DNA of 64,000 nt from Pseudomonadota bacterium (GTDB taxonomy: Bacteria > Pseudomonadota > Alphaproteobacteria > Geminicoccales > Geminicoccaceae), in NCBI GenBank assembly GCA_030549795.1, contig JAUQQO010000010.1, forward strand, positions 310,001-374,000, written 5' to 3'. Positions 1 through 64,000 of the stretch are shown one piece after another (the stretch's first letter is position 1; each line of letters opens with the position of its first letter). The notes below the pieces were generated by a model, which saw only the letters and a list, made by a program, of their open reading frames with translations, made no database searches and was not told where the DNA came from. Made by a program: the position numbers and the translations under genes.

Positions 1-21
1 GCGCGTTGAGGCAGGCGGCGG

Positions 22-534
22 TCAGGACACAGACCGCCGCCGACCCAATGCTCGGTCCTCGACCCGGATGCGGAGCGCGAGAAGCGCGAGGTTGGCAAGG
101 CCGAAGACCAACGCCACCAGCGGCTCGCCGCAGGCGAGGGCAAGCGCCGGGACTTCGATCGCCACGATCAGATAGTTCGGGTGGCGCAGCCATCGGTAGG
201 GACCGCGGCGCACGAGGGGAGCGCCGGGCAGGACCAATACGCGGGTCGTCCAGCGCTCGCCCAAGCTCGCGATCACCCAAAGCCGTAGCGGTTGCAGGAT
301 CGCCCACATCATGAGCCAGGGAAAGGAGAGGGGGCGATCGGGCGGCGCTGCGAGTGTGAGGGCGACGAGCAAGAGAAGGTGCAGAATGACGATCGCCGGA
401 TAGTAGCGGGCGCCATGTTCGACGGCGCCGCGTGCTCTAAGCCTGCGTTCGTTGCGCCGTGACCAGGCGAGTTCGGCGAGCCGCTGCGCCGCTACCACGA
501 GCAAGAGGAAGTGGACCGGTCCCAAACTCACCAC
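22..534 (-). CDS. Isoprenylcysteine carboxylmethyltransferase (ICMT)-family membrane protein
   Basis: A 170-residue multi-pass membrane protein of the ICMT/phospholipid methyltransferase family. Hydrophobic segments lie near residues 5-17, 45-63, 70-90 and 122-154. The family's SAM-binding signature RHPNY is at about residues 117-121, with a conserved acidic C-terminal stretch (VEDRAL) near 158-163. Start chosen at GTG 534, which overlaps the last codons of the upstream polyketide synthase and implies translational coupling. Small ICMT-like proteins beside type III polyketide synthases (BpsB in Bacillus, SrsB in Streptomyces) O-methylate alkylpyrone or alkylresorcinol products. The same role is inferred here from context; it is not shown by the sequence. 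Confidence 0.85.
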   Translation of the reverse strand: MVSLGPVHFLLLVVAAQRLAELAWSRRNERRLRARGAVEHGARYYPAIVILHLLLLVALTLAAPPDRPLSFPWLMMWAILQPLRLWVIASLGERWTTRVLVLPGAPLVRRGPYRWLRHPNYLIVAIEVPALALACGEPLVALVFGLANLALLALRIRVEDRALGRRRSVS

Positions 535-1568
535 TCGATGACGGCGAAGGCGGCGGTGAAGCCGGGCCCGAGCGCGATGAGAAGGGCCCGCCGCCAGTCC
601 GGTTCGCGCAACGCCCGATCCAGCACAAAGAGCACGGTTGGGGCCGACATGTTGCCGTACTCGGCAAGCACCGCGCGGGCGTGCAGGAGGCCGCGCGCAC
701 CCGGCGGAAGGACCTCTTCGAGGGCGGCGAGCACCTTGGCGCCGCCGGGATGACACAACCACAAATCGATATCTTCGAGCAAAAGACCATGCCGGCTGAG
801 AAAACCCAACAGCGCCGGTCTCAGCCGTGTCCGCACGAGCTCGGGTATGGAAGGGTCGAAGAGAACGCCAAGGCCATCGTCTTCGATCCGCCAGCCCATG
901 ACCTCGAGCGTGGCGGGAAAACGCTCCTCGCCCGTAGGCCCGATCCGCGGCCCCTCGCCCTCACACGACAGGATCGCCGCCGCGGCGCCGTCGCCGAAGA
1001 GCGCGCAGGCGACGAGATTGGCGAGGTTCGCATCCGAAGCGCGCAGGGCGAGCGAGCAGAGCTCGACCACGAGGAGCAGGATGCGGGCGCGTGGCCGGGC
1101 GCGGGCGAATTCGGCCGCGCGCGCAAGGCCCAAAACTCCGCCCGCGCAGCCGAAGCCGAAGAGCGGCGTGCGCGCGACATCGGTGCGCAACCCCATGCGC
1201 TCGGCGAGATGCGCCTCGAGCGAGGGTGTGGCGATGCCCGTTGAGCAAACCGTGACGACGGCGTCGATCCCGGAAGCGAGGAGATCGGCCGCAGCGAGCA
1301 CCCGCGCCGTCGCTTCCTCGAGGAGAGCAAGCGCGCTCGCAACGAAGAGCGCGTTGCGGTGACCGAAACCCATGGGTTGCAGATAGGCCTCGACCGGCAG
1401 CGCCAAATGACGTTTCGCGATGCCGCAATGGTCGAAGAGAACAAGGCGCCGGTCGAGCTCTGGGATCCTACCTGCGAACAGCCGCCGGGCACCTTCTTTG
1501 GCCGCGGCTTGGCTTACGATGTGCGGCGGAGTGGCCGAAGCCAGCGCGAGCAGGCGGGGCTCCGCCAC
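528..1568 (-). CDS. Type III polyketide synthase (chalcone/stilbene synthase family)
   Basis: A 346-residue thiolase-fold condensing enzyme expected to extend a fatty acyl-CoA starter with malonyl-CoA to an alkylpyrone or alkylresorcinol. The catalytic triad is visible: Cys141 in GFGCAGG, His273 in CHPGG and Asn306 in YGNMSAP. The segment CSTGIATPS near 108-116 is typical of the BpsA/SrsA-like bacterial branch. Start chosen at GTG 1568, where homology begins; in-frame sequence further upstream overlaps the hydrolase gene. It begins 7 bases after the nicotinamidase-like gene stops and overlaps the downstream ICMT-like gene by 7 bases. Chain length and starter cannot be read from the sequence. 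Confidence 0.9.
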   Translation of the reverse strand: MAEPRLLALASATPPHIVSQAAAKEGARRLFAGRIPELDRRLVLFDHCGIAKRHLALPVEAYLQPMGFGHRNALFVASALALLEEATARVLAAADLLASGIDAVVTVCSTGIATPSLEAHLAERMGLRTDVARTPLFGFGCAGGVLGLARAAEFARARPRARILLLVVELCSLALRASDANLANLVACALFGDGAAAAILSCEGEGPRIGPTGEERFPATLEVMGWRIEDDGLGVLFDPSIPELVRTRLRPALLGFLSRHGLLLEDIDLWLCHPGGAKVLAALEEVLPPGARGLLHARAVLAEYGNMSAPTVLFVLDRALREPDWRRALLIALGPGFTAAFAVIEW

Positions 1569-1575
1569 CTTGGCG

Positions 1576-2328
1576 TTAGACCCCTTCGAGCTCGGATGCC
1601 AGGATGGCGCCACGCGAGGCCATGAAATAGAGCCCCATGTGATGCGCGGGCCATTTGGGATGGGCGGCAGTCGCCGGCAACCCGAGCTTTTCCGCCGTCT
1701 CGCGCGGCAGATCATAGGTGGCGCAGGCGGGTTCGAAGACCACTACGTCGCGGAGGGTCGGAACAAGACCGTGATTGCGGGCCGAAAGCAGCGTCAAGAC
1801 GAGATCCATGACACAGATGTCGGTGCAAATACCGACCACGACGACCGCCTCGAGCCGGTGCATGTTGATCCAATCGACGAGCTTGTTGTGGGAGAGCCCG
1901 TGCTGGCCGCGCGCAGTGGCCGGCTCGATGGCACCGACGAAGCCGTTGATACAGTCCTTGCGGATCAAGGTCACATCCGGATCGCTCTCGAGCCAAGCGA
2001 GCTCAGGAACGAGATTCTCCTCACCGCTACCGCGGATGCAGTGCGGCGGATAGGGGGGCTCGGGCTTGTCGGGCTCGTGGGTGTCAAGGAATGCGAGGAC
2101 CGGCCGCTTCTTGGCCCGAAAGGCGCGGGCGAGCGCATCGGTGCGCTCCACCATGCGGGCGATTTGGTCATCCGGTGCCGTGGGCGCGAGATTCCCTGCC
2201 CCGACCGTGCAAAAGCCATTGACCTCGTCGACGATGACCAGCCCGGCCTCCTCGGGCAGCCGGTAGCGAACCAGCCGTACCGGCAACTCGCGCTCGAGGC
2301 CTTCAAGCACGCTTTGGACCCCGCTCAT
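1576..2328 (-). CDS. Nicotinamidase-like cysteine hydrolase (isochorismatase fold)
   Basis: A 250-residue isochorismatase-fold amidohydrolase. The triad of nicotinamidases is present: Asp34 in VIVDEVNGFC, Lys124 in RKDCINGF and Cys172 in GICTDICV, with metal ligands plausibly Asp82, His84 and His96. As I recall them, the blocks NGFCTVGAGNLAP, YPPHCI, RKDCINGFVG and LSARNHG resemble plant nicotinamidases (Arabidopsis NIC1-3) more than E. coli PncA. The likely reaction is nicotinamide to nicotinate plus ammonia, feeding NAD salvage, but another amide substrate is possible. ATG 2328 has a strong GGGGGAG ribosome site. It is the first gene of the hydrolase-PKS-methyltransferase set and diverges from dapB. 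Confidence 0.85.
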   Translation of the reverse strand: MSGVQSVLEGLERELPVRLVRYRLPEEAGLVIVDEVNGFCTVGAGNLAPTAPDDQIARMVERTDALARAFRAKKRPVLAFLDTHEPDKPEPPYPPHCIRGSGEENLVPELAWLESDPDVTLIRKDCINGFVGAIEPATARGQHGLSHNKLVDWINMHRLEAVVVVGICTDICVMDLVLTLLSARNHGLVPTLRDVVVFEPACATYDLPRETAEKLGLPATAAHPKWPAHHMGLYFMASRGAILASELEGV

Positions 2329-2457
2329 GGTGCTCCCCCGCCTACGCTTGATTGGTTCAAACATCGCTTCTCCGCGGCCTCGGTTCAATGGTCGCAAGCG
2401 CCTTGACAGCGCGGCTGGGCAGCGAGCTTGTGAGTGCAAACGACGGTGGAGGGGACG

Positions 2458-3255
2458 GTGAAGGTCGGGGTGATCGGCTGTTGCGGCCGCATGGGACGGG
2501 CAGTGATCCGCGAGATCATCCAAAGCTCGGATCTCACGCTCGCAGGCGGAATCGATCGGCCTGATCATCCCGAGCTCGGGCGCGATCTCGGTGAACTCGC
2601 CGGCGTCGCTACCCTCGGGCTCACCGCGAGCGCCGATTTCGATGCGCTGCTCGAGCGTGCCGAGACATTGATCGAGTTCTCGACCCCCGAGGCCTCGCTC
2701 GACCATGCGCGCCAGTGTGCCGCGCGCGGGCGGCCCCTCGTGCTCGGCACCACCGGCTTTACGGCCGCGCAAGAGGCCGAGCTCGCGCAGTTGGCCGAGC
2801 GGTTTCCCCTTTTGCTCGCGCCCAATATGAGTTTGGGTGTGAACCTGTTGCTTGCGCTCACCGAGCGCGTGGCGCGCGTGCTCGGGCCCGAGTTCGACAT
2901 CGAGATCCTCGAGATGCACCACCGCGCCAAGGTCGATGCGCCCTCCGGGACAGCGCTCGCCCTCGGACGTGCGGCCGCGGCTGGCCGCGGCGTGCGCTTG
3001 GAGGAGGCCGCGGTGCGGGTGCGCGATGGCGTCACGGGCCCGCGCGTTCCCGGCACGATCGGCTTTGCGACCCTGCGCGGCGGCGATGTGGTGGGTGATC
3101 ATGCGGTGATCTTCGCCGGTGAGGGCGAGCGGATCGTCCTCCAGCACCTGGCATCGGACCGCAAGATCTATGCGCGCGGTGCGCTCGCTGCCGCGCGCTG
3201 GCTTTTCGGCCGGCCGCCCGGTCGCTACGGCATGCGCGACGTGCTCGGGCTCTAG
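2458..3255 (+). CDS. dapB: 4-hydroxy-tetrahydrodipicolinate reductase
   Basis: A 265-residue cytosolic enzyme of diaminopimelate/lysine synthesis that reduces 4-hydroxy-tetrahydrodipicolinate with NAD(P)H. The N-terminal Rossmann motif is GCCGRMG at about 7-13, the GTTG loop is at 97-100, and the DapB signature EMHHRAKVDAPSGTA at about 152-166 carries catalytic His154 and Lys158. GTG 2458 is preferred over in-frame GTG 2434 because it has GGAGGGG just upstream and gives the usual VKVGVIG start and family length. It is monocistronic here, divergent from the hydrolase gene and convergent with the mutase (5-base gap). Confidence 0.95.
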   Translation: MKVGVIGCCGRMGRAVIREIIQSSDLTLAGGIDRPDHPELGRDLGELAGVATLGLTASADFDALLERAETLIEFSTPEASLDHARQCAARGRPLVLGTTGFTAAQEAELAQLAERFPLLLAPNMSLGVNLLLALTERVARVLGPEFDIEILEMHHRAKVDAPSGTALALGRAAAAGRGVRLEEAAVRVRDGVTGPRVPGTIGFATLRGGDVVGDHAVIFAGEGERIVLQHLASDRKIYARGALAAARWLFGRPPGRYGMRDVLGL

Positions 3256-3260
3256 CCCGC

Positions 3261-5417
3261 TTACGCGGCGAGCTCGTAGCCGAGCGCGCCGGCGAGGATG
3301 TCCAAGAGCTCGATCGCCGCATCGGCGATCACCGTGCCCGGCGGAAAGATCGCGCAGGCACCAGCAGCGCGCAAAGCCTCGAAATCCTGCGGTGGGATCA
3401 CACCGCCCACGGCGATCAGGATATCGCCGCGGCCACGCTCTTCGAGCGCTTTTTTGAGCGCTGGGACGAGCGTGAGATGGCCCGCAGCGAGCGAGCTCAC
3501 CCCGATCACGTGCACGTCGTTGTCGACCGCTTGCTGCGCGACCTCTTCAGGCGTTTGGAAAAGAGGGCCGATGTCGACGTCGAAGCCGAGGTCGGCAAAG
3601 GCGGTGGCGATCACTTTTTGGCCGCGGTCGTGGCCATCTTGGCCCATCTTGGCGATCAGGATGCGCGGCCGACGACCCTCTTGGGCGGCGAAAGCTTCGA
3701 CCATGCGGCGCGCTTTGCGCACCTTTTCGGCATGCGCCATCTCGCTCATGTACACCCCACTGACGGCGCGGATCGGCGCCACGTGCCGGCCCCACACTTT
3801 TTCGAGCGCGGCCGTCATCTCGCCGACCGTGGCTTTCTTTCGCGCCGCCTCGATCGACAGCTCGAGGAGGTTGCCCTCGCCCGTTTCGGCAGCACGGGTG
3901 AGCGCATCGAGTGCGCGCTTGAGCGCGAGCTCGTCGCGCTCCGCCTTGAGCTGGCGCAGGCGGGCGAGCTGTGCCTCGCGCACAGCGCGATTGTCTACCT
4001 TGAGCACTTCAACTGGCGGCTCGTTTTCGGGCCGATAGCGGTTGACGCCGACGATGACGCGCGTGCCGTTGTCGATCTGGGCTTGCGTGCGCGCCGCTGC
4101 CTCTTCGATCCGGAGTTTGGGTAAGCCGGCCTCGATCGCTTTGGCCATGCCGCCCATGGCCTCGATCTCGCGGATGTGGGTGAGCGCGCGCCGGCAGAGT
4201 TCGGCGGTGAGCGTCTCGATGTAGAAGGAACCGCCCCAGGGATCGATCGTGCGTTCGATGCCGGTTTCGTGTTGGATGAGCAGCTGCGTGTTGCGGGCAA
4301 TTCTGGCGCTGAAGTCGGTCGGAAGAGCCAGCGCCTCATCGAAACTGTTGGTGTGCAGCGACTGCGTGTGCCCGTGGGTGGCGGCGATCGCTTCGAGGCA
4401 GGTGCGCGCGACGTTGTTGAACACGTCTTGCGCTGTAAGGCTCCACCCCGAAGTCTGGCAGTGGGCGCGCAGCATGAGCGAGCGCGGATCTTTGGGTTTG
4501 AACTCGTCGTGGACGAGCTTCGCCCACAACAGGCGCGCTGCCCGGAGCTTGGCGATCTCCATAAAGACGTTCATGCCGATCGCCCAGAAGAACGAGAGCC
4601 GGGGTGCGAAGCTGTCGACGTCAAGGCCGGCGCGTACTCCGGTGCGAATGTACTCGATACCGTCCGCGATCGTATAGGCGAGTTCGAGATCGGCGGGTGC
4701 ACCCGCCTCTTGCATATGATAGCCCGAAATGCTGATCGGATTGAACTTGGGCATATGTTTCGCCGTCCAGGCGAAGATATCGGCGACAATGCGCATCGAC
4801 GGCTCGGGCGGGAAAATATAGGTGTTGCGAACCATGAACTCTTTGAGAATGTCGTTCTGGATGGTGCCCGAGAGTTTCTCAGGCGGCACGCCCTGCTCTT
4901 CGGCGGCGACGATGTAGAGCGCGAGCACGGGCAGCACCGCGCCGTTCATGGTCATGCTCACGCTGATCCGGTCGAGCGGGATGCCGTCGAAGAGGATCCG
5001 CATATCGAGGATCGAATCGATCGCCACCCCCGCCATGCCGACGTCGGCGATCACGCGCGGATGGTCGCTGTCGTAGCCGCGGTGGGTGGCGAGGTCGAAG
5101 GCGATCGAAAGCCCGCGCTGGCCTTGCGCGAGGTTGCGCTTGTAAAACGCGTTCGATTCCTCGGCCGTGGAGAAGCCGGCATATTGCCGGATCGTCCACG
5201 GCTGGGTCGTGTACATCGTGGGATAGGGCCCGCGCAGATAAGGCGGCAGCCCCGGGAGAGTCGCAATAAAATCGAGGCTCGCGAGGTCTTCGGCGCCGTA
5301 GGCGCGGTGGAGGACGATACCTTCGGGGGTATGGAAGGATTCGCGCGCGTCGCTTCGCGGCTCCGCAACCTCCGCCCACAAGTCGATCTCGCGCAACGAC
5401 GGGATCCGGCTCCTCAT
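3261..5417 (-). CDS. scpA: Methylmalonyl-CoA mutase large subunit
   Basis: A 718-residue adenosylcobalamin-dependent mutase chain that interconverts (R)-methylmalonyl-CoA and succinyl-CoA in propionyl-CoA and branched-chain metabolism. The N-terminal TIM barrel (to about 500) contains typical segments such as GPYPTMY and GGSFYIE. The C-terminal B12 domain carries the base-off motif DxHxxG as DGHDRG, with cobalt ligand His596 and the downstream GG of GGVIPP. Length is standard. Its ATG 5417 overlaps the small-subunit stop in an ATGA junction, so the subunits are translationally coupled. No meaB/argK or epimerase gene lies next to it, so the chaperone must be elsewhere. Confidence 0.96.
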
Positions 5418-7279
5418 CCCCGATCCTCCCCATTTGCGCCCGCGATCCCAAGCTCACCGTGCAGCTTGTCGTGAAAAGCGAGCACGTCCAGACCCGGCAC
5501 GAGACGCTCACTCGGTCCGATGTCGTCGGGAACGGTTCCTGCGAGCCACAGCCGATCGACGCCTGCCGCGCGCAGCGCGGTCACGACCTCGCGCGCCTTT
5601 TCTACCCCGCTCGCGCCGATGCTCACGATCGCGCATCGAAACGCGCGCGCCCGCGCGATGGCCGCGATATCCGCGTCGCTCGCCAGCCGTTCGGTGGCAA
5701 TACCGCCCACGGCCAACAGATTCTCGACCCAGGTTAACAGCTCGTGCAGCTCGGAGGGGCGCCCGAGCGCCACAACTGGGATGGTTGGGCGGGTACCACG
5801 AGCCCGCGCCGCCTCCTCCGCCCGCGCCCGCAGCCTCTCGAAAGGCTCAGCCAGGCGCCGGCGCGGCAGGGGTTCGATCGCGAACGACGCTGGGCCCGCA
5901 CGCTCAAGCGATCGAGCTGCCGCCCGCGCGCGGGCCAATGCCGGCTCGAGGTCGACAGGATCGGGCGGTGGCGGAGCCCGTTCCTCGAGGATGGGAAACG
6001 CCGACACGCCGGTAAGCTCGAGTGCCCGGATCGCAAGCAGCTGCGCGCGCTTTTCCCGTGTGCGCGCGACCTCCTCCTGCGGGCCAGCGCTCACGAGCGC
6101 GCGCAGCCAGCCGCCCTCCTCTTCCACCCGGCGCAGACGCGCGAAGACCTCCTCAGCGAGCGCGCGGGTGAGATGCGCCACGTACCAGCTGCCCGCCGCC
6201 GGATCGCGCACGCGCGCCATACCGACTTCGTCGCGCAGGATCAGCTGCAGATTGCGGGCCAGCCGGCGCGCAAGAAGGCTCGGCTGTTGCAGCGGCCGGT
6301 CAAAGGGCACCACGCTTAAGGCGTCCGCACCACCGGCGACGGCTGCGAAACCGGCAACGGTCGTGCGCAAGATGTTGACCCACGGGTCGAGCTTCGCCAG
6401 CATTCGTTCGCCGGTCTCGGCGCGGATGCGCACAAGCGCCGGATCGTCGATCCCACCAGCCTTGAGAATGCGCTCGGCGAGCAGCCGCCCGGCGCGGATC
6501 TTGGCGAGCGAGAGAAAGAGATCGTCGTCGACGGCGAGCACGAGCTCGATACGGCGCGCCGCCTCTTCGAGCGCCAAGTTGGCGCTCTCGAGCGCGCGCA
6601 AATAGAAAAGCCAACAGGCAAGCGCGGCTGTTAGTTCCTGGACCTCGCTCGCCCCCGCCGCATGCCACGGCCGCCCGTCCGCGATCAGTCTGATCCGCGC
6701 GTCCTCGCGCACGAGCGAGATCAATCTGTCGAGTTCGCGCTCCGGATCGATTCTCAAGCCTTCGAGCGCCGCACCAACGGGATCGGCGGCGATCGCTGCG
6801 GTTGCAGCGGGAGCGAAAGCGGCAAGTTCTTTTGCCCGCGCACCGGCCTCGAGCAGCACCGCTTGGCCGGGAATATCCTGCAACAGCCGCGAGAGTGCGG
6901 CCGCGTCGTAGACGAGCACGCCATCGGGCGTGTCGGTGCCGCGGGCGAGCGCCTGATCGACGCGGACGACCACCGAATCGGCCCCGTTTGCGAGATCCTC
7001 GCGCAGATGCCGGTTGGCGGTCGCCGGGTCGGGATGGGCGTGCGGTTGCGCGATCGTCCAGGGTGAGGGCCATCCGCCGCGCGGAGCCCGGTCGGCTTCG
7101 GCGTTGCCGAGCGGCGGGGCGTAGAGCGGCTCGATGGCGATACCGTCGAGGGTGCGGCGGATCAGTCTTTCGAGCCCGCCTTCTCCTGCCACCTTGGCTG
7201 CGGCTTTGCGCCACGCCTCCGCATCGAGCGGAAGGAACGGTCTTGCCAACTCGAAAGGCTCGTATGCGCTTCGGTCCAT
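5414..7279 (-). CDS. mutA: Methylmalonyl-CoA mutase small (beta) subunit
   Basis: A 621-residue homologue of the catalytic chain. It keeps the barrel fold ([15 protein letters not shown] region, DPAAGSWYV near 400) and a C-terminal B12-like domain (about 500-615). That domain lacks the DxHxxG ligand motif: the corresponding position reads [10 protein letters not shown]. This matches the non-cofactor-binding subunit of heterodimeric mutases. Start taken at ATG 7279 with GGAA upstream; ATG 7333 in frame would add 18 residues without a better ribosome site. It lies upstream of and overlaps the large-subunit gene by four bases. No cobalamin riboswitch is recognisable in the 110 bases before it. 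Confidence 0.93.
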
Positions 7280-7389
7280 CCTTCGAGTTCCGGTGCTGCG
7301 CGTTCCCGTGCCCCGCGCTCGCTTTTCTCGCATCGCACAAAAGAGTTCTAGAGGGTGCAAGGCCCCCGTCGCGCCGACCCTTTGCGCCC

Positions 7390-8103
7390 TCAAACCCCGA
7401 ACAACGGACCGCTGTCCTCCAACAAAGATGCTTGCGCCTTCGCACCTGCACAGGGAAGAAGGAGTTCCGGGCCATCGTTGCGCGGGTCGTTGACCGCTCG
7501 GCTCACCGCGATCACCTCGACCGCAACGGGTTGGGCGAGCGCCTTGAGGAGCGCGGCATCGGCGGGCTCCGGTGCCAACCAGCGCGCCCACAAATGTGCC
7601 GGCACCACAACCGGCATGCGGGGATGGATCGCAGCGAGCTCCGGATCGGCGTCGCGCGTTAAAATCGCCACGCTCTCAAAGAGCGTCCCATCGGCGAGGC
7701 GATTGCGTCGCCAGAGTGCGGCGAACGCAAACAGTCGGTCGTGCTTTGGGCGAACGAAGAAAGGTCGGCTCGGGCCTTTGGGCAGCTTCTGCCACTCGAA
7801 GAAGCCATCCGCCGGCACAAGGCAGCGGCCTTTGAGAAAGGCAGATTTGAACATTGGCTTTTCCGCCGCGGTCTCGATGCGGGCGTTGATCTGCCGGCCG
7901 GGATCGCGGGGATCGTTCATCCAGGGCGCGAGCATGCCCCAGCGCGGCATCGCAGCCTCCCGCGCACAACCGGCTGCACGCACGACGAGGATCGGGCTAT
8001 CGGGGGTGATGTTCCAGCGCGGCCGGTAGCCCTCGGGGGCTGCGACCCCCAAGAGATCGGGGATTTCGGAAGGAAGGATGGAGAGCGCGAAGCGACCGCA
8101 CAT
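7390..8103 (-). CDS. SOS response-associated peptidase (SRAP / YedK-HMCES family)
   Basis: A 237-residue SRAP-domain protein. The invariant MCGRF start places the catalytic Cys at position 2 after Met removal. Other conserved parts are PRWNITP, NARIET, the PADGFFEW block containing the acidic catalytic residue, and the IHPRMP histidine. Family members form a covalent thiazolidine link to abasic sites in single-stranded DNA and shield them from cleavage. Its ATG shares one base with the stop of the upstream kinase-like gene, so the two are probably co-translated. No GTTC-N7-GTTC SOS operator is seen before the pair. Confidence 0.94.
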   Translation of the reverse strand: MCGRFALSILPSEIPDLLGVAAPEGYRPRWNITPDSPILVVRAAGCAREAAMPRWGMLAPWMNDPRDPGRQINARIETAAEKPMFKSAFLKGRCLVPADGFFEWQKLPKGPSRPFFVRPKHDRLFAFAALWRRNRLADGTLFESVAILTRDADPELAAIHPRMPVVVPAHLWARWLAPEPADAALLKALAQPVAVEVIAVSRAVNDPRNDGPELLLPCAGAKAQASLLEDSGPLFGV

Positions 8104-9638
8104 CAGCTGAACTCCGCGAGAGCCGCCTGAACCTGCGCGAGGGTCTGCTGGGCAGAGCCGGAAGCGTCGATCCGTAGCCAACCCTCTTCCGGTGTGGGCG
8201 GCATCACGGTTTCGGCCTGCCGGCGCACCACCGCAACATCGGCATCGGAAGCGTCGCCGACCCGCCGTGCGACGCGCGCTTCCAGCACCTCTTGCGGGGC
8301 GTCGAGCCAAAAGGCGCGAAAAGGCACACCGGCGCGACGGGCGGCTTGCGCGAGCGCGGCGCGCTGTTCGGGAAGACCGTAAACAGCGTCGCACACCACC
8401 GCCCAGCCGGCGCGCACGAGCAGCTCGGCGCGCGCCGCAATGGTCGAAAAGACGCGCCGCGTCACCTCGGATCGGTACGCCTCTTCGCCGAGCCGCTCGT
8501 ACGGGCGATGCGCGAACAGCCGCTTGCGGATGACGTCGCTGCGGAGCACGAGCGCCCCCGGTTGGGGTCCGAGCGTGGCGGCGAGTGCCTGAGCGAGGCC
8601 CGATTTGCCGGTCCCCGAGCGTCCGCCAACGGCGAGCAGGAGCACAGGACGCGAGGTCAGCGCTGCGCGTGCGAGCTCGAGGTAACGGCGCGCTGCCTCC
8701 CGATGTCTTTGCGCCGCGGCGGCGCTTTGGGCACTACGGGCGCATAAGCCCTCCACTTTCGCCCGCACCTGCGCCCGCACCGCGATCAAAAGCGGCAACA
8801 GGTGGAGATCGCGATCGTCCAAGCGGGCATCGGCCCAGGCCTGCAAAACCGATCGCGCCGCATCGACAAGACCCCGCGCGCGCAGATCCATGAGCAAAAA
8901 GGCGAGATCATAGAGAACATCCACGCAGGCCAGGTTCTCGTCGAATTCTAGGCAGTCGAAGGGCAGCGGTTCCCCGTCCAGCACCACGATGTTCTCGAGA
9001 TGCAGATCACCATGGCCATGGCGTACGAGGCCGGCTGCACGGCGCGCCTCGAGGACTTGGGCGGCCCGGGCGAAACCGGCTTCGATCGCTCGACACACGG
9101 TCTCGACCGCATCGCTCGGGAAGATGTCGGGAACGAGCGCGCGCAAGTCTGCCGCATTGCCGCGGATCACCGCTTCGAGACCGGACGCCCCCCCTTTGTC
9201 GCGGCGGATCGCCGCGCGCGCGTGGAGCTCGGCCACGATCTCGCCCAATCGTTCCGCGAGCCGCGGCTCGAGGCCGCCGGCTTGGGCGATGCGGTCCAGA
9301 CGCGCCTCGGCGGGAAAGCGGACCATCTCTAAGAGCCACTCGACCACTTCGCCCTGGCCTGCGAGCGCGAGCCTGCCATCGGCTTCGCGGGTGATCGGGA
9401 CGAGCCGGCGGTAGAGAGCTGGAGCCGTGCGGCGATTGAGCGCGAGTTCGGCTTCGAGCGCTCGCTGGCGTCGCTCGAGGGTGGAGAAGTCCAAAAAGCT
9501 GTAGCGCACCGCCTTCTTGAGTTTGAAGGCGCGCTCGCCGACCAAAAAGACGATGGCGGCATGGGTCTCGATGCGCTCGGCTGAGGGGCCGAGCCCGCCC
9601 TGCTCGATGAAGGCGATGATCTCGTTTTGGTCGTGCAA
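8103..9638 (-). CDS. Bifunctional aminoglycoside phosphotransferase-like / AAA_33 P-loop kinase protein
   Basis: A 511-residue two-domain protein. The N-terminal half resembles APH-type kinases, with the catalytic loop [10 protein letters not shown] near 207-216 and a DFG-like acidic segment (DCLEFDE) behind it. The C-terminal third is a zeta-toxin/AAA_33-type P-loop kinase with Walker [10 protein letters not shown]. The natural substrate of this widespread fusion family is not established, and antibiotic resistance should not be assumed. Start read as TTG 9638 with AGGAG about ten bases upstream; no better in-frame start gives the full APH domain. It is followed, with one base shared, by the SRAP gene. 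Confidence 0.88.
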
Positions 9639-9786
9639 CCCGTGTTACTCCTGTGCCGGGGATGTCGCGGAGCGCAGGCAGGGCCGCCATCTCCCTGCGG
9701 CGTTCGGTCGCAGCTTCGGCTCGCTGGTCGCTCGACGGCAAAGACGGCCCGCGCTACAGCCGCGCCGCCGTGCCGGAGGACAAGCC

Positions 9787-10254
9787 ATGATCAGCGAAGA
9801 GGTCGCAAGCGGATTGCGCCAGCTCGGTCGCCCGGTTCCGATCCCCAAGAGCCCCGATGAAGCCCTGCTCGAGACGGTACCCAATCCGGAGCCCGGACTC
9901 GTCTATCTCGTGCGCTTCACTTGCCCCGAGTTCACCACCTTGTGTCCGATCACCGGGCAGCCCGACTTCGCTCATTTTGTCATCGACTATGTACCCGATG
10001 CGCGGCTGATCGAGAGCAAGTCGCTGAAATTGTTCCTCGCCAGTTTCCGCGATCACCGCGCCTTCCACGAGGCCTGTACGCTTTTGATCGCCCGTCGCTT
10101 GGTGGAAGCGGCGGCTCCGCGATGGCTCAGGATCGGCGGCTATTGGTATCCGCGCGGCGGCATCCCGATCGACGTCTTCTGGCAGAGCGGCGAGCCGCCG
10201 GCGGGTTTGTGGCTGCCCGAGCAAGGCGTGCCGCCCTATCGCGGACGTGGCTGA
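9787..10254 (+). CDS. queF: NADPH-dependent 7-cyano-7-deazaguanine reductase
   Basis: A 155-residue unimodular QueF of the tunnelling (T-fold) superfamily. It reduces preQ0 to preQ1 in queuosine tRNA modification. The active-site signature LCPITGQPD places the thioimide-forming Cys at 53, and the NADPH-binding QueF motif [15 protein letters not shown] is at about 76-90. Length fits the short single-domain form. ATG 9787 has CGGAGGA eight or so bases upstream. No other queuosine gene is nearby. I looked for a preQ1-type aptamer in the 148 bases upstream and saw nothing convincing. Confidence 0.96.
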
Positions 10255-10350
10255 GCCCGGATCAAGCCCGTCTTAGGGGTTTGTTAACACGGTGGGCCTA
10301 AGCTTCCCGCTGTCGCGGCCGCAGCGCCGCCTGCGAAGCGGGAGAGAGCC

Positions 10351-10539
10351 ATGGCGCAGCCCCCTTCCACGCTCGAGCTCGAGCGCGCTACGCATTGGCC
10401 CGTCGGGGAGGAGAGTCGGTGGGCCAGCGAGGACGGCGAGGAAGAGCGCTGGCCGCTCTATAAAACGGTGATCTTCTTGCTCACGAGCTCGGCGCTTCTT
10501 TGGAGCGGGATCATCGCCTTCGTGCGCTGGCTCCTGTGA
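10351..10539 (+). CDS. Small single-pass membrane protein, unknown function
   Basis: A 62-residue protein not recognised as a named family. Residues 1-38 are hydrophilic and acidic (EEERW, GEESRW). Residues 39-61 form one hydrophobic helix ending at the C terminus (KTVIFLLTSSALLW then GIIAFVRWLL), giving a tail-anchored layout. ATG 10351 has GGAGAG six bases upstream, which supports real translation. It sits alone between queF and a gene-free stretch before uvrB, so context gives no clue. Small tail-anchored proteins often modulate larger membrane complexes, but no partner is visible. Confidence 0.6.
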   Translation: MAQPPSTLELERATHWPVGEESRWASEDGEEERWPLYKTVIFLLTSSALLWSGIIAFVRWLL

Positions 10540-10942
10540 GCGCAGCCGCTACCGTCGCGCGCGGTCGGACGGCGGATGCCCGCGTGGGCCGCCTTCGTGG
10601 GCCTTCGAGCTGTTTCGCGCGGGCCGGTGCAGGCTCGTGCGCTCGGAGCAGGTCGGTGACGATCGGGGCTCTCTCTCCGGCGCGGCGGCGGCTCGCTTCC
10701 GTTGGCACCGGCGCGGATCCACCTTACGCCCCGCCGCTTGCGGTCGCGTGCAGCGTCCTTGGCGCGGGACCCTGGGCTTCACGCGCCGGTCTCTTGGCCC
10801 CGCCGACGCGCTTTATCGGCGCTTGCACCGCGGGCCTTCGTTCGACGGGTGCTTTCTTCACGACCCGTCACCGCGCGCACGCCCTTGAGGTGGCGCGTCT
10901 GCGTCGCCATCCTCCCCGCTTGAGTGCGAGGGAACGGATGCG
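10540..10942. other. Gene-free stretch upstream of uvrB
   Basis: About 400 bases with no convincing coding frame, tRNA, hairpin with T-tract, or SOS-type GTTC-N7-GTTC box on either strand. Open frames here lack a good ribosome site and have arginine/alanine-rich translations typical of GC-rich non-coding DNA. It presumably carries the uvrB promoter, which I cannot locate. Confidence 0.5.
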
Positions 10943-13132
10943 ATGCGCAGCGAAGCGCTCAACGTGCTCGATCGGCTCCAGGGCCGGGTAGCCGAACTCG
11001 CCCTGATCGATCGCCCCGAGGGCGGACGCCGCTTCGAGCTCGTCTCCGACTATCAGCCGGCGGGCGATCAGCCACAAGCGATCGAGGAGCTGGTGCGCGG
11101 TCTCGAGCGGGGCGAGCGCGACCAGGTGCTGCTGGGTGTGACCGGCTCGGGCAAAACCTTCACCATGGCCAATGTCATCGCCCGGGTGCAGCGGCCCACC
11201 CTCATCCTCGCCCCCAACAAGATCCTCGCCGCCCAGCTCTACGGCGAGATGAAGAGCTTTTTTCCCAACAACGCCGTCGAGTATTTCGTAAGCTATTACG
11301 ATTATTATCAGCCCGAGGCGTACGTACCCAAAACCGACCTTTACATCGAAAAGACAGCGAGCATCAACGAGCAGATCGACCGCATGCGGCACAGCGCGAC
11401 GCGCGCGCTGTTCGAACGCGACGACGTGATCATCGTCGCGTCCGTGTCCTGTATCTATGGTATCGGCTCACCGGAAGTCTATTCGCGAATGACGGTGACG
11501 TTGCGCGAAGGCCAGCGCATCGACCGTCAACAGCTCTTGCGGGCTTTTGTCGAGCTTCAATACCGTCGCAACGATCACGACTTCGCGCGCGGCGCCTTCC
11601 GTGTCCGCGGTGACGTGATCGAAATCTTCCCCGCCCATCTCGAGGACCGGGCGTGGCGCATCAGCTTATTTGGCGATGTCATCGAGCGGATCGTCGAGAT
11701 CGATCCCTTAACCGGTGAGCGCATCGCCAAGCTCGACATGGTGCGTCTTTATCCCAACAGCCATTACGTCACACCGCGGCCGACGCTGCAGCAGGCGGTA
11801 GAGGGCATCAAGAAAGAGCTCGCCGAGCGCGTCGCCGAGTTCCGCGCGCAAGGACGGTTGCTCGAGGCCGAGCGGTTGGAGCAGCGCACCCTCGCCGATC
11901 TCGAGATGATCATCACCACGGGCTCGTGCCCGGGCATCGAGAACTATTCGCGCTATTTGACGGGACGCAAGCCGGGCGAACCGCCACCCACGCTCTTCGA
12001 ATATCTGCCCGAAAACGCCATCCTCTTCGTCGACGAGAGCCACGTCACCGTCCCGCAACTCCAAGGGATGTTCCGCGGCGACTGGCACCGCAAGTCGACG
12101 CTCGCCGAATATGGCTTCCGACTGCCCTCCTGTTGCGACAACCGCCCGCTCAAGTTCGAAGAGTGGGACGCGATGCGGCCGCAGACGATCTTCGTCTCGG
12201 CGACCCCGGGTCCCTTCGAGCTCTCGCGCACGGGCGGTGTGTTCGTCGAGCAGGTGATCCGCCCGACTGGGCTCGTCGATCCGGAGTGCATCGTGCGGCC
12301 GGTCGAAAATCAGGTCGACGATCTGTTGGCCGAGTGCCGCATCGCCCGAGAAAAAGGCTACCGCGTGTTGGTGACCACACTCACCAAAAAAATGGCCGAA
12401 GACCTCACCGAATATCTCCACGAACAGGGCGTGCGCGTGCGCTATATGCACTCGGATGTCGACACGCTCGAAAGAATCGAGATCGTCCGCGACCTCAGAC
12501 TCGGTAAGTTCGATGTGCTGGTCGGCATCAATCTCTTGCGCGAGGGCCTGGATATCCCCGAATGTGGGCTGGTCGCCATCCTCGATGCCGACAAAGAGGG
12601 CTATTTGCGCTCCGAGACGGCGCTCATCCAGACCATCGGCCGGGCGGCGCGCAACGCCGAGGGCAGAGTGATCCTCTACGCCGATCACATGACCCGCTCG
12701 CTCGAGGCGGCGATCCGCGAGACCAACCGTCGGCGTGCCAAGCAGATCGCCTGGAACGAAGCACACGGCATCACCCCCCAGACGGTCAAAAAGAACATCA
12801 ACGACATCTTGGGCTCGGTCGCCGAGCGCGACTATGTCACGGTCGAAATCGGCCCCGATGCGCCCAAAACACTCGTGGGCAAGGACCTCGCGGCCTATAT
12901 CGCCGAACTCGAGCGCAAGATGCGCGAAGCGGCAGCCGAATTGGAATTCGAAGAAGCGGCGCGGCTGCGCGACGAGATCCGCCGCTTGGAACGCGGCGAG
13001 CTCGGCTTGTCCACCCCGCAACCGAGCAAAACCACCACACCGCTGCCGCAAAAGCGCGACCTGCGCGAAGAAAAGCGCAAGAGAGCACAAGCGATGAAGC
13101 GCGCGCGCAGCCGCCGGCGAAGCGGCGCGTGA
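10943..13132 (+). CDS. uvrB: Excinuclease ABC subunit B
   Basis: A 729-residue damage-recognition helicase of nucleotide excision repair. Walker A is GVTGSGKT at 65-72. The damage-probing beta-hairpin region ([12 protein letters not shown]) is near 115-126, the DESH box follows ENAILFV, and helicase motifs include [14 protein letters not shown] and [11 protein letters not shown]-terminal UVR coiled hairpin ([18 protein letters not shown]) is the UvrA/UvrC contact. After it comes a basic tail of about 45 residues, probably flexible. No recognisable SOS box precedes it. Confidence 0.97.
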
Positions 13133-13543
13133 GGGTGGATCCACGAGCCGCTCGGCTTTTTCGTGCGCAACCGCTGCGCCTTGCGCGGGGCCACGTGAAG
13201 GCCGGCCTTGTCTCCTTGGGATGCCGTTTCCGCTCGTCCCGTGGTGCGGCTGCTGCCAGCGTGGCGGTTGCGCGGAGAAGATCCCTTTGCGCTGCGCGAG
13301 GTAAGAAGCGCCGGCTCGCGCGCTTCGTCTGCGAGGCCGGCGCGCGCGCTTCACCTTCGGCCCGCACCGCAAAGCGCGCCCAAGGCGCGCGGCCGCACCG
13401 ACCGATCCGCGCACGGCCGCCCGAAGGTGCAATCGCGCCTCGCGGTCCTATGCCCGAAGGAGCTTTTGCGGTGCGCCCTTCGTCTGAGCCTTCGCCCCTG
13501 GTACCGGCTTTGGGCACACCGACAAGACCCAAAAGAGGTTTCG
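13133..13543 (+). other. Intergenic stretch between uvrB and the cupin gene; weak hairpin at its start
   Basis: About 410 bases without a credible gene. Directly after uvrB, AGCC (13146-13149) and GGCT (13154-13157) can pair across a four-base loop and are followed by five T (13157-13161). This is a weak intrinsic terminator candidate. A perfect 12-bp palindrome AAGGCCGGCCTT lies near 13198. Otherwise I see nothing I can support. Confidence 0.35.
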
Positions 13544-14092
13544 ATGCGCAGCAGTGAGAGCTCCTCGAGTGGTTTGTGCCCGTTGGCCTTCTTGTTCCAA
13601 GACGACGGGGCGATCCCCAACCATCCGCGCTTGCCGCTTCTTCTCTGGCGGGGCGTGATCGACCCTCACCTATCCGATCCCGCAGCGGAACTCGAAGCGC
13701 TGTTCGCACGCAACGGCTGGCTCCCGGCCTGGCGAAACGGCATCTACGCGTTCCCGCACTACCACAGCAGCGCGCATGAAGTGCTCGGCATCGCCCGTGG
13801 ACGCGCGCGGGTCCGCTTCGGCGGCGCGCGCGGCGTCGTGCTCGCGGTCGCGGCCGGTGATGTCCTGTTCATCCCCGCCGGTGTCGGCCACGAGCGCCTC
13901 GAAGCGAGCGCGGATCTTCTCGTCGTGGGCGCTTATCCCAAAGGCCATATTCCCGATCTCTGCTCCGGTCGAGCCGAGGAGCGGGAAGCAGCGCGCCGGA
14001 ACATCGCAGCCCTGCCCGATCCTCCCGATCCACTCTCGGGCCAGCCGCTCGCCCGGGCGTGGACGGCGGCGGGCGCCGCCGGAGACGGCTAG
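13544..14092 (+). CDS. YjlB-like cupin-domain protein
   Basis: A 182-residue single-domain cupin. Cupin motif 1 is PHYHSSAHEV (about 71-80, His72, His74 and Glu79 as likely metal ligands) and motif 2 is GDVLFIPAGVGH (about 105-116, His116). The signature PHYHS.AHEVLG followed by VVGAYP is typical of the YjlB family, whose substrate is unknown. ATG 13544 has AGAGG upstream. Its TAG is followed immediately by the ATG of the ChaB-like gene, so the two form one operon. Predicted cytosolic metal-dependent enzyme or small-molecule sensor; reaction unknown. Confidence 0.85.
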   Translation: MRSSESSSSGLCPLAFLFQDDGAIPNHPRLPLLLWRGVIDPHLSDPAAELEALFARNGWLPAWRNGIYAFPHYHSSAHEVLGIARGRARVRFGGARGVVLAVAAGDVLFIPAGVGHERLEASADLLVVGAYPKGHIPDLCSGRAEEREAARRNIAALPDPPDPLSGQPLARAWTAAGAAGDG

Positions 14093-14329
14093 ATGCCTTG
14101 GGCGAGCACGGACGATCTGCCGCCCGCGGTGCGCGACCACATCGCGGAGGAAGAAGGGCGGCGCCTGTTCCTCGCGGTGTTCGAAGCGGCCTGGGCCCGC
14201 GGCTGCGATGAAGCATCCTGCTTTCGCCAGGCGTGGGGTGCGCTCAAGCGGGCGGGATGGCGGCGCGGGCCGGACGGTATGTGGCGGCGCACGATCGCCC
14301 CGCGATCGGACAAGCAGCGGCAAGCCTAG
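14093..14329 (+). CDS. ChaB-domain small protein
   Basis: A 78-residue protein with the ChaB fold signature. It opens with PWASTDDLPPAVRDH, as ChaB proteins do (PW.S..DLP..V..), continues through an amphipathic helix (FLAVFEAAWARG) and ends with AWGALKRAGW and a Trp/Arg-rich tail. ChaB was named from the E. coli cation-transport locus chaABC, but its biochemical role is unclear. The start ATG abuts the cupin stop (TAGATG), so expression is coupled to that gene. No chaA antiporter gene is nearby. Confidence 0.8.
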   Translation: MPWASTDDLPPAVRDHIAEEEGRRLFLAVFEAAWARGCDEASCFRQAWGALKRAGWRRGPDGMWRRTIAPRSDKQRQA

Positions 14330-14403
14330 GCGCTGGGCCGCAACCGCGACTCCTGCGGATACAACTTTCAGTGGATAACTTCTAGAACTTGTGCTTCAAG
14401 CGG

Positions 14404-14432
14404 TTGACCTCGGCCGATATCTTGGGAAGATA
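14404..14432 (+). promoter_or_regulatory. Possible promoter for a short transcript
   Basis: TTGACC at 14404-14409 resembles a -35 element. Sixteen bases further, GAAGAT (14426-14431) is a poor -10 match. The interest is positional: no gene follows on this strand, yet a strong terminator lies about 125 bases downstream. Weak on its own. Confidence 0.3.
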
Positions 14433-14554
14433 GGGGTGCGAGGAGAACCACAAGGAGAGTGCCCGGACCCGGCTGCGCCGTCGACGGCACGGCACAGCCG
14501 AGCGATACGATCGACCCGCTTGCCCCCGAAATAAGCATCGCGGAACCTCGCCTG

Positions 14555-14588
14555 CGAAGCCGGCCGCGCCGCGTGGCCGGCTTCGTTT
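14555..14588 (+). terminator. Strong rho-independent terminator
   Basis: A perfect 11-bp stem, CGAAGCCGGCC (14555-14565) paired with GGCCGGCTTCG (14575-14585), encloses a nine-base loop and runs into TTTCT. The T-run is only on the plus strand, so it does not suit the minus-strand ligase gene. It may end the cupin-ChaB transcript with a 225-base 3' tail, or end a separate small RNA. Confidence 0.65.
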
Positions 14589-14612
14589 CTGGGCGAAACC
14601 CGCGTTTAGAGC

Positions 14613-16397
14613 TCAGGACGGGCCGTAGAGCGCTTCGAGGAGCCCGCCGTGGCGTTCGACGATGCGGCTGCGGCGGAGCTTGAGGGTGGGGGTGAGGAGT
14701 CCGTTCTCGACGGTAAACGGCTCGCTTAGGATCGCGATCCGCCGCACCCGCTCGATCGCCGAGAGTTTGGCGTTGGCGCGCGCCACCGCTTCTTCAATCG
14801 TGCGTCGCAACTCTTCATCGCCCGCGAGTTCGGGGCTGCCCACCTGTACACCCAGCCGGGCGGCGGCGGCTTCGAGCAGCGCTTTTGCGGGTACGATCAA
14901 GGCGACGAGGTGCGGCCGCGCATCGCCGAAGACCACCGCTTGCGCGATCTCGGGCTCGAGCAGAAGCGTGCTCTCGACTTTTTGCGGTGCCACATTGTCC
15001 CCGCCCGAGAGTACGATGATGTCTTTCTTGCGGTCGGTGATGGAGAGATAGCCGTCTTGATCGAGGGTGCCGACATCCCCCGTATAGAGCCAGCCGTCGC
15101 GCAAGACCGCTGCGGTTGCTTCTGGGTCCTTGAAATAGCCCTTCATGATGAGCCTGCCGCGGACCAAGATCTCCCCGTCCTCGGCGATGCGGAGCTCGAC
15201 CCCGTCGAGCGGCGGCCCCACGGTTTCGATCTTGACCCGGCGCGGTCGGTTCACGCTGATCACCGGCCCTGCTTCGGTTTGACCGTAGCCCTGCAAGAGC
15301 GGCACGCCCAGCGCCAGAAAAAAGCGCCCCACTTCCGGGCTCAACGCAGCACCGCCCGAGACCATGGCCTTGAGCCGACCGCCGAAGCGCGCCCGCACCT
15401 TCGCCCGCACGAGGCGCTCGAGCAGGCGATCGAGGAGCGCGCGGGCGGGATCGAAACGCATGCCGTCGAGCTTGCGCAGGCCGAGCGCGAGGGCGGCGTG
15501 GAACAGGCGTGCCTCGATCCCGCCGCGGCGGGCGACCGCAGCGAGGATCCGCTGCCGCATGAGCTCGAGTAGACGCGGCACACAGGTGAAGATGGTGGGG
15601 CGGACCTCGACGAGGTCGCTCGCCACCCGCTCGACCCCGTCGGCGTACCAGATCTCGGCTCCGATCGCGATCGGCAGGAACTGGCCGACCGTGTGTTCAT
15701 AGGCGTGGCTTAAGGGAAGGACCGAGAGGAACGCATCCTCGCCGATGCCCACCTCCTCGAGCAATCCCCACACGCCTTCGATATTGCTCATGATACTGCG
15801 GTGGGGCAGCATCACGCCTTTCGGTCGCCCGCCGGTGCCGGAGGTGTAGATAAAGCAAGCGAGATCCTCTGCTTCCGCGCGCGCGCCCAAAAGATCGCCG
15901 GGGCTTTGCGCCCCTTCGGCAAGCGCGGCGCGCCAATCCAAGAGCCGCGTCTGCGACGGCACGAGCGGCGGTTGCTCGAGTGCGACCACGAGCGCGGGCG
16001 GCGGCACCCGAGCGAGGGCGCACGCGACCCGCTCGGGTATGGCGCCACCCCCCACCACGAGCGCCCGCGCTTCGCAATGGGAGAGGACATAGGCGAGATC
16101 ATCGGCCGTCCAACTCGTGTAGGCCGGTGCGGTCACCGCCCCGCGCGCAAGACAGGCGAGATCGGCGATGCACCATTCCGGGCGGTTCTCGGCCACGATC
16201 ACCACCCGATCGCCCGGTCCGATGCCGTGCGCAGCGAAGCAGCGGGCGAGCGTGCGCGCTTGCTCGGCGACTTCGGCCCACGACCACGCCCGCCACGCAC
16301 CGCCTTGCCGACGGTGCAGAAAAGGCCGCTGGCCCTTGCGGATCGCCATCCGCTCGAACATCACCCAGAGGTTGGGGCCGAGATCGGGTGCTGACAC
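14613..16397 (-). CDS. AMP-dependent long-chain fatty acyl-CoA ligase
   Basis: A 594-residue ANL-superfamily adenylating enzyme that activates a fatty acid to acyl-AMP and then acyl-CoA. The AMP-binding P-loop is YTSGTGGRPKG. The linker and motif II region has GYGQTEAGP, then YTGDVG and DRKKDIIVLSGGDNVAPQ of the hinge and C-terminal domain. A conserved catalytic lysine is expected in the last 20-40 residues, near TPTLKLRRS. Length and motifs match FadD15/FAA-like long-chain ligases. GTG 16397 has GGAG nine bases upstream. It is transcribed away from pepF, with an 89-base divergent gap containing TTATAT. Confidence 0.92.
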   Translation of the reverse strand: MSAPDLGPNLWVMFERMAIRKGQRPFLHRRQGGAWRAWSWAEVAEQARTLARCFAAHGIGPGDRVVIVAENRPEWCIADLACLARGAVTAPAYTSWTADDLAYVLSHCEARALVVGGGAIPERVACALARVPPPALVVALEQPPLVPSQTRLLDWRAALAEGAQSPGDLLGARAEAEDLACFIYTSGTGGRPKGVMLPHRSIMSNIEGVWGLLEEVGIGEDAFLSVLPLSHAYEHTVGQFLPIAIGAEIWYADGVERVASDLVEVRPTIFTCVPRLLELMRQRILAAVARRGGIEARLFHAALALGLRKLDGMRFDPARALLDRLLERLVRAKVRARFGGRLKAMVSGGAALSPEVGRFFLALGVPLLQGYGQTEAGPVISVNRPRRVKIETVGPPLDGVELRIAEDGEILVRGRLIMKGYFKDPEATAAVLRDGWLYTGDVGTLDQDGYLSITDRKKDIIVLSGGDNVAPQKVESTLLLEPEIAQAVVFGDARPHLVALIVPAKALLEAAAARLGVQVGSPELAGDEELRRTIEEAVARANAKLSAIERVRRIAILSEPFTVENGLLTPTLKLRRSRIVERHGGLLEALYGPS

Positions 16398-16486
16398 GTC
16401 TGGTTCTCCGGCGGTCTCGTCCTCCGGCTGGATCGCGATCGCCGCGGCCTTATATGAGCCGGTGCCGAGAGCTGGGAGTCCCGCCT

Positions 16487-18316
16487 ATGAGCGCGACCGC
16501 TGCCGTTGCGACCGCTGAGCTCGTCGAGACCCGGCTGCCTGCTCCGCGCTGGGATCTTTCCGACCTCTTCGCCGGTCCGCGCGATCCCCGCATCCCCGAG
16601 ATGCTGGCGGAAGCTGAAGCGGAAGCGGCGCGGCTGGAAGAGAGCTATAAGGGTCGGCTCGCGAGCCTTTCGGGTGAAGAGCTCGCAGCCCTTGTGCGTT
16701 TTTATGAGGAGCTCGAAGAGCGTTTGGGGCGCGTTTCGAGCTACGCCTCGCTTCTCTTCGCTGCCGACCGCGACGATCCGGAGATCGGGCGCTTTTACCA
16801 AGACGTCGAGGAGCGGGTGAATGCGATCGAGACTCGGCTCCTCTTCGTCACGCTCGAGCTCAACAAGCTCGAGGACGATGTCCTCGAAGCGAAGCTTTCA
16901 AGCAGTGCGCGCCTTGCCCGTTATCGGCCCTGGATCCGCAACCTGCGCGCCTTCCGCCCGCATCAGCTGTCGGATGAGGTCGAGCGGGTGTTGCACGAAA
17001 AACAACTCACCGGGCGCAGCGCTTGGGTGCGGCTGTTCGACGAGACCTTGGCGAGCCTGCGGTTTCCGGTGCGCGGCCGCGATCTGACCGCGCAAGAAGC
17101 CTTCGATCTGTTGCAGGCCAAGGACCGCGCGCTGCGCGAGGAGGCGGCAACCGCCATCGGCAACGTGCTCGCCGCCAACATCAAGCTCTTCGCGCGCATC
17201 ACCAACACCCTCGCCAAGGACAAGCAACTCGAGGACCAGTGGCGCAAATTCCCACGGCCCATAAGCGCCCGCAACCTCGCCAACCAAGTCGAAGACGAGG
17301 TCGTCGATGCGCTCATCACCGCCGTGCGCGAGGCTTATCCGCGCATTGCGCACCGCTATTATGCACTCAAGGCGCGTTGGCTCGGCCTCGAGAAATTGCA
17401 GTATTGGGATCGCAACGCCCCCCTGCCCGAAGACGACGACCGCAGGCGGCCTTGGGGCGAGGCCAAGCTCATCGTGCTCGATGCCTATCGGCGCTTCTCG
17501 CCGCGTCTTGGGAAGATCGTCGAGCAATTCTTCGATCGGCCCTGGATCGATGCCGAGGTGCGGCCGGGCAAGGACAGTGGCGCTTTCTGCCATCCCACCG
17601 TGCCCTCGCTGCACCCTTATGTCCTCATGAACTACCAGGGTAAGACGCGCGATGTTTTGACCCTCGCCCACGAGCTCGGCCACGGCGTGCACCAAACGCT
17701 CGCCGCCGAGCAGGGCTATTTGATGTCGAGCACGCCCTTAACGCTCGCCGAAACCGCCTCGGTCTTCGGCGAACAGCTCACCTTCGAGGCGCTGCTCGCG
17801 CAAGAACGCGATCCGGCGCGCCGGCGGGTGCTCTTGGCCGCGAAGATCGAGGATAAGATCAACACCGTCGTTCGCCAGATCGCCTTCTGTGAGTTCGAAA
17901 CGATCGTCCACGATCGGCGCAAAGAGGGCGAGCTCACCCCCGAAGAGCTCGGATCGATCTGGCTCGACGTGCAAAGCAGAAGCCTTGGTCCCGCCTTCGA
18001 GTTCCGAGACGACTATCGTGTTTATTGGTCCTATATACCGCATTTCATCCATGTTCCGTTCTATGTCTATGCTTATGCCTTCGGGGATTGTCTCGTGAAT
18101 TCGCTCTACGCCGTCTACGAACAACAACCCGAAGGCTTCGAAGAGAAATATCTCGAACTTTTGCGCGCCGGCGGAACGCTGCGTCATCGCGAGCTGTTGG
18201 CGCCCTTCGGTCTCGATGCCAGCGACCCGGCTTTTTGGGCCAAGGGCCTGGGCCTGATCGAGCGCCTGATCGACCGGCTCGAAGCCGAACTGCCGCCGCA
18301 GCTTAGGGGGAGCTGA
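16487..18316 (+). CDS. pepF: M3-family oligoendopeptidase F
   Basis: A 609-residue zinc peptidase that cleaves short peptides in the cytosol. The gluzincin motif HELGH has His395, Glu396 and His399; the third ligand Glu lies in the downstream LAETASVFGE segment. The N-terminal helical PepF domain (about 20-190) and the final FRDDYRVYWSYIPHF region are typical. ATG 16487 is preceded by GGGAG. Its stop overlaps the ATG of the ABC1-family kinase gene by one base, so the two are co-expressed. Confidence 0.94.
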   Translation: MSATAAVATAELVETRLPAPRWDLSDLFAGPRDPRIPEMLAEAEAEAARLEESYKGRLASLSGEELAALVRFYEELEERLGRVSSYASLLFAADRDDPEIGRFYQDVEERVNAIETRLLFVTLELNKLEDDVLEAKLSSSARLARYRPWIRNLRAFRPHQLSDEVERVLHEKQLTGRSAWVRLFDETLASLRFPVRGRDLTAQEAFDLLQAKDRALREEAATAIGNVLAANIKLFARITNTLAKDKQLEDQWRKFPRPISARNLANQVEDEVVDALITAVREAYPRIAHRYYALKARWLGLEKLQYWDRNAPLPEDDDRRRPWGEAKLIVLDAYRRFSPRLGKIVEQFFDRPWIDAEVRPGKDSGAFCHPTVPSLHPYVLMNYQGKTRDVLTLAHELGHGVHQTLAAEQGYLMSSTPLTLAETASVFGEQLTFEALLAQERDPARRRVLLAAKIEDKINTVVRQIAFCEFETIVHDRRKEGELTPEELGSIWLDVQSRSLGPAFEFRDDYRVYWSYIPHFIHVPFYVYAYAFGDCLVNSLYAVYEQQPEGFEEKYLELLRAGGTLRHRELLAPFGLDASDPAFWAKGLGLIERLIDRLEAELPPQLRGS

Positions 18317-19677
18317 TGGCCGCGCCTTCAAGCCGCAGCGAGAACAGCCTCGGCGGGCGCATTCGCCGCTACGCTCAAGTCGGCTCGACCGTCGCCGGGC
18401 AGGCGGCGAAACTGGCGGGTGCCAGTCTTCTCGGCGGCCTCGACCGCTCCACTCATGCCGCTCAGCTCAAAGCAGCCTTGGGCGGCCTTAAAGGGCCGCT
18501 TATGAAGGTCGCCCAAATGATGGCGACCATCCCCGATGCGCTGCCGGCCGAATATGCCGCCGAGCTCGCTCAGCTGCAGGCGAACGCCCCGCCCATGGGG
18601 CGGCCGTTCGTTCGCCGCCGCATGGCAGCCGAACTCGGACCCGATTGGGAGAAACACTTCGCCGCGTTTCCTTTGGACGCGGCGGCGGCCGCCTCGCTCG
18701 GCCAAGTGCACCGCGCGCGCTTGCGCGATGGGCGGGAAGTCGCCTGCAAGCTCCAATATCCCGAGATCGAAGCGGCGGTGGAAGCGGATCTTGCCCAGCT
18801 TCGTCTGATCCTGTCGATTTGGCGGCGCATTGATGCCGCCATCGATACCGCCCGCATCTATGAAGAGATCTCGGCGCGGCTGCGCGAAGAGCTCGATTAC
18901 ACGCGCGAGGCGCGGCACATGCGCCTTTATCGCCACATGTTGGCGCGCGAGCCGGACATCCATGTTCCCGAGCCCATAGCTGAGCTGTCGACCAAACGTC
19001 TTTTGACCATGAGCTGGCTCGAGGGCCGACGGCTGCTCGATTACCGTCAGGCCGAACAGAGCCACCGTGATCGTCTTGCGCGCGCGCTCTTTCGCGCTTG
19101 GTACGTGCCCTTCTACCGCTTCGGGGTCATCCACGGCGACCCGCACCTCGGCAACTACACGGTGCGACCCGATCTTTCGGTCAATCTCTTGGACTTCGGC
19201 TGCATCCGCATCTTCCCGCCGCGGTTCGTCCAAGGCGTCATCGATCTGTTTTGGGCGCTCGTGCGCGAGGACCGCGATCTTGCCGCACAGGCCTACGAGC
19301 GTTGGGGTTTTTCCAATCTTTCCTTCGAGCTCATCGAAGTGCTCAACGCGTGGGCGCGCTTTCTCTACGAGCCCTTGATGGAGGACCGTGTGCGCCGGAT
19401 CAGCGAGACCAATGCCGGCGAAGCCGGCCGGCGGGTGGTCGAGCACATCCACAGGCGCTTACGCGAACTCGGCGGGGTTACCATTCCGCGCGAGTTCGTC
19501 TTCATGGATCGCGCCGCGATCGGCTTGGGATCGGTGTTCCTCCACCTCGGCTCCGAGCTCAATTGGCATCGGCTGTTTTTGGAGTTGATCGACGGCTTTT
19601 CGATGGACGAGCTCGCCGCCCGGCAAGCGCAGGCGCTTGTGGCCGTAGACCTGGCCGGACGGGAAGCGAGCCCCTAG
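18316..19677 (+). CDS. ABC1/UbiB-family atypical kinase
   Basis: A 453-residue ABC1/AarF-type protein-kinase-like protein. The family's N-terminal KxGQ motif is replaced here by KVAQ (LKGPLMKVAQMM). An Ala-rich ATP loop (AAAAASLGQVH), the lysine in VACKLQYP, the catalytic loop HGDPHLGN and the DFG motif in LLDFGCIR are all present. Relatives support ubiquinone synthesis or lipid-soluble metabolite handling. It lacks the C-terminal transmembrane pair of canonical UbiB, so its client is uncertain. The start overlaps the pepF stop; the gene converges on pxpA with a 6-base gap. Confidence 0.88.
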   Translation: MAAPSSRSENSLGGRIRRYAQVGSTVAGQAAKLAGASLLGGLDRSTHAAQLKAALGGLKGPLMKVAQMMATIPDALPAEYAAELAQLQANAPPMGRPFVRRRMAAELGPDWEKHFAAFPLDAAAAASLGQVHRARLRDGREVACKLQYPEIEAAVEADLAQLRLILSIWRRIDAAIDTARIYEEISARLREELDYTREARHMRLYRHMLAREPDIHVPEPIAELSTKRLLTMSWLEGRRLLDYRQAEQSHRDRLARALFRAWYVPFYRFGVIHGDPHLGNYTVRPDLSVNLLDFGCIRIFPPRFVQGVIDLFWALVREDRDLAAQAYERWGFSNLSFELIEVLNAWARFLYEPLMEDRVRRISETNAGEAGRRVVEHIHRRLRELGGVTIPREFVFMDRAAIGLGSVFLHLGSELNWHRLFLELIDGFSMDELAARQAQALVAVDLAGREASP

Positions 19678-19683
19678 CGCTCT

Positions 19684-20451
19684 TCAGCCGACGAAGGGCC
19701 GGATCCTCACGCCCGCCTCTTCGAGCGCACTGCGAATGGCACGCGCCATCGCCACCGCCTCGGGATTGTCGCCGTGCACGCAGATGGTGTCGATCTCAAC
19801 CGGGATCTTCTTTCCCGATTGGCTTATCACAGCCCCCTCTTCGAGCATCCGCAACACGCGTTGAGCCGCCTCGTGCGCGTCGTGCAGCACCGCGCCGGGA
19901 AGTTTGCGGGAGACCAGCATCCCGCGATCATCATAGGCGCGGTCGGCAAAGACCTCGCGCGCGACCCTGAGCCCTTTGCGCTCGCCCGCGCGCTCGAGCG
20001 CGCTTTTCGGCATCGCCACGAGCACGAGATCGCGCCCGCACAACCGCGTCGCCTCGGCCACCGCCTCGGCGAGCGCCTCGTCTTCGGCGGCCATGTTGCC
20101 GAGCGCGCCGTGCGGCTTCACGTGCGTCACGCGATGGCCGACCGCGGCTGCGATCGCCTGCAGCGCGCCGATCTGATAGACGCACGCGCGCATGATGTCC
20201 TCGGGCCGCTCGCCTAGGATCGGCCGTCGCCCGAAGCCCCAGAGGTCGAGAAAGGAGGGATGGGCACCGACCGCTACGCCGAGTTCGCGCGCTTTCGCGC
20301 AGGTGCGCCACATCACGAGCGGATCGCCGGCATGGAACCCGCAGGCGACGTTGGCCGAGCTCACGATCGCGAGCATCGCGTCGTCGTTCCCCATCGTCCA
20401 GGCACCGAAGCTCTCGCCGAGATCGCTGTTGAGGTCGACCGTGGCCTGCAT
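19684..20451 (-). CDS. pxpA: 5-oxoprolinase subunit A (LamB/YcsF family)
   Basis: A 255-residue subunit of the ATP-dependent bacterial 5-oxoprolinase PxpABC, which opens pyroglutamate to glutamate. Family blocks are DLNSDLGESFG near the start, NVACGFHAGDP (about 34-44), GAHPSF and VKPHGALGN (about 109-117). ATG 20451 has GGAGGG upstream. Unusually it is not collinear with pxpB-pxpC; it is transcribed divergently from them across a 96-base gap. That gap must hold both promoters and contains only a short inverted repeat (GAGCG/CGCTC, 20487-20500). Confidence 0.94.
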   Translation of the reverse strand: MQATVDLNSDLGESFGAWTMGNDDAMLAIVSSANVACGFHAGDPLVMWRTCAKARELGVAVGAHPSFLDLWGFGRRPILGERPEDIMRACVYQIGALQAIAAAVGHRVTHVKPHGALGNMAAEDEALAEAVAEATRLCGRDLVLVAMPKSALERAGERKGLRVAREVFADRAYDDRGMLVSRKLPGAVLHDAHEAAQRVLRMLEEGAVISQSGKKIPVEIDTICVHGDNPEAVAMARAIRSALEEAGVRIRPFVG

Positions 20452-20547
20452 CGCGCCCTCCCCGCGCACTGCCCCTTTGCAGCCTAGAGCGCTTCCGCTC
20501 GCTCGCAAGGGCGCGCAAGCTCCCCTCCGCTTGAGCCCGCACAAGCC

Positions 20548-21288
20548 ATGAGCGAGACGCCAAAAGAGCCCTTTCGGGCCCGCGTGGTGCCGGTTGGCGA
20601 CACCGCGATCCTGATCGAGCTCGGGGAGACGATCGATCCCGCCATCAATGCCGCCGTGCTCGCTCTTGATGCCCGCATCCGCGCGCTGGCGCTTGAGGGC
20701 GTGGTCGAGCTCGTGCCCACCTACCGCTCGCTCCTCGTGCACTACGATCCCGAGCGGGTCGACGGACGCGCCCTCTTGGACCGGCTCTCCGCTCTCGATT
20801 TCGACCATCCCGGCGTTCCCCCCGAAGGCCGGCTGTGGACCGTTCCGGTCTGCTACGGCGGCGAGTTCGGCATCGACCTCGAAGCCCTCGCCGCGCGCCA
20901 CGGGCTCACCACCGAAGAGGTCGTGCGCTTGCACACCGCGCCCCGTTACCGGGTCTACATGGTGGGCTTCGTTCCCGGCTTTACCTATCTCGGTGGGCTC
21001 GATCCCCGGCTGCACACGCCCCGACTGCCCGATCCGCGCCCGCGCACCCCGGCCGGTAGCGTGTCGATCGGGGGCATGCAGACCGGCATCGCCTCGATCC
21101 CCATTCCCTCGGGCTGGCATCTCATCGGCCGCACGCCGGTGCGTACCTTCGATCCCGAGCGCGATCCCCCGCTTCTTCTCGAGCCCGGTGATCTCGTCCG
21201 CTTCGTGCCCATCGATCCCGCCACCTTCCACGAGCTCGACCGCCGTGCCGCGGCCCACGACCCCTTGATCGCTCCGGAGCGACCGTGA
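20548..21288 (+). CDS. pxpB: 5-oxoprolinase subunit B (allophanate hydrolase subunit 1 family)
   Basis: A 246-residue AHS1-domain protein (KipI/PxpB family). Conserved features include the opening VVPVGDTAILIELG, the central PVCYGGEFG segment and the block VGFVPGFTYLGGL, followed by PRTPAGSVSIGG. With PxpC it forms the kinase-like half of the 5-oxoprolinase complex. In other bacteria the same pair is fused or serves urea amidolyase-type enzymes. Its stop overlaps the GTG of pxpC (GTGA). Divergent pxpA supports the 5-oxoproline assignment over allophanate. Confidence 0.93.
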   Translation: MSETPKEPFRARVVPVGDTAILIELGETIDPAINAAVLALDARIRALALEGVVELVPTYRSLLVHYDPERVDGRALLDRLSALDFDHPGVPPEGRLWTVPVCYGGEFGIDLEALAARHGLTTEEVVRLHTAPRYRVYMVGFVPGFTYLGGLDPRLHTPRLPDPRPRTPAGSVSIGGMQTGIASIPIPSGWHLIGRTPVRTFDPERDPPLLLEPGDLVRFVPIDPATFHELDRRAAAHDPLIAPERP

Positions 21289-22313
21289 CGAGCGCGTCTT
21301 TTGTGATCACGCACTGCGGTCCCTTGACCACCGTCCAGGATGCGGGGCGGTTCGGTTATCAACGCTTCGGGGTGACACCCGCAGGGCCGATGGATCCGTG
21401 GGCGTTTCGCCTTGCCAATCGCATGCTCGACAATGCGGAAGGCGAAGCGGCGCTCGAGCTGGGCCCGGGCGGCCTCGGGTTCGTGCTCGAAGGGGAGCCG
21501 GTGCGGGTCGCCTTCGCCGGCGCCGCGCGAGCCCTGCGCATCGACGGCCGCGCCTTTCCCTGGTGGTCGGCGGTCCGGCTGCACCCCGGCGCGCGGGTCG
21601 AGCTCGGGCCGAGCACCCGGGGCACCTGGTCCTATATCGCGGTGGCGGGTGGGATCGCGCTCCCGCTCGTGATGGGCAGCCGCGCCACCCACACGCTGAC
21701 CGCCCTGGGCGGGCTCGAAGGGCGCGCCCTGCGCGCCGGCGATCGCCTGCCGCTCTTCGGCGTGCCCCTCGCCGATGCCCAACCGGATACGGTGCTCGCC
21801 GAACCGCCGCGCGAGGAGCAGGCTCCTATCCGGGTGCTCCTCGGCCCCCAAGAGGCCTGGTTCACCGAAGCCGGGATCGCCACCTTCCTCAATGCCGAAT
21901 GGCGGGTCGCGGCGCGCAGCGACCGCATGGGGTACCGTCTTGAGGGTCCGGCCATCGAGCACAGCCGCTCGCCGAACATCGTCTCCGACGGCATCGTCAT
22001 GGGCGCGGTCCAAGTCCCGGGCTCAGGACAGCCCATCGTCTTGATGGCCGACCGCCAGAGCACCGGCGGCTATCCCAAGATCGCCACCGTCATCTCCGCC
22101 GACATCGGCCGTTTCGCCCAGATCCCGGCAGGTGGCGTGGTGCGCTTTCGCCGCATCGATTTCGACGCCGCGCTTTCAGCCCGCCGCGCCGCGCGCGCGG
22201 CGCTTGCGCGCGCGCTTGCAAGCCGGCGGCCGCTTGGGCGCGAGGGTCGCTTCGATCCCGAGTTCCTTCTCTCCGTCAATCTCGTGAGCGGCGTCGTCGC
22301 CGAGGAGCCGTGA
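21285..22313 (+). CDS. pxpC: 5-oxoprolinase subunit C (biotin-dependent carboxylase-like, AHS2)
   Basis: A 342-residue AHS2-domain protein (KipA/PxpC family). Typical blocks are the start THCGPLTTVQDAGR, GVTPAGPMDPWA, the middle SDRMGYRLEG and IVSDGIVMGAVQVPGSGQP, and the late RQSTGGYPKIATV. It starts at GTG 21285 inside the end of pxpB and is translationally coupled to it. The 82-base gap to the dehydrogenase gene shows no terminator, so the run may continue as one transcript. Confidence 0.93.
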   Translation: MTSASFVITHCGPLTTVQDAGRFGYQRFGVTPAGPMDPWAFRLANRMLDNAEGEAALELGPGGLGFVLEGEPVRVAFAGAARALRIDGRAFPWWSAVRLHPGARVELGPSTRGTWSYIAVAGGIALPLVMGSRATHTLTALGGLEGRALRAGDRLPLFGVPLADAQPDTVLAEPPREEQAPIRVLLGPQEAWFTEAGIATFLNAEWRVAARSDRMGYRLEGPAIEHSRSPNIVSDGIVMGAVQVPGSGQPIVLMADRQSTGGYPKIATVISADIGRFAQIPAGGVVRFRRIDFDAALSARRAARAALARALASRRPLGREGRFDPEFLLSVNLVSGVVAEEP

Positions 22314-22395
22314 GAACCGAAACGCCCACGCGCTTGCGTCTTGTCGAAGCGGCGCGCGGCGGGCAAAGCTCGCGCGCCGCGGGCGGAGGGAGGTG

Positions 22396-23325
22396 ATGAG
22401 GGTCGTCCTGCAGACCAGCTGGAACACGGCCGCAGCCTGGCGCGCCGAGCTCCTCCGCCAAGCCCCCGACATCGATTTGCGCCTGTGGCCCGAGATCGGC
22501 GATCCGGCGCAAGTCGATGTCGTGCTGTGCTGGCAACCACCCCCCGACCTCTTCGCCGGCATGCGCAAGCTGCGCCTGATCCAAGTCCTCGGCGCCGGTG
22601 TCGATGGTCTTCTGCGCCAGGTCCCGAGCCTGCCACCGGTGCCGATCGCGCGCCTCGTCGATCCCGTCATGGCGCAGCGGATGGCGGAATATTGCCTTTA
22701 CGCCACCTTGCGGTTCCACCGTCAGTTCGACCTTTACGAGCGCCAGCTCGCCCAGGCGCGCTGGCAGCGCCACCAACATCTCGACCCGCCCGAAGTGGGT
22801 GTGGGCGTGATGGGTCTGGGGGCGATCGGCGGCACGGTGGTGCGGCTTTTGCGCCAGCTCGGCTACAATGTCGCGGCTTGGACGCGCAGCCCGCATCCCG
22901 AGGCCGACGTGCCGGTGTTCGTCGGCAATGAGGGCCTGCCCGCCTTTCTCGCGCGCACCCGCATCCTCATCTGTGTGCTGCCGCTCACCCCGGAGACCAC
23001 GGGGATTCTCGACCGTCGTCTGTTCGAGCAACTGCCGCGCGGCAGTTACCTCGTGAACGTCGCCCGCGGCGAGCATCTCGTGGTGCCGCACTTGCTCGCG
23101 GCGCTCGAGACCGGGCGGCTTGAGGGGGCGATGTTGGACGTCTTCGCCCACGAGCCCTTACCCAAGAGCTCGCCGCTTTGGCGCCATCCCAAGATTTTCG
23201 TCACACCGCACACGGCCGGCATCACCAACCCGCGCACCGCGAGTGCGGTGATCGTCGAACAGCTGCGCCGGCTCGAGCGCGGCGAGCCGCCCCTTTACCT
23301 CGTCGATCCCGCGCGCGGCTATTGA
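22396..23325 (+). CDS. D-2-hydroxyacid dehydrogenase (GhrA-like)
   Basis: A 309-residue NAD(P)-dependent dehydrogenase of the glyoxylate/hydroxypyruvate reductase A type. The Rossmann motif is GVMGLGAIGG, the catalytic Arg is in VNVARGEHLV, a Glu lies in the HEPLP region and the catalytic His is in VTPHTAG. Family members reduce glyoxylate, hydroxypyruvate or other short 2-oxoacids. ATG 22396 is preferred over GTG 22393, with GGAGG six bases upstream. Its place between 5-oxoprolinase genes and an ABC importer suggests it handles a 2-oxoacid made in the same pathway (inference). Confidence 0.88.
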   Translation: MRVVLQTSWNTAAAWRAELLRQAPDIDLRLWPEIGDPAQVDVVLCWQPPPDLFAGMRKLRLIQVLGAGVDGLLRQVPSLPPVPIARLVDPVMAQRMAEYCLYATLRFHRQFDLYERQLAQARWQRHQHLDPPEVGVGVMGLGAIGGTVVRLLRQLGYNVAAWTRSPHPEADVPVFVGNEGLPAFLARTRILICVLPLTPETTGILDRRLFEQLPRGSYLVNVARGEHLVVPHLLAALETGRLEGAMLDVFAHEPLPKSSPLWRHPKIFVTPHTAGITNPRTASAVIVEQLRRLERGEPPLYLVDPARGY

Positions 23326-23337
23326 GGAGGAGCGAAC

Positions 23338-24168
23338 GTGCGAGGGGAGGCGCACCAGGCCGCCGTTCGCCTCGAAGGCGTGTCGATCACCTATCGCTTT
23401 CCCGACGGTCGGCGTTACCCGGCCGTGGCACCGACCGATCTCGCGATCGCACCCGGGGAGTTCGTCGCGCTCGTGGGCCCGACCGGCTGCGGCAAGTCCA
23501 CGCTTTTAAATGTCGTCGCCGGGCTTGTAACTCCCACCACTGGTCGCGTTCTCGTCGACGGCACACCTCTTTTGGGAATCAACACCCGCGCCGGCTATCT
23601 CTTCCAACAAGAAGCGCTCTTTCCGTGGAAGACGGCGCTCGCCAACGTCGCCGTTGGGCTCGAGGTCAAAGGCGTACCGCGTGCACAGGCGCAAGAGCGC
23701 GCCCGCCAGTGGCTCGCGCGGGTGGGACTTGCCGGCTTCGCCGACCGCTTCCCCCACGAGCTCTCGGGTGGGCAGAAAAAACGCGTCGGGCTCGCGCAAG
23801 TGCTGGCCCGCGAGCCCGCCATTCTGCTCATGGACGAACCCTTCGGGCCGCTCGACGCCCAGACCCGGGCGATCATGGGCGATCTCTTGCTCGAACTGTG
23901 GAGCGCCGAAAAAAAGGCGGTTCTCTTCGTCACCCACGATCTCGAAGAAGCGATCGCCCTGGCCGATCGCGTGCTCATCATGTCGGCCGGGCCAGAAGCG
24001 CGCATCATCGGTGACCATCCGGTTCCTATTCCGCGGCCGCGCGATACCCACGAGGTGCGCTTGACCTCGACCTTTGTCGAGATCCACCGCACCCTTTGGC
24101 ACCAGCTGCGCAGCGAAGTCCTCAAAGGTTATGCGCGCAGCGAAGGAAAGGAGGAGCCGGTGTCTTGA
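23338..24168 (+). CDS. ABC transporter ATP-binding protein (SsuB/TauB type)
   Basis: A 276-residue ATPase of the nitrate/sulfonate/taurine importer class. Walker A is GPTGCGKST, the Q-loop is LFQQEALFPW, the signature LSGGQKKRV, Walker B ILLMDEPFGPLDA and the H-loop VTHDLEEA. The FPW after the Q-loop is typical of SsuB/TauB/ThiZ-like ATPases. It begins at GTG 23338, 12 bases after the dehydrogenase, with a GGAGGAG ribosome site. Its stop overlaps the permease start. Drives import with the next two gene products. Confidence 0.94.
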   Translation: MRGEAHQAAVRLEGVSITYRFPDGRRYPAVAPTDLAIAPGEFVALVGPTGCGKSTLLNVVAGLVTPTTGRVLVDGTPLLGINTRAGYLFQQEALFPWKTALANVAVGLEVKGVPRAQAQERARQWLARVGLAGFADRFPHELSGGQKKRVGLAQVLAREPAILLMDEPFGPLDAQTRAIMGDLLLELWSAEKKAVLFVTHDLEEAIALADRVLIMSAGPEARIIGDHPVPIPRPRDTHEVRLTSTFVEIHRTLWHQLRSEVLKGYARSEGKEEPVS

Positions 24169-24947
24169 GAGCGCGCGCCATCCTCCTCTTCTGGCAGATC
24201 GCGGTGTTGGTTCTCTTCCTGGCCTTGTGGCATTTCGGCACCGCGATCGGTTGGCTCGATCCCTTCTTCTTCTCGCGCCCGCTCGATGTCTTGGAACGCA
24301 CCTGGCGGGATTTCGCTTCGGGGGTGATCTGGCGTCATCTGTGGATCACGCTCCTCGAAACCATCTTGGCGTTCGTCATCGGCTCGGTGGGTGGCGTGGT
24401 CGCCGGTTTTTGGCTTGCCCGCCGCGAACTGCTCTCGGCGATCCTCCAGCCCTATTTGAAAGCCATCAACGCCATGCCGCGGGTCGTCTTGGCCCCCATC
24501 TTCGCGCTTTGGTTCGGCCTCGGCATCTGGTCCAAGGTTGCGCTTGGAGTAACCCTCGTCTTTTTCATCGTCTTCTTCGCCGTCTATCAGGGAGTGCGGG
24601 AGGTGAACCCGGTGCTCGTCGCCAATGCCCGCATGCTCGGGATGAACGAGCGACAGATGTTGCGCCACCTTTATCTCCCCGCCGCGCTTTCCTGGATGTT
24701 CGCGAGCCTGCACGCAGCCGTCGGCTTCGCCCTCGTCGGTGCAGTGGTCGGCGAATATCTCGGCTCGGCCGCCGGCCTCGGCTATCGCATCCAGCAAGCC
24801 GAGGGCAGCTTCGATGTCACCGGCGTGTTCTCCGGCATGCTCGTACTCGCCATCTTCGTGCTCGTGATCGATGCGATCGTGAGCATCATCGAGCGCCGCC
24901 TGTTGGTTTGGCGGCCCAAGGCCGCGCTCACGGGAACGGAGGGCTGA
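24165..24947 (+). CDS. ABC transporter permease (SsuC/TauC type)
   Basis: A 260-residue BPD-type inner membrane permease with about six hydrophobic segments (near 5-25, 60-85, 95-125, 140-160, 185-205, 220-245). The coupling EAA loop is represented by NARMLGMNERQMLRHLYLP. TTG 24165 is read as start because it overlaps the ATPase stop (TTGA) and has GGAGGAG about nine bases upstream. It pairs with the flanking ATPase and binding protein. Confidence 0.92.
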   Translation: MRARAILLFWQIAVLVLFLALWHFGTAIGWLDPFFFSRPLDVLERTWRDFASGVIWRHLWITLLETILAFVIGSVGGVVAGFWLARRELLSAILQPYLKAINAMPRVVLAPIFALWFGLGIWSKVALGVTLVFFIVFFAVYQGVREVNPVLVANARMLGMNERQMLRHLYLPAALSWMFASLHAAVGFALVGAVVGEYLGSAAGLGYRIQQAEGSFDVTGVFSGMLVLAIFVLVIDAIVSIIERRLLVWRPKAALTGTEG

Positions 24948-25020
24948 AACGGCGCGCTCGAGGCTTGTCGGCGCAGGCCACAGCCGCCAAGCTCGCGACA
25001 GAAAACGGGGAGGATCACGA

Positions 25021-26046
25021 ATGCGGCGACGGACGGTTCTCGCACACGGATTGGCGGCAGCGGCGCTTCTTTTGCCCGGTCCCGCCCCCCTTGCCGCCGG
25101 TTCGCTCGAGAAGAGCAAGATCGTTTTGGGCGTGGGCGGCAAGCCGCTCCTCTATTACCTCCCGCTCACCATCGCCGAGCGCAAGGGCTTCTTCAAGGAA
25201 CAGGGGCTGGAGGTCGAGATCAACGACTTCGGTGGTGGGGCCAAGTCGCTGCAGGCTCTGGTCGGCGGCTCGGTCGATGTGGTCACCGGCGCCTACGAAC
25301 ACACCATCCGCATGCAAGCCAAAGGCCAAGACATCCGTGCCGTGATCGAGCTCGGCCGTTTCCCGGGTATCGTACTCGCCGTCCGCAAGAGCCTCGCGGA
25401 CAAAGTCAAATCACCCAAAGACCTCAAGGGCATGAAGATCGGTGTGACGGCTCCGGGCAGCTCGACCAACTTCTTCGTCAACTATCTCTTGGCCAAGGAG
25501 GGCGTCGCGCCGGAAGAAGTCGCGTTCATCGGTGTCGGCGCTGGCCCGACAGCCGTCGCGGCGATGAAGAAGGGCGAAATCGACGCGATCGCCAATCTCG
25601 ACCCCGTGATTGCCAAGCTCGAACAGGACGGCGATGTGTTCGTGCTCGCCGACAGCCGCACCGAAGAGGGCACCAAAGCCATCTTCGGCGGCTCCAATCC
25701 CGCAGCCGTCTTGTACACGAAGGCAGAATTCATCCAGAACAATCCGAATACGGTGCAAGCGCTCGTCAATGCCTTCCTCGCCGCGCTGCGCTGGATCGAA
25801 AAAGCGACGCCCGAGGAGATCGCACAAGCCGTGCCCGAGGAATACTATCTTGGAGATAGACAGATCTACCTTGCTTCTGTTGCCAAATCCAAACCCATGT
25901 ACTCGCGCACCGGTCTCATCCCGCCGGAGGGCATGCGCAACGCGCTTGAGATGCTCAGCCGTTTCGACAAAGAGCTCGCCAACGCGAAAATCGATCTCTC
26001 CAAGACCTTCGATGGGCGCTTCGTCGAGCGTGCCAACAAGAGCTGA
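25021..26046 (+). CDS. Periplasmic substrate-binding protein (NMT1/SsuA family)
   Basis: A 341-residue precursor with a Sec signal peptide: RRR, a hydrophobic core (LAAAALLLPG) and probable cleavage after the Ala-rich stretch near 24-26. The mature part is an NMT1/THI5-like or SsuA-like type II binding protein (AERKGFFKEQGLEVEI, GAKSLQALVGGSVDV, APGSSTNFFVNYLLAK). Ligands of this family range from sulfonates and taurine to pyrimidine precursors and aromatic acids, so the substrate cannot be read out. Flanking 5-oxoprolinase and amidohydrolase genes suggest a nitrogen-containing organic acid or cyclic amide (inference). Confidence 0.92.
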   Translation: MRRRTVLAHGLAAAALLLPGPAPLAAGSLEKSKIVLGVGGKPLLYYLPLTIAERKGFFKEQGLEVEINDFGGGAKSLQALVGGSVDVVTGAYEHTIRMQAKGQDIRAVIELGRFPGIVLAVRKSLADKVKSPKDLKGMKIGVTAPGSSTNFFVNYLLAKEGVAPEEVAFIGVGAGPTAVAAMKKGEIDAIANLDPVIAKLEQDGDVFVLADSRTEEGTKAIFGGSNPAAVLYTKAEFIQNNPNTVQALVNAFLAALRWIEKATPEEIAQAVPEEYYLGDRQIYLASVAKSKPMYSRTGLIPPEGMRNALEMLSRFDKELANAKIDLSKTFDGRFVERANKS

Positions 26047-26106
26047 GGTCGGCTTTTCGCGCTCTCACCGCGCAGGCGGGTCGTAACGCGCGGCAAGGAA
26101 CCCGGG

Positions 26107-27267
26107 TTGATCACCATGCGATCCTTCGATCTCGTCTTGCGCGGCGGGCGCATCCTCGATCCCGGTACCGGGCGGGACGAGATCGCCGATATCGCCTTTT
26201 CCGACGGCAAAGTTGCGGCAATCGGCCCGGATGCAGCAGCTGGAGTGGCAGCGGTCGAACGACGGGTGGAGGGGTGCATCGTCACTCCCGGTCTCATCGA
26301 TTTCCACGCTCACCTCTATTGGGGCGGCACGTCGCTCGGGGTGGACGCGGATCGGATCGCGCCCCGCTCGGGCACAACCACTTGGGTGGATGCCGGCTCC
26401 GCCGGTCCCGGCAATTTCCTCGGGTTCCGCAAGCACGTCATCGAACGATCGCACACCCGCATCCTCGCCTTCCTGCACGTCTCCTTCGCCGGCATCTTCG
26501 CCTTCTCGAGCGAGGTGATGGTCGGGGAATCCTCCGATCTTCGCCTGCTTTCACCGGAAGCCTGCGCGCGAGTCGCGCGCGAGCACGCGGATCTGATCAA
26601 GGGGATCAAGGTACGCATCGGTGCCGTCGCCTCCGGCACCAATGGCCTCGCGCCGCTTTATCTCGCGCTCGAGGCGGCCGACCGCGCCGGCCTTCCGCTC
26701 ATGTGCCACATCGACCGGCCGCCGCCGCGTTACGTCGACGTGCTCGCGCTCTTGCGGCCCGGCGACATCCTCACGCACTGCTTCAAACCCTTCCCCAACG
26801 CGCCGTGCTGGTCCGATGGCCGCATCCGCGAGGAAGTCCTCAAGGCGCGCGAACGCGGCGTGCTCTTCGACATCGCCCACGGTAAGGGCTCGTTCGCCTT
26901 TTCGACCGCGCGCGCCATGCTGGCAGCCGGCTTCTGGCCGGATGTGATCAGCTCGGATGTGCACGCGCTGTGCGTCGACGGTCCGGCCTACGACAATCTC
27001 GAGACGATGTCGAAACTCCTGTGTCTTGGCATGCCGCTTGCCGCGGTGATCCGCGCCGCCACCGCCACCCCCGCGCGCCTGCTCGGGCGGCCGGACCTCG
27101 CCGATCTCGCGCCGGGCTCGACCGGCGATGCCACCGTGCTGCGCTTGGTCGAGGGCGAGCACATCTTCGAAGACGTGCTCGGTGAGAAGCTTATCGGCGA
27201 TCGCCGCCTTGTTGTTGACAGCATCGTTTTGGGCGGCCGGCTTTGGCACGTGGCCGAGCCGGCTTGA
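26107..27267 (+). CDS. Amidohydrolase/deacetylase-family metallohydrolase
   Basis: A 386-residue amidohydrolase-superfamily enzyme of the EF_0837/AHA_3915-like group. The first metal motif is DFHAHLY. A lysine in GIKVRIGA is a plausible carbamylated bridge, with further ligands in LMCHIDRPP, THCFKP and SSDVHALC (catalytic Asp). TTG 26107 is favoured because AAGGA lies seven bases upstream; ATG 26116 would lose three residues. It is the last gene of the plus-strand run. Relatives include dihydroorotase-like, N-acyl-amino-acid and selenocysteine-locus proteins; the substrate is unknown. Confidence 0.87.
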   Translation: MITMRSFDLVLRGGRILDPGTGRDEIADIAFSDGKVAAIGPDAAAGVAAVERRVEGCIVTPGLIDFHAHLYWGGTSLGVDADRIAPRSGTTTWVDAGSAGPGNFLGFRKHVIERSHTRILAFLHVSFAGIFAFSSEVMVGESSDLRLLSPEACARVAREHADLIKGIKVRIGAVASGTNGLAPLYLALEAADRAGLPLMCHIDRPPPRYVDVLALLRPGDILTHCFKPFPNAPCWSDGRIREEVLKARERGVLFDIAHGKGSFAFSTARAMLAAGFWPDVISSDVHALCVDGPAYDNLETMSKLLCLGMPLAAVIRAATATPARLLGRPDLADLAPGSTGDATVLRLVEGEHIFEDVLGEKLIGDRRLVVDSIVLGGRLWHVAEPA

Positions 27268-27278
27268 GCGCAACCGCG

Positions 27279-28676
27279 TTATTGCGGCGCGGCTTTCGCA
27301 GGCGGAGAGGGAGGTTCGATCGAGACGCCGAACAAGCGCTCGCGCGCGCTCCGATAGTTCCGCTCGACGTCGTAGCGTTCGACCTTGAGGCCGAGATCCT
27401 CGACCGTGAGCTGGCCAATCGCTGCTTTTAATTGAAAGGCGGCGAGGATTTCGTCGCGCTCGGCGCGCACGAGATTGACGCGCGCGGTAAAGAGCTCTTG
27501 CTCGGCGTCCAAGACGTCGAGAACGGTGCGCGCGCCGACCAGGTTCTCTTCCTGTACGCCTTGCAGCGCGATGTCGCTCGCGCGCACCTCGGCGCGGAAG
27601 GCTTGGATGGCGGCGGTCGCCGCGAGCAGGCGATCCCAGGCGGTCGCGACGGTCTGCTGCACACTGCGCTGGGCGGCCTCGAGATCGTTGCGCCGCTGCT
27701 CCACCGTCTGCCGGGCGGCCCGCACCCGCGCATGTTCGGCCCCGCCCTGGTAGAGCGGAATGGTCACGCTCACCCCGATCGAGGCCTGGCGCGACCAGCT
27801 CAGCGTCGCCTGCGGCTCCCAAGCGCGCTCGGCGCGCAAGAGAAGATCGACGCTCGGCAACAGCGCCGCCAAAGAGACGTCGACGTCGTCGCGCGCGGCG
27901 GCAAGAGCGAAGGTGGCGGCGATGAGCTGGGGGTTCTTCTCAGCGAGCTTGCGCGCTTCGGCAAGCGAGCGCGGTAGCCCCGGGGGCCGCACCGGTTTGG
28001 CCAACCGTCCCGGCTCTTTTCCGACCACCCGCTGGTAAAAGGCCACCGAGGCGGCGAGATTGGCCTTGGCCGCCTCCACATCCGCGCGCGCGCGCGACAG
28101 CCGAGCCTCGGCTTGCGCGACGTCGGTGCGCGCCACCTCCCCCACCTGGAAGCGGTCGCGCGTCGCTTGCAATTGCCGGCGTAGCCGCTGTTCGTTGTTG
28201 AGCGCGAGATCGAGCACGGCACGGTCGCGCCAGACCGCGGTATAGGCATCGACCCCATCAAGGAACAGGCGCTGCTCGAGCGCGGCGAGATTGGCGCGCT
28301 CGGCGCGCACGAGATTTTCGGCGCGGTTGGTCGCAGCCGTTGTGGCTCCGCCGGCGTAGAGGTTCTGCCGCAACGTCGCGGCGATGGAGCGCGTCGCGCG
28401 GTCGAGGTCTTGGTCCACCCCACTACCCGCGAACCGGCTTTGCCCCGCGACCCCTTGCACGCCGCCGTCGAGAGTGATCGTCGGCCGCCAGCCGCTCAAC
28501 GCTTGCGGCACGAGCTCGTCGGTGGCGCGCAGCCGCGCCCGCGCCGCAGCCAGCTCCGGATTGTTGGCGTAGATCTCGACGAGCGCTTCCTCGAGCGTCT
28601 CAGCCGCCGCCGGTGCCGCACAGAGGAGAAGAGCCGCGGCGATCAGTGCACCCAGGCTCGTCCGCACGGTACGCAA
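27279..28676 (-). CDS. tolC: TolC-family outer membrane efflux/secretion protein
   Basis: A 465-residue TolC-type channel. The signal peptide (ALIAAALLLCAAPAAA) is cleaved before ETLEEAL. Two OEP repeats follow: the first has YANNPELAAARARLRATDE and long coiled-coil helices, the second has SVTIPLYQGGAEHARVRAA and ENLVGARTVLDVLDAEQEL. The asymmetric ending (QLTVEDLGL) is typical of alphaproteobacterial type I secretion or RND partners. Start read at TTG 28676 with GGAGGAGGG upstream. It is convergent with the amidohydrolase gene (11-base gap). It may serve the RND pump encoded 6 kb away, but that is only a possibility. Confidence 0.92.
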   Translation of the reverse strand: MRTVRTSLGALIAAALLLCAAPAAAETLEEALVEIYANNPELAAARARLRATDELVPQALSGWRPTITLDGGVQGVAGQSRFAGSGVDQDLDRATRSIAATLRQNLYAGGATTAATNRAENLVRAERANLAALEQRLFLDGVDAYTAVWRDRAVLDLALNNEQRLRRQLQATRDRFQVGEVARTDVAQAEARLSRARADVEAAKANLAASVAFYQRVVGKEPGRLAKPVRPPGLPRSLAEARKLAEKNPQLIAATFALAAARDDVDVSLAALLPSVDLLLRAERAWEPQATLSWSRQASIGVSVTIPLYQGGAEHARVRAARQTVEQRRNDLEAAQRSVQQTVATAWDRLLAATAAIQAFRAEVRASDIALQGVQEENLVGARTVLDVLDAEQELFTARVNLVRAERDEILAAFQLKAAIGQLTVEDLGLKVERYDVERNYRSARERLFGVSIEPPSPPAKAAPQ

Positions 28677-28871
28677 GCACCCTCCTCCCTTCCTCAAGCG
28701 AAGTCCCCGGCTGCACCGAGGCACGGGGGGCGGCCCCTATTCGGCACCTGCTTGAAGCCTAATGTCGGCGCGCCGCCTCGGGCAAGGCAGACCAACCGAG
28801 AAGCGCCGTCACGGTATGCCCGCAACAGCGGGCCGTGGGGCGGACGACACAGGTGCCGATGCGCGTTTTTT

Positions 28872-29609
28872 TTAAGGGTAATCGCAGATCTCGAGCTGGA
28901 CCTCGAGCGTGCCTCGGCGCTCGCCCGGTTGCGCGAGAAAGCGGTATTCGCGCCGCTCCACGACGAAGGCGTGTTGAAGCGGCAAGGGGCCTTTGGCGGT
29001 GTGTGGTTCCTTGCCCGCTTCGCGGATCGTGAGCTCCACGGGTTGCGCCGGATCGAACCACGCCTCGGTTCGCCCGCTCGGGCTCTTGGCGGGAGTGCCG
29101 CGCGCCGACACCACGAAGCGACCCTGGGCGAAGCTGCGGGTGCCCGCCTCCCGGTTGGGGGTGATCGCGACCGCGACCGTCTTGCTCTCGATCGGAACGT
29201 CGCACACCCGTTCGCGCGGAACAGCCCGGATCGCCCGCGCGAGCCGCTCGGGTGCGACACCCTCGGCCAGCCGCTGCTCCAAAAGCGGCACCAAGGGCTC
29301 GAGTTCGGGCCGCAAAAGCGGACGCGCGGGTGCGACCGCGGCTCCGCTTCGCGTCGCGCGCACGAGCCGTTCTTCCAGTGCCGCCGCCCGCGCTACCGCG
29401 GCGCGCATCTCCTCGCGCGCTCCTTCGAGCTCGAGCATCAAGCGTTGCCGTTCGCGTTCGCCTTGCGCGAGCCCGACGAGATAGGCCGTCCCGAGCGCCA
29501 GGAAGGAAAGCCCGAGCCCGGCTGCGACGGCGACGAGAAGCAGCCACAGCCGCTGCTGACGACGGCGTGCTGCGACGCCCGAACCGGCGGCGATGTTCGC
29601 GCGCCACAC
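28872..29609 (-). CDS. Membrane-anchored coiled-coil protein of unknown function
   Basis: A 245-residue protein I do not recognise. After a short basic cytosolic start (RRRQQR) comes one transmembrane helix (about 22-45), then a coiled coil (about 48-88; ERERQRLMLELEGAREEM). The C-terminal domain of about 100 residues is presumably periplasmic, with an immunoglobulin-like alternation of beta strands (TVAVAITP, GRFVVSARG, VELTIREAG). Two Cys (CDVP, EICDYP) could form a disulfide. GTG 29609 lies 10 bases after the PPSR stop, so it is probably in the PPSR operon. The layout suggests an envelope scaffold. Confidence 0.7.
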   Translation of the reverse strand: MWRANIAAGSGVAARRRQQRLWLLLVAVAAGLGLSFLALGTAYLVGLAQGERERQRLMLELEGAREEMRAAVARAAALEERLVRATRSGAAVAPARPLLRPELEPLVPLLEQRLAEGVAPERLARAIRAVPRERVCDVPIESKTVAVAITPNREAGTRSFAQGRFVVSARGTPAKSPSGRTEAWFDPAQPVELTIREAGKEPHTAKGPLPLQHAFVVERREYRFLAQPGERRGTLEVQLEICDYP

Positions 29610-29619
29610 CGTAAGCGGC

Positions 29620-30495
29620 TCAACGTTCGGCGAGAAGGGCGTTCGCCTCGCCCACGAGGGCGCCGATCTCCGGTCGTTCGCGCGCTTGTAAGAGTTGGTA
29701 CACGGTCGCCGCCGTTTCCTCCACCGAGCGCCGCGTCACGTCGATCTCCTGCCAGCCCATGCGCGCGTAAAGGCGCCGCGCCGCGACGATCTCCGCGCGA
29801 ACCCGCTCGAGGTCGGCATAATCGCCGCCAAAACGGCTTCGATCGCCGGCCCGCACGCCGAGCATGCGCTGGCGGTTGGCGCGGATCTCGGCGAGCACCT
29901 CGGGGCTAATCGTGAGCCCGACCACGAGCGGCCGCCGCAAGCGCTCGAGCACCGGATGCGGCGGCGCATCGGGGACAAGCGGCACGTTTCCGGCCTTGAT
30001 GCCGCGATGGGCCAAATACACACAGGTCGGGGTCTTGGAGGTGCGTGATGGCCCCACCAGCACGACATCCGCCTCCTCCAGCTCTTCGGCGAAGAGACCG
30101 TCGTCGTGCCGCATGGCGAAGTTCATGGCTTCGATGCGGGCGAAATAGCCCTCGTCCATGACGTGCTGGCGGCCGATCTGCGGCCTGCCCGCCGAGCCCA
30201 CAAGACGCGTGAGCGCCTCCATGACCGGATCGAGCACGGCAACGCAGGGAATGCTGAGGCGCCGACAATGCGCCTCGAGCAGATGGCGCAGCTCGGGCGA
30301 GACGAGCGTATAGAGAACAAGGCCGGGCAAGGTCTCGATGATCGGCAGCACTTTCTCGAGCTGGCTGCGTGTGCGCACGAAGAACCACACGTGCTCGACC
30401 GGGCTCACGTCCTCGAACTGGGAGACGGCAGCACGCGCCACCGTGGTCACCGTCTCGCCGGTCGAATCGGAAATCAGATGCAGGTGGAGCCGCAC
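29620..30495 (-). CDS. Pyruvate, phosphate dikinase / PEP synthase regulatory protein (PPSR, DUF299)
   Basis: A 291-residue bifunctional kinase/phosphorylase that inactivates PPDK or PEP synthase by ADP-dependent threonine phosphorylation and reactivates it by phosphorolysis. The start (HLHLISDSTGETV) and the P-loop GPSRTSKT at about 148-155 are family hallmarks; LYARMGWQEIDVTRRSVEETA closes the protein. Start at GTG 30495 with GGAGGG upstream; longer in-frame starts up to 30606 would run into the candidate origin. Beside hemE at an alphaproteobacterial origin, this family is the RP001-type neighbour. Confidence 0.93.
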   Translation of the reverse strand: MRLHLHLISDSTGETVTTVARAAVSQFEDVSPVEHVWFFVRTRSQLEKVLPIIETLPGLVLYTLVSPELRHLLEAHCRRLSIPCVAVLDPVMEALTRLVGSAGRPQIGRQHVMDEGYFARIEAMNFAMRHDDGLFAEELEEADVVLVGPSRTSKTPTCVYLAHRGIKAGNVPLVPDAPPHPVLERLRRPLVVGLTISPEVLAEIRANRQRMLGVRAGDRSRFGGDYADLERVRAEIVAARRLYARMGWQEIDVTRRSVEETAATVYQLLQARERPEIGALVGEANALLAER

Positions 30496-30871
30496 CGAAA
30501 CCCTCCGGAAAAGCCTGGGGACGAAGCCGGGGATCCGCCCTTTGGGCAACCGCAGCGCACGCCGTGCCCAGCGGATGCCCCTTATCCCCCGGGGTTTCTC
30601 CACCACCTCGCACCGCGCAGCCGACGCGCTGGGGTGGCGCCGGGATAACCCATCGTGGCAAAATTATCCCCATTATCCACCGCCGCGGCAAGTCGGCATG
30701 GAAGGAGGCTTTGCACGCCTTTCCAACCGTTGCTCCGCCCACTTGTCCGGCGTCGGCTGGCGTGCGAACGAAAGGTCGAAGAAAGCGGGGATGAACGGTG
30801 GGCTCTCGCCCCTTCCCACTTTTCCCCGTCCCATTCATCACCCCTCACTCTCTTAAAAAAAAGTCTCTTCG
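30496..30871. other. Candidate chromosomal replication origin (oriC) between PPSR and hemE
   Basis: A 376-base divergent intergenic region. It contains a cluster of DnaA-box-like 9-mers (described separately), a pyrimidine-rich strand (about 30800-30855) and an A-tract (30855-30862) just before hemE. Origins of Caulobacter and Rickettsia lie in the gap beside hemE and the PPSR-type gene. Genes on both sides read away from this point for several kilobases. Strand skew was not computed, and dnaA is not in the window. Confidence 0.6.
30582..30681. promoter_or_regulatory. Cluster of DnaA-box-like sites
   Basis: Four TTATCC-type sites lie within 100 bases: TTATCCCCC (30582-30590, plus), TTATCCCGG (30640-30648, minus strand), TTATCCCCA (30664-30672) and TTATCCACC (30673-30681), the last two directly abutting. 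Against the E. coli consensus TTATCCACA, the last two match eight of nine positions, the first seven and the second six. Confidence 0.55.
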
Positions 30872-31954
30872 ATGGCGAATGCGAGTGGAAGAAGCGCAGA
30901 GCAAGCGTCGAACAAGCCGCTTCTTGTAGTCTTGCGCGGTCAGAGAATCGATCCGCCGCCAATATGGTTGATGCGGCAGGCGGGACGTTATCTTCCAGAA
31001 TACCGGGCTGTACGAGCACGGGTGCGTGACTTTCTGGAACTTTGTTATGATCCCGACCTCGCGGTTGAGATCACTCTGCAGCCGCTGCGCCGCTTTCGCT
31101 TGGATGGTGCGATCCTTTTCTCGGACATCCTCGTGGTTCCCCACGCCCTCGGTGTCGCGGTCAGCTTCGTCGAGGGCGAGGGACCGCGCCTTGCACCCGT
31201 CGACGGACCACAGGCGCTCGCGAGGCTCGATCTCGCGCGCCTGCACGAGCGGCTCGAGCCGGTTTACGAAACGCTTCGACGTCTGCGCGCTGTGTTGCCA
31301 ACAGAAGTGACTCTGCTCGGTTTTTCCGGCATGCCGTGGACGCTCGCTGCCTATCTCGTGGAGGGCGGGGGCTCGAAGGAGTTCGTGCGGGCGCGGGCGC
31401 TCGCCCGCCGCGAACCGGCGTTCTTCGCGGCGCTTATCGCACTTCTTGAGGAAGCGGTGGTGGCCTATCTCGAGCGGCAGATCCAAGCCGGCGCGGAAGC
31501 CGTGCAGCTGTTCGACAGCTGGGCGGGTGTGCTGCCCGAACGCGAGCTCATTCGCTGGTGCATCGAACCGGCGCGGCGGATCGTTGCTCGCTTGCGCGCC
31601 GCTCATCCGCGGGTGCCGGTGATCCTGTTCCCGCGCGGGGTGGGGGCCAACCTCGTGCACTATTGTGCGCTCGGCGCCCATGCGCTCTCGCTGGATACGA
31701 GCGTTCCCATGCGCTGGGCGGCGGAAGTGCTCGGCGCGCGCACCCCGCTCGCCCTTCAGGGCAATCTCGATCCGGTAGCCTTGCTCGGCCCGAAGGAAGC
31801 TTTGATTTTCGAGGCGCGCGCCATCGTCGAGGCGGCAGGGACCAGGCCGCACGTGTTCAATCTCGGCCACGGTGTGTTGCCCGAAACGCCGCCTGAGCGC
31901 GTTGCGCAACTGATCGAGTCCTTGAAATCCGCGCGGGAACGGGCGATGTCATGA
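30872..31954 (+). CDS. hemE: Uroporphyrinogen decarboxylase
   Basis: A 360-residue cytosolic heme-pathway enzyme converting uroporphyrinogen III to coproporphyrinogen III. The signature WLMRQAGRYLPEYR (about 32-45) holds the substrate-binding Arg residues. FSDILVVP provides the conserved Asp, and GFSGMPWTLAAYLVEG and the late FNLGHGVLPETP with its His are also typical. ATG 30872 fits family alignments but has no Shine-Dalgarno sequence; an A-tract is upstream, so a short or leaderless transcript is possible. hemJ and rho follow on the same strand. Confidence 0.96.
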   Translation: MANASGRSAEQASNKPLLVVLRGQRIDPPPIWLMRQAGRYLPEYRAVRARVRDFLELCYDPDLAVEITLQPLRRFRLDGAILFSDILVVPHALGVAVSFVEGEGPRLAPVDGPQALARLDLARLHERLEPVYETLRRLRAVLPTEVTLLGFSGMPWTLAAYLVEGGGSKEFVRARALARREPAFFAALIALLEEAVVAYLERQIQAGAEAVQLFDSWAGVLPERELIRWCIEPARRIVARLRAAHPRVPVILFPRGVGANLVHYCALGAHALSLDTSVPMRWAAEVLGARTPLALQGNLDPVALLGPKEALIFEARAIVEAAGTRPHVFNLGHGVLPETPPERVAQLIESLKSARERAMS

Positions 31955-32072
31955 GTGTCGTGGCTGCGGCCGATCGGCCGGGTTGCGGGCACGCCTCGGC
32001 GATCCCGGCAGCTTTACCCTCTCTCGCCGATCGGGCGGGCGAGCGGTCGGCGGGTTCCGTGACAAGCAGAAG

Positions 32073-32504
32073 ATGACGAGCGGCCTGCTCTGGCTTAAGG
32101 CGCTGCACATCATGGCCTTCGCCGCCTGGATGGCGGGGATGTGGTACCTGCCGCGGCTTATGGTCTACCACAGCGAAGTCGGGGTCGGTTCGCCGGCATC
32201 TGAGCTCTTCAAGGTCATGGAACGTCGCCTCTTGAAGGCGATCACCACCCCCGCCATGCTCGTCACTGTGGCGTTGGGGGTCTGGCTCGCCACCGCCCAG
32301 GATCAATGGCGCGACGGTTGGCTGCACGCCAAGCTCGCGCTTGTCCTCGCGATGCTCGCGACCCACGGTCTGCTCGCGCGCCACGTCCGGGAGTTCGCCG
32401 CTGATCGGCGCGAACGGTCGGGGCGATACTTTCGGATCCTCAACGAGGTGCCGACGGTGTTGTTCATCGGGATCGTGCTCCTCGCCGTCTTGAAGCCGTT
32501 TTGA
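32073..32504 (+). CDS. hemJ: Protoporphyrinogen IX oxidase HemJ
   Basis: A 143-residue four-helix inner membrane protein of the HemJ family. It oxidises protoporphyrinogen IX in bacteria lacking HemG/HemY. The N-terminal [21 protein letters not shown] contains the conserved heme-ligand His and Trp. The second helix region [14 protein letters not shown] and the final [20 protein letters not shown] are diagnostic. ATG 32073 chosen from conservation; upstream in-frame sequence is not HemJ-like. Between hemE and rho, it is part of the conserved alphaproteobacterial origin-side cluster. Confidence 0.93.
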
Positions 32505-32545
32505 GGCCGGCTCGATGGGCGTGCCGGCAATCTGGGACGACGACC

Positions 32546-34297
32546 TTGGCCGATAGCGATCTGACCGAGGGCAAGTTGCCCTTTGCCGAGGACCCTGCTC
32601 CTGCCGGCGAGGCGCCGGCGCCGCGCCGGCGCCGCACGCGCGCCCGGGCGGAGCGGGCAGCCGAAGCGCAGCCGGGGCCGACCCCGGAGATGGGACATAT
32701 TCCGGCCTTCTTGCAGCCGCCTACGGAACGGCGAACGGAGGCCCCGGATGCTGCAGCGGCGCGCGAGCAACCGCGCGAGGCCGCGGCGGTCGCTGTGTCG
32801 GCGGAGACGCTTGCGCCCGCCACTCCTTCGCCGGAGCAGCCGCAGCGGGCGGCGGAGCCGGGGCGGGAAGCGCAACCGCAGCCGAGCGCGGAAGCGCAGC
32901 CGCGCGAGCGCCGCGAGGCTCGCTTGTCGCCACGGCCGCCCCTTAAGCCCGAAGCGCGGCCGCAGGCGCGGCTGCCGGAGCGCGTCGAGCCGCGGCCGAT
33001 CGAAGAGCCGCCGGAAGTACCGCCGCTTCCTCCCGAGGCGCCCGCGATCAACCTCACCGAGCTCAAGCGCAAATCAGCCACCGAACTCCTCAAATATGCC
33101 GAAGAGCTCGGCATCGAGGGCGCCAGCACCTTCAAAAAAGGCGATCTCGTCTTCGCCATTTTGAAGCAGCTCGCAGCATCGGAGATTCCGATCCGCGGCG
33201 AAGGGGTCCTCGAGATCCTGCAGGATGGCTTCGGGTTCTTGCGTTCGCCGGATGCCAATTACGTCGCCGGGCCGGATGACGTCTATGTTTCGCCCTCGCA
33301 GATCCGCCGCTTCGGCCTGCGGACCGGGGACACGGTCCAAGGTCTGGTGCGGGCGCCCAAGGAAGGCGAGCGCTATTTCGCGCTCGTGCGGGCGGATTTG
33401 ATCAATTTCGATCCGCCCGAGGTGGCGCGCCACCGCGTCCACTTCGACAATCTCACGCCCTATTACCCGACCCAGAAGCTCAACCTCGAAATCCCGGGGC
33501 AAAAAGACCTCTCGACCCGCGTGATCGAGATCGTCGCCCCGCTCGGCAAGGGTCAGCGTGCGCTCATCGTCGCCCAGCCGCGCACCGGTAAGACGATGCT
33601 CATGCAGAACATCGCGCACGCGATCATGCACAACCACAAGGAGGTGTTCCTCATCGTGCTGCTCATCGACGAGCGGCCGGAGGAGGTCACCGACATGCAG
33701 CGCACGGTTCGCGGCGAGGTCGTCTCCTCGACCTTCGACGAGCCGGCCACGCGGCACGTGCAGGTGGCCGAGATGGTGATCGAGAAGGCCAAGCGTCTGG
33801 TCGAGCACGGCCGGGACGTGGTGATCCTGCTCGATTCGATCACCCGGCTCGCGCGCGCCTACAACACGGTCGTGCCCTCTTCGGGCAAGGTGCTCACGGG
33901 TGGCGTCGACGCCAACGCGCTGCAGCGTCCCAAGCGCTTCTTCGGTGCGGCGCGCAACATCGAGGGCGGCGGCTCCTTGACCATCATCGCCACGGCGCTC
34001 ATCGACACCGGCTCGCGGATGGACGAGGTGATCTTCGAAGAATTCAAAGGCACCGGGAATGCCGAGATCGTGCTCGACCGTCGTGTTGCCGACAAACGCG
34101 TCTTCCCTGCCATCGACATTCAAAAGTCGGGCACGCGTAAAGAAGAGCTCCTCGTCGACAAGGCGACGCTTGCCCGCATGTGGGTGCTGCGGCGCATTCT
34201 CAACCCGATGGGTACGGTCGACGCCATCGAGTTCCTCCTCGACAAAATGAAGTACACCAAGACCAACGAGGAGTTCTGGGCGTCGATGAATCAGTGA
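32546..34297 (+). CDS. rho: Transcription termination factor Rho with long N-terminal extension
   Basis: Hexameric RNA-dependent ATPase ending transcription. The core begins about residue 168 ([20 protein letters not shown]): Rho N-domain, the RNA-binding cold-shock-like part ([20 protein letters not shown]), Walker A in [10 protein letters not shown]-loop region and the late [11 protein letters not shown]. About 167 residues precede it, rich in Ala, Pro, Arg and Glu and surely disordered. The start is uncertain: TTG 32501 overlaps the hemJ end, TTG 32546 follows a weak GGGAC, and ATG 32690 has CGGAG. I chose 32546, giving 583 residues against about 420 for E. coli Rho. Confidence 0.9.
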
Positions 34298-34381
34298 CGT
34301 CGCAACGCGGTCGCGACGCGACGGATCGTTACAGAACGAGGGCTGTCACGGCGCCGTGGGGCCTTTTATATTGAAGCGGTC
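34298..34381 (+). terminator. Possible terminator region after rho
   Basis: The 12-bp palindrome CACGGCGCCGTG is followed within a few bases by GGCCTTTTAT, ending about ten bases before the next gene. A GC-rich hairpin plus T4 could act as a weak intrinsic terminator of the hemE-hemJ-rho transcript. The short T-run makes this tentative. Confidence 0.35.
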
Positions 34382-35566
34382 GTGAAGCCGCGGAGGCCCG
34401 ACGTGTTGCGCTCGCTTGTCTCGATCTTCGTCGTTCTCCTCCTCGGTTCGGCCGCCGCCGGCGCCTATTGGCAGTATGTGGCGTTGCCGGCCCAGCAAAA
34501 GCAGCAGACTCCCGCCGCCGGGCGGGGGAACGCCCCGGTTCCGGTGGAAGCGATGCCGGTGAAGATCGCACCGGCCGAGATCTCGGTCGAAGCGGTGGGC
34601 AGCCTGCTCTCGAACGAGCGGGTGAGCGTGCGGCCCGAGGTGTCCGGGCGTATCGCCGCCTTCCATTTCGAGGAGGGCGGCAAAGTCACAGCCGGCCAGC
34701 TCTTGGTCGAGCTCGACGCTTCAGTGGAGCGCGCCACCCTCGCCGAAGCGCGAGCGCGGCTGTTCTTGGCGCAAACCAACCTCGAGCGGGCGCGCGAGCT
34801 GCGGCGCAGCAACGTCGGCACCCAGCGCGCCCTCGACGAAGCGGAGGCAGCGTTCCGCATCGCCGAGGCGGCGGTGGAGCTCGCCCAGGCGCAACTCGCC
34901 AAGCGGCAGATCCGGGCTCCCTTCGACGCCCGGGTGGGCCTCAGGCGCGCAAGCGTGGGCGAGTTCGTGACCGCTGGCACCGAGCTCACCACGCTCGAGC
35001 AGATCGACCCCATCAAGGTCGATTTCCGCGTCCCCGAACTCTTTCTCCCCGCCGTTCAGGTCGGCAACCCCATCCGCATCACGGTGGACGCTTTTCCCGA
35101 CCGCAGCTTCGAGGGCCGGGTGGTGGCGATCGATGCCGCCCTCGACGAGCGCGGCCGTTCGCTCGTCGTCCGCGCCGCCATCCCCAACCAGGACGAGCTT
35201 CTGCGCCCCGGGCTCTTCGCGCGCGTCCAACTCACCCTCGCGAGCAAGCCGGAGGCCTTGTGGATCGCGGAAGAGGCGCTCGTCCCTCAAGGCGGCGCGC
35301 AGTTCGTCTTTCGCTTGGTCGACCAGGGCCCGGGCGAGCCCAAGCGGGTCGAGCGCGTGCCGGTCTCGATCGGCATGCGGCGGCCGGGGGAGGTCGAGAT
35401 TACGGAGGGCTTGAAGCCGGGGGATCTCGTGGTGACGGCGGGGGTCATGCGGGTGCGCGATGGCGGGCTCGCGCTCGTCCGCCGACCCGGCGAGGCGCCG
35501 CGGCGCGGAGGCGAAGGCGGCGTTCCCACCGCCGGCCCGGCGGCGGCGCCGAGTGGTCGCGGTTGA
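34382..35566 (+). CDS. RND efflux periplasmic adaptor (membrane fusion protein)
   Basis: A 394-residue HlyD/AcrA-type adaptor that bridges an RND pump to a TolC channel. One N-terminal anchor helix (about 13-31) is followed by a Gln/Pro linker, a lipoyl half-motif (VRPEVSGRIAAFHFEEGGKVTAGQ), a coiled hairpin (about 110-165), the second lipoyl half (RAPFDARVGLRRASVGEFV) and a beta-barrel. The tail is a flexible Gly/Pro-rich stretch of about 30 residues. GTG 34382 starts it; the RND permease follows after 12 bases, so they form one operon. No TolC gene is adjacent. Confidence 0.93.
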   Translation: MKPRRPDVLRSLVSIFVVLLLGSAAAGAYWQYVALPAQQKQQTPAAGRGNAPVPVEAMPVKIAPAEISVEAVGSLLSNERVSVRPEVSGRIAAFHFEEGGKVTAGQLLVELDASVERATLAEARARLFLAQTNLERARELRRSNVGTQRALDEAEAAFRIAEAAVELAQAQLAKRQIRAPFDARVGLRRASVGEFVTAGTELTTLEQIDPIKVDFRVPELFLPAVQVGNPIRITVDAFPDRSFEGRVVAIDAALDERGRSLVVRAAIPNQDELLRPGLFARVQLTLASKPEALWIAEEALVPQGGAQFVFRLVDQGPGEPKRVERVPVSIGMRRPGEVEITEGLKPGDLVVTAGVMRVRDGGLALVRRPGEAPRRGGEGGVPTAGPAAAPSGRG

Positions 35567-35578
35567 GGGAGCGCGGCC

Positions 35579-38500
35579 GTGTTACTCTCTGACGTCTCCA
35601 TCCAGCGGCCGGTCTTCGCCTCGGTCTTGAGCCTGGTGATCCTGCTCGTAGGCCTTATGGCTTGGAGCCGGCTCTCGGTCCGCGAATATCCCAAGATCGA
35701 CGAGCCCGTGGTCTCGGTGCAGACCACCTACCGCGGTGCTTCCGCCGACATCATCGAGAGCCGGGTCACCCAGCCGCTCGAGGAAGTGCTCTCGGGTATC
35801 GAGGGGCTGGATGTGATGACCTCCTCCAGTCGGCCCGAGCGCAGCCAGATCACGCTGCGCTTTCGCGTCGACCGCGATCCCGAGGCAGCCGCCGCAGATG
35901 TGCGCGATCGCGTCGCGCAAGCGCGCGCCCGTCTTCCGGATGACGCCGATGAGCCGGTGATCCGCAAGGTCGAGGCCGATTCCCAGCCCATCATCTACAT
36001 CGCCCTCGCTTCCGACCGGCATGGTCCTATGGAAGTGAGCGAGATGGCGGATCGGTTGGTGAAGGATCGGCTGCAGAACCTGCCGGGGGTGGCGGAAGTG
36101 CGCATCTTCGGCGAGCGCCAGCCCTCCATGCGCATCTGGCTCGATCGCTTGCGCCTCGCCGGCTACGGCCTCACCCCGCAGGACGTCGAGGAGGCCCTGC
36201 GGCGGCAGAACATCGAGGTTCCAGCCGGTCGCATCGAGAGCCGCGGGCGCGAATTCGAGATCCTAGCTGAAACCGACCTTCGCACCGTCGAGCAGTTCAA
36301 CAATCTCATCATCCGCGAAGCCGACGGCTATTTGATTCGCCTCAGAGATGTCGGTGAGGCGCAGATTGCGCCGTTGAACGAGCGCGTGACCTCGCGCTTT
36401 AATGGCCGTCTTTCCACCTCCGTGGGTGTGGTGAAGCAGGCGACCGCCAACCCTCTCGAGGTCGCTGCTGCCGTCCGCGAGGCTCTGCCGCAGATCCGCG
36501 AGAATTTACCGGAAGGTGTCGTCGCAGAGATCGGCTACGACAGTACGATTTTCATCGAACGCGCCATCGCGAACGTTTATAGAGCGATCGTCGAGGCCAT
36601 TGTCCTGGTTGTACTGGTCATCTTCTTCTTCTTGCGCTCGCTGCGGGCGACGCTGGTTCCGCTGGTCACCATCCCGGTCTCGCTGATCGGCGCGTTCATT
36701 TTCATGTGGGCGTTTGGGTTCTCGATCAACACCCTTACGCTTCTCGCGATGGTGTTGGCGGTCGGCCTCGTCGTCGACGACGCCATCGTCATGCTCGAGA
36801 ACATCGCCCGGCACGTCGAGATGGGAAAGCGGCCGTTCCGCGCTGCGCTCGATGGCGCGCGCGAGATCGCCTTCGCGGTGGTGGCGATGACCATCACCTT
36901 GGCGGCGGTCTATGCGCCCATCGCCTTCCAGACCGGGCGCACCGGCCGTCTGTTCGTCGAGTTCGCGCTCACCCTCGCAGCCGCTGTCCTGGTTTCGGGC
37001 TTCGTGGCCCTTACCCTCTCGCCCATGATGTGCTCACTTCTCTTAAAACAGGAGGAGCGCCACAATTTCCTTTATCGTGCGATTGAAAGCCTGTTCGTCG
37101 GCCTTACGCGTGCTTATCGCGCGAGCCTCGCTTTCGCGCTTTCGATTCGCCCGGCGATCGTCGTCTTGATGCTGTTGGTTGCCGGTTTTGCCGCTTTGAT
37201 CTTCCGGCAACTCCCGGCTGAACTGGCGCCGGTGGAAGACCGCGGCACAGTCGTGACGATCGGGATCGCGCCCGAGGGCAGCACGCTCGCCTACACCGAC
37301 CGCTACGCGCGCATGATCGAACAGGCCTATCGTGAGCAACCGCTCTTCGACCGCATCTTCGTCGTCATCGGCTTTGGCAACGATGTGGCGCGGGTGATTG
37401 CCTTTGGACGGCTCGTCGATTGGGACGCGCGGACGGTCAAACAGCAGGACGTTACGCGCGAGCTCGCGCCCAAGATGTTCCAGATCCCGGGTCTGCTCGC
37501 CTTCCCGAGCAATCCTCCCTCCCTCGGTCAGAGCCCGGTGAGCAAGCCCGTGCAGTATGTGCTGCAGACCTCGCAGCCCTATTCGGTGCTCGAGCGCGCG
37601 GTCGAACAGCTGATGGCCGCTGCGCGCCGCAATCCCGGTCTTCTCAACCTCGATACCGACCTCAAGCTCAACAAGCCGCAGATCACAGTCGAGATCGACC
37701 GCGAGAAGGCGGCACTTATGGGGATCGATGTGCGCACCATCGGCCAGACGGTCGAAACCATGCTCGGTGGGCGCCAGGTCACCCGCTTCAAGCGCGACGG
37801 CAAACAATATGAAGTGGTGGTGCAGGTCAAGCCAGAGGACCGCGCCACGCCCAACGATCTCTCACAGATCTACGTGCGCGGGGCAGGCGGGGTGATGGTG
37901 CCGCTTTCCAACCTCGTGACCATCCAAGAAAGAGTGGCGCCGAAAGAGCTCAACCACTTCAACAAACTGCGCTCGGCGACCATCACGGCGACGCTCGCCC
38001 CCGGCTATTCGCTCGGCGAAGCTTTGGCGTTTTTGGACGCCGAAGCGGCCAAGCTCGATCCTGCGATCGTCACCGACCTCGACGGTCAAAGCCGCGAGTT
38101 CCGCCAGTCGGCGACCGGTCTTTGGATCGTCTTCTTGCTCGCCCTCGTCTTCATCTATCTCGTGCTCGCGGCGCAGTTCGAGAGCTGGGTCGATCCCTTC
38201 GTGATCATGCTCACCGTACCGCTCTCGATGACCGGCGCGCTGCTGGCCCTTCAGCTCACCGGCCAGAGCCTTAACGTCTACAGCCAGATCGGGCTGGTCA
38301 CGCTGGTCGGCCTCATCACCAAGCACGGCATCCTGATCGTCGAGTTCGCCAACCAGCTGCGCGCGCGCGGCCGCAGCATCCATGATGCGGTCCTCGAGGC
38401 GGCGGTACTGCGCCTGCGGCCGATCCTCATGACCACCGGTGCGATGGTCTTGGGTTCGATCCCGCTTGCGTTCGCTACCGGCGCTGGGGCCGAGGGCCGG

Positions 38501-38692
38501 CAGGCGATCGGCTGGGTGATCGTAGGCGGCCTCTCGCTCGGTACTCTCTTCACCCTCTATGTGGTGCCGGTCGCCTACACGCTGTTCACCCGGCGGACGC
38601 TGCCGCGCTGGGTGCGCGAGCAGGCCGAGCGCGAGCGTCGCGAAGCCGAGCGCGCAGCCGCTGCGGGTGCGCAGCCGGTTCCCGCCGAATAG
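35579..38692 (+). CDS. RND-family efflux permease (AcrB/MexB-like, HAE1 group)
   Basis: A 1037-residue inner membrane proton/drug antiporter. Twelve hydrophobic segments are split by two large periplasmic loops. The proton-relay acidic pair is in GLVVDDAIVMLEN (TM4) and the TM10 lysine is in TKHGILIVEFANQL, as in AcrB. The N-terminal SIQRPVFASVLSLVI and RGASADIIESRVTQPLE are characteristic. GTG 35579 has GGGAG about eight bases upstream. Substrate range cannot be predicted. It is convergent with the phosphoesterase gene, with only three bases between stops. Confidence 0.95.
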   Translation: MLLSDVSIQRPVFASVLSLVILLVGLMAWSRLSVREYPKIDEPVVSVQTTYRGASADIIESRVTQPLEEVLSGIEGLDVMTSSSRPERSQITLRFRVDRDPEAAAADVRDRVAQARARLPDDADEPVIRKVEADSQPIIYIALASDRHGPMEVSEMADRLVKDRLQNLPGVAEVRIFGERQPSMRIWLDRLRLAGYGLTPQDVEEALRRQNIEVPAGRIESRGREFEILAETDLRTVEQFNNLIIREADGYLIRLRDVGEAQIAPLNERVTSRFNGRLSTSVGVVKQATANPLEVAAAVREALPQIRENLPEGVVAEIGYDSTIFIERAIANVYRAIVEAIVLVVLVIFFFLRSLRATLVPLVTIPVSLIGAFIFMWAFGFSINTLTLLAMVLAVGLVVDDAIVMLENIARHVEMGKRPFRAALDGAREIAFAVVAMTITLAAVYAPIAFQTGRTGRLFVEFALTLAAAVLVSGFVALTLSPMMCSLLLKQEERHNFLYRAIESLFVGLTRAYRASLAFALSIRPAIVVLMLLVAGFAALIFRQLPAELAPVEDRGTVVTIGIAPEGSTLAYTDRYARMIEQAYREQPLFDRIFVVIGFGNDVARVIAFGRLVDWDARTVKQQDVTRELAPKMFQIPGLLAFPSNPPSLGQSPVSKPVQYVLQTSQPYSVLERAVEQLMAAARRNPGLLNLDTDLKLNKPQITVEIDREKAALMGIDVRTIGQTVETMLGGRQVTRFKRDGKQYEVVVQVKPEDRATPNDLSQIYVRGAGGVMVPLSNLVTIQERVAPKELNHFNKLRSATITATLAPGYSLGEALAFLDAEAAKLDPAIVTDLDGQSREFRQSATGLWIVFLLALVFIYLVLAAQFESWVDPFVIMLTVPLSMTGALLALQLTGQSLNVYSQIGLVTLVGLITKHGILIVEFANQLRARGRSIHDAVLEAAVLRLRPILMTTGAMVLGSIPLAFATGAGAEGRQAIGWVIVGGLSLGTLFTLYVVPVAYTLFTRRTLPRWVREQAERERREAERAAAAGAQPVPAE

Positions 38693-38695
38693 CCA

Positions 38696-39508
38696 TTAAC
38701 CCGAGGCGTACTCGGCAAAACGGTAGGGCCCCGGCCAGTCACCCACCGGCACCAGGTGGGTGACCCAGGCTCCTCGTGACAGCCGCAGATGGAGCAGGAG
38801 GGCGGGTGGCTCGAGGGTGAAGGCGGAAGGGCTCTTCGGGTTGAGGACGAGGCTCACCTGATGAGCGGTGGCCGGGGCGATGGTGGTGAGCGTTCCTGCC
38901 CACACGGTGGTCACCGAGCGGTGCACATGGCCGCAGAGTATGCGCTCCACGCCGCCGTGGGCGCGCACGAGGGCTTCAAGTGGGCCGCAATCGCGCAGCG
39001 CGATCTTATCCATAAACGGAATGCCGGTGGCGAAGGGGGGATGGTGGAGCGCGAGGACCACGGGTCTTCCGCGCGCCGCGTTGAGCTTGTTTTCGAGCCA
39101 AGCGAGACGAGCCGAGCAGAGCTCACCCCCTTCGTGGGCTTCGGCGAGGGTATCGAGCCCGATCAGCAGGACATCGCCCAGCTCGACCGCGAAGTGCAGG
39201 AAGGCGGGATCCTCGCTCGGGCAGAAGCGCGGTACCAAAAGCGCGCGGAAAGGCGCGCGGCGGTCGTGGTTGCCGGGAATGGCGAAGACCGGCATCGGCA
39301 AGCGGGCGAGCTCGCGAGCGACGACTTCATACTCCTCTTGCTGCCCCTCGTAGGCGAGATCGCCCGTGAGGATCACCGCATCCGGAGGAGGATCGAGCGC
39401 CCGCAGGGCGTCGATGCTGCGCGCGAAGGCGGCAGCAGTGTCAACGAGGCGATAGGCTTTGCGGTCAGCTGTGGTGACGTGGGGGTCGGAGATATGTGCG
39501 AGCAACAT
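38696..39508 (-). CDS. Class III cyclic nucleotide phosphodiesterase-like metallophosphoesterase
   Basis: A 270-residue calcineurin-like phosphoesterase of the CpdA/GpdQ group. All metal motifs are present: DPH in HISDPHV, GDLAYEG, GNHD in AIPGNHDRR, the HHPP motif and GHVHRS. Such enzymes hydrolyse cyclic nucleotides or glycerophosphodiesters; the cAMP role is possible but unproven. ATG 39508 with GGAG ten bases upstream gives the usual MLLAHISDPH start. It is divergent from acnA, separated by 193 bases. Confidence 0.9.
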   Translation of the reverse strand: MLLAHISDPHVTTADRKAYRLVDTAAAFARSIDALRALDPPPDAVILTGDLAYEGQQEEYEVVARELARLPMPVFAIPGNHDRRAPFRALLVPRFCPSEDPAFLHFAVELGDVLLIGLDTLAEAHEGGELCSARLAWLENKLNAARGRPVVLALHHPPFATGIPFMDKIALRDCGPLEALVRAHGGVERILCGHVHRSVTTVWAGTLTTIAPATAHQVSLVLNPKSPSAFTLEPPALLLHLRLSRGAWVTHLVPVGDWPGPYRFAEYASG

Positions 39509-39701
39509 GGTCCCAATGCTCCGTGCCGATTCAATGGGCTTTTCGCCTAGCCGGTTGGCGCTGCGCGCGAAAGCACGAGCGGCCGCGGTGTCGCGTTGGA
39601 ATGGGTGGGCGGAGGGGCTATATCGGGGGCGGACCCCGCCGGACCGGGGCGCTCCCCGCCGCGCGGCTTTTTGGATGGAAAAGCGCGAGGGGTGAGTTCC
39701 G

Positions 39702-42410
<2,709 letters not shown>

Positions 42411-42744
42411 AGAAGACACAACAAGGAGCGCGGCGTCGCGGCAGGTGCCGCCGCGCTCCGCGCGAAACGGCACAAAGAGAATCCGCGCAGCAGAAGAGGC
42501 GGGCGGAGGCCGGGCGAGGCGCCAGCGAAACCCGCAAGGCAGGGGTGCAAGGGCGCCCCTGCTCTTCGTCTTGTCGCCAACGAGCACCGGTGGCGGTGTG
42601 CGTTGGTGCGCCCGTTGAGCGCAAGACGCCATCACCGGCGTCGAGATCGGGGGCGGAGGCGTGATCTCAGCTCGCGTTCCCCTCGCCGAAGCGCGCGGGC
42701 GCACTAGTTTGCTTTCCGCATCGCAAAAGGATTTGAGGTGATCG
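42411..42744 (+). other. Intergenic region after acnA with a strong hairpin
   Basis: About 330 bases without a gene. GGAGCGCGGC (42425-42434) pairs perfectly with GCCGCGCTCC (42450-42459) across a 15-base loop, right after acnA. No T-run follows, so it may be a transcript-stabilising stem or part of a Rho-dependent end. The rest, up to the rutE ribosome site, shows nothing I can name. Confidence 0.45.
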
Positions 42745-43347
42745 ATGGCCGATCGGGTCTTGAGCCAAGAAGGGCGCGATCTTCTGTTCTATTCGGGTAG
42801 AACGTTTTCCTATTGGCTGGATCGGGATGTGCCCGATTCGCTGCTCGAAGAACTGTGGGACCTCGTCAAGCTCGGACCCACCAGCGCCAACGGTCAGCCC
42901 TTGCGGGTGGTGTTCGTGAAGAGCCGGGAGGCCAAAGAGCGCTTGAAGCCGGCCCTTTCAGAGGGTAACGTCGAAAAGACGATGTCGGCACCGGTGACGG
43001 CCATCCTCGCCTACGATACGCGCTTTTACGAATTGTTGCCGGAGTTGTTCCCGCACGAACCCGATGCCATCAGTTGGTTCGCGGGGCCACAGAACGAGCA
43101 GAAAGCGCTTACGACAGCCTTCCGCAACGCCACGCTTCAAGCTGGTTATTTCATCCTCGCGGCACGGGCGCTGGGTTTGGATTGCGGGCCGATGTCGGGT
43201 TTCGACAACGCGCTGGTCGACCGGGAATTTTTCCCCGACGGTCGCTTCCGGTCGAATTTTCTGTGCAACCTCGGTTATGGTGACCGCAGCCGGCTGCACC
43301 CGCGCAACCCGCGGCTGGCGTTCGCGCGCGCCTGCCAGATCCTCTAA
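42745..43347 (+). CDS. rutE: RutE-type nitroreductase-family protein (malonic semialdehyde reductase)
   Basis: A 200-residue FMN-dependent nitroreductase-fold protein of the RutE/HadB subfamily. Signature blocks are [17 protein letters not shown] (FMN phosphate site), the middle [37 protein letters not shown] and the final [22 protein letters not shown]. RutE reduces malonic semialdehyde or related aldehydes in uracil catabolism. No other rut gene is in this window, so here it may be a general aldehyde or enoate reductase. ATG 42745 follows GAGGTG. Confidence 0.88.
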
Positions 43348-43490
43348 GCCGTCGCCGATGATGGCGCGGGGGTGAAATCCTCGTCAGCGCCGCTGCCCCC
43401 GCGCCCCCCACAGGCGTTGTTGAACAAAGGGTTAGCGCCACCTCCCAGCCGGCGGATGGCGCGTCTTCGTTCATGTGCGCGCTCAGCCGA

Positions 43491-43521
43491 TTGATCCAGG
43501 ACCAATTTGGTCCCGTATAGT
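43491..43521 (+). promoter_or_regulatory. rpoH promoter with 19-bp spacer and internal perfect dyad
   Basis: TTGATC (43491-43496) and TATAGT (43516-43521) are separated by 19 bases instead of 17. A perfect dyad GGACCAA-T-TTGGTCC (43499-43513) fills the spacer. Long spacers containing the operator are the hallmark of promoters activated by MerR-family regulators. No such regulator gene is nearby. Confidence 0.5.
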
Positions 43522-43575
43522 GAGGCGAGTGGCGAGGAAAGCGCTTTTGGATGCTCGCCCGGTTACGGAGGCACC

Positions 43576-44466
43576 ATGGTGGTGTTGTCGGAGATGGCGG
43601 ACAGCGCGCGTGCGAACCGCAAGCTTGTGCGCGATTCGATGGCGGCGCCTTTGCTCGAGCGGGACCATGAGCGCGAGCTCGCGATTCGCTGGCGGCAGCA
43701 GGGCGATGAGAAGGCCCTACATGAGCTGGTCCAATCCTACATGCGGCTCGTCATCTCGATGGCGAGCAAGTTCAAGCACTACGGCCTGCCCCACGCCGAC
43801 CTCGTGCAGGAGGGCGTGGTCGGCTTGATGCAAGCGGCGGCGCGTTTCGAGCCCGAGCGCGAGGTGCGCTTTTCGACCTACGCCGCCTGGTGGATCCGCT
43901 CGGCGATGCAGGACTTCGTCCTGCGCAACTGGTCGGTGGTGCGCACCGGCACGACCGCCGCTCAGAAGTCGCTGTTCTTCAACCTGCGTCGGTTGCGGGC
44001 CAAGATCGAGGAGGCGACTGGGGGTCGGCTCGACGACGAGGGTCGCAGCAAGATCGCCGAGGAGCTCGGGGTGAGCCGCAACGATGTGGAGGACATGGAG
44101 ATGCGGCTTTCCGCCCCCGACCAGTCGCTCAACGCGACCATCGGCGAGGAGAGCGACGATGCCTGGCAGGACTTTTTGGCGGACGAGCGGCCGAATCCCG
44201 AGGAGACAGTGGCCGAATTCAAAGACGCGCAGACCCGCTCGGCCTGGCTCGCCTCGTCGATCGCCGAGCTCAGCGAGCGCGAGCAGATCATCATCCGCGA
44301 GCGGCGCTTGTGCGAGAACGGCCGCACCTTAGAAGAGCTCGGCGCGAAGCTCGGCATCTCCAAAGAGCGCGTGCGCCAGATCGAGCATCGCGCGCTTATG
44401 AAACTCAAGGCGGCGCTGTTGCGGCGCATCGGCCATCCGGCCGAGCTCGCGCTGCTCGGCGGGTAA
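43576..44466 (+). CDS. rpoH: RNA polymerase sigma-32-like factor (RpoH)
   Basis: A 296-residue sigma-70-family heat-shock sigma factor. Region 2 (YMRLVISMASKFKHYGLPHADLVQEG ending in STYAAWWIRSAMQDFVLRNWS) is present. The RpoH box at about 130-139 (QKSLFFNLRR) separates it from ordinary group-1 sigmas. Region 4 carries the helix-turn-helix (TLEELGAKLGISKERVRQIE). Alphaproteobacteria often have two paralogues; this could be either one. ATG 43576 with GGAGG is preferred over in-frame GTG/ATG codons upstream, which fall between promoter and ribosome site. Its leader is about 50 bases. Confidence 0.92.
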   Translation: MVVLSEMADSARANRKLVRDSMAAPLLERDHERELAIRWRQQGDEKALHELVQSYMRLVISMASKFKHYGLPHADLVQEGVVGLMQAAARFEPEREVRFSTYAAWWIRSAMQDFVLRNWSVVRTGTTAAQKSLFFNLRRLRAKIEEATGGRLDDEGRSKIAEELGVSRNDVEDMEMRLSAPDQSLNATIGEESDDAWQDFLADERPNPEETVAEFKDAQTRSAWLASSIAELSEREQIIIRERRLCENGRTLEELGAKLGISKERVRQIEHRALMKLKAALLRRIGHPAELALLGG

Positions 44467-44494
44467 GCGGCTGTCCTGCGGTTTTTTGATCTTA

Positions 44495-44516
44495 GCTTCG
44501 GTAAACGATCCGAAGC
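44495..44516. repeat. Inverted repeat downstream of rpoH
   Basis: GCTTCGG (44495-44501) and CCGAAGC (44510-44516) flank an eight-base AT-rich spacer TAAACGAT. No T-run follows on the plus strand, so an operator for the next gene or a non-terminating hairpin are both possible. Confidence 0.4.
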
Positions 44517-44597
44517 GACGGTGTGAGCTCGAAGGTTCTTGACGAAATACCTAGATTCCTCCAAAAGTCCGCGCAGCAAACCGCGCGGGAGCCCACT

Positions 44598-45287
44598 ATG
44601 TCCCAAGCAGCAAGGAACGAGATCCTGGCCTCGTCCGCAGCCTCCTCCACCGGTCCCGCTCAGCCCCGCCCGCGCGAGGTCACGAGCCTCGTTGATCTCC
44701 TCGAGGGCGAGGAAGCGCGCGCCTTCGCCGAACTCCGCGCTGCCCTCGAAGCGCGCTTCGAGCCGAGCGATGCTGCCGAACGGCTGATCGTCGAGGCGAT
44801 GGCCGCAGCCTTTTGGCGGCAGCGCCGGCTCGATGTGCTCGAAGAGCGCGTCCTTGCCGCTCTCGCCTCCGGCCAACCGCTTCAGGGCATGCCGAGCCTT
44901 GCCACGCTTGCCCGCTGCCGCGCCCGCCTCGAGCGCGACCTTCAGGCCGCGGAAGCGCGGCTCGCACAGCTCAAGGGCCAGCGCGCACAAGCCAATGCGG
45001 ATCTCGAACAGGCGCTGTGCGAGCTCGAACGCTTGGCGGCAGCGCTGGGCGAGCGCCCATTGGCGGTCGAGGATACTGAGATGCCACCTGCTGAGGACAG
45101 CGAAAGGCCGGTCACAACGATCGCGCAGGCTGGTCGCGACGGGTGGAACGAAGAGCCGTCGCGGGCCATGGACGGGGCGCTGGCTCGAGCGGGGCTGAAC
45201 CGAGCTTCCGGGCAGGCCGCACCCGGCGATGCGCGATCAATAGCGGGGGCGCGTGCGAACCGGATCGAGCGGGCGCTTGCGGCGTGA
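44598..45287 (+). CDS. Hypothetical coiled-coil protein
   Basis: A 229-residue soluble protein not recognised as a named family. The core (about 40-95) reads FEPSDAAERLIVEAMAAAF then WRQRRLDVLEERVLAAL. This helical pattern resembles small proteins often found near phage or transposase genes in GC-rich bacteria. It is followed by a coiled coil (about 105-150) and a low-complexity tail rich in Ala, Arg and Glu. ATG 44598 with GGGAG is preferred to GTG 44523. It follows rpoH by 131 bases with an inverted repeat between. Confidence 0.6.
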   Translation: MSQAARNEILASSAASSTGPAQPRPREVTSLVDLLEGEEARAFAELRAALEARFEPSDAAERLIVEAMAAAFWRQRRLDVLEERVLAALASGQPLQGMPSLATLARCRARLERDLQAAEARLAQLKGQRAQANADLEQALCELERLAAALGERPLAVEDTEMPPAEDSERPVTTIAQAGRDGWNEEPSRAMDGALARAGLNRASGQAAPGDARSIAGARANRIERALAA

Positions 45288-45422
45288 GGGCCCCCTGGAC
45301 AAGGGGCGCGCCCGGCGCATGATGCTCGTTGATTGCCTGCGGTCGGGGTCGCTTCCGATCGCGCGCGAGGTTGGACGGCCGGGGTGGTTCCGGCGCGCTC
45401 CGTTCCCGATCCGAGGAGGACT

Positions 45423-46190
45423 ATGAGCATCCCGATCCGTGCCGGCGCGGCGGCGCTCGCGCTCTCTCTTCTGGCGATCAGTCCGCTGTACGCTCGCGAC
45501 AAAGAGGGCAGCTTCGCGGTCAAAGGGCTCGGTAACGAGACCTGCGGGGCGCTCATGCAGGCGTTTAAGGAGAAAAAGCCGGGGGTGGAAGCGTGGATCA
45601 ATTGGCTTGAGGGCTATCTCACCGGCCTCAACGACGCCACGCCACAAACCTACGACATCGCCCCCTGGCAATCGCCGGTGGTCCTGTTCGAGCTCACCGC
45701 GCGCTACTGCAGCCAGAACGAGGACCATCGCCTGATCCACGCCGCCAAGGCGATCGAGGAGCTCATACGGCCGTTCAAGCTCGCCCAGCGTTCGCCCGTG
45801 ATCGAGATCAAGGTCGGCGAGCGCACCCTCAAGCACTATCAAGAGACCCTGCGCCGCGCTCAGGAGCTCTTGATCAAGCAGGGCTTCTTACAGGGCAAAG
45901 CCGACGGCGCCTGGGGTCCCAAGACCCAGGCCGCGTTTGAGGCCTATCAGGAGCGCTCTGGCCTCAAGAAGACCGGAGTGCCGGACCAAGAGACGCTCTT
46001 TAAGTTGTTCTTCGAGGCGCGCCAGGCTGCTCTGCAAGCCGAGCAGGAGCGCGCAGCGCCGCCCGCCAACGCCACAAGACCCCAGCAACCGGCGCAGCCG
46101 GCGCGCGAACAGCGACCGGCGAATCAGCCGCGGACGGCTCCTGCGACCGGCCAGCCGGGGCAGCCGCCCTTGAACCTCCAGCTGCGCTAA
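45423..46190 (+). CDS. Secreted peptidoglycan-binding-domain protein
   Basis: A 255-residue exported protein. The signal peptide is about 1-24 (AALALSLLAISPLYA, cleavage before RDKEG). A domain of about 85 residues follows with two Cys (NETCGAL and ARYCSQN), likely disulfide-bonded, and the pattern WINWLEGYLTGLND seen in HdeA/Rap1a-like periplasmic proteins. Next is a PG_binding_1 repeat (LKHYQETLRRAQELLIKQGFL, GAWGPKTQAAFEAYQ) and a Gln/Pro/Ala-rich tail. ATG 45423 has GGAGGA. Its stop overlaps the convergent aldolase stop by two bases. Confidence 0.82.
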   Translation: MSIPIRAGAAALALSLLAISPLYARDKEGSFAVKGLGNETCGALMQAFKEKKPGVEAWINWLEGYLTGLNDATPQTYDIAPWQSPVVLFELTARYCSQNEDHRLIHAAKAIEELIRPFKLAQRSPVIEIKVGERTLKHYQETLRRAQELLIKQGFLQGKADGAWGPKTQAAFEAYQERSGLKKTGVPDQETLFKLFFEARQAALQAEQERAAPPANATRPQQPAQPAREQRPANQPRTAPATGQPGQPPLNLQLR

Positions 46191-46828
46191 GCCGCCGGTC
46201 TTTGAGCCGCCCACCAGGCGGCGACAAAAGCGCGTGCCCGCTCGGCGACGAGCTCGGGCGGGTCGCCGGGACGGAAGAGGGCAGAGCCGATTCCCGCACC
46301 GGCAGCGCCTGAGGCCCGAAAGGCGGCGAGATTGTCCGGGGTTATCCCACCCACCGGCAGAAGCGGCACCTGAGCCGGCAACACGGCGCGCAACGCGCGC
46401 ACCACCGCAGGGCCCAACATCTCGGCCGGGAACAGCTTTAAAGCATGGGCTCCGGCATCGAGCGCACTGAACGCCTCGCTCGGCGTCGCCACCCCGGGGA
46501 TGGTGAAGAGTCCCCGCGCCACGCCGGCGCGGATCAGGGCGGGATCGGTATGCGGCATGACGAGCAACCGACCCCCGGCAGCGCGCAGCTGGTCCACCTC
46601 CGCAACGCGCCGCACCGTGCCCGCGCCCACGAGGGCCTGTTGGCCGAACCGTTGCGCAAGACGGGCGATGCTCGCAAAGGGGTCGGGCGAGTTGAGCGGC
46701 ACTTCGAAGATCCGCAAGCCCGCATCGAGCAAAGCTTCTCCAACCGGGATCGCGTCTTCGGGGCGCAGGCCGCGCAGGATCGCGATCAGCGGCGGATCGG
46801 GCAGGAATGCAGGCGATTGCGCGCTCAT
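46187..46828 (-). CDS. dgoA: 2-dehydro-3-deoxy-6-phosphogalactonate/gluconate aldolase
   Basis: A 213-residue class I KDPG/KDPGal aldolase that splits the 6-phospho sugar acid into pyruvate and glyceraldehyde-3-phosphate. The Schiff-base lysine is in HALKLFPAE. The conserved Glu is in the FEVPLNSPDP region, where the LNSP reading is typical of DgoA rather than Eda (LRTP). VGAGTVRRVAEV and VGGITPDNL complete the barrel. ATG 46828 lies two bases after the dgoK stop, so translation is coupled. Confidence 0.92.
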   Translation of the reverse strand: MSAQSPAFLPDPPLIAILRGLRPEDAIPVGEALLDAGLRIFEVPLNSPDPFASIARLAQRFGQQALVGAGTVRRVAEVDQLRAAGGRLLVMPHTDPALIRAGVARGLFTIPGVATPSEAFSALDAGAHALKLFPAEMLGPAVVRALRAVLPAQVPLLPVGGITPDNLAAFRASGAAGAGIGSALFRPGDPPELVAERARAFVAAWWAAQRPAA

Positions 46829-46830
46829 GG

Positions 46831-47757
46831 TCACGCGGCGACGAGTCCGGCAAGGCGCGCGAGCTCGAGCTGACCGCGGGCGGTGACCTCGGAGGAGGTG
46901 CCGGCGAACGCCCATCCGGCGCGCGCGAGGACGCAGCCCCAGCGCCGGCACAAGGCCGGCTCGCCGACGAGCACGACGGTCGCGTGGCGGTCCATCCAGC
47001 CGCTCGCTTCGCGCACTTCGCAGCCGATGAGAAGGCCAGAGAGAAAGCTCGCCACCGAAGAGGGCGCGAGCTCGCCCACAAGGGCCAGGGTGCGGGCGAA
47101 GAACAGCCGTCGCAGCGTCCCGCCGAGCTCGGCTGCGCGCGAAAGGCCGATCTCGGCCCCGTGCAGAAAAGCTGCCTCCTCTTCCGCGGCCTCGACACTC
47201 ATCCGCCCGAGGATCGAGTGAGCCTTAAGCAATGCGAACAGTTCTCCGGTCATGAAGGTTGCGAAGCTCACCACCACGCCGTCGCGGATCTTGACCCATT
47301 TGGTGTGGGTTCCGGGAAGGCACAGGATCTCGGCTTCGGGATGTTCTTCGAGAGCCCCCAAGATCTGCACCTCTTCGCCGCGCAGGACATCCGGCAAGCC
47401 GTCGGCATCGCGCGTGGCGAGGCCGGGAACGAGATGGACGAGCCGGCCGCTTGCGGTCGGAAGAGCCACGAGCGCGCGGGCGAGGGCCTGCGGGCTCACC
47501 GGGCAGGTGAGATAGCCGATCTCGCGCCAGCCTTGACGGCTTCCCACCATGCCCGAAGCGAGGATGGGCAGCGTGGGGTGCGCCGCGAGCCAGGGCGCCA
47601 AAAGGCGCGTGAAGGTGGCTTCAAAGCCGCCGGGCGGCACGGTGAGGATCCCGTCCTCGCTCGACAAGCGCTCCTGCACCGCGCCGTGAGCGTCGATCAT
47701 AAAGGCGCGGAAGGAGCTCGTGCCCCAGTCGATGCCCAAGAGGACGGGTGCACTCAA
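46831..47757 (-). CDS. dgoK: 2-dehydro-3-deoxygalactonokinase
   Basis: A 308-residue ASKHA-fold kinase (DgoK family) phosphorylating 2-keto-3-deoxygalactonate at C6 with ATP, the step before DgoA in the De Ley-Doudoroff route. Phosphate-1 motif LGIDWGTSSFRAF, then ILASGMVGSRQGW and the LCLPGTHTKWV block are diagnostic. TTG 47757 overlaps the kdgK stop (TTGA). The order kdgK-dgoK-dgoA on one strand without an adjacent dehydratase or dehydrogenase suggests the sugar acid is generated elsewhere. Confidence 0.93.
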   Translation of the reverse strand: MSAPVLLGIDWGTSSFRAFMIDAHGAVQERLSSEDGILTVPPGGFEATFTRLLAPWLAAHPTLPILASGMVGSRQGWREIGYLTCPVSPQALARALVALPTASGRLVHLVPGLATRDADGLPDVLRGEEVQILGALEEHPEAEILCLPGTHTKWVKIRDGVVVSFATFMTGELFALLKAHSILGRMSVEAAEEEAAFLHGAEIGLSRAAELGGTLRRLFFARTLALVGELAPSSVASFLSGLLIGCEVREASGWMDRHATVVLVGEPALCRRWGCVLARAGWAFAGTSSEVTARGQLELARLAGLVAA

Positions 47758-48686
47758 TGTTCGAGGTCCCTCTCGCGCAGGAAGGCTTCGACCTGCGCGC
47801 GGGTGGGCAAGGGCGCCACCGCGCCGAAGCCGGTGGTCGCAAGGGCCGCTGCGGCATTGGCGAAGCGGCCGGCCGCGAAGGGGTCGCCCGTGCGCAGATA
47901 CTCGGCCAAAAAGGCGCCGTCGAAGGCATCACCGGCACCGGTGGCATCCACCGCTTGCACCGGATGCGGGGCGAGGCGTACCCGTCGATCCCGGGTGGCG
48001 ATGAGAGCCCCTTCGGCGCCCAAGGTGAGGGCGACGATCTTGGGCCCCCAGCCGAGCAAGCGGTCGACCACCGCATCGGGATCGTCTTGATCGAGGAGCG
48101 CGCGCATGTCCTCGAGCCCGGGTAAGAGGATATCAGCCATGCTCGCGGCTTCGCGCACGATCGCGCGCGCTCGCGGCACCGGCCACAGCCGCGCCCGGTA
48201 ATTGGTATCGTAGCTGATGAGCGCGCCGGCTGCGCGGGCGAGCTCGAAGGCGCAGAACACCGCATCGCAGGCCGAGGTCGAGATCGCCTGGCTGATCGCT
48301 GAGGCATGCAGGATGCGCGTACTGCGCACATAGGCCTCGGGAAGGTCCTCGGGGCCCAGCCGACTCGCCGCCGATCCTTGGCGCAGATAGGAAAAACTGT
48401 GCCCCTCTGGTCCGTGGCGGACGAAATAGGCACCAGTCGGGGCGGTGGGATCGCGGATCACGGCCGCATGGTCGATCCCCTCGCGCCGCCACAGCGCGAG
48501 CAAGAAATCGCCGAAGGCATCCGCGCCGATGCGGGTGAGATAGCCCACCTTAAGGCCGAGCCGGGCGGCGGCGACGGCGCAGTTCGAGGTGTCGCCACCA
48601 AAGCCCAAGAGCACCCAGGGCTCCTCGGGTCGCGCCTGATTGAGTTCGACCAGAGGCTCGCCCACGCACAGAAGATCAAGTCTCAC
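47754..48686 (-). CDS. kdgK: PfkB-family sugar kinase, probable 2-dehydro-3-deoxygluconokinase
   Basis: A 310-residue ribokinase-fold enzyme. The N-terminal substrate region is GGDTSNCAVAAARLG, with an acid-sugar-type ISYDTNYRARLW in the middle; the DTNYR/DxNxR pattern is typical of KDG kinases. The PfkB signature DATGAGDAFDGAF carries the catalytic Asp. GTG 48686 overlaps the macro-domain stop (GTGA) and has GAAGG upstream. Having both KdgK and DgoK with one aldolase suggests that epimeric 2-keto-3-deoxy acids are both used (inference). Confidence 0.87.
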   Translation of the reverse strand: MRLDLLCVGEPLVELNQARPEEPWVLLGFGGDTSNCAVAAARLGLKVGYLTRIGADAFGDFLLALWRREGIDHAAVIRDPTAPTGAYFVRHGPEGHSFSYLRQGSAASRLGPEDLPEAYVRSTRILHASAISQAISTSACDAVFCAFELARAAGALISYDTNYRARLWPVPRARAIVREAASMADILLPGLEDMRALLDQDDPDAVVDRLLGWGPKIVALTLGAEGALIATRDRRVRLAPHPVQAVDATGAGDAFDGAFLAEYLRTGDPFAAGRFANAAAALATTGFGAVAPLPTRAQVEAFLRERDLEH

Positions 48687-49240
48687 GTGCCTTCGCCCTT
48701 GGCGAGGCGCTCGAGAGCGGCGCGGTGCAACGCGGCCGATTCGGGAGAAAAGCAACAGAAGAGGACGCGCCGTGGCCAGCTCGCGCGCTCGAGAAAACGC
48801 GCCACCGTGCGCACCGCGATCGAAGCTGCCCGCTCCGCGGGAAAGCCGTAGATGCCGGTTGAGATGGCGGGAAAAGCGATGCTCTCGATCTCGTGGTCGA
48901 GCGCGAGCTCGAGTGACCGTCGATAGGCGGAAGCGAGCTTTTCGTCTTCACCGGCCGAGCCGCCGTGCCAAATTGGGCCAACGGCGTGGATGACCCACAG
49001 CGCCTTGAGGCCGAAGCCGGGCGTGATGACCGCATCGCCCGTGGCGCAATGGCCGATCTTGGCACAGGCCTTGGCGAGTTCGGGACCGGCGGCGCGGTGG
49101 ATCGCACCGCACACCCCGCCTCCCGGCGCGAGCCGCTCGTTGGCGGCGTTGACGATCGCCTCGACCTCAAGCGTGGTGATGTCGCCCTCGACCACCGTCA
49201 TCCGACGCAGCACGTCCGGGCTTGCCCCGCTGGCCGTCAT
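48683..49240 (-). CDS. Macro-domain protein (O-acetyl-ADP-ribose deacetylase, YmdB-like)
   Basis: A 185-residue stand-alone macro domain. Hallmarks are VEGDITTLEVEAIVNAANERL, the catalytic GGGVCGAIHRAAG loop, the CATGDAVITPGFGL strand-loop and the FPAISTGIYGFP diphosphate loop. Such proteins hydrolyse O-acetyl-ADP-ribose or remove ADP-ribose from targets. ATG 49240 is favoured, with GGAGG seven to eight bases upstream; ATG 49255 is possible. It is the first gene of a four-gene overlapping operon with sugar-acid kinases and aldolase, an unusual setting. Confidence 0.9.
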   Translation of the reverse strand: MTASGASPDVLRRMTVVEGDITTLEVEAIVNAANERLAPGGGVCGAIHRAAGPELAKACAKIGHCATGDAVITPGFGLKALWVIHAVGPIWHGGSAGEDEKLASAYRRSLELALDHEIESIAFPAISTGIYGFPAERAASIAVRTVARFLERASWPRRVLFCCFSPESAALHRAALERLAKGEGT

Positions 49241-49284
49241 CCCCCAACCTCCCATCCACGCCCGCCACTCTACCACGGGGTCGG

Positions 49285-50277
49285 ATGAGCCGAGGAGGGA
49301 TGATCGCGAGCGTCCCCGTCTATGTTTTGAGCGAGCGCCAGCGCCGCCGTCACAAGCTGCGCAACCTCGCCCAATCGGCGCTGCTGATCGCCGCTATGCT
49401 CGCGATCTTGGGCGTGTGCGCCTATGCGATCTGGGGGTGGAGCGGGGTCTTTTGGGCGCTGTTGTGGGCGGGTGTGTCGCTTGTGTTCGCGCCCAGCGTG
49501 GCACCGGAATGGGTGATGCGGGCCTATGGGGCCGTGCCCATACACCCGGCCGAGTTCCCGGAGGGCTATGACCTCCTGCGGCGGCTGAGCGCGCGTGCCG
49601 GGCTCGAGCGGGTGCCGAGGCTCTATTGGCTGCCTTCGGCGATTTTGAACGCCTTCGCCACCGGCCGGCGCGACCGGGCGGCGATCTGTCTCTCGGATGG
49701 CTTGTTGCGGGCATTGAGCCCGCGCGAGCTCGCCGGGGTCATCGCGCACGAGTTGAGCCACATTCGCAATGACGATCTGTGGATCATGGGCCTTGCCGAT
49801 CTCGTGAGTCGGATCACGAGCCTGCTCTCGTGGCTGGGGCAATTGTTGCTCTTGCTCAATTTGCCGTTCGTGCTCGCCGGCGAGGCCGTGGTTCCCTGGC
49901 ATGTGGTCCTGCTCTTGGTCTTCGCACCGACCATTGTCGGCCTGCTGCAACTGGCGCTCTCGCGCGCGCGAGAATTCGATGCCGATCTCGATGCCGCCGG
50001 TCTTACCGGAGATCCGAAGGGTCTGGCCTCGGCGCTCGCCAAGCTGGAGCGCTATCAGGGCCGGTACTGGGAGGAGATCTTCCTCCCCGGTCGGCGCATC
50101 CCGGTACCCTCGCTTCTGCGCACCCATCCGCCCACCGAGGAGCGGATCAAGCGGCTTTTGGATCTCTATGAACGGTTCGAGCCGGCTTTGGTGTTGCCGG
50201 CTCGGCTGAGCGTGCCGCCGCCGCGCCGCACCGTCCACGCGACCCCGCGCTGGCACTGGCCGGGCAGCTGGTACTGA
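49285..50277 (+). CDS. M48-family zinc metalloprotease (HtpX-like)
   Basis: A 330-residue membrane protease. Two hydrophobic segments (about 28-50 and 53-72) precede the catalytic part. The active site HELSH has His155, Glu156 and His159; the third ligand is the Glu in SRAREFDADL. Two more hydrophobic stretches (about 172-192 and 202-225) lie in between, as in HtpX. The C-terminal PSLLRTHPPTEERIKRLL is the M48 tail. ATG 49285 was chosen; ATG 49300 lies almost on top of GAGGAGG, too close. Divergent from the macro-domain operon by 44 bases. Predicted membrane-protein quality control. Confidence 0.88.
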   Translation: MSRGGMIASVPVYVLSERQRRRHKLRNLAQSALLIAAMLAILGVCAYAIWGWSGVFWALLWAGVSLVFAPSVAPEWVMRAYGAVPIHPAEFPEGYDLLRRLSARAGLERVPRLYWLPSAILNAFATGRRDRAAICLSDGLLRALSPRELAGVIAHELSHIRNDDLWIMGLADLVSRITSLLSWLGQLLLLLNLPFVLAGEAVVPWHVVLLLVFAPTIVGLLQLALSRAREFDADLDAAGLTGDPKGLASALAKLERYQGRYWEEIFLPGRRIPVPSLLRTHPPTEERIKRLLDLYERFEPALVLPARLSVPPPRRTVHATPRWHWPGSWY

Positions 50278-50428
50278 TGCGCCGGCACCACAGCGTGGCG
50301 CTCTCAGCTATGCATCATGCTTGCAGCTGTGTCGCGTTTGCGACATAGCGCGCGCGGGCCCGGAGGAAACGCCGAAGAAAAGCCGGCCGCTCTGCTGAGC
50401 GGACGGCAGGGGGCGCTCGTCCGGGTAG

Positions 50429-52846
50429 GTGCGAGCCGACGTGCAGAACCCGGACTTTCGCCCTCAAGCGATCGCGAGCGAAGCCGAGCGCGCGGCATTG
50501 GCGCGCGAGGCGCGGGCGCTGGCGGCGCGTCTTAGAGGCGTTGCCCGAGCCGGCGCGCGTCCCTGGTGGCTTGCCTGGCCAGCGCTCTTCACGGGATGGC
50601 TCGTGCTCGCCGCGCCTTGGATCTTGGGCGAGGCGGTGATCCCGTGGGACGCCAAAACCGAGTTCTATCCGACCCTCCGCTTCCTCGCCGCGGCCTGGCA
50701 CGCCGGTCAGTCGGCGCTGTGGAATCCCTTTGTCTTCGGTGGCTGGCCGCTCGTCGCCGATCCGCAATCGCTGTTCCTTGAGCCTCTCTTCGCGCTGCTC
50801 GCTCTTCTCGATCCCGCACCCAGCATGCAGCGGGCGGACGCGGTGCTGCTCGTGCACCTGCTGGTGCCCGGGGCGGGTGTGCTGTTGTGGTTTCGTACCC
50901 TCAACTGGCGTGCCGAAGGTGCGCTCCTTGCCGCCTTCATCGCCATGATCGGAGGCGTGGTCGGGGCTCGGCTGCAGCATGTCGGCCTCGTCCTCACCTA
51001 CGGCTGGCTCGTTCTCGCGCTCGCGCTGCTCGAACGGCTGCTCAAGCGCCCCTCGCTCCTCGCGGCGGCGGCCTTCGCCCCCGTCTGCGCCCTCATGCTC
51101 TTGGGGCGCAACCAGCTCGCGCTCTTGGGTGGCTGGACCCTTTTTGGCTTGTTCCTGCACCGCCTCGCGCAGGCCGAGCGGCCTGCTGCTTGGTTGCGCG
51201 AACGCTTTTGCGCGCTTGCGCTTGCGGGGGCGGTCGTCGTCGCTCTCTGCGCCGTCCCCTTTCTCTTGACGTTGCAGCTCGTCCAGCTCTCCAATCGCCC
51301 GACGATCGCGTTCGCGGAAGCCGCTCAAGGTTCGCTGCATCCCATCAATCTTTTGACACTCTTTGCCGCTGACTTTCTCGGATCTTTGGGCTCCCATCTC
51401 AATTATTGGGGACCGAACAGCCTTTTCTGGCAGTGCTGCGATCTCACCGACCGCGCGACCAACTTCCTCTATGTGGGAATAATTCCGTTCGCACTTCTCT
51501 TCTGGCACGGCCTCGTGCTGGGTCGCCTGCGCGATCGGGAGCTCCGCTTTTGGGTGCTGCTCGCGCTCGCTGCCCTTTTGTATGCGCTCGGCACGTACAC
51601 GCCCCTCTTTCGCTTGGCCTTCGATTGGTTGCCCGGAGTCGACCGCTTCCGTCGGCCGGCCGATGCCGCCTTCCTGTTCGTGTTCGCACTCGCCGTCCTC
51701 GCCGGCGCACTCTTGAACCGCGCTCTTGAGGAGCCCGCGCACGCGGCTGCGCGGGGCCGCGCCCTCGTCCTGTGCGCCGCCCTCGCCGCGGTCGTGGTTG
51801 CCGGGCTCGGCCTTGCCCACACGGTCGACGCCTTTGGACGGACCTGGCCCGTCGTCGCCACCGCACTCGTGCTCTTCGCACTCGCCGTTCGCGGCAGCCT
51901 CGAGTTGTGGCGCCGGCCGTGGCTCGCCGCGCTGTTGGTGGCGGCGACGGTGGTCGATCTGCGCCTGCACAACGTCGGCACGGCGCTCAATGCCGCCTCG
52001 GCGCAAGACCGCCGCGAACTCAACGCGATCGAAACGGGTGGGCTCGGTCCGTTGTTGACCTCGCTCGTTGAGGACGCGAGCGGCGGTGCGCTGAGGCCGC
52101 GGGTCGAGATGGTCGGGCTCGGGGGTTATTGGCAGAAGGCGTCGATCCTGTGGGGGATCGAAAATACCCTCGGTTATGGGCCGCTTCGGCTGCAGGCCTA
52201 TGGCGAACTGTTGGGGGTGGAGCAGAACAGCCACGGTCCGGTGCGCCGGTTCACGAGCTTCGCCCCCGGTTACACCGCGCCCCTCATGCGGCTTTTGGGA
52301 CCCCGGTTCCTCGTCACCACGGTCGAGCCCCAACAGCTCGACCCGCGCCTACCACCGGCGAGCCTGCCGCTCGTTGCGCGCCACGGCTCGGTGCGGATCT
52401 ATGAAAACCCTTGGGCCTTGCCGCGGGCGATGTTGATCCGCCGCGGCATCGTCTTGGACGAGGAACGCATCCGCGCGCATGGTCGCTGGCCGGCTTTAGA
52501 CCCCGAGCAGGCGGTGATCCTCGACCGCAAGCCGCCCGAGTGGAACCGCTGGGCGACACGGATCGACGGTTCGGTCGTCGAACCCGAAGTCGCGATCGTG
52601 CGTTATCGCACAACGGAAGTCCAGCTGCGTGCAGCCACCACCTACCGCGCCTTCCTGGTGCTCAACGATCTTTGGTATCCCGGCTGGGAGGTCGAGGTCG
52701 ACGGTCGCCCGGCTGAACTGTTGCGTGCCAACCTGCTGTTCCGGGCGGTCGCGTTGCCGCCCGGCCGCCATGACGTGACTTTTCGCTTCCGCCCCTTCTC
52801 GATCGCCAACTTGCGCGCGGCTCTCGGCTTCGCACGCGGCGCTTAG
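50429..52846 (+). CDS. YfhO-like polytopic membrane protein
   Basis: An 805-residue membrane protein with ten or more transmembrane helices between about 40 and 520, then a soluble extracytoplasmic domain of about 280 residues. The early loop WDAKTEFYPTLRFLAAAW and NPFVFGGWPLVADPQS carry the conserved acidic and Asn residues of YfhO/GT-C glycosyltransferase-like proteins. The late segment LNDLWYPGWEVEVDGRPAELLRANLLFRAVALPPG is characteristic of this family. It may add sugars to teichoic-like or O-antigen polymers; the acceptor is unknown. GTG 50429 or GTG 50441 could start it. Confidence 0.83.
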   Translation: MRADVQNPDFRPQAIASEAERAALAREARALAARLRGVARAGARPWWLAWPALFTGWLVLAAPWILGEAVIPWDAKTEFYPTLRFLAAAWHAGQSALWNPFVFGGWPLVADPQSLFLEPLFALLALLDPAPSMQRADAVLLVHLLVPGAGVLLWFRTLNWRAEGALLAAFIAMIGGVVGARLQHVGLVLTYGWLVLALALLERLLKRPSLLAAAAFAPVCALMLLGRNQLALLGGWTLFGLFLHRLAQAERPAAWLRERFCALALAGAVVVALCAVPFLLTLQLVQLSNRPTIAFAEAAQGSLHPINLLTLFAADFLGSLGSHLNYWGPNSLFWQCCDLTDRATNFLYVGIIPFALLFWHGLVLGRLRDRELRFWVLLALAALLYALGTYTPLFRLAFDWLPGVDRFRRPADAAFLFVFALAVLAGALLNRALEEPAHAAARGRALVLCAALAAVVVAGLGLAHTVDAFGRTWPVVATALVLFALAVRGSLELWRRPWLAALLVAATVVDLRLHNVGTALNAASAQDRRELNAIETGGLGPLLTSLVEDASGGALRPRVEMVGLGGYWQKASILWGIENTLGYGPLRLQAYGELLGVEQNSHGPVRRFTSFAPGYTAPLMRLLGPRFLVTTVEPQQLDPRLPPASLPLVARHGSVRIYENPWALPRAMLIRRGIVLDEERIRAHGRWPALDPEQAVILDRKPPEWNRWATRIDGSVVEPEVAIVRYRTTEVQLRAATTYRAFLVLNDLWYPGWEVEVDGRPAELLRANLLFRAVALPPGRHDVTFRFRPFSIANLRAALGFARGA

Positions 52847-52849
52847 CGC

Positions 52850-54691
52850 TCACGCTGCTGCTCGTTGACGCTCGCTTTCCCGCTCGAGCCCGGCTGTGAG
52901 CCGCTTCAACGCCGCCTCGTCCAGGGTTTCGGCCTGCAGGAGCTCTTGAGCGCAACGCTCGAGGATCTCACGGTTGCGCGAGAGAATCGAAAGCGCGCGC
53001 TCGAATTGCTGATCGACGATCCTGCGCACCGCGAGATCGATCTCGCGCGCCGTATCTTCACTGTAAATGCGCTCGAAAGTGAACTGCCCGGGAGCCGGCT
53101 GCAGGAACGGGCTGCGCTCGACATCGTAAGCGATCGAGCCCAACCGCTCGTCCATGCCGTAACGCGCGACGATGGCGCGCGCGATGTCGGTAGCGCGCAC
53201 GAGATCATCCGCTGCACCAGTGGAGAGATGGTCGAACACCAATTTTTCCGCGGCGCGCCCACCCAAGATCACGCAGATCTTATTGAGTAGTTCTTCTTTA
53301 GTCATAAGGAAGCGATCTTCGGTGGGCCGCTGGATCGTGTAACCGAGAGCTCCTACCCCCCGCGGCACGATCGAGACCTTGTGCACGACATCGGTGCCGG
53401 GAAGGGCGAGGGCGACGAGCGCATGGCCCATCTCGTGATAGGCGACGATCTCGCGTTCGCGCGGATTGAGCACGCGGTTGCGCTTTTCGAGGCCGGCAAC
53501 AATACGCTCGATGGCTTGCGTGAAGTCCTCCATCGTCACCGCCTCGGCCCGCCGCCGGGTGGCGAGAAGCGCCGCTTCGTTGACGAGGTTGGCAAGATCC
53601 GCACCCGAAAAGCCGGTGGTCATCGCCGCGATCTTTTCGATGTCCACATCAGGCGCCAAGAGTACTTTCTTGATGTGGACTTTGAGGATCTGGATCCGGC
53701 CGTTCTTGTCCGGCCGGTCAACCAAGACCTGTCGGTCGAAGCGACCGGCGCGCAGAAGAGCCGGATCAAGGATCTCGGGTCGGTTGGTGGCCCCCAACAG
53801 CACCACCCCTTCGGACGGATCGAAGCCGTCGAGCTCGGCCAAGAGTTGGTTCAAGGTCTGCTCGCGCTCGTCGTGCCCGCCGATGCCGGTGAGCGTGCTG
53901 CGCGCGCGGCCGAGCGCGTCGAGCTCGTCGATGAAGATGATGGCCGGTGCCGCCTTGCGCGCCTGCTCGAAGAGATCGCGCACGCGCGCTGCGCCCACGC
54001 CCACGAACATCTCGACGAATTCGGAGCCCGAAATCGAGAAGAAGGGCACACCCGCTTCGCCGGCAACCGCGCGCGCGAGCAGAGTCTTACCGGTACCCGG
54101 AGGTCCCACGAGCAAAATACCCTTGGGAATGCGCGCGCCGAGCCGGCCATATTCTTTGGGATTTTTGAGAAACTCGACGATTTCTTTGAGTTCGGCTTTA
54201 GCCTCGTCGACCCCGGCGACGTCGTCGAAGGTCACTTTGGTGTCTTTTTCAACATAGACCTTGGCCTTGGAGCGGCCGACCGACATGAGGCCGCCGATCC
54301 CCTGCCGCTCGGCGAAACGGCGGAAGATGAAGGCCCAAATCGCGAAAAAGACGAGGACCGGAACAACCCAAGACAAAATATCGCGTAAAAACGTGCTCTC
54401 CACGACGCCAGTGAACTGTACTCCGCGTTTGGCGAGATCGTTGGCGATGGCGGGATCGACACGAGGAGTGACGAACTGCGTCTTTCCTGCCTGCGGTTCT
54501 TTGAAAAAGCCGGTGATGTACTGCTCACCGACGGCGATCCGGTCGACGAGGCCCTTGTCGAGATATTCGAGGAACTCGGAATAAGGGATGACTTCGGTGG
54601 TGCGCATCTCCCGCCACCAGCCCTGGAAGAGCAGGAGGAGGAGGGCCGCCGCCACCACGTACCACAGGTTCAGCTGTTGCTTTTTGTCCAC
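52850..54691 (-). CDS. ftsH: ATP-dependent zinc metalloprotease FtsH
   Basis: A 613-residue membrane-anchored AAA protease. TM1 is about 10-24 and TM2 about 104-123 flank a short periplasmic domain. Walker A is GPPGTGKT at 196-203, Walker [12 protein letters not shown], the second-region-of-homology arginine fingers are in [17 protein letters not shown], and the zinc site HEMGH has His419, Glu420 and His423. The periplasmic part and N-terminus differ from the usual single alphaproteobacterial FtsH next to tilS, so this could be a paralogue. GTG 54691 follows GGAG. It is convergent with the YfhO-like gene. Confidence 0.95.
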
Positions 54692-54764
54692 GATCCGTCA
54701 CTCCGCGGACCGATGCCGGCATGCGCCTAGATAAGCGACACCGAGCGCGCTGCCCAGACGCCGT

Positions 54765-57449
54765 TCAGCTGCAGCGCCCGAGCAGCTCCTTGAGGCGATA
54801 GACGAGCTCGAGCGCGGCTTTGGGCGAAAGCTCGTCGGGGTCGATTTCGGCCAACAGCTTCTCAAGCGGCGACGGCTCCGGCGGCGGAGGCGGATCGCGA
54901 TCGACAAAACGCGCCGCTGCGGCAGCGAACAGCGGCAAGTCTTCGGCTAAGCGCGCGGTCGGCGAGCGCGGCTCGCTCGCCTCGAGCAGCCGCAACAGTT
55001 GCTCGGCCCGTCGCACAACCGAAAGAGGTAGACCCGCGAGCCGTGCGACGTGGATGCCGTAGGAACGGTCGGCTGCGCCTTTGATGACCTCGTGTAAGAA
55101 GATCACCTCTCCCTGCCATTCCTTGACCTTGACCGTATGGTTGGAAAGGGCCGGCAGCCGCGCAGCGAGCGCCGTGAGCTCGTGGAAGTGGGTGGCGAAG
55201 AGACCCAAGCAGCGATTGACATCGTGCAGATGCTCAAGGACCGCCCAGGCGAGCGAGAGCCCGTCCCAGGTGGCGGTGCCGCGCCCGATCTCGTCGAGGA
55301 TGACGAACGAACGCGGGCCAGCCTGATTTAAAATGGTCGCGGTCTCGACCATCTCGACCATGAAGGTCGAGCGGCCGCGCGCAAGGTCATCAGAAGCGCC
55401 CACCCGCGAGAAGATCCGATCAACCAAGCCGATCTCGGCCTCTTCCGCGGGAACGAAGCTGCCCATTTGCGCGAGCACGAGGATGAGCGCGCACTGGCGC
55501 AGGAAGGTCGACTTGCCGGCCATGTTGGGACCGGTCACAAGCCACAGCCGATCCTTGGGCCCAAGCTCGAGATCGTTGGCCACGAAGGGCACGTGTTTGG
55601 CCTCAAGAGCCGCTTCCACCACCGGATGGCGGCCGCCCTTGATGCGGATGCGGGGCTCGTCATCGAGGTGCGGCCGAGACCAGCGGCGGGTATGGGCGAG
55701 CTCGGCGAGCGCCGAAGCGACGTCGAGCTCGGCGAGGACGGCTGCGGTGCGGGCGAGCGCCTCGGCCGCCTGCACCACCTGCGCGCGCAGCTCTTCGAAG
55801 ATGCGCAGCTCGATGGCGAGCGCGTTTTCGGCCGCGGTGGCGATCTTGTGGGCGAGCTCGGAGAGCTCGGGCGTACCAAAACGGCTCGCTCCCGCCATGC
55901 TCTGCCGAAGCCCGAAGCTCTTGGGTACTTTGGCGAGCTGGCTTTGCGGCACCTCGACGAACCAGCCCAAGACTTGGTTGTGGCGGATCTTGAGCGAGGC
56001 GATGCCGGTCTCGGCACGATAGCGGGCCTCGAGTTCGGCCAGGTGCCGGTGTCCCTCGTCGCGCAGCGAGCGTTCCTGGTCGAGCTCGGGATCGGCACCG
56101 GGGCGCACAAGACCGCCGTCGCGGGCATGCAGCGGCGGCTCGTCGACCAAGAACTGCGCAAGCCGCAAGCGCAGCTCCTCAAGATCGGGGATTTCGGCCG
56201 CGAGTGCAGCCACCGCCGGAGCGGCCGTGGCGAGCCGCGCAGCGAGGCTGCGCGCGGTGCCAAGCCCCTCGCGGATGGCAGCGAGATCGCGGGGACCGCC
56301 ACGACCCAAGGAGAGCCGCGCAAGCGCCCGCTCGAGATCGGGAACGCGGGAAAGCTCGCTGCGCACATGGGCGCGCAAGGCCGGGTCGTCCACAAACGCC
56401 TGGATGCGATCGAGGCGGGTGCGGATGGTCTCGAGATCACAAGACGGCGCCATCAGCCGCTCGGCGAGAAGACGCGCCCCTGCGGCGGTGCGCGTGCGGT
56501 CGAGCACCGCGAGCAGGCTCGTCCCCGGATCTCCGGAAAGCGAGCGGGTGAGCTCGAGATTGCGCCGTGTCGCCGGGTCCATCTCGAGCAACGTTTTGGG
56601 GGCGATGCGCCGCGGGCGGGCAAGCCGCGGCAGGCTGCCTTTTTGGGTGAGCTCGAGATAATCCACAAGAGCGCCCGCCGCGGCCAGCTCGGCATCGGAG
56701 AAACTGCCGAAGGATTCGACCGTGGCGACGGCGAAGCAGGCGCACAGCCGCGCCCGCGCCGCCTCCAAGCCGAAGGCCTCCGCCCGCAGCGGGGTGACGC
56801 GGTCGCGGAACTCGCCGAGTGCTGTTACGACTTCCGGCGTGTTCAAAAGCGGTTCGGCGAGGAGCAACTCGCCCGGCTCGAGGCGGGCGAGAAGCGCCGG
56901 GATGCGACGCGGTTCGGTGGGTTCGGTGCAGAAGTCACCGGTGGAGATGTCGACCCAGGCAGCGCCCCACGTCCGCTGGGCGAAGGCGAGGGCGAGAAGA
57001 TAGTTGTGGCGGCGGGCTTCGAGCAGACCATCTTCGGTGAGCGTTCCGGGCGTGACGATGCGCACCACGGCCCGCTCGAGGAGTTTACGGCCGGGGCGTT
57101 TGCGGGCCTCCTCAGGATCCTCCACCTGTTCGCAGATCGCCACTTTGCGGCCACGGCGAATGAGTTTGGCGATATAGGGTTCGGCGTTGTGCGCCGGCAC
57201 CCCGCACATCGGGATGTCCTGGCCCAAATGACGACCGCGTCGGGTGAGGGCGATATCCAGTAGCGGTGCCGCTTCGATGGCGTCCTCGAAGAAGAGCTCG
57301 TAGAAGTCGCCCATGCGAAAGAACAGCAGGGCGTCCGGATGGGCCGCCTTGAGCTGTTGGTACTGGGTGATCATCGGCGTGCCGAGCGTGCTCGCTGTGG
57401 GTGCGCGCGCGGTCACGCCTTCGTCGCCGTTCCGTCCTTGAGCGCTCAC
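54765..57449 (-). CDS. mutS: DNA mismatch repair protein MutS
   Basis: An 894-residue mismatch-recognition ATPase. The mismatch-wedging FYE motif is in [10 protein letters not shown] near 46-55, followed by connector, lever and clamp domains. The ATPase domain has Walker [10 protein letters not shown], the STFMVEM signature, Walker [18 protein letters not shown] and the ATHFHEL histidine. The C-terminal part ([20 protein letters not shown]) is the dimerisation helix pair. GTG 57449 starts it; ATG 57374 in frame is an alternative. It lies 73 bases upstream of ftsH on the same strand. Confidence 0.96.
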
Positions 57450-57484
57450 GACAATCGCGGATCCTCGAGTTTGGGCTATTGGGG

Positions 57485-57513
57485 TTGACCAGAACTCGCT
57501 TAACGGTTGAAAT
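57485..57513 (+). promoter_or_regulatory. Sigma-70-type promoter for the unknown gene upstream of pbpC's end
   Basis: TTGACC (57485-57490) and TGAAAT (57508-57513) are separated by exactly 17 bases, pointing rightwards from the mutS/unknown-gene divergence. It is one of the better promoter matches in this GC-rich window. It supports transcription of the otherwise orphan plus-strand gene, with a leader of about 115 bases. Confidence 0.5.
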
Positions 57514-57637
57514 AGGTGGGCGAAGGCAGCTCAACGGCGACGCTTCGCGACCAGAGGCCAACGAAAGGGTGCTCGCGCATGACGAACGTGGATCCGTGCG
57601 AACCGAAGTTGCCGCGGTCGCCGACGATCGACGGGCG

Positions 57638-58165
57638 ATGAGCGCCGATCTGGCGCAGCTCTCGGCTATGCTCGCGGCCGCGCTGCCGAGGGAGTGGCGG
57701 TCGGCGCTCGTGGCGGCCGAAGACCTCGCACAGCGGCTTCGATATCTCAATTGGTCCGAGCGGGCGAGTGTGCTCGACGGCTATTTGTGGGCGCAGGCGC
57801 GCGAACGGCTTTCCACCGACAGCGTGACGGCGGTGGTCAACCGGCATGCCGAAGTGTTCCGGCCCGGCCATCCGAGCCGAACTTATGCGCTCTGGTGCCA
57901 GAGTATCCTCACCGGTGTGCTGATCTTGTTGGAAGAAGCGGGCCCCATCACCTGCGCGCCCCAGGCCTTGACCTGTCTTCTCTCCGCCGCCGCGGAGCAT
58001 CGCCGATTGGTGGATGCTTGGCTCGCCGAAACGACACCCGAGCAGCTGCAGCGCGAACTCTCGCGCCTGCCCGGATATGCTTTCTTGCTGCTCACCTTGT
58101 GCCCCAACGACACCGCCGAGAGCTTCATGGCGCGGGACGCGTTCTGGACGGCGATGTTGGGCTAA
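57638..58165 (+). CDS. Hypothetical helical protein
   Basis: A 175-residue cytosolic-looking protein of unknown family, predicted almost entirely alpha-helical. Trp and Leu-rich helices (LPREWRSALVAAEDLAQRLR, SERASVLDGYLWAQ, RTYALWCQSILTGVLILLEE) and three or four Cys (CAPQALTCLLS, TLCPND) stand out. ATG 57638 is the most conservative start; GTG 57569 or 57596 in frame would extend it. A good promoter lies 125 bases upstream. Its last 41 bases overlap the end of pbpC on the other strand. Function unknown. Confidence 0.55.
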   Translation: MSADLAQLSAMLAAALPREWRSALVAAEDLAQRLRYLNWSERASVLDGYLWAQARERLSTDSVTAVVNRHAEVFRPGHPSRTYALWCQSILTGVLILLEEAGPITCAPQALTCLLSAAAEHRRLVDAWLAETTPEQLQRELSRLPGYAFLLLTLCPNDTAESFMARDAFWTAMLG

Positions 58166-60221
58166 GGGCGGGTTGCACGACGCGGCGCGCCACCGTGACG
58201 GTCACCGTATCGCTGCGCCCGGCGGCATCGACCACCCGCAGCTGGGCGAAGCCATCGTCATCAGGCATCCACAAGGGGTGGGAACGCGCGCGCGCGGGAA
58301 GAGGATGTCCATCGACCAGCCACCGGTAGGGCGGCTGACCACCGCTCGCGCGCAGCGGAAGCGCTTGCCCGGGTTCGACGACGATCACGCTCCCTTCGAC
58401 CGGAAACGTGATGCGCGGTCCCCGCCCGCGTTCGGGAGCCTGCGCGAGCGGGCGCGGCGCGAGCCGGGCAAGTGCCGGCGGCGGCGGCCCGAGAAGAGGA
58501 TCACGGGGTGGGGGCAGAACGAGCGGTACCTCCGGCAAGAGCGCCAGAACCCGAAACAGTATCGGGGCCGCGGTACCCGGACCATTGCACACCGCGCAAA
58601 AGGCGCCGTCGGCACGGCCGACCCATACGCCGACGACGTGGCCGCCATCGAAGCCGATCGCCCAGCCGTCGCGCAAACGGTGCGAAGTCCCGGTCTTGTA
58701 GGCGATGCGGCGGGTTCCCGGCGGCACTCCAGCCGGCCGCGGCGCTTCGGCCAGGATGGCAGCGAGCACAGCCGCGCTCTCCGGAGCGAGCAGCGGCAAC
58801 GGCTCCGGCTGTGGGGCCGCCGGATCGTCGGTAAGCGGTCGCAGCGACCCGTCCCGCGCGAGGGCGCCATAGGCGGCTACGAGATCGAAAAGCCGGGTGC
58901 CCACGCCGCCCAACACCAACGGCAAACCGGCCGTAGCGTGCGATCGTGCGAAGACGAGCTGGACCCCGGCGGCGGCGAGCCGCTCGGCGATCACGTTCGG
59001 CCCCAAGCGCTCGGCGAGCAACACCGCCGGCAAATTGAGCGAGGCAACCAGCGCCGTGCGCAGGCTCACATCGCCCACAAAACCACCATCGAAGTTGCGC
59101 GGTGAATAGTCCTCGAAGCGCCGCGCCTCATCGCGCACGAGCGTGTTCGGATGGGCAATACCGGCATCGAAGGCAAGTCCATAGACGAACGGCTTGAGGG
59201 TGGAGCCGGGCGAGCGGACGGCACGGACGAGATCGAGCTTGCTCAGCCTGTGCGGATCGTTCCAGTCGCCGGCACCCACCCAAGCGCGCACGCGACCGCT
59301 GCCGTGCTCGACCACCAGGATGGCGAGGTCGACAGGCGGCGGCAGGCGGTCGAGCTCGCTGCGCGCGAGCCGCTCGAGCGCCCGCTGCAGTGCACCGTCG
59401 ACCGTCGTGCGCACCACCGCGCCCGCAGGAGCAGCGCGCGCCCGGCGCTCGGCGAGGTGGGGGGCGTGAAACGGCAGCGGCCGACGGACACGCGGGATGG
59501 GAGCGGCGCGCGCGGCGCGCACATCGGCCTCATCGAGGATACCCCTTGCGCGCCCGCGCTCGAGCACGCGGTCGCGGGCGGCTTGCGCGCGCTCGGGAAA
59601 GCGGTCGGGGCGCAGCCGCGTGGGGGCTTGCGGTAAGGCGACGAGCAATGCCGCCTCGGCCGGGCTCAGCACCCGCGGCTCGTGTCCGAACCAGGCGAGG
59701 CTCGCAGCCCGCACGCCCTCGAGATTGCCGCCCATGGGCACGAGCGTGAGATAGGCGGCGAGCACACCCGCTTTGCCGAGGTGCCACTCGAGCTGCAGCG
59801 CGCGCGCCATCTCGAGGAATTTCGCGGAAAGCGTGCGCGGCCGCGGCTCGAGCAGCCGCGCGAGCTGCATGGTGAGGGTCGAGCCGCCTGAGATCACGCG
59901 CCCATAGCGCAGGAGCTGGAACAGCGCGCGGGCGAGCGCCAGCGGATCGACGCCGGGATGAAAGAAGAAGCGGCGGTCCTCGATTGCGAGCAGAAGCGCG
60001 AGATAGAGCGGGTCGACCGCATCGGGGGTAATTGGAAGTCGCCAGCTACCCTCAGAGGTGGCAAAGGCGCGCAAGAGCTCACCTTCGCGGTCGAGGACGA
60101 CGGTCGAAAGGTCTTCAAGCCGCGCAAGCGGCGGCGGGAACAGCCGATCGAGCGAAACGAGCGCGGCGAGCGCGCCGCTTGTGAGAAGAGCACAGACGAG
60201 TACGCGCCGGATCAGGTGCAT
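58125..60221 (-). CDS. pbpC: Penicillin-binding protein 1C
   Basis: A 698-residue bifunctional class A PBP. The N-terminal anchor is about 5-22. The glycosyltransferase GT51 domain shows EDRRFFFHPGVDPLA with the catalytic Glu and GGSTLTMQLARLL. The transpeptidase has the SxxK serine in SPGSTLKPF, the SxN motif in ASLNLP and KTGTS. A C-terminal BiPBP_C domain ends with VVDAAGRSDTVTVTV. ATG 60221 shares one base with the alpha-2-macroglobulin stop, so it is translated after it. The 3' end overlaps the unknown plus-strand gene by 41 bases. Confidence 0.94.
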   Translation of the reverse strand: MHLIRRVLVCALLTSGALAALVSLDRLFPPPLARLEDLSTVVLDREGELLRAFATSEGSWRLPITPDAVDPLYLALLLAIEDRRFFFHPGVDPLALARALFQLLRYGRVISGGSTLTMQLARLLEPRPRTLSAKFLEMARALQLEWHLGKAGVLAAYLTLVPMGGNLEGVRAASLAWFGHEPRVLSPAEAALLVALPQAPTRLRPDRFPERAQAARDRVLERGRARGILDEADVRAARAAPIPRVRRPLPFHAPHLAERRARAAPAGAVVRTTVDGALQRALERLARSELDRLPPPVDLAILVVEHGSGRVRAWVGAGDWNDPHRLSKLDLVRAVRSPGSTLKPFVYGLAFDAGIAHPNTLVRDEARRFEDYSPRNFDGGFVGDVSLRTALVASLNLPAVLLAERLGPNVIAERLAAAGVQLVFARSHATAGLPLVLGGVGTRLFDLVAAYGALARDGSLRPLTDDPAAPQPEPLPLLAPESAAVLAAILAEAPRPAGVPPGTRRIAYKTGTSHRLRDGWAIGFDGGHVVGVWVGRADGAFCAVCNGPGTAAPILFRVLALLPEVPLVLPPPRDPLLGPPPPALARLAPRPLAQAPERGRGPRITFPVEGSVIVVEPGQALPLRASGGQPPYRWLVDGHPLPARARSHPLWMPDDDGFAQLRVVDAAGRSDTVTVTVARRVVQPALSPTSPSRTRPAP

Positions 60222-63200
60222 CAGCGCGGGGCGATGACGATCCGCGCCGCTGTGGTGCGCGCGAAGCGAGCGGGGTCGTACATGTCCTCGACCTGGGCTG
60301 AGGGCAGCTCGAAGGTGCCGGCTGTGACGGCGCGCACAAGAAAGGCGATGCGAAACGTCGGATTTGTCCGCTCGAGCTCCAAGGCGGCGATGAAGCGGTC
60401 GTCGCGCAGGCCGAGATAAGCGGGTGTATCGAGCGCGCCGAGCCAAGCGAAACGCTCGGGCGAAGACGCACCCGTAAGATGCACGGGTTCGAGCTCGAGA
60501 CCGGCTGCTAAGGGAACCACGAGCAGCGTGCGGCGAAAGCCGGGTTCTTCCGCCTGCCCTTCGACCACCACGAGCAGCTGCTGGTTCTGGCGCAGCCGGG
60601 TGAGATCGGCCACCCCTCCCTCGGGCGTGAAAACAGAGCGCAAAAGGCGAAAGCCACGGCTTTCGGCCGGCGCGGGCGCGGCCGGTACGCCCGTGATCGA
60701 GACGGAAGCCCAGAGCCGGCCGGCCCCTTCGTTGCGCAGGAGCACGGGCCAGGCGGGGGTGTGCAGACGATGCACAACTGTTCCCGAAGCCGAAAGCCTA
60801 TGCCCGTCGACCGTGGCGAGGACCGGATGCTGCGAGCGCAGGGCGGCTGCCGCACGAACCAGCCAGGCCTGTTCTTGGGTGGAGAGGTAGGAGCTGGCAG
60901 CGAGCCGCCGGGCGAGTTGCTCGGCGCGCGCGAACAGCTGCTCGGGTGGCACGAGTTGCGCGTGCGCCGCCACCGCGAGCACGAGCGCTTCGTCGCGTAA
61001 CGGCGAACCGAAATCGTCGAGCCGCTCGTTGGCGCGCAGTCGCCGCCCGTGGCCGAGCCCGGCTGCGATGCGCGCAGCGAGTGTCCGTTCGCCCAATTGC
61101 GTCAGCGCGGCTGCGAGGTGGACGCGCGCGGCATCGGTGGGCAGATCCGGCTCGCTGCGCAGAGCGAACCAGCGCAGACGGGAGGGATCGAGGGTGCCAT
61201 CGCGCGCCAACACCCAGGCGGCATAGGCGCCGGCGGCGCGCTCGCTCGGGCCGTCGCCGATCGCCGCGAGGCGCGCGCGCAAGAAGGCGCGGGTGCGGGC
61301 GAGCATGCCCTCGGGGACCGGCACCCCCGCGGCTTTCGCTTCGAGCAGGAAGTCCTGCGCATAGGCGGTGAGCCAAAGCTCGCTCGGCGCAAACGCATGC
61401 CAGCTCGCGAAGCCGCCGGTTGCGGTCTCGAGCGAGGCGAGCCGGCCGAGCGCATGTTGAACCATTTCGGCCATGCGGGGCGAGCTCATGCCGAGCCGCT
61501 CGGCAGCGAGGGCGGCAAGGGCACGGCTCACCACCTGCTCGGCACAGCCGTACGGATAGTCTTCGAGCTGAGCGAGGAGGCCCGAGACGTCGAGGGCGGG
61601 GGTGGGCGAAAGCGCGAGCTCCATGCGCACGGTTTGCGGGACGAGCCCGCGCGCCGCTTCGGCGGTCAGCGAAAGGCCCTCTCCCGGCTCGAGCAGGTGC
61701 AGGGCTCGCCGGGTCACTTGCGGGCGCGGTGCGCGGACGGCGAGCGCGAAGCTCCGCGCGAGTCGAATGCCGCTAGGACCTTCGAGCAAAAGCCGCACGG
61801 TGGCCTCACCGGGTGTGGGACCGGCGGCAAGTTCGAGCGAAGCAGAGCCGCGGCGCTCGGGCGGCAGATCGGGAAAGGTGATCTCGCTCGGCTCGAGTGC
61901 GATCGGCCCCTCGCCGACCAGCCGCAGCCGGTAGGTTCCCGCGGGCCGCTCGGCCATGGGCGGAAGCTCGAGGCGGATCTGCGCCCGGTCGCCCGGGGCG
62001 AGAAAACGCGGCAGGCCGAGCTCGGCGACCACCGGGGGACGAAGCAGGACCGTCGTTTGAGCCGCTCCCACCCGCAAAGGTGTCCAGGCCACCGCCATCA
62101 GGCGCACGCGGCCGGCAAAGTCGGGCAGAGGAAAGCGCGCCCGCACGACACCTTCGGCATCCGGTGCGAGCGGTGCGGTCATAAGGGCGAAGCTCTTCCG
62201 CTCTTTGAGCGTGGCATCGAGGTGCGCGCGCGCGATGCCGCGGTCACCTCCGCTTTGAACGCGGCCGATCTCGCCCTCTGGGTCGATGAGCCGGCCATAA
62301 AGGTCGCGCAGCTCGACCCCGAGCGCCCGTTTGCCGAGATAGTGCGCGACCGGGTCGGGTGCGGTGTAGCGGGTAAGCGCAAGGATCGCATCGTCCACGA
62401 GCGCTAGGACGACCCGGCTCGGCTCATCGCGATCCCCGGGCAGTCGCACCACGACCTCGAGCGTGGTGGATGGGGCGACCACCGAGGCTGTCTCGAGCAC
62501 AAGATCCAAGCGCCGCTCGGCGAGCGCACCCGGCAGCCACGCGACACCGACGGCGCGGACCGGAAGGCGCGGCAGCACGGCACCGCTCGCGCTCACCGCA
62601 ACGGCGAGCAGATGCGCACCACCGGGCCCGATCGGCCCCACCTCGAGCCGCATCTCGCCGCCGCCTTTGGGGACTTCGAGTTCATGTACCGCGCGCACGG
62701 CGTGGTCGACGAGGAAAAGAGCGACGCGGGCAGCGAACGCGGGTTCGATGCGCACCCAAAATTGGCCCGGGCGCTCGGCAGGACGGACCTCGAGGGGAAG
62801 CCGATCGGGCCGCTGGGACGCTTGCGCCTCGATATGCCAGCCGACGAAAAAGCGCAGGCTCGAAGCGGCCTCGCCGTTGGGATCGAAGACCTCGATCCGA
62901 TAGCGGCCGAAGGCAAGGGTGGGCAATTCCAGACGACCGCGCCCGTCGGCTGCGATCGCGACCGTGCCGGAGCCGATCACTCGATCGTGGACGACCTCCT
63001 CCCATTCCCAGCGGCCGCCGCGCTGGAACCAGACATAGTCCCACTCTTCGGCGAAGAGGTCGAACGCGAGCGTGGCAGGTCCTTGTGGGCGGCCGTCGCT
63101 ATCGAGGAGGAGGAGCTCGAAGAGCGGGGCGGAACCTTCCGCGAGCGCGCCCGCAAAGGCGGCACGAAGCCCGATCCAACGCGCGCCCGTGCGCATCGGC

Positions 63201-64000
63201 ACGACCGTTTCCGCTACCACGGGGCGCCCGTCGAGGTCGAACAGACGCGCGCGCAAAAGGGCCTCGAGGGGGCGTGTGGTCTTGGGAATGTCATCGAACG
63301 TGAGGGCGAGTTCGGCGCGCCCTTCGGCATCGGTGGTGAAAGCCGAGATCGGAAGGGCCTGCGGCAGCGGCTCGTCGCCGACGAGGCCGAAACCGAAACC
63401 AGGGCTATCGGGGAAGGGCACCTGCGCCGGGCGGATGAGAACCTCGAGCTCACCCGCGAGTTCTGCTGCCGGAGCACCGAAAAGATAGCGACCTTCGAGG
63501 CGAACCGTGGTCGCGAAAGCGGGATCGATACGGGTCTCGGTCGTTTCGAGCGCGAGCTCGAGCCGGGGCGGTACAAAGTCCTCGACCACGAACTGGGTCA
63601 CCCCGATCGCCGGAGCGTCCACCCCGGCGTGCGCGCTGAGCGTCCACACCCCGCTTACCGCTTCGCTTCCGAGCGGGAAGCTCAGCACCCCTCCTCCACT
63701 GGGATCGGCAGGGAGGAGAAAGCGGTTCGCTTCGAGGCCGTCGGGGCGGTGCAGTCGGATCGTAAGGGGCAGATCGGGAACCGCCCGCGCCTCGCGATCG
63801 CGCACGAGCACCCCGAGGTACACGGTCTCGCCGGCGCGGTAGACACCGCGTTCGGTCCACAAAAAGGCATCGAGCGGGCCGGGCGGGGTGCGTCCTTCGA
63901 CCCCGAGCTCGACCAGATCGAGCGGGGGTTCATCGAGGCGCAAGAGCGCGAGATCCCCCTCCCCGCGCTGCGCGAGGATGAGGAGGGGGGCAAGGCCGCC
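60221..64000 (-). CDS. Bacterial alpha-2-macroglobulin (YfhM-like), 5' end outside the window
   Basis: The C-terminal 1259 or so residues of a large periplasmic protease-trapping protein; the frame is open to the window edge, so signal peptide and lipobox are not seen. MG domains (TERGVYRAGETVYLGVLVRD is a typical MG3/4 segment), a bait-region-like stretch and the thioester motif CAEQ in DYPYGCAEQVVSR (about 61535-61546) are present; CxEQ is the thioester form that covalently couples attacking proteases. The thioester helical domain and a final MG10-like domain follow. It is coupled to pbpC, the usual partner, suggesting defence of the cell wall when outer membrane is breached. Confidence 0.93.
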   Translation of the reverse strand, partial: GGLAPLLILAQRGEGDLALLRLDEPPLDLVELGVEGRTPPGPLDAFLWTERGVYRAGETVYLGVLVRDREARAVPDLPLTIRLHRPDGLEANRFLLPADPSGGGVLSFPLGSEAVSGVWTLSAHAGVDAPAIGVTQFVVEDFVPPRLELALETTETRIDPAFATTVRLEGRYLFGAPAAELAGELEVLIRPAQVPFPDSPGFGFGLVGDEPLPQALPISAFTTDAEGRAELALTFDDIPKTTRPLEALLRARLFDLDGRPVVAETVVPMRTGARWIGLRAAFAGALAEGSAPLFELLLLDSDGRPQGPATLAFDLFAEEWDYVWFQRGGRWEWEEVVHDRVIGSGTVAIAADGRGRLELPTLAFGRYRIEVFDPNGEAASSLRFFVGWHIEAQASQRPDRLPLEVRPAERPGQFWVRIEPAFAARVALFLVDHAVRAVHELEVPKGGGEMRLEVGPIGPGGAHLLAVAVSASGAVLPRLPVRAVGVAWLPGALAERRLDLVLETASVVAPSTTLEVVVRLPGDRDEPSRVVLALVDDAILALTRYTAPDPVAHYLGKRALGVELRDLYGRLIDPEGEIGRVQSGGDRGIARAHLDATLKERKSFALMTAPLAPDAEGVVRARFPLPDFAGRVRLMAVAWTPLRVGAAQTTVLLRPPVVAELGLPRFLAPGDRAQIRLELPPMAERPAGTYRLRLVGEGPIALEPSEITFPDLPPERRGSASLELAAGPTPGEATVRLLLEGPSGIRLARSFALAVRAPRPQVTRRALHLLEPGEGLSLTAEAARGLVPQTVRMELALSPTPALDVSGLLAQLEDYPYGCAEQVVSRALAALAAERLGMSSPRMAEMVQHALGRLASLETATGGFASWHAFAPSELWLTAYAQDFLLEAKAAGVPVPEGMLARTRAFLRARLAAIGDGPSERAAGAYAAWVLARDGTLDPSRLRWFALRSEPDLPTDAARVHLAAALTQLGERTLAARIAAGLGHGRRLRANERLDDFGSPLRDEALVLAVAAHAQLVPPEQLFARAEQLARRLAASSYLSTQEQAWLVRAAAALRSQHPVLATVDGHRLSASGTVVHRLHTPAWPVLLRNEGAGRLWASVSITGVPAAPAPAESRGFRLLRSVFTPEGGVADLTRLRQNQQLLVVVEGQAEEPGFRRTLLVVPLAAGLELEPVHLTGASSPERFAWLGALDTPAYLGLRDDRFIAALELERTNPTFRIAFLVRAVTAGTFELPSAQVEDMYDPARFARTTAARIVIAPR

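Follow-up and report, generated by a model that had tools for sequence, protein, structure and literature searches.

Does chromosome replication in this Geminicoccaceae bacterium start from an origin (oriC) in the 376-bp gap between the divergent genes PPSR and hemE (30496..30871, no strand assigned), as a sequence-only reading had proposed? The window, meaning the whole 64-kb stretch of DNA that was analysed, corresponds to C46:310001-374000 of a draft genome of 3,164,142 bases in 57 contigs. Its PPSR shares 95% identity with the PPSR of L002, a Geminicoccaceae MAG, and 83% with the one in the complete Geminicoccaceae genome AP024683. PPSR (Kinase-PPPase, PF03618; 29620..30495, minus strand) is the left neighbour of the gap and belongs to a family that we take to be the same as COG1806/DUF299, RP001 and CC0001. 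Leftward genes run from 30495 to 27279 (~3.2 kb; PPSR, a 245-aa ORF and a TolC-type gene), and beyond them lies a rightward amidohydrolase. On the right, hemE (URO-D; 30872..31954) is followed, likewise on the plus strand, by a UPF0093 gene that is presumably hemJ (31983..32504), by rho (32501..34297) and by the MFP (HlyD_D23) and RND (ACR_tran) genes of a pump (34382..38692), so that the rightward run extends from 30872 to 38692. The genes do diverge from the gap on both sides, as had been read. We consider it very probable that the gap is the oriC of this organism. The proposal is supported by the position of the gap, its conservation, its enrichment in box cores, its AT-rich end and, one conflicting raw-skew result apart, the strand polarity in relatives; from these we infer DnaA binding to the boxes, opening at the AT-rich end and firing of the origin in this very strain.

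Four TTATCC hexamers lie in the gap, at 30582 (plus), 30643 (minus), 30664 (plus) and 30673 (plus). They span 97 bases (30582-30678), in agreement with the claim of four such sites within 100 bases. Equally correct was the description of two tandem 9-mers at 30664-30681, TTATCCCCA (30664..30672, plus) and TTATCCACC (30673..30681, plus), each one mismatch from the DnaA consensus TTATCCACA. The remaining two sites are TTATCCCCC (30582..30590, plus), with two mismatches, and TTATCCCGG (30640..30648, minus), in which just the core TTATCC is found. Further box cores on the minus strand are GATCCCC (30529..30535) and CATCCCC (30787..30793), the latter towards the AT-rich end of the gap. No perfect TTATCCACA occurs in the window, and the 3.16-Mb genome holds one (C19:3661) against 12 for the reversed control. 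The window contains 12 TTATCC, 4 of them in the gap. The search was extended to the window plus 12 further stretches of its contig, 292,712 bases in total. These contain 31 TTATCC, and outside the gap cluster no two of them lie within 100 bp of each other. Moreover, none of 200 dinucleotide shuffles of the window had even three TTATCC in 100 bp. The cluster, with its four hexamers, its two 9-mers at one mismatch and no perfect box, is therefore unusual for the genome. The tandem pair alone is not rare, because TTATCC-N0-30-TTATCC occurs three times in the whole genome and three times in the reversed control. Domain IV of the DnaA protein of this genome reads GGRDHTTVMHA, which we take to be the usual signature, and usual box recognition is therefore expected. 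Two Rfam matches fell below their gathering scores (27.8 of 90 bits and 13.9 of 42 bits) and were taken as chance.

The gap lies between hemE and COG1806/PPSR, the position of a hemE-type origin, and this arrangement is kept across the family. PPSR was detected in 30 of the 31 family genomes searched, and in all 30 a divergent hemE lies 334-470 bp away, these lengths resting on gene starts extrapolated from tblastn. Among related loci from named records the gap is present in 30/34 and absent in L030, L032, L033 and L034. An alignment of 14 gaps shows that the six sequences of the genus (the window, L002-L005 and L019) have in common GATTATCCYCRNNATCC, the first G of which is replaced by A in the window, a CCAC, CTTGTCC-N13-GTGCVAAC (30742..30769, plus strand in the window; equal spacing in 6/6) and little else. 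The TTATCC cluster, whose absence from close relatives was to count against the proposal, is retained in part. One of the four hexamers, that at 30664, is kept as such in 6/6 genus sequences, whereas those at 30582 and 30643 are lost in the five aligned relatives and that at 30673 persists in the six only as NATCC. The conserved block ATTATCCYCRNNATCC (30663..30678, plus) has eight matches in the 31 genomes, seven in the PPSR-hemE gap and the other on G031:C222, with none for the reversed control. Each of the six genus genomes has one copy and G026 another, and each of these seven copies sits upstream of the PPSR match at a distance of 166-170 bp. The presence of the block in the genus genomes is no test, as those six define the pattern; the test is its single copy per genome.

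The wider family retains the same kind of site. We assembled 31 family gaps (the window, 23 named loci, L002-L023 and L035, and seven further genomes with non-duplicate gaps), and seven others (L024-L029 and L031), considered not to belong to the family, were excluded. Compared with 100 shuffles, these gaps contain 27 TTATCC (mean 2.7, largest 8), 103 ATCC[AC]C (mean 22.0, largest 37), 43 TGTGGA (mean 4.4, largest 12) and 50 TCCCCA (mean 12.4, largest 21). In the window and the 23 named loci, the densities of these four cores in the gap are 44, 10, 12 and 18 times those in the other 391 kb, which is mostly coding. In 19 of these 24 loci the 400-bp stretch richest in ATCC[AC]C overlaps the gap, and in L005, L007, L008, L013 and L014 it lies outside; in L002, L016 and L035 another stretch ties with the gap. 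GANTC showed no excess in the family gaps (96 against a shuffle mean of 120.6). The 50-mer of lowest GC in the window's gap (30820..30869, no strand assigned; GC 0.42 against 0.63 for the whole gap) supplies the AT-rich stretch of a hemE-type origin and is a candidate unwinding element. In 24/31 family gaps the corresponding 50-mer ends 60 bp or less from hemE, where 5.7 would be expected. DnaA-trio-like triplets by the AT-rich end were dropped as too weak, both CTAC[AT] (15 against 7.7 in shuffles, largest 14) and CTACNAC (6 against 1.6, largest 6).

Strand polarity was read from GC skew and from the KOPS motif GGGNAGGG; results at the scale of chromosome arms come from the genomes of relatives, the present genome being a draft of which one contig was sampled. 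For AP024683 we fitted the best circular two-arm split to 40 sampled stretches of 20 kb. The first stretch of the split is 564001-584000, within which the gap falls (576 kb), and the split stops short of the stretch at 2.35 Mb; the point opposite the gap is 2.46 Mb. An equally strong split arose in 11 of 1000 permutations, and 327/500 bootstraps start at the gap stretch. By the test that the sequence-only reading had named, the skew minimum should fall at the gap itself. The start of the AP024683 split agrees with this, but the fine minima do not fall exactly there, that of AP024683 lying at 553.9 kb (22 kb off) in an almost level trough (538-578 kb) and that of the window at 38.4 kb, 8 kb from the gap at 30.7 kb, in a trough of 28-38 kb.

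GGGNAGGG, which was fixed beforehand and which served the same purpose in Azorhizobium (PMC2443382), is the sole KOPS variant tested formally; GGGCAG, GGCAGG and GGGCAGG were set aside as not clean. We sampled 48, 40 and 40 stretches in AP024683, G027 and G006, respectively, taking the largest contig as a circle in the latter two. Concordant sites numbered 121/171 in AP024683 (5/500 permutations as good; plus arm from 0.752 Mb, gap at 0.576), 105/136 in G027 (0/500; plus arm from 3.700 Mb, gap at 3.865) and 136/168 in G006 (0/500; plus arm from 1.350 Mb, gap at 1.506). The switch in KOPS polarity lies ~155-180 kb or less from the gap in the three genomes, at a resolution of only 150-200 kb, and 94 of 300 AP024683 bootstraps start near 3.2-3.5 Mb instead. 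The window has six KOPS up to position 30810, all of them minus-strand; of the later ones, those at 53399 and 63411 are plus-strand and that at 63957 is minus-strand. Raw GC skew over 20 stretches gave no clear switch by eye in G027 or G006. With 40 stretches, the plus arm of G006 starts at 1.65 Mb (gap at 1.506), a weak result (8/60 permutations as strong), and that of G027 runs from 4.60 to 0.85 Mb (gap at 3.865; 0/60 permutations as strong). This G027 switch falls 0.7 Mb away from the gap and conflicts with KOPS in the same genome, the two switch points being ~0.9 Mb apart; rearrangement or local composition are our guesses as to the cause. A polarity switch at the gap is thus seen in relatives to within 20-200 kb (AP024683 skew, KOPS in three genomes), although raw skew agrees only weakly in G006 and points elsewhere in G027.

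Could the conserved sites be no more than the promoters of two divergent genes, with the origin elsewhere? GGATAAT on the minus strand would then be the PPSR -10 box and CTTGTCC-N13-GTGCVAAC the possible hemE promoter, a role that its retention in 6/6 genus sequences fits. Furthermore, the gap has one sigma-70-like site on the minus strand, TTGCCG-17-GATAAT (30691-30663; shuffle mean 0.0, sd 0.2), the -10 of which falls within the conserved tandem block. Promoters, however, would not account for the AT-rich end, the skew and KOPS polarity or the enrichment of gaps across the family in TGTGGA, TCCCCA and ATCC[AC]C cores. The two roles are also compatible; the Caulobacter origin itself contains a hemE promoter. 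We regard promoters alone as a very improbable account. The tandem block can also be read as the PPSR -10 (GATAAT, with TTGCCG at 17 bp; 30663-30691), and DnaA might therefore control PPSR.

An origin further along the hemE-side arm, either near the skew minimum (~38 kb in the window) or at the parABS-mnmEG module ~80 kb off, is more improbable still. In its favour, the raw-skew minima of the window and AP024683 are both displaced to the hemE side, and parS sites are usually near the origin, as described in PMC5815017. Yet cumulative skew in AP024683 still drops strongly between parS (~500 kb) and 554 kb, so that parS is not the switch point; the trough at 538-578 kb is almost level, and the rest of the window has no box cluster like that of the gap. 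Least credible, and in our view very nearly negligible, is an origin by dnaA (rpsT-dnaA-dnaN on contig C37, where rpsT and dnaN were recognised by eye in translation). Origins adjoining dnaA are usual in Gammaproteobacteria according to PMC1914354, but the dnaA loci of this genome and of AP024683 (3,483 bases each) contain no TTATCC, and single-mismatch boxes number one in the former and none in the latter. Nor does the skew switch beside dnaA, the place that had been named as a refutation: in AP024683 dnaA is at 3.687 Mb, ~650 kb from the gap and the split.

If the gap is the origin, DnaA would bind its variant boxes, the conserved tandem pair at 30664-30681 first, and would then spread from this pair to the weaker cores. 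The AT-rich stretch by hemE (~30820-30869) would open and the helicase would load there, and two forks would depart, one past PPSR and the other past hemE-rho.

The gap is a further example of the known hemE-COG1806 type of origin. The hemE neighbourhood had been named as the address of the Caulobacter and Rickettsia origins, and PMC1914354 does give hemE and COG1806/DUF299 as the flanks, COG1806 being CC0001 in Caulobacter. The origins of Caulobacter crescentus (Cori) and Rickettsia prowazekii, as described there, share with the present gap the flanking genes, a similar length, DnaA boxes and an AT-rich stretch (PMC1914354). The boxes here, in contrast, are mainly variants of TTATCC/NATCCMC. 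Unlike in Cori, we found no exact IHF or CtrA consensus. CtrA sites of the form TTAA-N7-TTAA are absent from the gap at up to one mismatch, so that it lacks the Caulobacter-type CtrA sites, and the exact form is absent from all 31 family gaps. The exact IHF consensus, WATCAANNNNTTR, is absent from the window, where only 0.26 would be expected by chance, and real sites may deviate from it. In Wolbachia, Ehrlichia and Anaplasma the origin (hemE-COG1253) also has hemE on one side, but after rearrangement COG1806 is not its partner as it is here (PMC1914354). The predicted origin of Azorhizobium caulinodans was placed by a GC-skew shift, a typical alphaproteobacterial gene cluster and GGGNAGGG polarity, three lines also used here (PMC2443382). 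The order is different there and one genome was concerned, whereas here three genomes were sampled and the gap is kept in 30. At the level of search listings of the open-licence literature, we found no paper devoted to a Geminicoccaceae oriC. With the origin fixed, Geminicoccaceae genomes can be oriented and growth rate can be read from read depth.

The notable part of this locus is its displaced centromere. The RND pump after rho had been called unusual, in place of the mnmE-mnmG-parAB run. The pump is present and the module is indeed elsewhere, but MFP-RND genes also follow rho in 5/23 related loci with rho (L002-L005 and L010). In 8/23 (L006, L008, L013, L014, L024, L027, L028 and L030) mnmE lies on the same strand within ~4 kb after rho, and mnmG-rsmG-parA come next after mnmE in L027, L028 and L030. 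L007 has only an antiporter gene after rho, and nine of the 23 loci have none of these genes within the DNA examined. In the present genome the module is at C46:417.8-426.2 kb (L094), 77-86 kb from the origin, and comprises mnmE, an antiporter-like gene, mnmG, rsmG, a ParA-like gene and parB; mnmE, mnmG, rsmG and the ParB model passed curated cut-offs and the ParA-like and antiporter-like genes failed them. All but the antiporter gene are on the strand opposite to rho and read towards the origin, with parB nearest to it. Two parS sites lie at 420.06 and 424.63 kb of C46, 79-84 kb from the gap, against ~8 kb in Caulobacter (PMC5815017). The window itself has just one parS-like site, with three mismatches.

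PPSR-parS distances could be measured in the 12 of 31 genomes that have both on one contig. On the hemE side they are 74-85 kb in three of the genus (G000, G023 and G024, the coordinates of G024 matching those of AP024683, in which parS is 74-79 kb from the gap), 127-129 kb in G027, 16-21 kb in G006 and 7-12 kb in G002, G004, G018, G019 and G031; G004 carries one more parS, its third, which is on the PPSR side. In G010 and G011 they are 23-31 kb and parS is on the PPSR side of the origin; the family may therefore have seen more than one move of the module. The centromere-like sites here, ~80 kb from the origin, are further away than in most measurable relatives, probably after an inversion. 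The order and strand of the module are those that an inversion starting after rho would leave, which would explain the pump after rho. The module, which in some of the relatives comes after rho, would thereby have moved ~80 kb along the hemE-side arm, and the replication polarity would have stayed with hemE. We favour, with moderate confidence, an inversion with one end after rho that took mnmE-mnmG-rsmG-parA-parB and both parS from ~7-12 to 74-85 kb from oriC and persisted through the divergence of the genus as a natural uncoupling of centromere and origin. Distances of 74-129 kb are still inside the ~500-kb region of Caulobacter that is described as permissive for extra parS (PMC5815017). 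Such displaced parABS loci offer natural cases for finding out which of the two, parS or oriC, takes the lead in segregation.

Lastly, another tandem TTATCC pair was observed in this genome at G000:C54:9583-9608 and L099, ~1.6 and 2.8 kb from ParA-like (AAA_31) and ParB/SopB-like genes, and is perhaps a plasmid origin or its remnant.
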